64,000 nt of DNA, taken from positions 9,575,001-9,639,000 of the forward strand of contig OX485807.1 in NCBI GenBank assembly GCA_950295325.1, written 5' to 3'. The notes beneath the pieces are model-generated. The model ran no database searches. It had not been told where the DNA came from and worked only from the letters and a program-made list of their open reading frames with translations. The position numbers and the translations under genes are program-made. Source of the DNA: Polytrichum commune (taxonomy: Eukaryota; Streptophyta; Polytrichopsida; Polytrichales; Polytrichaceae). This document shows positions 1-64,000 of this stretch, piece by piece; position 1 is the stretch's first letter; each line of letters begins with the position of its first letter.

Positions 1-760
1 TACCGGATAATTTGGGAAGGGAATGCAGTCTCTAATCTATGCAGGTTCAGCAAGTTGCTGATTGCTCTCTTGTGATTAGTTGCTCGCATTCCAATGACAG
101 CGATTGGTGCATGGTAATGCCATTCAAATAGCTCACAATAAGTGGTATCAATGTTCTTAAGTTCTACCGATTGATTTGGGAAGGAGAATGCAGTCTCAAA
201 TTTATGCAGGTTCAACAAATTACTAATGACGTTCTTATCATGCACTGCAACAATTGCTTGACAATGTAGGCTGGCTTGCATTACAATGGCAGCAATCGGT
301 GTTGGCGTTTGGCACATGCTAATTCCACTCAAGTGGCTCACAATGAGTAGTATCATTATTCTTTAGTTCCACCGGATGATTTGGGAAAGCGGATTCCAGC
401 ATTGGTGCATGCTAATGCCACTCAATGACTCGCAGGAAGTGGTATCAATTTTCTGAGTTCTACCGGATAGTTTGGGAGGGAGCATCCAGTCTCCAATCTG
501 TGCAGGCTTAACAAATTGCTAATGACGTTCTTGTGATGCATTGCAACAATTGCTTGACGACGGAGGCTGGATTGCATTGCAATGGCAACAATCGGCGTCA
601 AATGGCTGACAGTAAGTGCTAACAAAATTGATTTGGCAAGAAGAGTCCAATCTCAATTTTATGGAGGTATAACAAATTGTTAAATGCGCTCTGGTGATGC
701 ATCCTACAACAATGGAGGAGACTTACAGTCCAATGGCAGCAATCAGTATTTGCCTTCCAT
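1..760. repeat. Imperfect tandem array inside the LRR pseudogene
   Basis: A motif close to taccggat-n-atttgggaag recurs near 1, 165, 369, 461 and 623. Each copy sits with the same companions: a cagtctc...tgcaggtt segment, a tgctaatgacgttc segment and a gcaatggcagcaatcgg segment. Spacing is irregular (about 93 to 204 bp), so the array has been shortened by deletions. The repeated piece corresponds on the minus strand to the CC.W end of the LRR cap plus the first leucine-rich repeat. A piece of coding sequence has therefore been amplified, probably by unequal exchange. Confidence 0.6.
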
Positions 761-925
761 GTGGCAAGTGCTTCGTTGGGTCCAGCGAAGCCTTCTTGAA
801 TGTTAAGAGCGTCGTTGCATCCTTTGCATAGGATGATGCTGCCTGACTGCCACCCACAGCCCGCAGAGCATTACCAGCAGTAGCAGTGCCCAGCACCCTG
901 GCTGGGCCACTCTTGATGATCTCAT
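1..925 (-). pseudogene. Decayed N-terminal part of an LRR receptor-like gene
   Basis: Read on the minus strand, a start codon at 925 opens a signal-peptide-like stretch containing ALLLLVMLCGLWVAV. A shift of frame then gives DATTLLTFKKASL (783-821), and another gives EALATWKANTDCCHWT (727-774). Together these match the plant LRR N-terminal cap: the acidic residue plus LLxFK motif, then the W...CC.W motif that precedes the first repeat. LRR-like text follows further left, for example LLSLHRLETGCSLPN near 480-530. At least two frameshifts and several stops break the frame, so this is a pseudogene of a receptor-like protein or kinase. The rest, including any transmembrane and kinase parts, lies beyond the left edge. 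The family assignment is inferred from the cap motif. Which subfamily it belongs to cannot be told. Confidence 0.6.
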
Positions 926-1880
926 GCTGCGGGCCCTCGCTGTGATGGTCTTGCCGAAACCCAATGTGGTATCAACTTGCACTGCCCAGTCGTGACATGC
1001 GTATTTTGGTTAGTACACGCAAATGTAAGTGAATTCAACAACACACGACCTAGGATGAAGCCACAAAATTAGAATCAATGGCAATGCACACAAACTTCAA
1101 GTCCTCCGCATCCGGTGTCCGAAAGTGAACTAGAATCAGAGACGCTCGCTTTTTTGAGTAACTTTATGAAAGAAGAGATGGGCAGCTTGAAGTAAAGTAA
1201 CGTATGTACAAGATTTGCAGTAGTAAAGATCGATAGGAGATGGCCAGCTGATGAGTCCGCTTGCATCCAAGGATTCTTGAGAGTCTCAATCTCACCTGTC
1301 AGCGCAGATCATGCGCATTCGTTTTGTAAAAGTGCCGTGCCCACAATGCACCATATTATGAAGATTCTTATCGTGACGAAAGGTTTCAGTAGTGCGGGAA
1401 TGAGGGCCGGAGGGCCGGATTACAGCATGGACTGAATAATATGTATTCCATAGAATACTGGGATCCCTTAGAACATTGTTATGGATCTGAATAATATTAT
1501 GCATTTCGTTTCAGGTTTTCATATTTTATTTCTCATTGCTATTGGAATTGGATGCTCAGGCACTTACCAGAGTTTTGAAAATGACCCACATGATAAATAA
1601 AAGACAAAACATGGAAACTCTTAGGGAATGTGGCTTGCATTGCAAGAAGCTCTGTCCTAAAACAACATTTTTAAAAGTGATTATTTTTATTATTAAATTT
1701 TTTATATTAAATTGAAATTTTCATTAAGCTTCCATTGAGCTATCATTGAACTTTACGAAACCTTTCCATTGAGTTTTGACATGCATTACCCAAGCCCTGA
1801 TACCATTCAAAGGTAGTCTCCACAATGCCTTTATCCCATGATATGGGACAAAGTCCACAAAAGCACCTATTATCTAGGAA
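926..1880. other. No gene recognised
   Basis: This is the 5' side of the LRR pseudogene. The segment up to about 1020 is GC-richer and could be its old promoter or leader. Beyond that the sequence turns AT-rich. Short open frames exist on the minus strand at 1075-1266 and 1292-1504, but they show no recognisable domain. I see no RNA gene or terminal repeats here. Confidence 0.5.
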
Positions 1881-2475
1881 ATTGTAGTCTCGACACCGAG
1901 ATTTCAATTTCCAAAATTTTGGATGTTTATCTTTTCAATTTTTTCATAATGTGTTGAATCCACCGACCCAAAAAATTGGGAAAAAAATGGTATCCAAAGT
2001 ATTAGAAACTATAATCCTGGCATCGAGACTACATTTCCCAGAGTTTTGGATATTTGGTTTCCAACTTCCTCGTATTGTATGGAACCCATTGACAAAGAAA
2101 TATGAAAACCTAAAATTCTTGAAATTGTACTCTTGACACTGAGATTGCATTAATTTTGGGTTTTTTACTATTAATATTTAATATATGTATATAATTTAAT
2201 TTAATATAATTATCATGTTGTGTTATGTGTTGAATCCATAGACGAAGAAATTTTAAGAAAAACGTGCTCAAAAGTGTAGAAAAGTAGTCTTGGCACCAAG
2301 ACTCCAATACCCATAACTTGAGGGTTTATTTATTTATTTATTATATATATAAAATTTTAAAAATATTTTTACAAAGTTTATTAAACCCATAGATGAGAAC
2401 TAAAAAAAAATAGTATCCAAAACTCTTGAAATTGTAGTCTTAGCATTGAGACTATAATTTCAAGAATTTTGGTCC
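1881..2475. repeat. Degenerate tandem repeat array, five units
   Basis: Five diverged units start near 1881, 2011, 2121, 2281 and 2431. Each carries a version of 'attgtagtctcgacaccgag' followed by text like 'atttccaaaattttggat'. The core is itself a short dyad (GTCTCgacacCGAGAC in the ideal form), so each unit could form a small hairpin. Unit length varies from about 110 to 160 bp and AT-rich filler separates units. Short open frames on both strands across it are by-products of the repeat. Confidence 0.6.
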
Positions 2476-5400
2476 ATGGTTCCCCCTACATTGTTGTCTA
2501 TGTGTGACATGACGTAGCAATGCTAACAGGAAGGGAACACCTTGGGTGAAATGCATGGGGAATCAATAAAAATTGGAACTTCAAAAAGGTGTCGACAAGG
2601 TTTTTAATGCAGATTTCGGAAGACTTAAAAACAAAAATACAACTACCTTTTTGATCCCACCAACTTTTCATGTTGCTTTATTAGCTAGTTAGATTAGGGG
2701 TTTAGATCTTAATTTAGCTTAGATTATAACCTTTATCACCTCTTGGCATTCGTTTTTTCTTAGCAACCGACAAAATGGTTTCTTACTAGTGAAAGTAACT
2801 ACCCAAATATATTGAAAATAATTGAAGGAAAACTCAAGGTAGCACCACCTTTGACCCTCCATATGGACAAGACCCTCTAGTTTGTAAAAACCTAGATACC
2901 AAATGCAATCCTTAACAAGAAAGAATAGGGTTGTCATTGAGGACTATTACCATATGACACAAAATTGACAGTAGATGTATTGGTTTCATCCAATTCATGT
3001 TTTCATCCATTGTCTCCAAACCTTTAGGGCCCCCTTTTGTATTACAGTCACCCACCTTACTTCAAATGCTTAATATCTTTTTTTTAAATGCAGACACTAG
3101 AGAAAAATAATATTGTCGGGGTATGAGCATGGGCATATGCTTGCAATGGTGTATGGGATTTGGATTGACTCAAGATTCTAATTCGTATGCACAGGTGTGA
3201 TGGGGCGGGACCAAGATAGGGTTGCTGGCTTGGATACCAATTTAAGTCTATGAGTGAAACATGCTAGGACAACATGAGTCCAAGCTAGTCGACTACATTA
3301 AATGTGCTTGTTATTTAAATGTGTGTATGGGTGCCATAATTTGTATTTTTTGTTTAGGATTTAGGGTTTACTGATCATGTTTTTGTTGAACCCTAAATAA
3401 TCATGATCACTAGACAATTTTTGTGTGTGTTCTATAGTTGCATCCAATACTTCAATTCATGTCATTTGTTCATGTATCTTCCTTGCACAATGAGTCTCCT
3501 CAAATCGTTTGTCCAACTCCCATGAGTATTAGAAGGAAATATTAGAACATGTTTGATAATTGGAATGTGTTGGCGTTTATTTTGAAATTGTGCATCTACC
3601 TACCATATTTTAATCTCAACCCTAAACCTTCATTCCATGTTTGCGGTGGTTGATCTCCAAAGTAGATCCCTAGGATTTTTGTATTAATTAATTAATTGAT
3701 TGATTAAATCATTTCTCTCCTTGGACATGGAATTAAGTTCATGTTAGTTTTGTTTCTTACACTTGAAATTTGTAAATGTTTTAGAATTTATGAGAAAATT
3801 TATTATAGTTATCATTCAATGATTTTTTTAAAAAGAAAAATTCCCGTTAATGGTATTTTGGAAATTTGGAAATTTTGGTAAGTTCATAAATAAGCAAGCG
3901 GTATTTGCCACTGTGGACGTTTGTGCTTCAAGTGTTGTTCTTTTGTGTTCACCATGTAGCCATTACGTAGGTGATTGTACATCAAAAGACCATGGACATG
4001 GTGCATGCATACATTTGCAATCATAATGAAGATATTAAAGTGGGCATGTGGCAACAATTTAGTCTAGAATTGGCCAAAAAATCTAGTCTTATCTAAATAC
4101 TAGTCCACTTTTGCTCTTATTTATTTATTTTGGCTCCATTTCAAGAAGACATCATTTAAAGAAGAACAAGGTTACTTAATGTGACTGACTTTCCCACTAA
4201 ATTATGGAAGTCAATATTTTTGGCCAATCACATCAACTACCATGTTTTGTGGGGGTTAACCCTTGGCTATAGGGCTTATGGGGTTGGGACAAGGTTGCTC
4301 ATAGAGACGTTTAAAAGGACACTTGAGATTTGGAGGCCATTTCAATCCTACAGAATCCAAATCCATATAATTTTTTATATTTATTTTTACAATAATTTCT
4401 TCTCTACAAGCCATTCAAATCAAATCTTTTTAGGGGATAGAATATCCACCTTCACTAGGTCCCACTGTGTAAATTTTATAACAAATCACCTTGGCAACCC
4501 AGTTTTCAAAACATTTCTTTTCTTTTCAATATTGATGAAACTATATCCTCTCCAAGCCTTTGAAATGAAACCCTCTAGGGGGATACTGTGCACCTTCACC
4601 TAGGTCACACTACGTCAATTTTGAATCAAACATATATTGAACAATTTTCAAAATTTTCTTTCAATATTGGAAAATTGTTCCTCTATATTTCTAGGAAGGT
4701 GTTCCCCCAAGGGGAATAAACTGAGTTTTATGTGTATTTGGACAGATTACTTGTCCAAAAATGATACGGGATGTACAATTGTGCAGATAAAAACATCGAA
4801 CAATAAAATCAAAAGCAATACCACAACAACCATGACTATGAATGTTTGTATTCCATGTTCACCAACCACCATAATTGTGTAGTTTTGCGATTTGGTGTAC
4901 GTCATATGGGTGGTTTGAATTGTCCAAAATTCATGCATAAAATCCAAATATACTTATATCCTAGTTAACTCAGACGCATGCTACTTGAGAAAATAGTCGC
5001 TTAGTAGTAAGCCTTGGTGTATCTTTAAAACTCTATACTAAATTGGCACTCCCAAAATAGTTTTGAACATCAATATAGTTAGAATATGGGAAATCCAAAT
5101 TTTTTAGTGAATCCTTATAAAAACTTGGTTATACAGGTCTAGAAATCCTTTAAGATATTCCCCTACCTTTGTGGGTAGGTCCCAAAAACTTGATGAAAGG
5201 AGTGTGCTCATGCTTGTGTTCATACTCATGTTCCCACCCATGTCCTAGTTTCTCTCGTTTAAGTTCAAGACATCCATAGTCAACTAGGTCCATGTATTAA
5301 CTCACTAGGGTCGTGTAATGCCGACATGGATGAGATCTAAGTTTATTAGGCGAATGGAGTTAAGGTTTATGTGATGGCTTGTGATTGATTACCCTCATTA

Positions 5401-8367
5401 GAGTTTTGACAACATTTGTAGCCAAGCATTTGCATTCAGATGAGTCAACTTATGGGTCAACCTATAGATCAACTATGTATTACCCTAACTTTACTGCTTT
5501 GAAATTTGTAGCAATTTCCATATTCATGAAATAATTAATTAATTTTTCGCATTCATCTTAGAATATAGTTCTCTTTGCAAGAAAATAAAGACGTTGCTAT
5601 TCCTCCTCCTAAACAGATGCAAACTCTCTTATTTTATCGGTTACAGATGCCTCAACATAAGATCCCTCAGCACCACCTGTTACAACTCCAGGAATATGTA
5701 TGTACTTGAACATAGTATGTAATAGACTGCTGAATTTCTACTGTTATGGGGACACCAAGGATGCACATTCACTGTTTTCCAAGGCTTTCCAGACAAATTA
5801 TTCAAAATAGAAGTACATGAAAGGGGTATGAAAGGCACTGAAATGCTTTTGAGAGGGGGACTTGTGCTTCACAGTAGGTCAATGGACGAGGAGAACCGAC
5901 TGCTAGTTACAGATGAACCGGTTGAATCTAAGAAGTAACTGGTTCGAATTGAAGACTTCAGGAAAGTTACCCATCCATCTAGAAGAATTTACAAAACAAT
6001 CCTGAGTTTATGAAGGGAAATTGAAAGATGTGAACATGTTGAGCTTGGAAACACTAGGTTAGATGGCCGACTGTGCTCAAAGATCTCCCCAGACATTGCT
6101 GCAGGCCAACTGTTTTACCAAGGGATTACAGACAGAGTGTTCCAATAAGGATGTATGTAAAGCACTGCTTTTATTTTGAGATGGGGACTTCAGTCTGCAT
6201 CCATTTATGACCACAGTTTTGCCACAGTAATCCAGAAAGAGAGCTGAGATATTTAATATCTGAAAGGAACTGACAGTTTCCAATGGTTTTCGTGGCATAC
6301 TGTATTCAGTGAACAAGGGTGCTTAACCAAGTGTTCAATATACATATGAAGCACCTTTGTTCTCATGATATGATCTAGTTTTAAATCAAGACGGATTTGT
6401 GGCATGCCTGTTGGGAGGTCCGGAGAAGAATCTGCCATCTCGGAGGCTCGTGGAGGATCCGCTTAGAATTGTAAGATTGAGCATGACCCTCTGTTGAGCA
6501 TGGAAGATATGGGCTCCGAATATGTCTGGACCAGAAATCATGCCGCTCTGATTCATGTCCAACGTGCAGTTCTCTTCTTGTACTTGACCTAGGTCAACTT
6601 CATGATAATGATACTGTAATGATCGATCATAACTCATCTGTCTGATTCTGTACAATCAAAGTTCATCGCGTTACATATCTGGGTACAGCTCTCAAACATC
6701 GCTTCGGAGTATTGTTTACGTTTGATCTACCGCTGCTACTACACAAGCTGATAAGCTTAGGTTTGAGCTATGCTGGGCACCAGATTTTTGTGAATGGGTA
6801 ACAGTGCTCGAGACTTTATGGGCCTTCATGTGGTCAGTCTTCTTAATTGGAATACTATTATTGGAGTGGTATATGCCAGTCTGTAGTAAAGAACATATAC
6901 TTAAAAAGAAAGAAAGACACATGTTATAGTGAGACAGGACAGCATGCGCAAGGTATATTAACCATCCTAGGTTGAATGGTCAACACGCAATCGGGAGGGC
7001 CTTTTGTGATTACTTAAAAGTAAAAAATGAATCTTCACTATGACTTATAAATTTGGCGTCTCAACTCTAATTCTGGAACTTATGCTGATATTCTTCCTCA
7101 TCTGCGATTGCTAACTGAGTGAGACAATTCTCAAGCTGATCCAATGATCAGATGTGTCTCTAAAGTTGACAGTGCCCACAGTAGGGCCACATACCTTACA
7201 TGCTTCAGGGAGAATGTTCGTAGAGCTTTTTATCACAATGGCTGATGGACCTGTGCATCATTGAATAGATTCCAAGGACTCGCTGGAGCATTGGCTAAAG
7301 CAGGATCGCTGTAGATGATATCTTCGTAGCTTAGAAAAATTTGCATTGTTCGATATTCAACGTGTGCAAGCACATTGTGTGCTCTCAGGGTGTGTGCTGC
7401 TCTGCAGCTGCAAGCGCAGATTGGAAACAATCCATGTCAGCTACCAACTCTGGCCATAGATATCTACATGGCCTCTGAAAACGCTGGTTCATCAGTATGC
7501 AAGGCCAGGGACTGTATGTCATGGACTCGTCAGTGGACTCCGACACTAGAAAATGCTAAGAATGACCTCCAAATGTAACTGAGTGGAACTAGCCTATTTT
7601 CATGTTCATGGAAGAAAATTAACACATAGTTTTACTATCTTCAACTGCAGCATGGGTTGGCTCTTCTGGAATGCGACACACACGAAGCCATCGGTCACCA
7701 GGCACATACTTCTATGTATTTCTTAAAAACCATAGAACTATGACTCTTCTGTGACCATTCTCAGACAGATCTCTGTGGACATTATAGGCTTCCAGGCATA
7801 TGAATCTCCTAACTTTCTCCTGGTAATTTAAAACCTAAGAACCACTCAACATAGAGTTGAATCACGAACCGATATTGTTGCAGAGACTATTGTTGACGCT
7901 CAAAGTAAACGCAATTTTCCCCTGTTCTGTTGCCAAAGCAAGCTTGATACGTAAGCTTGATAGAGTCGAATCCACACTGGTCTTGTGGTGGGCTACACAC
8001 TCCAGTTTGTGTATGTAAGGTGCCATCTAATGTAGCGATGCTTTATATCAAATTCACCGCCTGTGTTTCCTGTGAAATACAAACAATATTTGCTTGCAAT
8101 GCAGGTAAGAAGTGCAGAGAAGCTTTGATAACTGCAGAGAACCCAATCATCCACTTTCTACAATGTTTCCAGGCCTGAGGGACAAAATGCCATCATCAAG
8201 AAGGTACAATAAGATATTCCAACCTATCCGGCACATGTGAAATATACTATAAATACAACCTGTCCCGAGGATTCTCATATAAACCTGATTTGTCCAAATG
8301 TCCAAGTTCAACTCTTGATTATATTCATTATAAGGATAGACTAAAATCCTACAGCTTCCATAACTAC
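2476..8367. other. AT-rich spacer without recognisable genes
   Basis: No domain, tRNA or rRNA is visible. A small hairpin (ATTTAGGGTT at 3359-3368 with AACCCTAAAT at 3389-3398) lies in the left part. From about 5.6 to 8.2 kb the composition is less AT-rich. There are open frames on the minus strand at 6386-6655 (89 codons) and 6077-6316, and on the plus strand at 4181-4603 (140 codons, low-complexity aromatic-rich text in AT-rich DNA). None resembles a known family, and I treat them as chance frames or remnants. Confidence 0.5.
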
Positions 8368-8370
8368 TAA

Positions 8371-8880
8371 TGCCCCCTCCCCACTTGACATTAGCTAAGC
8401 TTAAAAGTGGGTTCTTAAAAATGAGCGTTCACACCATTGACATTATCTAGTGCCGAGCCTAGTTGACAAATGATGTGGCATGGCTTAAAAGTGGAGGTTT
8501 TAAGCTAAAACTACCGACCCTCCCATCGGTACCTAGACATGAGGCAAGAATGTAGGACCTCTAAAAGTGTTGCCTCCCGCTCTTGTGATTGGTTGCTTTT
8601 AGTCTTAGCTATGAGGGCACAAGGAGCTCCATTAACAAAAACCGATGGTAAGTATTAAGGCATTTGGGGATGGGACAAAAACTATCCAACATTCATTGGT
8701 TGGTAGATAAAACAATGAACATGTGTGAAAGCTACTTAACTAACACTACTTGGAAATCTCCGGAGCAAGTTCTTGTAGGTGCATTGGGATAGCCGGACGA
8801 GTCCGCTATAACCGAGGGAACTTTAACCGGGTTTTAGGGAAGTCTTTGGTCATTTGCTAATGTCAAGTGGGGAGGGGGCA
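8371..8880. mobile_element. Tourist-like (PIF/Harbinger-type) MITE
   Basis: A 25-bp perfect terminal inverted repeat begins TGCCCCCTCCCCACTTGACA at 8371-8395 and is mirrored at 8856-8880. The trinucleotide TAA flanks both sides (8368-8370 and 8881-8883), which is the target duplication expected of PIF/Harbinger elements. The 510-bp interior has no transposase and no long frame, so the element is non-autonomous. An internal dyad (ccatcggt near 8525 and accgatgg near 8641) adds secondary structure. The intact termini suggest a fairly recent insertion. The superfamily call rests only on target-site size and length, because the terminal bases are not the classic Tourist ones. Confidence 0.7.
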
Positions 8881-8883
8881 TAA

Positions 8884-10360
8884 GTTAATTAAAGCCAAAG
8901 AAGGAATCTAAAGTTCATGCACAGTTACCTGCTAACAATTCCTTCATAATTAGAATGTGTGTATGCTATGTTAATTCTCCTTGCAAGGAAAAAGCAGTTT
9001 CTATTGTTGAGGTAGCATTGCGTGTAGTTAGACTTGCAAACTAGAAATATCCAACATAAACATCGATTTTCCACTGTAGGTCATTTCCTTGCAAAGTACA
9101 AATAAGCATGAAACTTTAACTACCCACTCAACCTTGGTAATTGAACCACAATGTGTGAAATTATTGACTAAGAAGCCATAATCTGCACAATCTCAGTAAA
9201 CCTTCCTCCTTAAAGACTTCAAAAATATATAGGGAGACGCATTAAAGATGAATAAATTTATGTTCGATAGCATTGCCTCAGAGTTTCAGTCCATGAGAGT
9301 TAGTATTTTATTGGAAACCTATTGTGACTTGAAACTACTAAGAGATGTAGAGAAAAAGAGTTGTTTGGTATTATTTTACATTTATAATTTATAAATTATA
9401 ATTGCGGGGATCAAGTCTTTACTAGCATGAGGGCACCACTCCCAAAGTGACGCAAGTGCCATAAGATTTTAATCTATAAGCCACCTTATCTAGGTTTTTG
9501 CTTAGTGTACGACCAGCAAGGTTCTACCTATTTTTTTGTGATACGTTTTTCACTGTAAGATTAGTAACATGTGATCCCTTTCACCAGGAAATCTAAGGTT
9601 ATATGGCAATTACCATGAGGAGGTCAAACCATATCACTAAACTGTACATAAGCCCATGCAAATAAGTCCCATCAGGAAAAATTGACTTCTGACACTAAAA
9701 GTTGGGATCGGAAGAGCTCACAGTTGCAAGCGCATGGTTGTAGAAGGTTTAGTTTGTTCTCGCCTCCTTCAAATGTAATTGCCACACAAATGGATCACGG
9801 CTTCATGATAACCACCAAGGCAATTCAAGGTGGAATGATACCCATGCAAGGATAAAATGCAAAGACATTTTCAACATTGATTATACTTCTGCTCATATGG
9901 TCAATCCGTTTCTTATGTTGGTTAGATACTTAAGTTTTTTTGGAAGTTGGTCCCCTATGGTTTCCCATCGGTTGTTTTGCATACAATATCAATAATTTGT
10001 TTCCACTTATGGTGCATGCTTGAGGTAGTGCTTAAATTTGGTTAAAGAGCAACCTATTCCCGTTCATTGAGGACCAAACTCATTTTAGCACCTTTTGGCA
10101 TGCCAAATTGTGTTTGACCCCACACTATCTCTGACCATGCCTCGAAAACTTACCAAACATGGAAGGTATTGTATGCAAAACAACCAGCTCCCGACCAAAG
10201 TTCATGCTGAGATAGAGGATAATTAAAGTCAAGGCATAATAAGCAAACTGGATATCATCCTGCCGTGAATTTGCCTTGGCGGTATCACGAAGCCATGACC
10301 CTGAGTTAATGCAAACCCGAGGTTGTTAACCACAGTCCTGACTCCAATGCATACAACGTG
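8884..10360. other. Spacer, nothing recognised
   Basis: The sequence is AT-rich with stops in all frames. No terminal repeats, RNA genes or conserved motifs were seen. The right end grades into a GC-richer zone that leads to the exon-like island at 10373. Confidence 0.5.
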
Positions 10361-10372
10361 ATTCCTGCACAG

Positions 10373-10528
10373 AATGCCGACAGGAACCTCGATCTGGGGG
10401 TCAGGCCGGAGCCCACTTCGAAGTTTGACCGACAGTCGAAATTCAGGGTGGAGGTGGGCTCAACTGGAAAGTGCTCTTCCCAGGATTCGTGCTCTAGTCC
10501 GGGCAGCCCTGCATGCATACCTGAATAG
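10373..10528 (+). CDS. Isolated exon-like island, possible terminal exon
   Basis: A GC-rich patch stands out from its surroundings. On the plus strand an acceptor-like ttcctgcacag precedes a 51-codon frame that ends in TAG. It begins NADRNLDLGVRPEP and is rich in Ser, Cys and charged residues, with many G/C-ending codons. No donor follows, so it would be a last exon. The LDLGV text is loosely like the short leucine-rich motifs near the ends of some plant transcription factors, but that is not enough to name a family. The opposite strand is also open here (10306-10536), so the strand is uncertain. No upstream exons were found nearby. It could be a captured gene fragment. Confidence 0.25.
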   Translation, partial: NADRNLDLGVRPEPTSKFDRQSKFRVEVGSTGKCSSQDSCSSPGSPACIPE

Positions 10529-11201
10529 CAGTTCATGCCATGCTCATCAGTTTCTAGTACTGCACAGGCTTCTTAGTAAACATAATTTAAGCGTAGAATG
10601 AATGATTTGAATCGTAGAGTCTATGACCAATAAGTGTACAATAAGTGAACTGTAAGTCCTAAAAATCTGAAGATGGTGGTAGGAAAAGTGCACCCAGCTT
10701 CTGGTCATACATAAACTTAAAATACTTGCAACAATAGAAGGGGGAGGGACAGAGTTCATTCTATCGAGATGTTTTCTTTGTTCCATTGCGTACACGAAAT
10801 TTCTAATATATGTTCCTCTTATGATACACTGCAACTGGTCAGATTGACCCTGCAGTTAAATTATCGTCCAAGCACAGATCCCTAATTCTGTTTCATAACA
10901 AGTGTTACTTTACCCTCAAACCCAAAGTAATATACGACCTGCAAAGCTTGCGGAGTACTAGAAGAATAACATGGATGCATTGAAGTTAATTGCAGCAGTA
11001 CAGGATTTGGAAAGCAACAACCGGAGGCATGGAGTAAGCTTGTACAGCTCCCTCAATACCTCTACAGCGATTGGTGCGGAGACTTTTTGAACTCCTTCCT
11101 CGATCAGTTATCTGCAGCATGTAGAGATAAATGGGACTCTCTAAGATGGATAACAAAATCAACTTAATCTTTTCCAAATTTCCTGGACTCAAACTACGTC
11201 A

Positions 11202-11227
11202 ATATATATATATATATATATATATAT
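11202..11227. repeat. (AT)n microsatellite
   Basis: Uninterrupted alternating AT for 13 units. A similar but shorter TA run lies near 20781-20796. Confidence 0.95.
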
Positions 11228-11358
11228 GGCTATCAACTTCTCATTGGATAGGGCAATGTACACTGGTTGGTATCCTTAAGATGTGGATACTGTTTCGAAC
11301 CACTGTAATCCATTCCCAGTAACTTTTGGTTGAGTAACCATATCTAACGCAAAATAAC

Positions 11359-11552
11359 TACACTAAACATCTGATTTAGTGTGGCCCACACTATTTGTCA
11401 TCAACCCACATCGACCCACAGTTACTGTCTTGCAATCACTGGGTGGCAACTAGAGACGATGTCATGTCACACTTGGTGCTACATGACAAGTCACGAAGAC
11501 CACTCTAATGAGCATGGCACACCAATTTTAATTTGATGCCACACTGAATCAG
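11359..11552. repeat. Short nested inverted repeat, MITE remnant candidate
   Basis: CTGATTTAGTGTGGC at 11371-11385 pairs with GCCACACTGAATCAG at 11538-11552, with one mismatch. Local dyads also exist at each end: ACACTAAA with TTTAGTGT around the left arm, and GCCACACT with AGTGTGGC around the right arm. No clear target duplication was found. This looks like a worn small foldback element. Confidence 0.4.
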
Positions 11553-12237
11553 TGTGGCAGCATTGGCAGTTCTTAACTGATAACAGATTATTATCGTATA
11601 CTGGAAACAACTTGAATTCTAGGATACTTTGAGAGGATGAATTAAAGCGGCAGAGACATTTCTACGAGAGTGAGAAATTAATTTGTCTCCTACTGCCGGC
11701 TCAATTCCCTATAATTTTGTATTTAGGACATGAGTATCACCTTGATTAGCAGTAACGGCCTGAGGGTACGTTTATTGTCATGTTTCATCAAAAGTTCTCT
11801 ACTGAAAGAAGTCAGGATAGAGAGATGCCCAAAAATGGGGAAAAAGTTAGTTGTTATACAGCAATGAGCAACTATGATACTAACGCTCTCTGATAATTTC
11901 CACCAAATGTGAAGCAGCTCAGTTATTTAGATTACATCTGTTTTGGGCTTGCATCTAGAGTACAACTCCGCGAGATGCATGATCATTCTGACTGTATTCG
12001 TAAAGAGAGCACTCCGAGTGCATTCGTCAATAAACTATGGTGCCGAGCCTTCTTTTGTTAAGACGGTAAACAGACGTCAAGGTACAGTGAATTTACATAC
12101 ATATAGAGTAAAATTATGGTTTATAGAAGGCATGCACGAAAGGAACATAAAAAGAGAAGAAAAGATTTACATAAACATAAAGATAGGACCAAAGAAGAAT
12201 GTATAAAACGTCCTAGTATCGGTGATAAGGTTACCCG

Positions 12238-12729
12238 CTAACGTTGAATGGTCATCTGAAGAAATTGAGACTGTAGACATCTATCAAGCTCTTGCTCAAT
12301 ATTCATCATTGAAGTAGTACCGTATCGCAACATCTTTAGCTGACGTGGTTCTATCAGCTCATAGAAACAGAACAGAAGGTAATTTCTATCTTGACGAGAG
12401 ATAGAAAGAAAAGAAACGCCGGCTGCCGTAGGTAGCAAGCATAAATGAAGAGTCTCCTCTGACGGGAGATCATTTAGAGATGCTACATAATAATCATGTA
12501 CACAACTCTTTTCACAAGCCGACATCATAGAATCCATTCCTCTCTTTCTTCGAGAAATAAGCAGAGAGGTTATATTGATACTGCGCACACCAGTAACCTC
12601 AATAGCGTTCACAGTAATTCTCTGCCCGGAACCAAGGCAGAGATTAATACATGTCCCATAGTTACTGAAGAGATGATGTTTACACATGAGGGCGAATGAT
12701 AGAATGGACGTCCTATACGTTCTCAACAT
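12238..12729 (-). CDS. Unrecognised 163-codon frame at the 3' end of copy A
   Basis: This is one of the longest frames in the window and ends in ...LQSQFLQMTIQR. Inside it, at about 12625, a typical acceptor (ttccgggcag) precedes RITVNAIEV. Copy B has the same acceptor near 19115 followed by RITVQVIE and then a GT donor, so the frame may be real from that point on, as a terminal exon of about 125 codons. The translation contains a Cys-rich section and ends in a Leu/Gln-rich section, with no domain I recognise. Copy B diverges shortly after the acceptor, so conservation cannot support the rest. It may be a decayed exon. Confidence 0.25.
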   Translation of the reverse strand: MLRTYRTSILSFALMCKHHLFSNYGTCINLCLGSGQRITVNAIEVTGVRSINITSLLISRRKRGMDSMMSACEKSCVHDYYVASLNDLPSEETLHLCLLPTAAGVSFLSISRQDRNYLLFCFYELIEPRQLKMLRYGTTSMMNIEQELDRCLQSQFLQMTIQR

Positions 12730-15153
12730 CAGTACATCTGATTTACTCCAATACAGTCACATTCAGAATCAGACACGCGCCTATATCCAAAGTGAAAGGT
12801 AAAACTGGTTGCACGAAGCCCCTATGAAGACATGTAATTACTGGAGAAATGGCTGGGCATCCGAGGCAGGTGCCTATCCTAGCCTAGTAAAGAAACCAGC
12901 GGCCTTGTTATTCCTCGTTCTGGGGGGTGTAAAACAGGCTTCCAATCATGTTTCGATCCTATAACCGCATGCCAATGATTCATTCCAGGATACTCACTGC
13001 AAGAAGATAACCCGAGAGCACCCTTCTAAACGGGAAAACAACATTACACAATTGACTTCAAACTATCCATAAGCTGTATGTGCATCAAGATAACAATGTG
13101 AAAGTCTACATTTAAACAAGACTAGAAGAAAGTCGTGCTTTACAGAAGTATCGCAGGACATACTTCTAATTCAGTTCATGGAGAACAACTGTGAGCCATG
13201 ACGCCCAAAAGCCATATTTTCTATTCAATCGATAGACTAAGTGCACATTATATTATTCAGTGCTTATCTCATGAAGGTCCCCATCTAACTTTTCTTTTAG
13301 TCTCCAAACAAGTGAATGAAAGTCTAATTGCGATGATGAACTATTAAAAGGAGAAGGAATGCTGACAGACATTACTAATTAAGCATGGCCCCCTAGAATT
13401 ACAAACTGAAGCAAAGTCTGCTCTCACCTTCATGTCTCTCTGAGACTTGTAAGGGTCCAAACTGCTGGCATCCTTCACCCGTACCTGAAGGAAGCTCCCA
13501 GGTATAGGACGAGCCGTAACCCATGAATCTTGAGATGGTATAAATTCCTGAAAGGGTCCCTATGTCGTAGTACTGGTCTCTGCATAAAAACCCATGTCAG
13601 CAGAGTCAACAAGTTTCATCAACCCTCATCTCAAATTATCTTCAACTGAGTGTTCAGCTCTCTGAAACTTCGTGGATAAAGCAACCGAGGTCAAAACGAG
13701 GTCAAAACCTGTGCGCCCAAACGGGCATATTAAGACATGCATTCATATTCTTTGACAGTAATCTTCAGTTATTTACGCAACAACAAATTGTTATTGTCGT
13801 CCTAGGATCCAGCTGATTAGGATCACTACAGGTAAAGTATGCATTTGGTTTCGACGGGTTCTACTGAATAAAGCACACATATCTACTTGTCCAAAGTCTT
13901 GGGTCTCCTTGCTGGAACTGAACCTAAAGACTCTCCAAAAGGCCTTTGACGATGTGGATTTTCTTCGACAAGATCTGTTCGATTTTTTAGTATATATCGA
14001 TACAGGGGGCCTAATTAAACTTACATTTCGATATATTGATCATCATTAAATACATTTCCAAACATAGCTCAAATGATATCAGTGAGATGGATTAGTGTGT
14101 CAGTTCAGCAACCGCAATAGATGCAGATGAACACTGAAAGATCGTCTTTTTTGATCATCTCCTAAAATGTTGTGGCCATTAGCCGCATCATATGTACATT
14201 GACCAAAGCTTGAGTAATACTGACCTAGACATTGACAGTCCATTTAGAAGGTTCACTTTTGTGCAGATTAGTTGACATAACCGCCTGTTGGTACTGTTCC
14301 ACCTTCGAGAGTTACCTCTCTACTTACGCTATCAAAAGTGAAGCAACCTTCAAGTGAAATTATTGAAAGATTTGTTAACCTGAAACAAAAGTTTCAAAGA
14401 GATACTGTATAGAGGAGACAATGGATCGCTTGATTTCTTCACATTTAGGTTGGACCGCAAACCAGTTTACGTGCCCAGACGAACACCAATCGTTAAGACT
14501 CTTCCATTGAACAACAGGAATTGGTTCCCGTCACAGGTTTGCAACATCGAAAAACTTGAGGCAATATATTGCTTTCTTTGCTCCTTACCTAATGTGCTCG
14601 TCCCTCGCTGGTAAGGGTTTCTTTGCAGATTTGAGACGCGAAGACATCTATCGGGTTTACAGTCTCTCCACAGCTATACTTGCTCATCTTTCTCATGCAG
14701 TCCTCCAGATCGAAACTTACTTTGCTTCCGCTCCGACAGCTTCTTTAGAAGCTATTAGCAAAGAGAGGTCCAGCAGACATGCTGCTGACACATACGGCTC
14801 AAGTGCTATGCCTGGATGTCGTGGTCTTGGCGGGATCTGTTATGGACCACCGCAACGCAAATTTCATCCACATACTACTGCGCGCAGCCAACATGGAAGC
14901 TGCAGAGCGCGCCAAAAGGTGAAAACTGTAGGAAAGTCGCCGTGGACACCCCTCCAGCACACCTTTATTGATGGACATGCTGAGGGGGCTGGACGAGAAC
15001 TTCGAGATGCACTACCGGCCACAGAAGAACCTCGAGACTCTCATCCACAACCTTCTCCCTTGATTTCATGGTGGTGAAGCCAGTTTCGTTGACATTTCCT
15101 GCGCAGTTTGAACGCGCTCGGACATTTCCTCCCAGCTCCTGCGACTGTGGGCA

Positions 15154-15186
15154 TTATGAGAGCATGTTACCGTAGCGCGATGGCAT
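15154..15186 (-). CDS. Ten-codon upstream frame in copy A leader
   Basis: On the minus strand the frame reads MPSRYGNMLS and stops. It lies just after the CT-rich leader. Copy B has a frame of identical length, MSPRFGNMLL, at the matching place (22254-22286). The length and both methionines are kept despite several substitutions. Copies C and E keep the first ATG but have different short frames. This may be a regulatory upstream frame or chance. Confidence 0.25.
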   Translation of the reverse strand: MPSRYGNMLS

Positions 15187-15194
15187 CAAGGCTG

Positions 15195-15198
<4 letters not shown>

Positions 15199-15241
<43 letters not shown>
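15199..15241. repeat. (GA)n microsatellite in copy A
   Basis: About 21 uninterrupted GA units. It lies in the same place as the (AG)n run of copy B, as a CT tract on the presumed transcript strand. Confidence 0.95.
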
Positions 15242-15247
<6 letters not shown>

Positions 15248-15436
15248 TGTGCAAAAAGTTAAGGTACTGGAGAATTTCGAAAATGTAGAAATTTCAGGCC
15301 TTAAATAAGCAGTTAAATAGTACGCCCTCCGAGACTGCCGCAGTATTTATGTTATAAATGCTAGGTGGCAGGGAATGGCCAGAGAATGTTGCCCGCAGAT
15401 CCCTGTGGCTCCCATTTATTCAAAATTGAAAAAGGA

Positions 15437-16622
15437 TGTAAGTACGGCAGACGATATGCTACCCCCTACGAGCTTTTCGGGGGGGGAATATTCTGTCAGG
15501 GGGCAGCCCCCGACATTTTTCCTGCACCCGCCCGAAAACTGCTGCCCGCCCGCCCGATTTCGAAAAAACTAGTGTACTTGCATTTTTGAAGGCTACTTGT
15601 TCACAAATCCCATATTGAGTGCACTTCATTTTCAAGGTCTCAAATCCAATATATATGTTCACTTCCATTGAGTAAATAAGCAATTGACTAGATTTCATTT
15701 TCAAAGTGAAACCGTCAATAAAGCATGTAATTAACTTGGAAGTCAAAAATATTACAAAATCCTCATTACCGCTGAGGTTATAATTTTTGTCGCTTACAAT
15801 TGAAGGGGACTTTGTCATTCTAAAATGAAACTAAATTTTATTTTTTTATTTTTTAATAATTTATAATATATTTAATACCTTCTACTATCACAAAGTTTTC
15901 ATATGCATTTAAACTAGTTAAGTAAGATTGAATGCAACTAAGTCTAATAATTTTTTATTAATCCTAATTATAGAAACACAAAAGGACACTATAGGGTGTA
16001 GTACACGGCTTTGGACATCGAGGAACACATAAGCACTGTGAAGAACATGGATGTTATTCATCGTCCTTCATCGTTTTTCATGTGTCCTTCATCGTCGCGA
16101 ATATGTTAGACTTAGTTGCATTCAATCTTACTTAACTAGTTTAAATGCATATGAAAACTTTGTGATAGTAGAAGGTATTAACTATATTATAAATTATAAA
16201 AAAATAAAAAAATAAATCATAAATTTTAGTTTCATTTTAGAATGACAAAGTCCCTTCAATTGTAAGTGACAAAAATTATAACCTCAGCGGTAATGAGGAT
16301 TTTGTAATATTTTTGACTTCCAAGTTAATTACATGCTTTATTGACGGTTTCACTTTGAAAATGAAATCTAGTCAATTGCTTATTTACTCAATGGAAGTGA
16401 ACATATATATTGAATTTGAGACCTTGAAAATGAAGTGCACTCAATATGGGATTTGTGGACAAGTAGCCTTCAAAAATGCAAGTACACTAGTTTTTTCGAA
16501 ATCGGGCGGGCGGGCAGCAGTTTTCGGGCGGGTGCAAGAAAAATGTCGGGGGCTGCCCCCTGACAGAATATTCCCCCCCCGAAAAGCTCGTAGGGGGTAG
16601 CATATCGTCTGCCTGTAAGTAC
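15437..16622. mobile_element. Foldback Mutator-like element with 9-bp target duplication
   Basis: The element proper is 15446-16613 (1168 bp). It starts GGCAGACGATATGCTACCCC, and the mirror of this ends at 16613. The inverted arms are about 500 bp each (15446-15947 and 16106-16613) and look about 97-98% alike, differing by a few substitutions and single-base indels. A unique centre of about 160 bp separates them. The 9-mer TGTAAGTAC flanks both sides (15437-15445 and 16614-16622). Long terminal inverted repeats with a 9-bp duplication are the standard signature of MULE foldback elements. No transposase is present, so it would need a helper. The outer 100 bp are very GC-rich and contain a ggggg-ca-gccccc dyad. 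Because the arms are mirrored, nearly the same frame appears at 15459-15818 (minus) and 16313-16600 (plus), ending in KARRG. I regard it as incidental. Confidence 0.85.
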
Positions 16623-17870
16623 TACTTACATGCTTTTCCTGGATATGCATGGTTCTGCAGCAACTCAGATAAGTTCTGAGAACTTAAATTCATTGTCACG
16701 TCACTTTTTTGAGACATTGAAAGAGGGAGGTTTCTAAATATCGCTTATATATTAATGTACATATAGAAGGTTGTAATAAGGGTTTTAAGGAATATGCCGA
16801 GTGCACCCACAGGAATGTTTATTTTTTGCGTAGGGTATTTTCCTAGGTCGGGAGTTGCTTATATGCAAAGGGAGGAGCATTACGCCCCATTATGTAATGA
16901 TACCAGTGCATTCTGCGGTATGCACAATGCAATGTCTCAGTCCATCTTTTTGAAATATCCTATTGGACGCATTGCAAATTCCTTCCAAATTTTTTTTAAA
17001 ATAAAAATATTACACCCCTCAGAGGCTTTGTGGAAAGTTGTAGACTAGGTGTATATCTGGAATAAGATGGAAGAGAATGTGCTGAAGTGACCATGAAAAG
17101 AATTTGCAAGGTATTGAGAACGATTTGAATAGGCCATTGAGGTTGATTCATTTTCTAGTTGCTTTTCTTTCAAAAAAAGAGGACATTTAATTAGGCTTGA
17201 TGCACAAACTCTACCCAATGACTAAAATGACAAACTCAAGTTGCATTTACACATGACCACAGTTTCTTTGGTATTTTATATTTGAGACAAATAGAACTCT
17301 TTTATTCATTGCCAAAAAAAATACAAGGCCACCAAGTCCCAATAAAGAGTCTGAGACTGCACAACCCCAAGAAGGGGGAAACAGTACCTAAGCATGCCTA
17401 ATTAAGCCAACATTAGTTGCAACTACTGTTCTAAGGGAATTTGAATTTGGAACAATGTCATGACACTTAGATATGGCCTTTGGAACTTTAAAGTTGATGG
17501 TAGGTTCCGATAAAGTGCATGCCTCTCTTGATTACTTATCTTATCGGACACTTATATTTGAGTGATATGTAACATCTGAGCATGGATACCAAAAAGACAC
17601 ATGTTAAAAAAAATTGGACTATATACTTAAATTTTGCTAGCCACTCTAGGCTTAATAGTCAACATAATTGGGAGTGCTACATGAAAGCATTTATTTATGG
17701 CTCCCACACATTTGACTTTCAAGTCCATAGCAGACACATGGGTGCTCAAAAAGATTCTTTTTATTTATAATTTTTTTACCGAATTCATAGATCGCTGAAG
17801 GAATTCTAACTCTAAAATTCAAATTGATATTTATGCCACACAACAAAAACTAACCATTTAAGACACGTCA
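16623..17870. other. AT-rich spacer between copies A and B
   Basis: Low-GC sequence with poly-A and poly-T runs. It has short open frames at 16794-17048 and 17582-17770 but nothing recognisable. No terminal repeats were seen. Confidence 0.5.
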
Positions 17871-17879
17871 GCCTTATCT

Positions 17880-20800
17880 GCAACAATTGATCAATACTCA
17901 ACAACATCAACGACACCTTGTAATGCCCTCTAAATGCACTGGTGTTTCAGTAGCTTTGACTATTCAAACATGTCAGAATTGAGTGAGCTCACCTCAAGCT
18001 ACATATGTCCTTGTGAGTCCTTGTGATTTCCCCTTGTGATTTCCCCTTAGTGTTGGTGTCTTGTTAAGACCTGCACAAATGATACGTTTATCAATACTAA
18101 TATGTGTAACATAAGGATCATACGGTAATTCGGAAGCGTTCAGGTATGATACGTCCTTCTCCATCTTCAACCTATCTCAGACTAATGTTTGTGCTCAAAC
18201 AATAGAATATCGGTTTCGACAACTTTCAAACCTCGCAGGGGCTGCTACTGAACTGATAGTACGCTTCAAGATTTGCTAACTCAACCCTCAAAGGCCATGC
18301 GATTGAATACCTTCGTCAACTGGCTCACAACACCGGAAATTCACCGAGTTAACAACTAGTCTGCAGAATACACCTAAGCAACCTGCAGAATACTGCTCCA
18401 CAGCTGTTCTCAAGCCCTTCTACGATAGAGTGGATAATAAAGCAGATAAAATTAAAATTCACATCTCACCCTTTTTTGAGGAAATGGCTTCGGGTTAGCC
18501 CGTTGGAAGACCACATGCTCAAGTCAATGTTTCAAGTGGCTCAAACTAAAAGCAGAAAAATTTGTTGGTTTCTCAGGGCCGCCAAGTCAGTGAATGAAGA
18601 TGGATATACTAGAGCTGGAAAATGATTTAGATTTGAGCACCATCTGGTGGACAAGTATGAGTGGCTGGAAATGATAAGAGCTGGAATTCATTATCAAACT
18701 CAGACCTGACTTTTTGACCAACCAATTCGTTTCCTTGCTGGCCTCCAATTTGAACCCAAGCAAGGAAGTAAAGACGGTTGCGGATCAAAGACGGTTGCAA
18801 AAGACATATATGATGTAGTCTTGTCAAGACAATTACGAAAATTCAACACAAGTCTCTACCCTTAATGATACAGAAAACTCGGAAACAGACTAAAAACATG
18901 ACGTAAGCTTCCCTACCTGCATCGACATCAAGAAGCAGATTTAGAACTAGCAGGCCATTTCGTGTTGATGGTCCCAACAAACAAGCAACCCACCTTCCTT
19001 ATTTGTCAGCCGGGCAAACAACCAGAAACTCGAAAAATGCATTCTGTACATTGATTGCATCATGATTTTCAACTCATAATTACCTCAATGACTTGCACAG
19101 TAATTCTCTGCCCGGAACCAAGACAGATGTTATTATATATTCGATAGATATGGAAGAGGTGATGGTGATCGTGAGCACGGTGCGAATGATGGGATGTACC
19201 TCCTATACGTTCTCAACAACAATACATCTTAATTACTTCAAAAAAGTCACATTCAGAACCAGGCAGCAGTCTACCTTTCCAAGGTGAAATGTTATACTGA
19301 TTTTACAAAACCAGGGGTAGTTATTGGAGAAAATGGCTGGGCATCCGAGGCAGGTATCTATCCCAGACTCGGAAAGAAACCAGCGGCGGGGCTAAATAGA
19401 CTAGTTATCTCCCATCTTATAACCGCATGCCAGGGTGTCATTCCAGGATACACACTCCGAGAAGATCGCCCGAAAGCACCCTTCTAAATGAGAAACCAAC
19501 AGGATATAATTGAATATAATAGTGTAAAAGTCTAGCCTCAACAACACTAGAAGAAAGTCGTACTCTAAAGAAGTGTCGCAGTAGACAAATCAAATTCGGT
19601 TCATGCAGAACAACTGCGACCAATGCAGCCAAAAAACTATATTTTCTATCCATTCGATAGACTAAGTGTGCATTAATACGAGGGTCCTGTGCGCTATTAG
19701 TGCTGAGTTTCGTAGTTTCTTCGGCTGTGATTAGACTTTGAACGCTTATCTATTATCCAGTGCTTATGTCATGAAGGTCCCACTTGAAGGATTTAAAGGC
19801 TCACCTTCATCAATGAAGTCGGATGATTGTAAACTATGAAGCCCCAAACTCTACTTTTAGTGTTCAAAGAAGTACATGGAAGTCTAATCTGCGATGATAA
19901 GCTGTTAAAAGGAGAAGTAATGCTGACAGACACTAGTAATTAAGCATGGCCCCTTAAAATTACAAACTGAAGCAAAGTTTGGTCTCACCTTCATGTGTTT
20001 CTGAGACTTGTAAGGATACAAATTGCTGGCATCCTGCACCGGTACCTGAAGGAAGCTCCCAGTTATAGAACAAGAGCCGTAAACTATGAATCTTGAGATG
20101 GCTCAAATTCCTGAAAGGGTCCCTATGTCAACAGGGTGTAGACTTTGTCAACAATGAATACAGTAAGTTCCAGCATCTCTCAATACATTTCATCATTAAC
20201 ATCCACTGTGCATCAACCTCTGTGGATAAAGCAAGAAGGTCAATACCTGTGCGTCGAGACGAGCACAGTAAGACATGCATCCATATTCTTTGACAGCCAG
20301 CTTCAGTTATTTATGAAACTAAGAATTGTTATTGTCGATCTAGGATCCAGCTGATTACGATCACCAAGGGTGAACTGATGCATTTGATTTCGGCGGATTC
20401 TAGTGAAAGAAGCAGACATATCAACCTCTGTCCAAAGTCTTTGGGAGAGCTACTGTGACTGGATCTGGAGGCTTTCCGAGAGACCTTTGACGATGTGGTT
20501 GGTCTTCGTCTAATTTTGTTGCAATTTTCAATATGTAGCGATACACGGACCTAACTGGTTAAGCATTAAGATATAGTAATATTTGCAACGATGTATCAAG
20601 TATAAAGCTTATGTATGTTGACAATGTTTCACCTATTTTGAATCCTGAGGCCTCCGACAGGAGCAACCTAGAGCACTGCAGGGCTCTTCGGAATTACAGA
20701 AAGCGGGGAACAAAAGCCAGGTTGCTATGTTTTAAAAATTGGGATAATTAGGAATTGCGAGACGTACTGAAAATTTGATAAATATATATATATATAACAT

Positions 20801-22308
20801 CTGGATGTATTGATCATATCAGAGGTTAGCCCTCCTTAGAAGTTCTACACAGTTCGTCATTAAATACATGTCAAAACATAGCTCAAATGACATCACTGAC
20901 ATGGATTTGTGTGTCACTTCACTGTTGTACGAATGAAGACTAGAAATTATCGAAAAATACTTCAGAGGGCAATGATCTACACAAACTTGTGAATACATCA
21001 CCCGCACACTGTCGCTCGTATAAACATATGCGAATCCAGAAGCTTCAGTTGGCCACATTTGACACTATTCATCCCTTGACCCTTAGACGACCGACATATC
21101 TCAAATGAAACCCTGAGATGGATGTCTGTGTCATGTCGGCAACCGACAACTTATAACATCTCCTGAAATCCCTCGCTCTCTGCAACACTCTAAGGTCCTC
21201 CACTGAGAAGATACACATAAACAGTGCTTGACCATCTTTCTTGATCATCTCCTGGAATGTTGTGGCTATTAGCCGCAACATAGGTACATTGACCTAAGCT
21301 TGAGAGGTACTGACTCATGCGTTCCATTGCGTGGATGATGTGACAGTCCACTTCGAAGGTGCATTTTTAGGCACATTAGTTGACATAACCGCCTATCGGT
21401 ACTGTTCTACTATTGGTAGTACTTACACTATCGAAAGGGAAACGACTTTCAATTAAAATTAATGACCGATTTATTAAACTGAACAAAGTGGTTTATAGAT
21501 ATGTATAGGGGAGACAATGGACCATTTGCGTTAGACCGTGAACCAGCTTTGGTGGCCGGGACGAACATCGATCAATGAGCTGTTCCTCGCAACTCAGGAA
21601 TTGGTTCCTGTCACAAGTTTACCACACTGGAAAAATCGAGGCAAAGTGTTGTTTGCTTCAATCCTTACCTAATATACTCTCGACCCTCGTTGGTAAGGGT
21701 TTCTTTGCAGATTTGAGACGCGAAGACAGCTATCAGGTCTGTAGTATTCTCCATAGCTATACTTGCTCGCCTTTCTCATGCAGACCTCCAGATCGAGCAT
21801 TACTTTGTTTCAGCCCCGACAGCTTCTTTGTTGCTTGTTAGCAGAAAGGTCAAGCAGGCAGGCATGCTGCTGGAGTAGGTGGCTCCAGTGCAATGCCTGG
21901 ATGTCGTGCCATCTGCGAGATTGGCTTTGGACCACCACAACGCAAATTTCATCCATACACTACTCTGCACGGCCACAACGAATGATCGCCGTACAGCGCG
22001 CCAAGAGGTGAGAGCTGTAAGCAAGTGCCCATGGGAACTCCTCCCTCACACCATTACTGACAAAGAACTACCATGCTTCAAGGGGGCCGGCCGGGGGTTC
22101 AACGGGAACTTCGAGATGCACTTCCAGCCACAGAAGAGTCCCTCATCCGTCGTTCCACGACCTTCTCCCTTGACTGGTGTGTGAGGCCAGCTTCGGAGGC
22201 ATCTCGATTCTCCTCCGAAGCGAGCCCGCTGCTGCGGCGCCACTGTGGGGGCATTACAAAAGCATGTTACCGAAGCGTGGTGACATCAAGGGCTGACAAG
22301 AGCGAGAG

Positions 22309-22365
<57 letters not shown>

Positions 22366-22600
22366 TGGGGCATTGGTGAAACACTGAAGTTAGGTGGTGG
22401 AGGAGTTTCTCTATTATTGTAGGGATTTCAGCCTTCAATAAGTGCTTAATTAGTACGCCCTCCGAGACCGCAGTTGTATAAGATACATGGCAGAGAATGG
22501 GCAGAGAATGGGCAGAGAATGTTGCTGGATATTCCCTGCACAGTGATAGGCTCCCCGTCTCCCATTCCCTCAAAATTGAAAAGGATGTGCATATCATGTA
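17880..22600 (-). repeat. Copy B of the duplicated A-F locus
   Basis: Transcript-order marks on the minus strand are: (CT)n leader (22313-22361), ten-codon upstream frame (22254-22286), the 37-bp block (21692-21728), donor-like TATATTAG|GTAAG near 21668, ATGAAG|GTGAG at 19988, and acceptor ttccgggcag near 19115. A downstream module called X here (17.88-19.06 kb) follows and recurs at 27.1-28.8, 40.7-42.2 and 46.6-47.9 kb. Within X a frame at 18627-18827 reads GNELVGQKVRSEFDN. The matching copy near 47.4 kb reads RNELVGQTVRPNFDN in its own frame, one of the few stretches where two copies share protein-like text. There is no domain I recognise. Functional status is unknown. Confidence 0.55.
22313..22361. 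repeat. (AG)n microsatellite in copy B leader
   Basis: About 24 AG units, orthologous in position to the run in copy A. Copies C, D and E have only short CT-rich text at this place. Confidence 0.95.
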
Positions 22601-23091
22601 CACTCTAAACTCCGTAGTATCACACCTGTGGTAATCAAAGTGCATGTGATATTACGGAGTTTTGTAGTGTTAACATGGATGCATGATAGTATGGAATTAG
22701 TGTAGTATGTGACATTATGGATGGAATCACACAAAGGAGATGTGAGGATAATTTGAAATCATTCTCCTGTCAGTCACCTACGCTAGTGTGGTCTACTTCC
22801 ACTTGGCCTTCCCGGGCAATGTGGCGGACGCATGCACCAACATTTCAACAAGTGGCTTAAGAAGAAGAAGAAGAAGAAGAAGGTGACACTCCACATGTTG
22901 ACACATGGCGCAATGCGAGGGTGTGGGTTGACTTCTTGGGTGGTTCGCATTAATGACAGATTTCGTGATATAAGGGAGAGAAATGTGGCAATAAGGAGAT
23001 AGATTTGAACTACAAACATTGTTCCCTCGGATTTCGGGATAGTAGAGAGTGTGTGGCACTATGAGGGTTGATATTACGGAGTTTAGGGTGA
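22601..23091. mobile_element. CACTA-like composite small element
   Basis: CACTCTAAACTCCGTAGTAT opens at 22601 and the mirrored version ends at 23091 (22-bp arms with two mismatches). A third copy of the same terminus lies inside at 22647-22669, and its mirror reads CACTACAAAACTCCGTAATA. The CACTA beginning points to the CACTA/EnSpm superfamily. The structure could be a 69-bp hairpin (22601-22669) joined to a second element, or one element with an internal duplication. I could not find matching 3-bp target duplications at the outer ends. An (AAG)n run lies within at 22859-22882. Confidence 0.5.
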
Positions 23092-26000
23092 ACTGACCAT
23101 CATTATATTGGATGTGAGATGAAATTGATTTTAAAGTCCGGAAAGCCAAAAGTCTGTGGGTCTACAAGTACATCAAGGTGGTGGCAACCCAGCTAAGCAT
23201 GGTACTAAGAGCATGGGAGAGTGCAGTAGCCTATGTGAGATAAAGGGTATACTAAAGGTGTCTATTCTCGATCAAGACCCCATCGGCAATCTATAGGATA
23301 CTGAAATTTCAATCAGGCGGGGACTAAATTTCAAGAAGGTTGGGATTCGATTTCAATCATGCCAAAACCAATAGTGCCATGATACATGTCCTAGTTTTGA
23401 GTGAGGAGGAATGAGTGGTAATTATAGCAAACTCAAGACATTGGTAATATGTTCGGGCCAACTTTTGGCTTCAAAAATTCACAATAGTTTCAATTCAAGA
23501 AATAAAGTTATTGAAAATTTAGCAATCCTCTTGATTTTCATCTTCCTACATGGGAAAAATTTGCACTACTTTGTATTTCTCCAAATTTAGCAAAGAATCT
23601 CTTAATGTGATTGGTTATGGGTGCCTCTACTCTTATTTCAACTTCATGGTCTAGTAATTGATAGAAAGACTTGAGACTCCCTAATACTACGTTTTCAAAT
23701 GGTTCTTGAAACTTATTTCCAATGGAGGTATATAGGGGGCATTCCAGCACATAATGTGCCTCAAACCAATCCACATGGTTTTGTGTTCACTCAAACAACT
23801 TTTGAGAGCATTTTTCATATCAAGTTTCAGAAGAAAAAGAGGGAAGTTTCTAGGCGTTGTTTCCTATATTTACAAATAATATATGGAAGGTAGTTGTAAC
23901 ATTGAGCATAATTTAAATCTTTGATGAGGTTAGAAGGCAAAATGTTCATGCTCTAATAGAAATGTTTAAGTTTTGCATATAGTAATGTACTAGCTAGAGT
24001 GCCCTTTCACATATTAAGGTATGTGGGTATTATTTAATTTGTTTTTTTATGTTCTCCAAGTTTTATTGGTAAGATTTACCCAACAACACTTGTGTTGCAT
24101 TAGCAAAATCTACAAAAGGCTTAAGCAAAACTTATGTTGAAATTCAAACTTCCCCTACTTTAGTTATGGTTAGAGCATGTTTATTGATTTCTTAGCTAAA
24201 TACATATATACCCTATTGGTCAATTGTGTTAAAACATGAGTGTGGACTACTAAATAAAATTCAAAGACATAGTGCAATCTTCTACTTTTTCCATGTGTTA
24301 TGATGTGTGCTCTTTGATCCCCCACCTAACCACACACAGTCCAATCACAAATACTAGGGGTTTGATTGAGATCATAAGTAGCCAAATAACATCTCCATAC
24401 CTTAAGTTATAATTCCCGGGGGTGGGCGTTATTGATACTTCCATCCTTACAAGGCAAATGCATTACACAAAATGATGTGCTTATCCCAAAGCATGATGAT
24501 CTAGAGTGCACAATAGGACATCATTTTGAAACCCCATAACTCATGCAATGCAAATTCATTTGTTTTTATATAAAGATAGACTCCATAGTCATGATGGGTT
24601 TGAAATAAGTAGGTGTTCAAAATAGATGACGGAAGAGAATGTTTGAAACTGATCTTGAAAAGAATTTTCCAAGTTTTGAGGACAATTTGGATAAGCCTTT
24701 GAAGGGATTCATAATTCAATGCCATTTTTTCAAGAGAAAGACAATATTGATTAAGTTTGACACTCACAACTCTACCAAAATGACTTAAATGAACTCAAGG
24801 TGCATGTCATGTCAATGGTTTGGTGGTTGAGGTGTACGTTCTTTGGCTCTACTTTTGAGGGATAAGGAGGAATAAGGTTGAGTCATTGATGACTCGCCTT
24901 GTCAACTATTTGGATCGAGAGGAACAACCTTACATTTAACAACACCAAGTGGGAATGATGTACTTTAACCTCATATTTGGCAAGGTCTCCTTAACTACAC
25001 CCACATTGCTTGGGATAGGGCTTAAAAAAGAGCAGAGAAAGTCGTCATCTTGAGCAACTTTGACATGACATGATGGGCCAACAAACTCCTCTACTATAGG
25101 TCAAATAGTAGAAATATGATTTGGAATACTAGGGGTTTACTTGTTGGCTTACTATAGTTGACCACAATGATACTTATCTCTCTTGGGATGGTGGGCCTGT
25201 TCCACTCAATGCACCCAAGAGGGTTCACATACTCTTTCTTTTTGAGTCCCAATGGCCTTGTATGTTTGAATTATTTGGAATGGATCATTGTTTCATTCAT
25301 CTCAAGGAAAAGTATATTTAAAAATGCATTGTTGACAACTATGAGCCACAAGTACTTTACCTTGGTCAACTATGACACATGATGTACTATGTACTTGGGA
25401 GCAGTTGCAATGCTTGCAATTTACTTTCTTTGGTTCTATTTTGATTGAACCAAGATAAAGCCTCAAGACCAAAGCATGGGAGAGGATTTATAGGAGACCA
25501 TTATTCCTTGACAAACTTTTCACTAAAATCCATGGATTGTTTCTCTCCACTCCAGAGATTGCACCAATAGGAGGGACAATCATTAAGGTCATACTAACTC
25601 TTCTACTACAAGAGTACTTGTGTTTAACCAAAAAAATCTTAGTTGGGGCTGGTAAGCCCAAACGCACCTTCAAAAGATCATGTCTGAGGAAGCCAATTGC
25701 TATACACTTGACTAGTTGCTACACAAAATCATTAGTCCACAAGTTGAACCAAGAAGGCATCACCTAGTTTAGATGTTTATACAATTTCATTACAACGATT
25801 TGTTATACAATTTTATTGTAAATTTTTTGAATAATTGCGTACATTAATCGTGTACAATCGTGTATATTGAATTACCTTTATCCAACAAGAATTCATGGTT
25901 GCAGTATCCATTGAAACGGATTTAGCGCTAACAACTGGACATGTCTCAGTATAAGATAAATATTCATTTGGAATATCACAATCAAAATTTCAAGTTTTCA

Positions 26001-27090
26001 CGTTTGGCTGAAGGATTTACATTGATGTCACAATGACTTGTAGATTGTGACTTGGATCAATTGATTTTCTTTTTCATTGCTCATCATTGTTGGAATTAAA
26101 ACAAACAAGCTGGAAGAGTTCAACTGTCACAAGAGATTAGAATTGCCATGGAACAGAATTGGAAAGTCCATTTTATAACCTTCTCCAGCAACAATTCTTG
26201 GTAAACAGTGACAAAATTCCATGGGACTGGGTGGGAATGGACTCGTGATGTGGGTGCAAGTGAATTAATTAGGGATTCACAGTTCACTGATCGTTGGTTT
26301 AGGTCAAAATATGCGCATAAGCTTCGTGGTTGTGTAAAACAATCTGACATTCAAGTATTTGACAAGTATATATTAGTATTGATGAGATTTCAGAATATAT
26401 CGATTTGAATTGCATAAAGTATGGTTTAGGTTTTGCTTCTGATGAGTTTCACAATTAGGCTTGTAGCTATTGAAGTACTATTCATAGCTACACTGATTAT
26501 CCAAATTAATGTGTGTGGTACTAATTCTTGAGACAAGTACTATTTTGCCAAGTCTCAAAATTAGCAAGGGCTTAACTTTTTACAAAGTGATACTAAATCT
26601 AGGAATACAAGCTCATTTATCATATATTTCAAGAAAATTAGTGTGTGTTCCAAAATGTTTGTAGAGTGATATATATATTTAGAAAAAAAAAGCAAAAATG
26701 AATAGTGCCAAGGTGAATAGTGTCAGTACTTTCACTAAATAATTTTGCTATGAATAGTATTTTAATGAATGATGTTGGGATTAACGATGCTTCCTAGATT
26801 TTTTGGTGGCACTAATTTCATAACATAAGAGAATTATTTAGTATCACCTTCACTAATTTCCCACACTCACTATTAACCCTCCCTCGCTAATTGGGATAAT
26901 CAGTGCAGTGACAATTGTCGATAGCCCAGTATAGTGCATGACAGTGCAATTTGTACTGGTCGACAATTGATGGGTTGAGCCAAAAGAATTGGTAGCTCTA
27001 AAATAGAAAAATGAAAGGCACTGGAAAAATGAACACTATCTATATCACTGCAACAAACTTGTGTTTGCATGAGTGAACAATTTTATTTGG
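23092..27090. other. AT-rich spacer between copies B and C
   Basis: Long low-GC stretch. Open frames at 25158-25382 and 25537-25767 (plus) and 24501-24767 (minus) have ordinary amino-acid composition but no recognisable domain. The text resembles heavily mutated transposon remains, but I cannot identify any. No tRNA, rRNA or terminal repeats were found. Confidence 0.4.
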
Positions 27091-27099
27091 TTAATAGAG

Positions 27100-30000
27100 G
27101 GACTGCTGATTACGCTTCAATTGTGCTTGGGATCTTGCAAGCACACTTGGGCGAGAACTCCAAAGGATTATACCACTGCTGGCTTTTCTCACTCAGAAAT
27201 AACTCCTATGTCAATCAAGAAGATGATGTGAATTAAACCTACATAACAACAACGTGTCCCTACTTGGGGTTTCTCAATCTCAGAGAAGTCACAAGGAGCA
27301 TGTCACCATTAATCACACCTAGCAGAATGTATATTACGCGCTGGCTGTTCTTTGAAGCTTGTCTGCAATCACCCTTACTGGTCGATATATAGCGACAAGT
27401 AAAGGATGGGTGCATGGGCTAAACAAGTTAATCAGTAGCTTGACTAGAAATTCTATTGAGTTATATTGAGCTTGAGAGAACGGAAAGAGAGCCCACCTTA
27501 CTTATATATTTTTCGTAACTGGACTCTGACTTCCTCGTGGCCTCCATTACTATTAGACCTGCAAAAAAAGCAGAAGGACGTCAATGGAGGATCCGTCTTG
27601 AAATACTTTCACATGACGAGCGAGGCAAGAGTAGAAGACAATCCAGAAAATAATGAGTTTCTCAAGCCTGCTAAGAGGATTTAAGGCTTCAAGTTGTCTG
27701 CCCCGTTGTATAACCACATGCTACATTCGAAGCTTCAACTGACTCAGACTAAAAGTAGATCAATATCATTTCCTCACAAGTCACTTAAATTAAGGTCGTT
27801 ATACTGCATTTGAGCAAGGAAAGTCAAAGGAAACTTTAACAAGGAAGTGAAGGCAGTGAACGACGAGGAGTGCACTATGCAGCTTTTGAACGTCAATTGT
27901 ATCTTCCGACCTGCAGAATGTGCACTGACCCGAATAACTCTGAAGAATCATACCCTTTCCGCACGGCCAATCATCCACAGCAGCAGCACTACGAGGATCA
28001 TCTATCGAGATGTTCCAGGTTGCACTCCTGCAGTGTTGAAGATATTCACACGCTGTGCAACTGCGATTGCATACGTTTCAGAACTTGTTTACTGTTAGCC
28101 AGACGTTCTACTCCAACGTGGAGCAGAGACCAGAGTGACTCTTAATTCAGTTTCTACCACGATCTGTGCCGGACTGTTTAGCGAGTAGACATAGAGCCAA
28201 TTGTTGCACTTCAATTCACCCATAGCTTGTGTGAGTCTTCAATGATACATGCAAAATAGATTAAAAATGGGGAACAGCTGGTTCAACCCTCTGTCCTGCG
28301 TCAAGCTAGCGAATTCAGAATTAGCTAGCCATTCATGATTTGAACTACTTCATAAACCACTCAAATCCAGTCTCCTTCCATGACACCATGTCAGTCGGGC
28401 TGAGAAAGGGCATATTATTAACAGTGGATAACAAGCAACAAATCCAGAAAGACGAAAGTACTACATACACTGTTATCCACTGTTAATGATAGACAAACTA
28501 AAATTACCTCATTGTTTTATATGAGATTTTATTCTTGGTATATGAATTGCTGAATGCGACATTTGAGTAAACCAGCGGCTCTAAAGGACTGCTAGAGTTT
28601 TCTTGAAAGTTTTTGCGAGACGACCAACTTTTGCAATCACGAAATAAGCATACCTTGATTACAACTGCCACGATTTCCTTCAGAAACTAAGAAGCAGATG
28701 TTCTCCGTGCATTTGTTTCCTGATGAAATTTCAGACAAGCAACACAAGGACCATTTTGTTAATTAAGATTGTAAATCTTCATGTAAGCTCCAGAAATGAA
28801 AATAATAGCAGATTCTACATCAACTTCTCAAAACAAGAACTTCACCAACCCCACCATAGTGCAGGGTGACGAACCATGTGGTAAGTGATGCGACCATGTG
28901 TCAGTCCTGTCCAGACTCACGGAAGAAAAATTCGAGCTCTCAAAAAACCTTCTCCAGATGCCTGAGACCGTGAATTTGAAACTTATGTGACAACTTCTTC
29001 CCCAGATCCGCTCTCATTTTCCTCTCGTTAGCAGACTGTAAATTTCTATCCTTTCGTGAAGAGTTCAGGATTTAACATGCTTAGAGTCACATGAAACATA
29101 AACCCATTACATGCTCTTCCTATAACACATCTCGACTGACCTACAATCCCCTACAATATAATGTAAGCTTACTTTCTGTTGAAATTCTTGCAATGATTAT
29201 CGGGTAGTGTGACTGGTAAAAGTATGACATTGACCTTGCAACTGCACCAGATTTACTGACCTGCTCAACTAGTTTTATACCCTTGATTGCACTCCCAAAC
29301 TATGGGTGTTCAACCACGTACCTTCACAGGTTATAACTTATTATTCAACACCTCAAGATGTATCTTACATGGAGGGAGGAATGGTAGTTAATTTCCACGA
29401 GTAAGAGTTAGAATTAGAAAATAATGATCCATGTAAAAGTAAGAATTGAGGTGTTCAATGATGTAGTTGATAAGAATGACATGAATGATGCAATTCAGCT
29501 TTCTGAACCACTGAAATAATATTTATTCTGGACAAGAATTTGCAACCACATACACGTTGGGTTGAACTTGGATAGTTGGTCTCTCTGTTCCTCTGGACCT
29601 TGCAACTATAAATTGAAAATTATCTCAAATAACAGAACTGTAGCTAGCCTTCTGTAAGAGCTACCGACACCTGTCCGAGATAAAACAGCAATAAGTCCAC
29701 GACGCTTGTGAATGAGTGGAACTTTCGATGTTGAATTGTTCTGACATACATCAAGTTTTAGTCATCCTCCCTTGAGATGATCGGGGTGCAGACCAGCTAA
29801 TAAGTTCTAATTCCGTCTGCACACAGATAGCATGAATTCACGAATGCAAGACCGACAGAGGAAAGGGACACAAAAGTTCTGTATCCAGATAGTAAATCTC
29901 TAAAGAGAAGACAAACACCTCAGTGACCTCACTAACACAAATTCATTAACGAAAGCTTGCAGGCGCATGCTGACATACATTATCTGAAGCTCGTCAATAC

Positions 30001-32760
30001 AACTTGAGTTCGTGCACAGTTGCTAGCCAGGATATCATAACCAATGTCTCAACACTCAAGGGACATGTGATTTTCAAATATCCAACATGTGATAGCTTTG
30101 TTAACAAAGGGACATTCTAACGCAGTCTGCTCGGAAGCAACACCTCATCACCGATCCACAAGGCCATCACCTGCATGTGTAATGTAAAAATTGCAGAAAC
30201 CAACTACTGACTTTAAATGGTGCTGCTTACCTTGTGACAATCTAAGAATATGTTTTTCACATCATTACACCACCGACAAGTTCATAGTTTGCAACCCAAG
30301 CTTCAAAAGGTTCCCGCTACAAATATCATCTACATGGCATCAGAACAGGTCAACAAGAGTATAATTGCTCACGAAAACGACGAGAATTGAACATGTGATC
30401 GCACAACAACTTCTGGCGATGTAAACCACTGGCAAGTTGCCAACATAATACAGTTTTGGTGTTATCAGATCCGTACAGGTCTTAGGATTTACTTACAAGA
30501 GCACGTTGATGATACTGCCTTCCCGACGTCCACACGTTATCCCGGTGATTTCGGAGATCTGCAACATGGCACAGGGGGGCTGAAATGCATGCATACCTAT
30601 TGATCACTTCTCTAGAAAGTACAGAGGATATGTACTTCAGGTCCCCCTCTACAGACGGAAAAAGAAGAAGCCTAGGAATTGCACGAATTTGTTCGAGTAC
30701 CAAGTTCAGACTGCATCAACTCCTCTGCAAAATATTAGAAGCTTCGGTCAATCTAATCCATTGAATGCTAAGAAACAATAGCAGTTATTTTCTCTTTCGT
30801 AACTCCATCCTTACTACTGACTGTGAGTGTCTGCAATGGGTTTATTTGGAGCAAAATCACATCTGTTTGATGTCTTCAAATGATGGACACCTTTATCATG
30901 CGTTCCTGAGCTTTCAGTGTACTTCTTTAGTTCCAGCAACCACTTTAAATTGTAGATCACACTTGTCTTCAAAATTTCAGAAATATCAGTACAGAGAAGA
31001 CAACAGCCAATAGTGCTCTATGAAAACATCAACGCGCCTGGCTGGACAGAATTGGATGACCTTGCAACATCAAAGACATCATTGTCACTTCAGCATCCAA
31101 TTTTTTTGAATGGTCACAGGTTAGGATACTCTTTCTTTACTCTGTGAATGCTTCCGATCCCCCAAAAAAGAATATCACTGAGATATTATTCCGTCCTTTC
31201 AGCGGCCGATAAATTACCAGTTCACCTTGTAGGAGACCTCAGCTCTCCACCGCATTCCAGCTACTCTAGAAAGGAGACGAACATGGCCAGAAACTATCAT
31301 TCTATGTTGTATGATTTTTGAAATTGTTCACTTCGTGTTTACCTAAACCTAACCTTCAAAGAAGTTGACCTACACGCTGCATCTTCTCTCAAGTTGTATC
31401 ATATGTGCAGATTACTGAAATGTGAAATATCAGAACAAAGGAAGTTGACATAACCTCTTGCCGGAGTTTCTTAAACAAATTTTTTTTTACACATGATCCA
31501 AGATCACGGAACAAGCACTTCTGGATTGACAACTTTTGACAAAACTTCAACACGAAGTTGGAAACGAAACCACATAAAGGAGAGAGTGGACTGCTTAAAT
31601 TCGTCAATTTTACTTTGCAATGGTTAGGGTCAGTTTTGGCGCCACGACAAGCACTACACGTTCTCTTCCTTCAAACAACAATATTTGGTTCTCCTTAAAA
31701 AATTGCAACACTGAGAACATGAGGCAAGGTACGTTGATTCCTCCTTACCTAATATAGTTGCCCTCGCCGGTAAGAGTATCTTTGCGGATGTGAGGGACGC
31801 GAAGACAGGTATTCCTGTTTCTAGTCTCAACAGGCAATTTATCTTTCTCATGCAGTCCTCCAGATCAAGTCTTACTACCCTCAGCTCCGAAAGGTCCTTT
31901 GTTGCTGCTAAGAGACAGGTCGAGTATGTTGCTGGATGCGACTTTCAAGATCTAAGCCTGTACAGTACATTGTCACATAGGTGCTGTATCGTTGGTCCTT
32001 GCGAGATGACTTTCGGACCACCGTCAATGCCGCCGTGATACTGGAGACTGCGCGTAAACGTATCCCAAGTTGAAGCACGCATCCAAGAAAAAACAGTGGC
32101 GGGAAGTTCTTTGAAAGTGACTGATCCTCCGGCCCCTTCCAAATCTGTTTCCACGGACAGTTCATTTCTGTAACACGCAGTGCGATCCCGCCCTTGTCTG
32201 TTCTCGAGCTTCACTCTTCACATAACATATTTAACACCAACCCTGCATACAGCTCCGATCCTTTATCGAATTTCGAAGGTGTTGGCTGGGGTTTGGACGG
32301 GAGATCTGAGATCCATTGCTCGCCAGAAATTGTCCTTGTCCGGCATACTGGAGTAGTGACAACTGAAAACCTACTTCCTCAACTGTGAGTGATATAGTTT
32401 CATTCGCCACTGTGGGAGACATTTCCTTTCTGTGCTCCAATCTCACCAGAGGCAGAGCAACGGCGTTCAAGAGCATGAGCCAAGGAAAGCTGCTGACATC
32501 ATGCTGACAAATGATGCTCAGGTTGAACACTAGGCATGGCTGAAATAGGAGAGTTCGAGATTGAGGGGGTTCCAGACATTCTAGGCCCGATAATTAATCT
32601 GCTCTCCAAGACTCCATGAATGTCCGACATGCCAAGGAATAAGAATTTGGCTCATTCTTCCATGCTCTACTTGGGCCCAGGAGTGAGTCCTCTCGTGCCT
32701 TCATATTCATTGGAGCTTGAAAAGTCCAGTAGTAGGGCCCAGATGCATGCATTATGAGGC
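27100..32760 (-). repeat. Copy C of the duplicated A-F locus
   Basis: On the minus strand the order is as follows. A promoter-proximal block with agaatttggc...gggcccag text lies at about 32645-32682 and is shared with copies D and E. Then come a leader, an exon-like frame starting MSPTVANE (part of 32231-32530) and the 37-bp block (31769-31807, more diverged). A donor-like TATATTAG|GTAAG lies near 31748. Module Y (28.8-31.1 kb) also occurs in copies E and F, and module X (27.1-28.8 kb) follows. The text FLASNGSQISR here matches FWADNGSRIFR in copy E. However, the differing positions are almost all amino-acid changing, and copy D is frameshifted, so purifying selection is not evident. Confidence 0.5.
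28417..28487. repeat. Perfect 17-bp inverted repeat
   Basis: Arms at 28417-28433 and 28471-28487 carry TTAACAGTGGATAACA and its mirror, separated by 37 bp. It lies in module X of copy C and is not visible in the other X modules. Confidence 0.75.
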
Positions 32761-34420
32761 TCTTTTTTCCCCTTGTTTCCTCAGTCCACTAAGTCCTTTT
32801 AATCGCGCCTCGGCAGGAACTCTGCAATCATTTCAATATATTAGTCTGGACCCACTAACCCATCAACAACTTCAAACATTCAGAGAAGAATGTCATTTAT
32901 ATCAATAGAAACAGCCCTTTCAGTGTACTGAGAGGACGTTAAACATGAGGTAAATTATTCATCAGTTCATGTATGCCACTAAGTTTTAAATTTCCCAAAA
33001 TGGTGGCAAGCCATTTGACTAGGGACCATCCACAACAATTCACTTCCAATGAACCACCTTCCACGACATACCTAGGCACCCAACAACAAACTCTTATCTT
33101 GAGTTTTTTGCAACACCTCCATTAAAAGGTATTGTGAGGATCATGAAAAAGTATGGAGATTTAAATGGTGAGCTTTTGTTATCCATAAAAATAGTTCTTA
33201 TCTAGTGCATGTGCATTTTACTTTAAGCTTTTCACTACTTCAAAGGAGAAAGTTTACACCTACTAAGCAAGTCAAGCTTGAAGTTTTCATTGATTTTCTA
33301 GTAATACGGACCAATGCTATTGAAGTCTTTTGGGTCAACACTCAGGTTGCTCCTTTGTTAAGATATTGGGGTCACTTACACTATAACCAAGGGCCATGAA
33401 ATTTTGAGGGTCCTTGAAACTCATTAGAAGGCCATATCATAGGAAATTGATATTGAATCTTGTGCATGGTGGACCTTCAAGTATAACGTAGAGACATTTC
33501 ACGATTGGGCTTTCAAACAAATTCTATTTCGTTAGTATCTTCTATTTATATGGACCCTTTTACAAAGTAAGTTAAGATAATGAAAGATTGTGATTTTTCT
33601 AGTGTCGTCATGATTTCCCGGTTTTGTATTGAACCCACCTCTTTCACTGATGTTGACACGAAATCTAGTAAACCATGTAACATCATCCATTACGTGCCAT
33701 TTAAGACTCCATGTGGGTTTTCATCCACTCAAACTTCCTTGGTTCCCTAAGCCCTCTAAAAAGACTAGTGTAAAGTGAAGCAGGATGGTCAGCGCATTTT
33801 CCACCAATGAGAGATTTTGTATATATCAGAGGCCCTCAACCTCTGGTGTAAAGTGCCCCTTAGTTCAAACACTAAGACGACCACCTGGACCATGTTTTTT
33901 GTAACGCGGTCTTCATTGGAAGCAACATGATTGATCCAAAAGAACCCAGGAGGTTTTCCTACCAGCGCGTAACCGTGAAACCATGAACTCATTCACAAAT
34001 ATTGCAATTGCTTAATTTTCCAAACCAAGACTAGTACAGGAATACATGAGAATCTAAGAGTTCCTTTTATCCTTTTCAGAAACTAAAAAATGAGAAATGT
34101 TCCTTATGAATCTACTCCTTTCTAAATTATGGCCGTGTACATACGTCGACACTAGTGATTATGGTACTTCCAATCATTAAACATTGCCCCAATGATGGAT
34201 GTAACACATTGGTCAAATTGATTAGCTTGTACAGTTCTAGTACAATTTACCTATTTAGGTACAGGCTTCGTGTCAAACGCTTAGAGTGTAATATGTAATA
34301 TACTACAGATAAACTGCAAGCAAAATATTTTTTGCAAAAAGTAATACTTGGTTCTTACATTGTACCTCATCGCATTTGGCAAACCATGAACATGAACTCT
34401 TTCAGTGCTTGAGCTGTCAA
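32761..34420. other. Spacer between copies C and D
   Basis: AT-rich. The plus-strand frame 33205-33399 and the minus-strand frame 33789-33992 have no recognisable domain. Nothing else is supported. Confidence 0.5.
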
Positions 34421-34429
34421 AGGATTATT

Positions 34430-37400
34430 AAGGAGAAAAAGGGGAGGGTTGGGGGGGGAAGAGAAAGAAAATGCCGCCGGAATCTAGCACTACAGCAACC
34501 CCTTAGAACCACAAACTACAGGAATTTCAGCTCTTACCTTCATGTCTTCTGAGAATTGCAAGGGTTCACATTGCTGGAAGTATTCATCGGTGATGAAAGC
34601 TCCAATTTGTAATACAAGAGAGTTGAACTAAGAATTCTTGGCAAACGCTTCTGGAAGGGTCCCGTTGTCGTTATAGTAGGGGACTGTTTGCATCTACTGC
34701 CTGCAAGAACCCCCGTGTCAGCAATGTGTAGACATCATCAACAATAAACTTCAGTAAGTTTTATTCATTCCCAGAAATTTATATCGGTAACATCAACTGT
34801 GCCTTAAGTTTAGAGTTCAAGGGAACAAACCAACTAGGTCAATCAATAACAATGTGTAACTTAGAAGAGGAGACATTCATCCACACCCTTTGATATTTGG
34901 CAAAAAACTTCAGAACCTGGCACGCCTTCAACAACTCATTCTTGTAAAATTGGCAGGAGAAGTTCTATATTACAGTCAGGTTTCGGAGGAGCATGGGGGA
35001 GCATGGGGGAACATGCTGAAAGCAGTTGTCCACGGATTGCTATTCATCGTTCACCGCCATATCTGCCAATCCTTCAATCTCCCAACCACCATTTAGTGTT
35101 ACTATAGAGAGTTGGTAGCGATCTAATATGCAGAGTCGAATTCACATGAGGATCATAGAGTCGGAGACCCGGAACGTAAACCACTCATCTATAAGAATTT
35201 TGAGCGTGGAAATTTTCCAAACACATGCCTAAGCGTTTAAGAACAACGAATTCAGTCATATATTTTTGCTAAGTCCTTCAAATTATCTTCCAAAGCACGA
35301 CTAGTACTAACAATGATAGATCAAACTCTTGTTCTCTCCCACAGCATTGCCCATGCACAACTATGACAAGGTCGATAACGTGAATGCACATATTAAATCT
35401 GCCACCGTTCCGGGTCAATTTACGTTTTTAATGCTACCGTAGCATTCAGTCATTAGATTGAGTTCCGGTGAACTTACTGTGATTGACCTGGTGTTTTCGA
35501 AACAGGTTTTGATGATGCAGTCTCGTCTTACAGAATACTAACAGTTTCGAGTATGCACTGATGCAAAAGAACTTCGTCAAAAGAGATCCTTGTCACAGGT
35601 TTCGACCACATTCTTGTCACATTGGCAACAGAGCCCTAGTATAATGGGAATGATGTGAAGCTTCCTAGTTGAACCACTGCATAGGCTGCAGTAAACAACT
35701 ATTGACCATGCAATACACCTAGATTGAATCAACCTTCACATATCCAGAGTCCTCAGAAAGTGGTAACCGAGAAAACTGTGAAACTCTTTGACCCGCAGAG
35801 AGCGCGATGTGCATGCCAGGCTTCTTATTATTGACAAGGATCTATAACTGGTACCTAAACGTGCGATGTGTGATAAGATTTAAGTAAAGGAGATGCAGAA
35901 GTTCGTGCATTGTAAGTGTATCCAATTGGAGCGACGTATGATGCAGAGCGTTGAACGTCAAGGGAATCATGTTCCCCATATTGAAACTACTCAGACGTCA
36001 GCCCTCCTTCGTGTCTCTCATGATTTTCACATCGCCCATCATCGAGCAAGTCAGTTCTTATTCAAGCTTGCAGCAGCACTGAAATCTAACATAATTAAGG
36101 ATCAGTCGACTCTGCAGCTGATAACAAGCACAGGGACATGCAGAAATGTCGACAGTTTTCCTTACTCTAACATACTCCTCCACAGTGATGTGAATTATTC
36201 AAATGGCACAGGGTTGACTCTACGCTGAAGTCACATGCTTCATGTGGTGTCCATATTTCCATACAGGTAGTAGTCACTATCTCGCCAATTCTAGGTGGTG
36301 AAATAGTGGTAAAGTATAAAAATTCCAATTCTACACCAGAAATCAACCCTCCTACAAAGGGTCACTCGAAGTTCATCGTTGTAATTCTATGATGGGATAA
36401 CAATAAAACCCAGAAGGAATACCTGCAGTATTAGTGATCTCAACCCCACGACATTACTTTCAGGCTATGTGCAGATGCCAACCAAGAAAGACATCTATAA
36501 CGATTGTCACACTCTTCGCAATGAGGAAGCATGAATAACGTTGTACAACAAGTGTGCATGTATAGTGTTCAACAAGTTTGAGAACACTATACATGCACAC
36601 TGTTGCTAGTACAAACATAAATTAATCCATAAACTTCGGCTGGCGACATTTGATACTATCCATCCTTTACACCTTTAGGCGACCCACAAATCCCAAAAGA
36701 GATCCTGTACCTGAGATGAATTTCTTTGTCATTTCAGCGACTGAGAACTGACAAAATCACCTGGAAGTAGACCCGAACTCCCTCGGCCTTTACTTCGTCT
36801 ACACACAGAGATGCGCATGGAAAGAGATTACCCCTGTTCCTTGAACATGTTTTAAATTGTTGTGACCATCGGTGGCATCATACTAACCTTGACCTAAGCT
36901 TGAAAAGAATTGACCTAGATGTTGCATCTTGTCGAAGGTCCAGTAAAAGGAGTAATTCCAGGACAAACTAATTCACATGACCTCTTCATAAACTACTGCT
37001 TACTCGATCAAAGCTGAACGAATTGACAGATTCCTTCAACTGAAACAAGAATTTCCAAGTATATATTGCGTGGATTGCTTAATTTCTTCAAATTTTCCGT
37101 TGCCTGGTGATGACGGTTAGAACCATTTCGGCGCCTGGACAAGTGCCAACTGCTTTCTTCCTTCAATAACATATATTCGTTCTCAATATGAAGTTTGCAG
37201 AGACTGAGAGGTTGAGGCAAGATGCCTTCACTTCTACTTACCTAATATATACTCGACCTCGCTGGTAAGGGTTCCTTTGCAGATTTGCGACGCGAAGACA
37301 GCCTTCATGTTGAATCTGGTCTCTCCAGAGCATAAGCATCTTATTCATACACTTCTCTGGGTCGAGCCTTGGTATGTTTCAGATCCGACAGCTTCTTTGT

Positions 37401-38150
37401 TGCTGGTAGCAGACAGGTCAAGTACCCTGCAAGATGCGGCTACATTGCTTATGCCTGGATATCATCACAAAGATGCTTTGTCACGCTCTTTTCGAGTTCG
37501 CTATCCCACCACTGTCAAATGTTACCAGCAACGGCGCGCAGACCTGTTCCAAGTTGAACAACAACCATGTCAACAGTTGCAATCTTTACATGTTTGGAGG
37601 GTGCTTGGCACTTGCAGAGGGCTGGACGGGAGATCCCAAGTTCATTGCCCGCTAGAAATTGCCCCTTGTGCGATATTCTGGAGTAGTAACATCCGAAAAC
37701 CTACTCCCACAACTGCGAGTGACACAGTATCATCGGCCGCTTCCGGAATCATTGCCTTTCTGTGCTCCGATCTGGCTAAGTTAGCTTAGCTTCGTCCTAA
37801 GGGCTGAGGGCACGAAAGTATGCTGATATCAGGCTGACAAATGAGAGAGGTCGTGATGGAGACTAGCTAGGGATGGCTGAAATAGGAGGAGCTCGAAATT
37901 GAGGGGATTTGGGACATTTTGGTGAATGTTGATTTTGGCAGGGAATGAGAATGTGGCTCAATCTCCCATGCTCATGTGCCAGCTTAGGCCCAGGCGCCTC
38001 GCATACCATTGTGTTCATAGGTACATAACTTAAGTGGAGGCAGAGCCCATTTTGCCTGAGTGGTTCATATAATAAACTTCACCAGGTTTCTTTATTGAGT
38101 CCCTTGGTTCCTCATTCCACCTATAATATAAGTTGGCAGCGCGCAGCTGA
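34430..38150 (-). repeat. Copy D of the duplicated A-F locus
   Basis: Shared marks on the minus strand are the promoter-proximal block (about 37940-37990), the 37-bp block (37264-37300), donor-like TATATTAG|GTAAG near 37240, the 'ttgacctaagcttgaaaa' segment near 36892, and donor-like ATGAAG|GTAAG at 34537. The plus-strand frame 37277-37789 (170 codons) overlaps the region that is antisense in copy A and is not kept between copies. Module X is missing on the left side, so D is truncated at its 3' end. It contains a unique perfect hairpin at 36551-36601. Confidence 0.5.
36551..36601. repeat. Perfect 20-bp-stem hairpin with 11-base loop
   Basis: The arm 36551-36570 carries GTGTGCATGTATAGTGTTC, and the mirror is at 36582-36601. 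The pairing continues outward with a one-base bulge. The aligned place in copy B lacks it, so it arose or was inserted after duplication. Stem length is in the range of a small-RNA precursor, but the loop and flanks are short. No known microRNA is recognised. Confidence 0.7.
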
Positions 38151-40600
38151 TCTGCAATTCAATTTATTAGTCTTGACTCGCTGACCCATAAAACGACAGG
38201 AGAGGAATGTCATTTGACCAATAGAGCTCATCCTTTCATTGGGATTTCATTTCGTAACACCTACCGAGGAAGAATAGTAAAGACCTCCCGCTTTAGGTTT
38301 GTTGCTTATTCATCATAAATTATGTTCACTCCACTAATTTGGGGCTTCTTACCTCGATCTATGGGTTAAAGTGGTTGAATATAGAAATCCATGGGTTCTA
38401 CAATGGTACTAATTTGCATATTTCATCCATTCTTCCATAGGTGTTCACCATTTTCATACTAATTGTATCAAGATCTTAATTGACTCAAAGATGAATAGCT
38501 TATCACTATTGAGGATGGTTTACACTAGGGCCCAAGACCAAAGAAACTTCAAAATCAAACAATCTTATTGGTTGAGAGCAAAAATTTGGAGCCAAGGAGT
38601 TTCCATCATGGTCTCAATCTAAGGTATGCGAAAATGAAGTTGCGCTAATGTGGCATCACTTTGTCTGCCAAATCTCAATGTTGGAACTTGGTCCCAACTC
38701 AAGAAATTGCTCCTCCCGATTTGAGAAACCAATTCTCAAGTGTGGGTCCAATCTTGAATCTAAGAGGAAGGTCCATTGAGAGTTGATTTGATCCCCAAGG
38801 TTCTTGACCTTCACCCTAACGTAAACCCACCCAAAGATGCATGCACTCGGACCTTAGTTTTGAAAACTAAAATTGAAATCATGGGGAAGGAGCTATAGGT
38901 TGCAACTTGCAAGAGGTATACTAGGGATGTACTAGGATATGGAGTCTCACATGCATAAAATTTCAATTGTGAACAATTTGTAGTACCTTAGGTATTTGAA
39001 CATTTTGTATGATGAGCTAATTGTAGATTTTCATTGTACTGGGTGGATAATGTCATTCTTGACTTTCCACTTATTCAAAAGACAAGGTTGATAACTGCAC
39101 ACGAGCTCAACAATCTTGGCCATTTCAACGGTTTTGGAACTTTAATGCTACAATAGCTAATTCAAGGCTTCTCTCGACCCATGTTATTTCTTTTGTCTAG
39201 ATATATTTAGATAGTGCAAACACTAACTTGGTGTATGGTTATCAATTGACCATCTAGATCAAGTCTAGTATATATATTAAATGCTTTTTAAACTACATGG
39301 TCATCTTTTAATGAGGTCCCCTACTTCAAGCCTTACACTTGACAAGATGAACTTGCGCTGAACTGTTAATATGATGTTATTATAAAGATGGAAGGAGCAG
39401 TCAAACACTTAACATCCTTTTGATACTATCCATATTAGGGACCCCTTGTATAACAAGTATAAGTCATCTACATTTTGAACTTTAAAGATTCATTAGAATA
39501 TATATATATGTATGTCCCTCAAATTGATCTATTCAATGACATTGGATTTCTAATGCAATTATTGCTACTCCTGAAAAAATAACTTGATGATCTACATTAG
39601 TGTGTAGGTAGGATAAAAGCCCTAGGTGCCTGTTTAAGGTCACTTGCCGTAACTTGACCATCTAACTCTACAGGTTTGGTCTTCAATTCAACTATCATCT
39701 CAAACTATCATTGAAATGGATGATATCCTCACATCATTTAACGGAAACCAACAACAGGAAGCAAGCAAGTGCTTGTCACAGTGCCCAAGCGTCACAGAAA
39801 CCAACAAGTAATGAAGTTACAAAGGGCTTACAAGACAATGAAATATACTTGATTCCAGACTATCACATTTCATGATTACTCTTCCATTTTAAAAACTACT
39901 AAATATTGGAACAAATACTGGAACACCCGGAATAAATAACTTACAGTTTGTGAAGACATCCTTGGCTGGCCAGGTGCCGCATAGTGGTACTTCCCATCTG
40001 CACACATTGCCCTAATGATGAAATCAATGTAATATACTATGTAGTAGAAATGATTAGCTTGTATAGTCCCAGTCCCGTCCAGTATAATTCACCTATGCAG
40101 GTACAGACTTCAAGCTTTCAGTCAAAAGAAGTCATTATATTACCCAATGAAAATCAATGATACCTTGGTGGGACCTTGGTACATTGTACTTTGTCAAACA
40201 TGATGAAGTTCAGTTTTGCTTCTTCTCTTAAGATTAGCCAAATGTCTTCTATAGTAAGATCAAGCCCTTCATTACTGATAGTTAAAATTTTAAAATCAAA
40301 TTCCTCACTTTGCAAAAAGTATAAACCACAAAATTAGTGCAAGGAGGTCTGTCGATGCATGGTAAAATTGGTTGGAACCTGGACTTCATCCCCAACTCAT
40401 CACTTTGATAACTTATTGAAGATTAAATCAAGTCTCACTCAAGGAGTCAAGAGATATGACTTATTATTTATGGTTTAGATCATGTCTGCATTTCACAAAG
40501 AAATGTAAAAACTCATTGTATTATATTAATTGCACATTGAGATGTAACATTTCATGATAATTGCAATTTCAATACCTGGACACAAATTATCATGGGACAA
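38151..40600. other. AT-rich spacer between copies D and E
   Basis: Stops in all frames and low GC. I see no repeats with clear ends and no RNA genes. Confidence 0.5.
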
Positions 40601-43600
40601 ATCTTGTTACTCTAGTATATATGTAGGAAAAAAAGGTTGTTGATTAAGGAGAACCCTTTCCGGGGGTGTGGGGACGTGTTACTATGCACCCAGGGTTTAG
40701 GGGCAAGTAAGAATGCTTGCATGGGCTCTAGCCTCTGAATGGAAAGGACTGTTGGTGTCTCAGTAGTTTGACTAATTCGATACTTTGGAGTTGAGAGAAC
40801 TACCGCAGATACATGTGTCGATAACGGATTGTCATTTGCCCTGGTTTCCATTGCTGTTACAAAAATGATGTCAATGGAGATTAGGTCTTACAAATAAAAA
40901 CATTTGTAGATGATAAAAGCAAATGACAGACCATATAAAATTGATTACTCGAACCCTGCTTTGAGAAAATGGCATCTAAATTCCAGTTGCGTACTCCTGT
41001 TGGAAAACCCCATGCTGATTTCGAAGCTTAACAATCATATGATTTAAAGCAGATCAGTGTTATGTTGTTTCTTCAGTCCTAACAACATGAAGGTCATAGT
41101 ATGGAGTTATGACTATTTTGTAGACATCACACCCGGTGGGTACCCGGCAGTCCTGTATGAATCGGACGAACCGGACCAACCAACGATGCTCTTGTGATAT
41201 GAAGTTCTGAGAAGTCAATTGTATCTCCCGACCTACAATTTGCGCATTGACCCTGCTCAAATGACTAGGACAAGTTAAAGACGTATAGATATCAAAGTTA
41301 ACTCTTCACTTGATACAAAACATATGTGAATGATTCAATCAAAAGGCTTAATAGAGAAAAAATTCCTTTTCCATAACAATAGTCTTTCAAAAGCAGCAGC
41401 AGGACAACGTGCATTATTGGGGTAAGCTATCGAGATGTTCCAGGTTCAACTCGTTCGGTGTTTGAAGCTCTTGACATGCTATGCAACTGCAATTGGACAT
41501 GACTCGGGAATTGGTCAATGTTCACCAGACTGCTATTCCAACGTGGAGCAAGAACCAGAATGAACCTTAACTCAGTTTCTATCACCATCCGTGCAGAGCT
41601 TTTAGGAAGTCGAGATACACATAGAATTTTTACACCTTTACATGCATAGCTGATCTGAGCCCTAAGTATTAGATATAAAATAGAGATTGAATTTAAGGAA
41701 CACATACCTAGTTCGACCTCTCATCCTGTGTCGTAGCTCTGAGCAAATCCAGAACTAGCTGGCCATTGATAAATTCTGTGTTGAGCAACCTCACAATGCA
41801 CTGAACTCCAGCCTCCTTACATGTCCAGCGGGCTGAGCGTGGGCATATCTTCTGAGTAGTGGACCACAACCAACAAAATCCACAAAGAGGAAGATGTTAT
41901 GTTGTGTACGTATAGTCTAATATAAGCAAATTTGAGGAATAGCAGCTTAAATTGCCACCTTGTCTGAAGTGGGATTGTGTTCTTGATAACTCATTACTAA
42001 TGTGAAATTTGAGTGAAATGGCAGCTGCCACAAACTGTTCTCCAAGCACTTCACATGCGTGTGCGTAGAGTACCGAAGTCTGCAAGCACGAATTAAGCGT
42101 ACCTTGATTCAAGCTGCCATGATCTCCTTCAAAGGTTAAAATGCTTAAGTTCTCTGTACATTGGTTCGCTTGGAGACCTCGATAACACACAAATGTCACG
42201 AATCAATCACTTAACAGAGTACTCATACGCATTCAAGATTGCATCAGAAGATGTTACATACACTCCTTCTTCACAAGCACCAAGGAACGGTATGGAAGGA
42301 CAACATTCACACATGCTTTACGTGAGAATTGGCACTTCAATATGTCCAAATAACAGATATGATATCCCCATGGTATCATCCCTTATAAGTTCCTATATGT
42401 TATGAAACGCCGAGTTATACTCTGGTAGAGGTCCTGTCGATACACTCTACAATTGCCTGCATATGCAACGTCAGGTAACCTACAAACGACTTCCACAAAC
42501 AAGGTTTCTTGCAAGAAATGATTTGATCTGTTCTGACTGTGAAGCTCACCTCCTAATCTCCTTGTTCGATAAGGAAAAGCAGAGCGAAGCTTCTTGTGTG
42601 TTGGCAACGAGCCAAGTACGAAGATAAGATTCTTCCATGACTGACAGAATGACTGCAGATGACAACTCCCATGGTGGCATCGTTAAGAGTCCAAGGATAA
42701 GAGCCATCTCATGAATAGCATGACACTTTCATCAGATGAACTGATATGATCGATCTACAGTCTACATGATACGTACAGGTGGGCAAAGGACAGGGACACA
42801 TAACCTCTTAAACACGTACATCCCTGCACCAACGATTTGGTAACATGTGTCATGCAGGACGTGATTGTACGAGCAATAGTTTGTAATATAGAATCCATTA
42901 TTGTATGTAGGCCGCCTCCCATGAACCTAGACAACTCAATCAGCAACACTGTAGTAACCATGACAACTTGCCTAGGTGTAATGCAGAGATCAAGGTTTGA
43001 GTCAGCCATCGCCACAATAACTTGCGTATAAATGACGATACAAACCGGTGAGCCAGACAGAGAGTGACATGTCTGGAGTACGAATAGATTGAAACAATAG
43101 TTTACTCGTTAAAAATCATCTGAGTGCCAATTACTTTCTGGCAGTGGTGCTAATTCTACAGGAAGTCGTGGAAGATAGATCCAACAAATGCTAGTTGGTT
43201 CCCACCGACCACCGCAATCCATGCCGACAGTCTCGAGGCAAGAACTATTTGGTGTGAAATTCAGCAACTGAGGATACTCACTCAAGTATAGGAGGTTTTC
43301 AGAGTGCTCTTTTCACCCCAAGCGACTGCGTTGATAATGAGGCATAGATTGAATACCCTTTGAAATCTTGGGAGACAAATTTGGCGGCAACGTTTCTCCA
43401 CTTTCGAGCTCACCTCTTTTTCTGCATAAAAGTAGACGGAATCGGTTAATTGAATAGTGAAACATTCACACCTCGTTTCGTTCCTTTCTTTAAAAAACCA
43501 GAAATAAAAGGAAAAAACCCGAAAACCATTACCACTTCATCTGTCATTCCTACTGAGTGACAGACTAAGATTAGCTTGCAGTATCTTCTTTAAGGTATCA

Positions 43601-45690
43601 TACGACCTTTTCGGTTCCGACAACTGCCTAACTACTGTAGGTCGCAGATACTGCCCAACGAAGATTCAGGTGCTTCTTCTTACTTCGTTAATCGTTCCCA
43701 CGACGTGAACGAGTCCGTAAATCAGTTATTCCTCAGTTTGATACATTGCAGATCTCACACATATCAGTGTATGGAGACAACAGTGTAGCCAATCATCTAT
43801 AGTGCTCTATGGAAGTATCAGCAACCGCGCCTGGCTGACTGGACAAAATTTGGTGACCTTAAAACATTGAGAGACATCATATCTTTTGGAAAACTACAAT
43901 TTCGAGTAGCCACAAGTATCGCTCATCATCTTCAGCCCTTAAACAGACATACGAATTACCAAAGAAGAGACAGAACTCAAAATGAGTTTAAGTGGCGGAG
44001 AACTTAGAAGTTCGGCTTGTAGGAGACCTGAGCTCCCTCGCTCTCCGCCATTTATGGCTTCTCCACACAGGAGACGCATGTGGCGAGAGATAACAAACGA
44101 ATCTATAGAATATGATGACTGATGGTTCCATCAAATTTATCTTGACCTAAGCTTGAAAAAATGAATGACCAAGAGGTTGCATCTTCTCGAAGTCGTATCA
44201 TATTTACGGTCCTCTACTATGTGCACTACAAGGCAATGTGGTTGACGTTGCAAGATTTCTCACAAAATCAACCCTACACGATCGAACGCATAATCCAGGC
44301 GACGCATAGTCCACTTCTGGTTGAGAGCTTTTTCACAAACCGAACAAGAAAATGTATGCATTACTTGACGTAATGGAGAGAGTGAGTCGTTAAATATCTT
44401 TAACTTCGCCGTATATCCGATGACATTGGTCAGGGCCATTTTGGCGCTCTGTGAAGCTCCACTTGCTCTCGTCTTTTAGACAGCCTTATGACAAGTTTGA
44501 AAGACTGAAAACTGGAGGCCAAATGCCTTGGTTATTACTATACCTAATATTCTCAACCTCCTGTAAGGGTTTCTTTGTAGATTTGAATCTCTAAGATAGC
44601 TTTTGGATCTGGTCTCTCCATGCGATATTCATCATTCTTATTCAGTTCCTCCAGATCAAGCCTTACTATGTTTCAGCTCCGACAACTTCTTTGTCGCTGT
44701 TTGTCGCTGCTAGAAGACAGGTGGAGTATCCTGATGGTGCGGCTTTCAATTCTGTACCTGGATAGTTTGATATAGGTGCTTTGTCGTGGTCTTCGCAAGA
44801 TCGCTTTCGGACCACCGTGAATTCCACTGTGTTGCTGGAAACTGCGCACAGACATGTTCCAAGTTGACGCGCGTACTTAAAAAATGACAGGATGGAGAGC
44901 AACATGAAAGTGACCATTCCTCTGAACTTACAGACAAACCGATTGTCCACACCATCTGTTTCTCCTGCATTTCAATATATCGGTGGCACTCAGTCCGATA
45001 CTGCCTCCTGCCTGTGATTCGGGGTGCAGTCCCCACAGATAGATCCACACAAAAACCCTGGAGACAACTCCACTCTTTGATATGTATCACAGGTGCGGGG
45101 CCTGAACGGAAGATCCGAGATCCATTGTCCGCCCAAAACGCCTTCGTCCCCTCCACTGACAAAGTCACCTATCGAATCTACCCCCTAAACTGCAAGTAAC
45201 ACATCATCAGGCTTACCACTTTCGGAGACATTCCCCTTTGTTGCTCCGAAGGCCAGCTCCAGCCTGCAACAGGGACTAACCAGCTATTAGGTGTGGAGTA
45301 GATCTCATTAGAGCATATTATTCACCACGGCGAAGGTGACATCAGGCTGACACAGATAAGAGTCGGGATGGAGACTTAGGTATGGCTGAAATAGAGAGGA
45401 TCGAGATTGTGGGGATTTTGTCTATTTTTGGCAGGATAATCTGCAGTCTACTCTCCAAGTACCCCCATGATTCATGAATGCTCGATAGTATGCCAGGGAA
45501 TGAGAATGTGGCCCACCTTTCCATGCTCTGGTTGGGCCCAGGCTCCTCTTATGCGTTGCATTTATTCAAGGTTGAAAAGTAGTTGGGCCCATGCTTCCGT
45601 TTTGCTGGCATTGATGAGGGCGTTTATTCTCTTGGGTCCACATTCCACTGGAGTTGCATGGCCTACCTATCATGGCAGCAACTGTGATCT
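40600..45690 (-). repeat. Copy E of the duplicated A-F locus
   Basis: The minus-strand order is: promoter-proximal block (about 45496-45542), leader with CTCTCTATTTCAG text, the exon-like frame 44746-45168 (140 codons), the 37-bp block (44561-44599, most diverged), a weakened donor near 44543 (GTATAG instead of GTAAG), the 'ttgacctaagcttgaaaa' segment near 44142, module Y (42.2-43.9 kb) and module X (40.7-42.2 kb). The frame carries KEWSCLQGFC, matching KDRSCMQGWC of copy C. Module X here has MSRVNAQIVGREIQLT after an acceptor-like attgtag (minus, near 41240). No known domain is recognised. Confidence 0.5.
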
Positions 45691-46600
45691 ATGATCTGTT
45701 GATTCATTGTATTTAACTTCACCTATCAACAACACCATCACTCCAAATTGTGAGAATGTGCATAGGTACTAGGAAGGGATGGGATTACGACACTTGCTAC
45801 ATGACCTTATTCAGTCAATATTTCCCAAGTTCTTATGTAGGATAAGTATGGGAGAGGACTGTGAAAGCCTAATATGGCAAACCTTTGCTATTGATGTTTG
45901 CTTTCACACTCCACATATCTTTCCTAATGTATGTGCCTTGGTCCCCTTCTGAAATGTTACAAGATTTCTACTTCGTCAAAACGATTATGAATGGTTGACA
46001 GTTACTCACGATTTTAACCTTTATAAAAACTTCATTCAATGTCCGGTACATTTACTTTTGTATAAGACTCACATAAGTACTAAAATGTAGTTGTCTACCC
46101 AGAGGCTTTCGGGCACTCTATTTGTTGTTTTGTCCAAGTTCAACATAAAAGTTTAGTACTATGGCTATAAAATGCTTTCCCTCTTCACTTCCAAATTTCA
46201 TGAAGACTGGAACACATATTAGTACAGCATTTAGCATTATTTGCTGCCATTCTTGATGGATGAGCTGCAGATGTCACTCTTTGCCGGAGATGTTTCCGTG
46301 CCTCGCTAAGCCTTGAAATATGTTCCTACTGAATGTTTGCAATCATTTGCTCTTCGACAGAGCGTAAGGACAACTATGAACTGCCCCGCATCAACTATTG
46401 GTTGAAATGGGGTTGAAATTGTCTCTTGTACTCTCACCTCCTTCAAATAGAAACACCTAGCTACAGGTTCCATGTTTGAAGACTTGAATTGCAATCACTA
46501 TCAACCGCAGTCTGCAATCTGGACAATGTTACCAACTTCTTATTGTTATTTCATAGCATTTCTTTAAATCATGAAGTTTGTGTCATGCGGACTCTGCCCT
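45691..46600. other. Spacer between copies E and F
   Basis: AT-rich with no recognisable gene. The minus-strand frame 46306-46494 is short and unassigned. Confidence 0.5.
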
Positions 46601-49600
46601 CTGGAACCTTAAAATCTCCTCATCTGCAATGATTGATCAATACTGAACAACATCAACGACACCGTGCAATGCCCTCTAAATTGGACTGGTGTTTCAGTAG
46701 GTCTGACTATTCAAACATGTCAGGATTGAGTGAGCTCGCCTCACGCTCACCTCAAGCTACAAATGTCCCCTCAGTGTTGGTCACTTGTTAAGACCTGCAG
46801 AAATGATACGTGTGTCAATGCTGATATCTGTAACATGAGGATCACTCAGTGATTCGGAAGATTTAAGGTGCGATCGATCCTTGTCCATCTTCAACCTATT
46901 CCGGCTAATCTTATTCTGTACACAAGCAACAAAATATCAGTATCGACAACTTTCAAACCTCGCAGGGGGCTGCCATTGATCTGCTTGTACACTCTGGGAT
47001 TTGCTAACTCGGTCCTCCAAGGCCTTGCGGTTGAGTAGCTTCTTCAACTGGCTCACAACACCGAAGGTCCACCGAGTTAACAAATAGTCCACACTTATAT
47101 ACACCTAAGCAGCCTGACAGTACTCCAAAGGTTTTCTCGAGCACATCTATAATGAAAGTAGATAACAAACCACATAAAATCTGATATCACATCTCACATT
47201 TATTTGAGAAAAAATCTTCGAGTTAGCATTTTGGAAGATCACATGCTCATGTCAATGTCTCTCAAGTGGCTCAAACTGAGAGCAGATCAAATTGTTGGTA
47301 TATCAGGGCTGGCAAGTTACTGAATGAAGCTCCATGCACTAGAGCTGGGGAATGATTCGGGTTTGAACACCATCCGGTAGACATGTATGTGTGGATGGAA
47401 GTAGAGCTGGATATAATTATCAAAGTTAGGTCTGACTGTTTGACCAACCAATTCATTTCTTTGCCGGCTTCCCATTTGAACCCAAGCAAGGAATTAAAGA
47501 CGGTTGCAAAAGACATATATGATGTCGCATTGTGGAGATAATTACAAACATTTTACACAACCCTCAACCCTTAATGACACAGATAACTCAAAGATTGAAA
47601 ACATGACGCAAAATTTTCCACCTGTATCAACATCGAGAAGCAAAGTCAGAACTAGCAGTCCAGTTAGAGAATTTCGTGTTGATAGTCCCAAACAAACAAG
47701 TAATCCATGTTCCTTGTTCGTCAGCCGGGCAAACAACCAGCAAACGCAAAAAGAGAGCACATTGTGTACATGAATTGCTTCGTAATTTTCTTGATATTCT
47801 ATTCTTGATGTATCCATGGCCTAATGCAAAACGTTCAGTGAACTTATATCTACGCACAAACTGTTATAATACCATTCCAAACATATTCGAGGACCAAAAA
47901 TTGCAAGGACGAAATTAGAGTACTTTAATAAAAGTAGCCACGCGCGATCTGTTTCACCGGTTAAGATGGACAATCCGTAATCCATTCCGTAGGGACCCCC
48001 TCACAAACAACACAAAAAAGTCATATCTGTTGTGTTCGAATTCACATTTGTTGCTACTGAGACGAAAAGAAGGAAAACTAAATAACGGTCATAATTCCAA
48101 CTCAAAAGGAAGGCAAGGACCAGTCACAAGTACTTCACCAATGCTCCATTTCACATTGACTTTTGACACTCCGAAAATTATCTTCCCGCTTTCAATCTTG
48201 ACATACTTTTCCAAGATGCCTGTGACCGCAGATCTGTGACTTCAGTGACAAACTGTCCGGCAAAGCTTTCTCACAACTTTATCCAGTTGCTATGACTGCA
48301 ACTCTCAACTGTTTCGTAACGTTTACCATACTTGAAGCACATGGGATATCAGTGAACTAAATGCGCTTCCATTCAGAACATCTCGTCTTCTAACGGATAT
48401 CGCATTGACAATAGAATTCAAGCTTCATGCACATTACACTGTGTACACTCCCAACAGTTCACTTCTCATGAGAAGATAGGATCAAAATTGACTAAAAGTT
48501 GTCTGATAAAAGCGCACTTTCAAGCACAGATGAACGGGTTTTGTCAATCCCTTTCGAACGTTTCTCTGTGCTTAAATGTGCGCAATTTTCAGATAACATT
48601 TGGTCAAGAAAGCTCTATCGGACGGAGATTGCCAAATACGTACCAACGCGAATGAAAACCATGAAGTTTCTTCTACTTGGAAAAATGTCTTAAGCGTACC
48701 TCAAAGGGTCGCAGTACATTCCTCTCAAGTTGAATCGCATCCGCAGCTGTGGTCACATTTCTCAGCTTGTAGTAGGCCAGTTCGAAGCTTATGATGTAAA
48801 GAACCAGACATGATTATCATCGTTGATACCGATACAACACCAGAATCAAGAGCGTGTCGGTACCAGCAGATACCAAAGAATCGTCCCTAAATCGTCGACT
48901 ATATTTCAGATTACATCAGAGAATGTCTTACTCAACCTGATTCTCAATGCACAAATCGCCTACAAACGTTAAGAACAATAACTGGACTTTCAGCTTTTGT
49001 ATAGTCTCACATCTGACCTTTTGAGGTCATACCTGGTATGAATCCATGACAATTACAGTAATAGAACTCCTTGCCGAGAACTGTGTGTACGCACCTGCAA
49101 TATGTTACCATATCCAGCATAGGCATAGTTAGGTGAAAACAACGTTCATCAACAAGGTATGTTGATAGAGTAAACTCAATTGCCGCTGTGTATGCAAATT
49201 TCATTAAACAATCAGCCAAAACATCCTCTCGAAGGACGTAAGATTCTTCTACCAATGCCACCGCGACTGCACCGTGTAAATTTAGATACTGACATCATGA
49301 TGAATATCAGATTGAGAGACTTCTTGACGAACAATATAACATTATGAAGAGAAACACATATCATTTTGGTAGCAATTCGGGTTGGCAATTCTCATGAATG
49401 TAATGGTATGGTCAATAATCTGCTTGATGCACTTCCCTGCTAAATAACCTTACCTTATGAGTCCTTGCAAGTTTCACCACCACCATCGAGTTATCGCCTC
49501 GAACATGCTGGAAACAACGCCATTATTTCCCACCACCAACCAGATCTGGGAAAAAAAATAAGTTGCTCAATGGCCGAGCCAATAGGAAAATATTCGATGA

Positions 49601-52600
49601 ACAAGGGCATTCGAAATTGGACGTGGAGATGACATAACAACACAAACAGAAATTCCTACTCAACAGAGACAGAAAAACCTCGCGACGTCGAACTATACAC
49701 TGGCAAGGCAGTTACTCGCCACGTTTAACTGCACCCTTTTATTTCACAACTGCAAGTGACTCGTCTGTTCAACTAGCTGCATGTGCTGCATTTGGTACTG
49801 TCTCGAAACCATACTCCCAAGCTCATACAACAAATTTTGCACCTACCAGTGTCAGTGCTCTCCACGAAGACAACATACAGCATTCTGAACAAACTCCACT
49901 CTACAGTGCACATATGGCCAGCAGAGGAGAACCTCATCGACGACTTATATACAAACAATCTTACGATACATGGAGAAAGTAAATTCACAGACAACACAGT
50001 TGTGCGCAACTTCAATATTCTGTGTATGAAGCTACCACAGGCCTGCATTGAAACCTCGATCAGCCCTATTGACATACATTGGAGGTCCATCTCCCATTGG
50101 AAATTTTACACCTCTATATCTGTTTAGCAAATGCCGTACAAGAACTTAGCAGGATTGGAAAGGAAATATATAGAGAGACGATTAATACATAAAATTTTAA
50201 TCATCCTATCATATAATTCTCAAATTTTAGACCATGTCACCAAGTCTGGTTGTGTGAGCGTCCACGTCCACGATACAAGACCAGCCAAAGAACTTATAAA
50301 CAAGATCTAAAGAGGAAACTTCTAATAGATGAGACAACAACACTTCGGTAACTAAGGGACGCAGCTGAATGTCAGCTTACACTAGCTGAAGTTCGTCAGT
50401 ACAACTTAAATTCGTGCTACATTATTAGTCAGCGATGATAGCTTCACGCTTCAACACACCAATCGCTATGCAAATGTGAGCAGCTATTATCAAATACCTA
50501 ACAACATATGATAAACTTTAATATTGCGAAGGATTGTTAGTGATATATGACATACTCAAAACCAATAACTCCTCACCGATCGACATGACCGCCACATGCA
50601 TGTGTGACGTGAGAGAGTCGACAACTACTTTCTAAACGACCACTGTGGTCCATAAACCCTGTAGACATAATTCTTTACATCATTATACCACCCTTAACAG
50701 ATTCTGTTTGAAATTGCAAACCAAGCTACCATGAGCATCTATGAAGCATCCAATCGTGTGAAACAAGTGTGGGATGCTTCACAGGCAAAACAACAGTGAG
50801 AACTGAAGACGAGGGATAAATTCTGGAAATTGCCAATATCCATTTGCACTAAGCTGTCGGAAGGGGGCTTGCAAAGCAGGTTTGAGTAATGCCCTCAGAT
50901 TTGGGTACCGGCAACATAGACGGAACGAGAAGATATCTGCGGATTACACAAACTTGTTGGAGTACCAAATCACCTCCAACACTCGAATAACCAATAGTCA
51001 TCAATCACAACGCACTCCTGTCATAAAACATCTTGGTTGATTTAGTCAGCACAACAACTCGTGGATACATCACAAAGCAAATCAGCCAGCGACATTGACA
51101 CCCGACATAAGTCATGTCTGAATGACATCTTACTTTCAAAATTGCCTCGAATTACAAACAGATTAGCAAGGATGATAGATCCGGCAACAGATGTTTGAAC
51201 AAGTTGATGTCAATCAACGCCGTGTGGATTGTTGTAGTCACAACCCCAGACTAGCCTCAGTACTGCAGAGAAGACCTCCTGTCTTCGCATTCAAGAAATA
51301 TTTTGGCCTTGTAGTAATTTGTCAACAAAACTACAATAGACGGGGAAATTCATCTTGAAGTTGTTGCATCTTTTTGTCAGCAACACTACAAAGACAACGA
51401 AATTATCTTACAGTTGCTGCTTCTTGAAAGTAAGGCACGTTTTGTCTTCCTAATCCATACCCTTAGGATCTTCAACGGATCGGCAATACTTGGATAACGT
51501 TTTTGCAGAATAAATATTCCCCCTTTCGAATTATATCTTCATCTGCACAACATCACACTGTGTCAGATCATTTACTGCATCGAAAACTGAGGAACGTGAA
51601 CTCTTCATCTTCTATTTCTTACCGACTGACTAATAATCGTAGATTGGGTTGCAAGGATCCTTCGCGATATGTTCATGTCTATTTGGCGTCCTCATATGGT
51701 GAACACCTTTCTCATGCATTTCTGCATTTTGGATCTGAATTTCCTTCAGTTCCGTGCACCACTGTACTGCTGTAGGTCGCAGGAACCGCCAAGCGTCAAT
51801 TCAAGTAATTTGAATAGAGTTATTTACATAGCACGAAGTTTGTCGATCAGGACGAAGAGTCTCTGAAATACTAAAGATCTCAATTGTCTTCAAGACGTTA
51901 GCGCAAACACCTTAACACAGAATGGACGACAGGACATCTACAAGTGCTCTACGGAAAGCTCAGCGTGCCTCACTAAATGACAAAATTCGATTACCTTGTC
52001 ATATTGATACACATCACTTCTCTAGAAGCTATTTCAAGAGAAATTTGCGATGGAACTGACTGCGATTTTGTTGTGGAGTGTATTTATCATCGTGATTGTG
52101 TTAGCAGAACACTCAGGGAACACTTCGAACCCGACTTCCACTCCACATATTGATTGCGATGCATAATTACCCAGTAGTACCGACCTTGAGTGTACATATA
52201 TCAAGCTGCTCAAATTGTTGCGCGTCAAAGAGATTTTGTGGCGGTGCGCAGGCGTGGAGCTCGAAAGTGAGGTATTCTGTCAACCTTGTATAAAAATCGA
52301 ACTTTCATGGAACAACCTGCAATCATCAAACAACTTCTATTGACCAAGTCAGGAAGGAGAGTGTTAACCGGGGTCGCTCCAAACGCATGTGAGTATGTAA
52401 ACTGCATGACACAAAGAGGATTGTGCTGACATCAACCACACATCGACACCTCATCAATACAGTCATCAACAGGAAATTCTTGCAACCCTTGGCATGACTT
52501 CTTTGCACTTACGAATTGGTTAGAATAGAAATAACTTGGATAAGCATGAGTTTTCAGGATGTGCAGGTCTAGGAGAAGCATGAGCATGCATAAAACACTC
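46600..52600 (-). repeat. Copy F of the duplicated A-F locus, 5' module missing
   Basis: Module X (46.6-47.9 kb) matches 17.88-19.06 kb closely. Module Y (47.9-52.0 kb) matches copy C at several places, for example 50370-50780 with 29960-30370 and 51570-51960 with 30780-31040. The 5' module carrying the leader and the 37-bp block is not found. Instead the MIR156 gene lies immediately upstream on the same strand. In Y, the minus-strand reading near 51670-51780 contains HEKGVHHMRTPNR and copy C has HDKGVHHLKTSNR, with several silent differences. That hints at a once-coding exon. Its resemblance to a kinase catalytic loop is weak, since the Asp is absent. Confidence 0.45.
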
Positions 52601-53157
52601 TATGAGAATGCCTCAAAGCACCTCGAGGAGAAATGGCGCACTTAGCTTTGGTTGTCGGAGTCGCTTGTGCCGCTTTGTGCTGACACAGATTATCGACATA
52701 TTTTTTCGGCAACGTCGGTGTCCACTTTCTGATGAAGCTAAGAACCTCATGAATGCCTAGAGGCAGACAAGAGTGTCACACCAAGTCTCGTCGCTCCTCG
52801 GTCATTCAAGCTCGTTCCAAGAAACCCCAGCCGTCTCAAGAGATAGATGTGATATTTTAACATTCGGTCGACGCACTTGTCTGCCTCCTGATACCTTGGA
52901 GAACTTCGCTTGTGATACATGGTTGAAGTGGATGCGGGCCGTGTGACGTCAGCACCAGAAAGAAGAAGGCGAAATCATCAAACGTAGCCATGTTTGTACC
53001 AGCCGGAGCTTGTAGGTGTTCACAGAATCCCCATACATCGTTGGTGTCCGCTCAAGTTCTTTCCTCAGCCAGTGGTTTCTGGAGTACCTGCAGTTTCCAA
53101 CCCAAACTGTTACAAATTATATGTGTGTGAAGACTTACCAGGCCCGGGAGCAACAAG

Positions 53158-53258
53158 GAATGAGAAGTATGACAGCAAGAGAGTGAGCACGCATCCGCAT
53201 GTACATATTGTGTAAGTGCGCAACTGTGCTCACTCTCTTCTGTCATTCCACTCCCCCT
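53158..53258 (-). ncRNA. MIR156: miR156 precursor hairpin
   Basis: The minus strand carries TGACAGAAGAGAGTGAGCAC at 53245-53226, identical to canonical plant miR156, on the 5' arm as usual for the family. The 3' arm (53190-53170) is its full complement except for one bulged G. With 2-base overhangs the star strand would be 53188-53168. The 35-base terminal region (53225-53191) closes further by CGCA/TGCG and TTACA/TGTA pairs, and a weaker stem extends below the duplex. miR156 guides cleavage and translational repression of SBP/SPL transcription-factor mRNAs and controls the juvenile-to-adult transition. This is established for the family, and function in this organism is inferred. The plus strand would fold too, but its 5' arm is not canonical, so the minus strand is the gene. 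Confidence 0.95.
53226..53245 (-). ncRNA. MIR156: Mature miR156
   Basis: Exact 20-base canonical sequence starting with U, on the 5' arm. It is the Argonaute-loaded guide in all land plants where it has been studied. Confidence 0.93.
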
Positions 53259-53811
53259 CACACCCCCCAGTTCACACGACGACCCCATGAGGCCCACAAG
53301 TCAACCTCCGATCTTGTTTTGGTTCTTTCCACCAGCACTTTCAAGCCTGCCGTCTCTTAACCGATGCCATTTCTCCAGCTGATCGTACAACCGGAACATA
53401 CAGCAAATGATGACTCCTGCCAAGATCCCAGTGGCGGAGGAGCCGACTTCTCTCCAGAAGGTTTGATACCAAAGGAGCCCGGAGTGGCCTGAAAATAGTA
53501 GCAAAACATAGACAGTCTACGAGCGTGCTGTAAGCCACTGCCTCCCATCCCTCAATCCCCATCCTCCAGGGTTTCACCGCGGATTAGATTAGAAATTTCT
53601 AAATCTTACCTTCTCAACAGATTGGAGATTGCCGACGATAGGAGATATGAGATCCCCCCGAAAGCGTTGCTGCCAAGATCAGGTCTGGCTTAATTCTCTT
53701 CAACCCGATTCCTTCGTTTGCCTACCTGTTGTGCATTACGGATACCACAGCTACGAAGTTGGGCCTCAGCTCCTTTTGAGTGCTTGCAGCCTAACCAACC
53801 GGTCCCTCCCT

Positions 53812-54000
53812 TCACCCTATGACGGGAAAGCTACAGCCGCTACGCGGCCCATGCATCAGCGCTAGACTTGGATGAACGTCATTTCCACTCACTGAACTAT
53901 TGGAAGCGCGCCGTCCGGGAGTAGGCGCCCTATTTTCAACCGCTCTTACATTCCCCAGTGCCCACGTTCCTCCTTTCCTGCCCTGTTCCTCTCCTGGCAT
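53812..54000 (-). CDS. Small frame in the MIR156 leader
   Basis: The first substantial ATG after the presumed start site (54000) opens a 62-codon frame beginning MPGEEQGRKGGTWALG. It is basic and rich in Gly, Arg and Ser. If the donor at 53892 is used, the frame runs through exon 2 (QRFRGDLISPIVG) and exon 3 (starting ATPGSFGIKPSG) without shift, both joins being phase 0, and stops before the hairpin. That would be a protein of about 100 residues with no known domain. It could be a microRNA-encoded peptide or just a leader without stops. A tiny frame (MCFT) precedes it near 54139. Confidence 0.25.
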   Translation of the reverse strand: MPGEEQGRKGGTWALGNVRAVENRAPTPGRRASNSSVSGNDVHPSLALMHGPRSGCSFPVIG

Positions 54001-54168
54001 CTTGTTCTTGAATGCCTGTCTACCAGCTACTGCTTCAATGCGATTATATGCGAGCACAGACGTCTGACACGTCCTACAGCTAATTAGCTAACAACTTCCT
54101 CTCGACTCTCTACAAACAATAACTTAAGTAAAGCACATCTGCTCGCTCTCCTCTCCGCCTGATGACTT

Positions 54169-54200
54169 CCTCTCCTCTCCTCTCCTCTCCTCTCCTCTCT
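54169..54200. repeat. (TCTCC)n tract in MIR156 leader
   Basis: About six pentamer units, GA-rich (GGAGA) on the transcript strand, just downstream of the TATA box. GA-rich leaders or pyrimidine patches at the start site are common in plant promoters. Confidence 0.85.
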
Positions 54201-54212
54201 TGTGCAATCGTA

Positions 54213-54222
54213 TGTATATATG
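54213..54222 (-). promoter_or_regulatory. TATA box of MIR156
   Basis: ACATATATAC on the minus strand, about 30 bases upstream of the GA-rich leader and roughly 970 bases upstream of the hairpin. Plant microRNA genes are RNA polymerase II genes, most with a TATA box. Confidence 0.55.
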
Positions 54223-54292
54223 TACTGCCTACTCCAGCTTCTGCATTTCATGGCCAGCAATGGCTTTATAGGCGATGAGGGAGGGGGTGAGT

Positions 54293-54343
54293 CCAATATG
54301 ACATCATGGGGTGTTTAAGCCAATATGACATCACGCGGTGTTT
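54293..54343. promoter_or_regulatory. Duplicated CCAAT/TGACATCA promoter element
   Basis: CCAATATGACATCA followed by a GGTGTTT-type tail occurs twice (54293-54316 and 54320-54343), about 75 to 125 bases upstream of the TATA box. CCAAT is the core of NF-Y sites. TGACATCA is one base from the TGACGTCA site of bZIP factors. Factor identity is inference. Confidence 0.4.
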
Positions 54344-54400
54344 TAAATGGGTGCACTAGAAGCTAGCGGAGGAAAACAAAACAATTTTATCATTTAATTT

Positions 54401-54471
54401 GGTTGTCGATACGGGTAGGAATTGGTGGTCGATACCGGGGAGGAATCGGTCGTCAATACCGGGGAGGAAGC
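54401..54471. repeat. 24-bp minisatellite, three units
   Basis: Three units close to 'ggtggtcgataccggggagg' plus four bases. The second and third units are almost identical and the first has lost a few bases. On the minus strand they read as FLPGIDxx repeats, without evidence of coding. Confidence 0.85.
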
Positions 54472-57400
54472 ACCACTTGCAAGTAAACTTGAATTGACAT
54501 GTGGATAGTTGTTTGTAGCAAGGAGTCACCCTTTGTGTAGTGTCCACTCCAACTTGTGCACCTGAATCATAGTCAGCAATGAATCATAGTTCCCAATGTG
54601 AGATGTTGTGTTTTGAACGAGGACACTAGACATGGAAAGAACAAATAATAAATCAAGCTTTTTGATCATCGATACATTTCAACATATGAACCACGGGGAG
54701 AAGATGCCAACTTTTTGCAAGTGAACCTTGAACCAGTATCTAGACAAGTGTCCATGGGGAGGCTTATAAAAAAAATTGACTCCCATATAGGTTAATCACT
54801 GCAACACTTAGATGCTTGAAAAATGAAAGACCAGGATGTTGTGTGAGCAACCTAGAATCTACAAGAGGGCTGCTCCATTGCACTACATAGCGCAATCTCG
54901 AGTTTGCACTTGAACCATGTGGTCAGGCATGCATACCTCACCCTTGTCATAAAGTGGACCCCGTCATTTTTTTGGCTTGCTAAAGCTTTTGGGCATGGCA
55001 AAGGGGTACTACACCGCTTATGATATTTTGTCATACACCAAACTAGATGCCTAGAAGTCTCAAAGTGTCATGTCCAATAATTTCCAATATGATATTATTT
55101 GACAACATAAACAACTTTGAGAAGGGATCCCACCTTCCAATTCTAGGAAATCAACGTCAGTGGGTGATTATTTTATTTTGTGCTACTTTTGTTTTATAAC
55201 TAATATTCAAAAATCTTCATGAAAACCTAGGGCAAGACCCGGAAATCTTGGACCCACGTTAATTCCACCTAAACTAGAAAACTAGTGTGGCACATGGAGA
55301 TCATTGTCATGCTAATTTTCCACCCACACTAATTAGTGCACTATGGGTTCTATGCCTGTTCTATGCGTTCTGAGAGTGTGTTGACTTCATCCATAGAGAT
55401 AGGCCTGCTCATAGCACATTTAGCATTGATGATAATTGTGAGAAAGAATATGACTGTGGGGCATGTCGTGACTGAAAGCCTCCTCATCGTTATAACTAGA
55501 GATGTAATTCTTAGGAACAAAATTATGCGACAAGTAAGAAGGGGGTGAGTAGGTATTTAGTAGAGTCCGATTTATGGATGAATTTCCAGTCATAGTAGAA
55601 TTGCTTCATATGTACATAAATCAGTGGTGTCTATGGTAAACAAAATGGCATAAAGAGTTCCAGAAGTGAATTACTACATAGTACAAGTCTAGGCTATAAG
55701 TGAACATCACGTCTCTAGAGCATTAGTTGGACCACATTCGTTCTCAAAGCATGTTTAATCAAGGATCCCATCACATATTCTTGATTTTTGTTTTCTCCCC
55801 GACATTATGTTGCAATGTGCGATGTGTATTGGCGGCAGGTGCCACATAACCCTAATAGGTTTTGCAAGCTACACAACACTATGATAGGTTTACAACTAGA
55901 AACGATGGTGAGGCAACAATGCCTCGGTCATGTTTATGTGTTGAATAAGCAAGCGCATGGAATATCCGGGGTGATTGGATAGCAATACACCTTGTAATGT
56001 CAACCCTCTTCATCCATTGCAAAATGTCTCAAAGCCACATAACATTACTCAACGATGTGGGCCCTCGGAATATAACGGTCGGATGGTTGGGAGTTCAGTT
56101 CAAATACGAATCGTCCTACACAACTTTTCGAGCATCCAACTGTTTTATTCTGAGGGCCCATTGAACGAGCACCAACTATGGAGTAATGTTATGTGAGGCA
56201 TTCCACATGGCCCATAGAACATTGCCGTAGAGGGCTCCCGGTTTCATCTTCCACATGGAGGTCAAGTGGGTCTTAGCAAATGTGAGCATGACGTGGGGCA
56301 AATATTGAGGGGAATAACTATTTTGTGTCGGAATAGAGAGCCCTCTACAGTAGAAGACAACTTTTCCATTACAACCATCTGTTGTGACTTGGCCAACGCA
56401 ACTCATGGTGAGAATGCATAAATGAAGTTATTTTGATTGTCAACCAAAAGTTTTTTTGGTTGCGGTTTTTAGGCAATGGGTAACCAAAACCCTCAAGTTG
56501 ACAACTAAAACGATTTATATATGTATTTTCTTGCCATGAGTCGAAGTGGCTAAGTCGCGACAGATGGTCGCAATGGACAAGTTTGCTTCTAGTGGAAGTA
56601 GAGGTCCTCATGCCATAATACATTGTTGGCTTTTGTTTTCTTCGTCTCATATTTGGTGTGCAGGCATTTTTTACTCCACAGGGATGTACTTCTAGTCCAG
56701 TGAACCTTTTGACTTCTTGGACTTCAAAATCAATCTCATTTCATTTCAATAGGGGTTTCAAAGAAAAATTGAACAAAGGAAAACTCCATATCTCATGGAA
56801 TGTAGACGTTCGCTCTAGAAAATCATGCTCATTCTCCACTTTAGAGAAGGGATCCCACCCTTCCTATAGAACCCGATTTAGAACCACATGGGGACCTCAT
56901 AAACATGATTGACTTTATTCTTGGATCTCCATAATTGATACATAGAGAGCATTCTCAAATATGGAGAAATGTGTAGCATTTTACACCCCAACTGTATGCA
57001 TATACATGAACCGAAGTCTCTACCAAGGGTGAAATGCCCAGGGAGTGCACTATTCATTAAAACCAAGCATCACGTGCGTGCATGCCCCTTATTAAAATAC
57101 CCTTGTATACATTTTATTTTTGCTAAAATCAAGCAATATACTTACAAATCTCATTGCTTCAAAATACATTTCCATACGTACACAAGGGTCCAAAAACAAA
57201 TACAGAAATTGTATATAACATGTGTACAAATGTTTGGAAATGCAAAAATATGGCCCTATTATATGTATAATATCAAATCATGGATTTTTAGTTGTAAAGT
57301 CGTTACTTAGTGGATGAAAAAACACATGATTCTTGGTCCAGGTCTGACTTGAACGCGTAAACGCGTAAATGCGTACTTTACATATATTTTTCTATAGCCT

Positions 57401-58118
57401 CATGTATATCTACTTCTTGCTTAATAGCAATATGTCTCTTGTACGTACATTTTGTACATGCTTGTTTTAAATAATACCCCTTTTGTTCACCCACGTGTAT
57501 AAATACAATACTTGAACAGTGCACTCCCTGGGGTGAAATGTCTCTATGCATGCCAATTTTCAGTTGACACTATAGATCTTCAAGAATTTCCATAGGATGA
57601 TGTCCACGTGGCTACAAAAATACTCAACCTTGACTAGAAATCCATCGATTAACATTATAGATAGATAGATACGGTCCTGCCTCTTAAATATGACACGTAT
57701 GGGAAACGAGAAACTCATCATGTTATTGAGGTGGCACATATTCAATAATATGACAACTTGGACCTCTTTGTCATAATAACGAGATACTTCATGAAAACAC
57801 ACATTAGATGTTATGTCACATATACAAAATACATATCCTTCTCAAACGTCTTCACAAATATGCACATTTCTCTCATGAATCTATGTCGACTTGAAGAAGG
57901 AATCAATGGTCTACTGATGTTGTCACTTCAAATTAGCAACATCTATCTTATTGGGGCCAAAGCATGGTAAAGTGAATAAGGGTTATGTCTTGTCATACAA
58001 GTAGCCACATTTCCTAGTTATATAACTCAAAACAATAACAATGATTTATGTTAGAGTTACTAAAAAGGTGTGTCATGATGTTTTCATAAATGTATTTGCA
58101 AACTACACGATTTACATT
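54472..58118. other. AT-rich spacer, nothing recognised
   Basis: Short open frames occur on both strands (for example 56969-57310 plus and 56369-56650 minus) but none shows a known domain or clear splice context. No RNA genes were seen. Confidence 0.5.
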
Positions 58119-58159
58119 TATGGAAGTAGATTCTAGAGTTTGCAGAATCTACTTCCATA
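58119..58159. repeat. Perfect 16-bp-stem hairpin with 9-base loop
   Basis: TATGGAAGTAGATTCT at 58119-58134 is mirrored at 58144-58159. It is a compact palindrome in otherwise featureless DNA. No known microRNA is recognised. Confidence 0.8.
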
Positions 58160-61100
58160 GTTGACGGGTTTCGGAAAGCGAGGGTGAAGTAGACCTTAAG
58201 AAATGTATTTTGCTACAAAAATTTGTGGTGCACTAACATACAATATGATCTTGCCAAATACTTAAACTATACACTTAAATCATAACAAGTTTCAAAATGA
58301 AGTAGGTTTTTGCTCAAATCCACCACCCCATTTAGGATCTACTTCATACGTATCTCCATAATACTAATGAGGCACAAATTTGTACTATGTTTGGTTCAAA
58401 CCCATTTGAGGGTTCCATGGTCTCGAAATGACATTTTGAATGGAATTGAGCCTATTTGCCTTATTATATATGGAAATTGTATCACAATGGAAGGGCAAAC
58501 CGATTTTCTTGTTCACTTTACCCTGCTTTGGCTCATTGAGCTTCTTTAATATGGTGTGCAATTTCAAGACGTATGTAGGACTAACCTCTAATGGGTTGTC
58601 CATAATAAATGAAGCTAACATTTGTGCATGATGTTGCAAGTTTCACAAATAGGTGGCGGTCTCTCATCAACATGTGAAGAGTCCAAGGGCTTTGCATTAA
58701 GGTCATAACTAGGTGGCTCTATTATCTTTTCCAATGCCATTTCAACCATCTCTTACATGCAATATTCAAGTGCAATGATGTCTTCACCTTCCATTATCTA
58801 GTAATAATCTTCGAATGTGGAAAAGTAGATCGATGTCTTGAATTAGCTGTAAAACTCAACTAACTTTCAAACGGTCATACCTCTCCCAATACAACTCAAT
58901 ATTGAGCAAAACGACCACCAAAAGGAGCGCAATTTCAATAGCTCTTCAACAATGTATAGATGGGGAAGATCGGATCCAAACTGGCCTCAAAATCTACAAA
59001 AGAAGATTGATGTGGATTGATGTCTAGAAATCAATTGCAAAAACTTAACATGCCTTCAAATACTTATAACTTTGCCAATACAACTCAGAATCAAACAAAA
59101 TCACAACCAAAAGAGGTGAAATTTCAAGAGCTTTTCAAAAATATGCAAATAAAAGCAATATAATGTGCATTGAGTTCAAAATGCTCAAAAACATACTATG
59201 CACCTTGGTTTAAGGTTCAAATGAAAAATTTGTTGCGAAAGAGGCAAAGCTAAAGAGTTCCTTTACAAGGTTTTGAGATAGAGAACCTAGTTCCCTTAGT
59301 TCCCATTTTCTAACATCACTAGACATTGAAATTCCTTTTATCCACATTTCATATGTGAAAGTTACACAAATTTAATATTAACTATGTACTTATGCATGTG
59401 TGGGACCCTCCATACATACGTTTATTACCTCTATAATATGGCATTTTGGGGTTCGTGAGACCATTAAAATGTCAAACTCGTATTATAGAGGGTAGACTCT
59501 AAATAGAAAGTTTGGTTTATAATACTTGTGTCATTATATCAAGGTTGTCGTATTATCAAGTGTTGTTTTAAAGAGGTAGGACTGTACGATCTTGTAGCCA
59601 AGTGGTTTGAAAACTCTATGAAACCCTTTGATGCAATGTTCTATAGATATTTAGAAATGGATAAGTCTCCATAGTCAATGTCCACCATGATAGGTGTTTT
59701 AGGTTCAATGTTGGTTTTGAGTCAAATACCTCTAAGGGGGTAGACTCTTTGTTGGGATCCTAGTGAATGACATGCATGAGTCACTATGAAATTAAGATCC
59801 CCTACTACCCTGGAAAACAAATTTATATACTAATAGTATGCTAGAAGATAGACTCATGTATTTATACTTAGGTGCTCAATATAGTGTGATAAATGTGTCC
59901 ACTACATACATAAAATATAAATTATGAAACATATAGGTCTTTACTACATACACAATCCACTTTCACTATCAAATGTCAATATTATAGAATATTTTGTCCT
60001 CCACAGGATATAACTCATAAAAATGTGACCCTACAACATATGTCATTAAAGCTAGAGCAGGTATTAACATCTAGATTTATCATTATACAATTAGTTGAGG
60101 CATAAATCTACTTTGACCCATTCTATTCATAAAATGAGTCCATAACCTATCTCCATTTGCAAAGGGCGGACCATGAGGTCAATTGGTTCTCTATATTCTA
60201 CCCACGGTTGGTGGACTCTTCATACCACGTACAAACTAACATGTGTGCAAGAAGGGGTATTATTTGAGGTAATAGCATACATAATATACATAAGAGAGAG
60301 GTATTGTTTTTCTCTTGTGTGTACATCTAAAAAGGTTGTTACATTTTTAGAAGTATGGGTAGATGTACAAAAGGGGCCCTAAGGTGTAGAGAAATGTGTT
60401 AGTTTCATCCACTTCACATTGTCATTCTTTGTTTTCATATGGTCACAGTCCTTAATGACTAAATGTGTCTTCTTATTAGGGTTTGCATTTGAGTTCTAGG
60501 TTTTAACAAACTAGAGGCTTTTGGAGCTCTCATGGGCATCCTTTAATTTTGCTCCCTAGATTGTGGCCAAGTTATTGTGCTCTCATCATTATTTGTTTGA
60601 TACAATGCTATGGATGAAAAACTTCAATGACTTTAACTTTGGAAAGTGAAACTTGATTTTATATGTGATAAATGATCATTTAATTCTAGATGTGTAGTTT
60701 GTATATGTAGTGGAGGCATTTATCACATTAAATTGAAAAGCTGAGTGTTGATACATGAGTCCATTTTTTGGCATGTTGTTAGTATATATATACATATGTT
60801 TCCTCTATAAACTTCTCGTATATAGGGGTTTAATTTCATAGTGACCCACGCACATCATTTAGGTTCCAATGAAGAGTCCAACCCTGGGGATTCTACCCAT
60901 CTATTACCAAAGTTTTAGCACATTCTACAAAACCTTGGCATTATACCAAATCTCATTATTCAAAGGCTTTGTAAATTTTAACATCTTCCAAAACCACTGT
61001 GCATTCTGAAAAGTTGAATTGAGGGGACTTGAATAATCCAAGAGCCTCCACTTTGGGAAACCCCATAACACAGAAGAAAAGCCTAACAAGAATGGAGTGG

Positions 61101-62601
61101 GTAGTTATTATGGACAACAACCAAATGACAATAATGGATCAAACATGATTTGGATGAAACTAGCACATCTATTAAATTTACTTTGTGCTCCAATCCTTAG
61201 GATACCCTCTGGTACATCTACTCTACTTCAAAAATACTTATTGACCTTTACATTTGCATGCACTAGAAAAAAAAAGTTGCCTCCCCCTTATGTCTACTAT
61301 GTACAGCAGTGTCTCAAATAATATCTATTCTTACACTCATGTTAGTCGTACATAATATAAAGACTCCACCCCCCGGGGTATGTCTACCTTAGGTACCCCA
61401 AGGACACAAAGCATTATTTACCATGACATAGAACTAGTATTATTTCATGCAAAGCTTTCCAACCATTCTCAAACAAGTTTTACTTTATGAAATTGTTCCT
61501 ATTTTTTCCCAGGTGAGATAAATAAATTGTTTTGTATCGTAGCCAAGAAAATAACAAGGTTGCCAGGAACCAAAACGAAGAGTATGTTAACTCTTTGGGG
61601 TGCATGTGGTGGAACCAAACAACCTAAAGAAGGGTACGACATCTAAGCATAGTAAACAAAGGCAACAAAAAGTGAGTTGACATTCCAAGAAATTTTGGAG
61701 TTGGACCTAGAGAATCTAGAGAAGATTGTTGCCTCCCCACAAGGTGTCAAAGCTCTCGTTCTCGTGGCTACTAGGCACCTCATGTGCAATCTTGAAGGCT
61801 TTTGTGCAAACAATCTTGGCGTATTCAAGGGTACGTTGCTCCACAATTTGGTGTACATTCATAATATATACTACCTATTGATGATGAAGGTCAAGTCAAT
61901 ATTTGAATCCAAATTGTGCACGAAGTTGAACTCTTGAAACTTTTGCACAATGAGGCATAAGATTTCTTACCGAAATCCCATTGTGCCAATCCAAGGCCCT
62001 CGTGGCTTGGGTCTCGGCTACATCTCGCTTATGATCCCTCGGTGTTCCCTACCAAGTAATTCCTAACTAGTTGACAATGGTTGCAAGGATACAACAAATG
62101 CACATTAGGGACTTGTCATGGAACTTAACAATGATCATGGCCATAACATTGTTATTCAACAATGTGCATTCATTATGTGGCATCTCATGGTTATATTCTT
62201 AGGGCCCACAAAACGAACAAACGCATGCACACTGCTTGATAATATTATGGCTCTCCATGAATTTGGTGTCACCCCTCTATACCACATGGATTTGATGAAG
62301 GCTCCTTTCCTTCCCCTTCACAGACTTCTTACTCCTACCCCAACACCCGCTTGATCAGCGTGTTCGGCTTGCTCAACTTTGCAATGATTTCACATCGTTG
62401 GACTTCAGTCAAGTGGGTTGTCTCATGTTTCATCCATTTCATGTTGCGATTCATTGAATCAAAAGGTCTAGAAAGTGATACGAGTAAAGTATACACCTAT
62501 TAACTAAGTGTGCACCAACGACTCCGGTTCAAAGTGCGTACAGGAGATTACTGTAGAAGATTAAGTCTACATTATTTGGACCGAAGCAGGCCTAGGAGAA
62601 A

Positions 62602-62646
<45 letters not shown>

Positions 62647-64000
62647 TGTAAGTTTAAGGCCTAGGAGAAATACTATGTAAGTTTAAGGTACTTTCTATGT
62701 ACTCCAGTCACGGTTCTAGGAGACATTTTAGACATGGAGCGTTGTTGTAGTTCAAGGGGAGGGGCAAGTTGCAGAACCAAATCTCTTGATCTTCACATTG
62801 TTGAAGGTGTTCAATCTCGTGTCGATATGCTTACAATGAGGTGTATGTTGAAAGCTATATCAAAAGGTTTATAAATCGCTTTTTTGGATGTGTGAGATCC
62901 GCTTCATGTGAGGGACATCAATTCTAAAGAGATTGATTTCTTACTAGCATTGTTTCATGGTTAGAAATGATATCCAATATTCAAAAAACAAAACTAGTTT
63001 GCTAAAATATTTCAATCAACAGGTGGTTTGGAGACCGTTAACAACACTCCCTTCAAGTTGCTATTCCCTTCATATCTAGTAGACATCTCTCCTCATGTCC
63101 ACACGACATGATACCAACATAATAAATCAATGCGTGATGATTTGTATTCATACAATAAAACTGGTCATATAGTCATGAAAACCAATCTCGTAAACATGGC
63201 ACCTAGTGTTTTTCCACCGTATAAAGCGAGAGAAGGGAAATGTCGTTTTGGGATCATGAATGTGTTGAGACATTGGTGCTCTGGACATTATTATGCACAT
63301 GATCTCCCCTTTGGCCTATGTTGCAACTAAACAACACTAATTAAGCATCTCAAAACCCTAAATGTTGAGTTCATTCAGCAACTGAAGATGTATAAAAAAG
63401 TATGAGTTCAAAAGCTTTTTGGAGTTCACATTCGAGAGAAAATTGTAAAACTTGATGGCGTTTTGACTACATCTATATGGTCGGAATGAGGATAATCATA
63501 AACCCTCACCACCAGAAAAATCATAAATTGATGTCTTTTATAGACTACAAATCAAAAGACAAGATAAATCAACATCACTCAAGCTTCGATTGAATGGTTA
63601 AATATTTTTCTTAAGTAAAAATGTCTTGCAACAAACCATGTCGTCACAATCCTTTGCACCCATGCATATGACACGTCATTTTAACATGACCCCCCCACCT
63701 TTCGGGAACAGTGGGGCATGGCAAGACAATTGCCACCACCACCACCACGTCTTCCATTGCAAAGTAGATAAGAAACAATACTAAGTTCCAACCACATGAA
63801 GGTGCACCCATTTTTTCTTTTTTTGAGATATAGTTTCAATTGAATTGTCCGAGTTGTTGTAGATGTTTACTAGTTCCCGTGACAAGTGCAAGAAATTGGA
63901 ATCCTAAGAAGAAATGGTTTTTTTTGGCCTTGAGAAAGTTGTATTTTGAAGAATACTCACAACCACTTTTGGGCATCCGAGGGTTAAAGAAAGAAAGGAA
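58160..64000. other. AT-rich spacer to the right edge
   Basis: No gene is recognised. Frames such as 61677-61937 (plus, EILELDLENLEKIVASPQG) look protein-like but belong to no family I can name, and an antisense frame covers the same bases. Simple repeats include the AAG run listed separately and a short (CAC)n near 63736-63749. Confidence 0.4.
62603..62644. repeat. (AAG)n microsatellite with flanking duplication
   Basis: Fourteen AAG units. The segments 'cctaggagaaata' and 'tatgtaagtttaagg' occur on both sides or just downstream (62591-62690), showing a local duplication around the run. Confidence 0.9.

Follow-up and report, generated by a model that had tools for sequence, protein, structure and literature searches.

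The closest described system is the land-plant MIR156 family, including that of Physcomitrella, from which the same 20-nt sequence discussed here has been cloned as miR156 (PMC1838911); three MIR156 members are reported for P. patens (PMC4368373). A related family, MIR529, has sites that overlap those of miR156 in SPL genes (PMC8541648, PMC4739381). The 64-kb stretch of DNA that we analysed (the window) contains a locus that resembles Physcomitrella miR156a-c and Rfam family RF00073 in its identical 20-nt mature sequence, the placement of that sequence on the 5' arm, a full-length hairpin match and an SPL target, but that differs from the RF00073 family in scoring 3.5 bits under its threshold. 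Two MIR156 loci were found in this genome, versus the three reported for P. patens. We put the probability at roughly 95% that the locus is a MIR156 gene on the minus strand, with a transcript that would be processed by Dicer and a product that would guide AGO1 in repressing an SPL gene on contig C6. The hairpin anatomy and the SPL site are read at the level of the DNA, and transcription, dicing, loading and cleavage would be expected from the known pathway; the gene is very likely active and very likely aimed at one SPL gene. The locus is ordinary: it adds one member to a plant microRNA family that is highly conserved and very well known, and the window copy alone means little beyond the annotation of one more MIR156 gene. 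The features of the locus are as follows.

53226..53245, minus strand, 5' arm: mature miR156, TGACAGAAGAGAGTGAGCAC, exact match at 20/20 bases
53168..53188, minus strand, 3' arm: predicted miR156 star, from duplex prediction and fold, with one bulged G
53191..53225, minus strand: upper stem and terminal loop, from the fold
53143..53270, minus strand: MIR156 hairpin with extended lower stem, from the fold and the consensus structure common with the C3 paralogue
53169..53246, minus strand: profile-search match to Rfam RF00073, model positions 1-88 of 88, 58.5 bits
53133..53139, minus strand: GGTAAGT, possible 5' splice site directly 3' of the stem, picked after looking

The sequence-only reading of this DNA had claimed an exact miR156 20-mer on the correct arm of a hairpin, with a complementary arm carrying a single bulge. 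Minus-strand positions 53245-53226 indeed match at all 20 bases, and TGACAGAAGAGAGTGAGCAC is the sole match with up to three mismatches in the 64-kb window (shuffle mean 0.01). The hairpin is single and stable, with the mature miR156 on its 5' arm; when positions 53140-53280 are folded on the minus strand, as that reading had proposed, the arms pair at -69.7 kcal/mol, compared with -45.2 +/- 3.87 kcal/mol for shuffles (z -6.33, 0/200 as stable). The shorter span 53158-53258 that had been assigned to the gene folds at -51.9 kcal/mol on this strand (z -7.35, again 0/200 shuffles as stable), and was drawn too short, as the stem common with the paralogue on contig C3 reaches about 53143-53270. In the fold all 20 bases of miR156 are paired, and the lone irregularity of the duplex is the extra G bulged on the star side, which is the forecast single bulge. 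Plant miRNA annotation looks for a duplex that has few mismatches and leaves overhangs of 2 nt at its 3' ends. Here the duplex has the one bulge and predicted 2-nt 3' overhangs, the latter by construction, as the star was drawn with a 2-nt 3' overhang; this gives 53188-53168 and agrees with the star 5' end at 53188 that had been forecast. The star of the window copy ends ...GCTGTCATA, while the mature 20-mer is common to the window and C3 copies.

Plant Dicer measures about 15-17 nt from an internal loop in the lower stem, and the consensus internal loop ends 15 nt below the miRNA 5' end in both the window and C3 copies, with a position that shifts by a few bases in single folds of each copy. 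In the mechanism that we propose, a minus-strand primary transcript would form the hairpin that spans 53143-53270. The first cut, by a DCL1-type Dicer, would most likely fall some 15 nt above the internal loop of the lower stem, and dicing would release the 20-nt miR156 (53245-53226) and the star (53188-53168). Once loaded into AGO1, miR156 would repress the mRNA of the SPL gene at C6:20224660-20227173.

A default Rfam scan of the whole window listed nothing. For MIR156 this is because the match scores 58.5 bits and the gathering score of RF00073 is 62, a threshold set by the curator and not a biological defining feature; the same match has an E-value of 1.1e-11 over 801 bases. The C3 copy scores 61.2 bits against the gathering score of 62, so that a clear MIR156 can escape a default scan, both copies being just below threshold. 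It is extremely improbable that the locus is merely an inverted repeat, arisen by chance or carried by a transposon, that includes the 20-mer by coincidence. Four further inverted repeats with arms of at least 18 nt do occur in the surrounding 10.5 kb, but the exact 20-mer is expected only 8e-8 times per window (5e-4 per genome, both estimated from base composition), the Rfam match is full-length with the low E-value given above, and the genome search described below listed two full hairpins and no repeat family. The conclusion of the sequence-only reading, that this is a MIR156 gene and not a chance string, is borne out by the sequence features tested, save for the missing 3.5 bits in Rfam, and also by the paralogue and by an SPL gene with a fitting site elsewhere in this genome.

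The plus strand also matches RF00073, more weakly (43.6 bits), and the plus strand of 53158-53258 folds stably at -48.9 kcal/mol (z -8.09), which could point to a function of the plus strand or of both strands, the plus transcript giving a variant of 21 nt that carries an inserted base. We nevertheless consider this highly unlikely, since over the 128-nt hairpin 53143-53270 the minus strand folds at -68.7 kcal/mol and the antisense, at -55.5 kcal/mol, is 13 kcal/mol weaker, and since the 5' arm of the plus strand differs from the canonical 20-mer. At the C3 paralogue, the miR156 strand folds at -67.4 vs -50.4 kcal/mol for the antisense (17 weaker). G-U pairs exclusive to the miR156 strand number 5/39 in the window copy and 6/39 in the C3 copy, and favour that strand at both loci.

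The genome searched comprises 408 Mb in 64 contigs, of which seven carry nearly the whole assembly (C1-C6, from 77.9 to 44.7 Mb, and C7, at least 40.3 Mb). The exact 20-mer occurs at two places, the window locus and C3:31605276, and a MIR156 family search that scored 59 of 19,977 first-look candidates, and may therefore miss weak matches, likewise found two loci, each matched on both strands. When 3 kb around the window and C3 loci are compared with blastn, the sole alignment in the orientation of miR156 is a 116-column stretch over the hairpin; a further one, which is shorter, matches the hairpin to its reverse complement. All 39 consensus pairs are formed in both copies, five of them changed on both sides in this two-row alignment, as against 41-61% of cells paired in a sliding control (vs 100%). 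In a shuffle control of the same comparison, limited to two sequences, 12/500 reach its values. With two sequences and 12 of 500 shuffles as good, the covariation is supportive rather than strong. The sequence of the upper stem and loop has diverged between the copies, with pairing partly retained. These data also bear on whether the window locus is a relic derived from MIR156, with an intact hairpin but lost transcription, the C3 copy doing the work. The slightly better Rfam score of the C3 copy (61.2 vs 58.5) would fit such a relic, but the 20-mer is perfect, and the duplex and lower stem are conserved, whereas blastn aligns nothing of the flanks over 3 kb. In a relic, drift would be expected to reach the stem as well, and this possibility is very unlikely.

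As for related families, the window hairpin scores 20.4 of 75 bits against MIR529 (RF00908) and 34.9 of 64 bits against MIR535 (RF00714), failing both tests; the latter is a weak cross-match, but the mature sequence in the window is that of miR156. The MIR535 of this genome, on C2, scores 84.5 bits and is over the cut-off. Separate from the window hairpin, a MIR529-like tandem pair is present at C2:55606813-55607159, on one strand and about 120 bp apart. The two hairpins score 55.9 and 38.8 bits, both below the 75-bit cut-off, and with their flanks fold at -70.3 and -76.5 kcal/mol; the pair is possibly a single dicistronic transcript.

Genome-wide, eight 20-mers lie within two mismatches of miR156, compared with two for a reversed-pattern control. 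Two of the eight are the MIR156 genes and one is an SPL site. The other five (L003 and L005-L008) were rejected as MIR156 genes, as their folds, read by eye, contain no MIR156-like hairpin, and given the two matches of the reversed control most of them may be chance. L003 (C4:35903809-35903828) is the least easily dismissed in this way: its 20-mer pairs with miR156 with one G-U wobble, and it lies apart from all eight SBP loci identified and has no MIR156-like hairpin. It may be a target other than an SPL gene, a decoy or a chance match.

Searching the genome with PF03110 (SBP) gave 16 matches over the cut-off, counts that are lower bounds and that we read as eight SBP loci of two exons each. 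For each of these, about 7 kb from the SBP domain downstream was scored for complementarity to miR156, a design from which upstream, more distant or intron-split sites could escape. A near-perfect site is present in one of the eight, the C6:20224660 locus, where the site at 20226563 has a penalty of 1, with one mismatch to miR156 and 0/100 shuffled miRNAs as good for that gene. The remaining 7/8 loci have penalties of 7.0-9.5, with 13 to 76 of 100 shuffled miRNAs as good. The site is inside a 337-aa open frame in which its codons read ALSLLS, a peptide of SPL genes in other plants; scanned alone, this frame has no Pfam match. Together the SBP exons and the site span C6:20224660-20227173, the site being 3' of both exons. 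A TAG in the SBP match directly follows the CSR of its exon and lies within GTAGATG, which resembles a splice donor, and the second SBP exon is preceded by CAG, so that the SBP exons read openly to splice-like borders. A genome-wide search for the site pattern with up to three mismatches gave 47 matches vs 31 for the reversed control, which makes the 3-mismatch matches mostly noise, and no second SBP-linked site was counted in it. A 2-mismatch site at C6:19974608, 1.7 kb upstream of an SBP locus, was rejected, its frames being 21-47 aa and not reading ALSLLS. In a plant that has two MIR156 loci and a single clear SPL target, knockouts would give a cleaner test of the role of this module in mosses than in species with large families.

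On the minus strand of the same contig, C6:20000000-20006000 (L042) holds an inverted, decayed copy of the SPL gene that bears the miR156 site; it lies about 225 kb from that gene and is about 76-78% identical to it along roughly 3 kb. This copy has a T-run with an insertion in place of the miR156 site, the DNA alignment does not reach the part corresponding to SBP exon 1, and the PF03110 search listed no SBP match in the stretch. A tentative wider reading, to which we give slightly less than even credence, is that the two MIR156 genes and the tandem MIR529-like pair converge on a single SPL gene, the inverted copy of which decayed and lost its site. If true, this converging layer would be an unusually small and directly testable version of the land-plant developmental-timing module.

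Around the hairpin, the GGTAAGT directly 3' of the stem is one of four that the window carries on its minus strand, GTAAGT has a frequency of 2.6e-4 per base in the window, and the C3 paralogue has a GTAAGT (L001:1636-1641) about 54 nt past its star. Going by their motifs and positions, each may be a splice donor in the primary transcript of its locus, and they serve as a lead only. One report states that a 5' splice site in an intron raises miR163 levels, and that introns are usually downstream of the hairpin (PMC3701235). A host gene or coding overlap was considered and rejected, the longest frame overlapping the hairpin being 82 aa (stop-to-stop frames of at least 45 aa). The window had been described as otherwise lacking recognisable genes, and this holds for what was scanned: of the 11 ORFs in the window that reach 120 aa, 10 were searched with Pfam and gave no domain over the cut-off, the best score being Sina_TRAF with 15.3 of 24.8 bits. 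A local microRNA cluster was also rejected, an Rfam E-value scan of 48000-58000 giving no second credible family. The inverted repeats at 48488-48607, 56348-56594 and 56058-56160 have arms of 28-67 nt and no Rfam family over threshold; a MIR1446 match that overlaps the first of these was dismissed at 21.4 of 70 bits (E 0.95).

Finally, the assignment of the sample to a land plant, made from the window alone, agrees with the SBP-box genes, the MIR529-like pair, MIR535 and the LHC genes in the genome. The region C5:1751760-1846160 holds 14 LHC-domain matches in uninterrupted frames on both strands over about 95 kb, each scoring 177.1 bits. The best PDB matches of the LHC protein are 9vfj, in a chain labelled LHCI-2, followed by 7xqp and 8htu, which we take to be from P. 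patens. The eight SBP loci, the MIR529-like hairpins with MIR535 and this LHC protein point to a moss, as do the seven large contigs. NAS has one match in the genome, which fits a place in Polytrichales but does not decide it; NAS genes are reported from this order and from a few further groups of mosses (PMC12454661).
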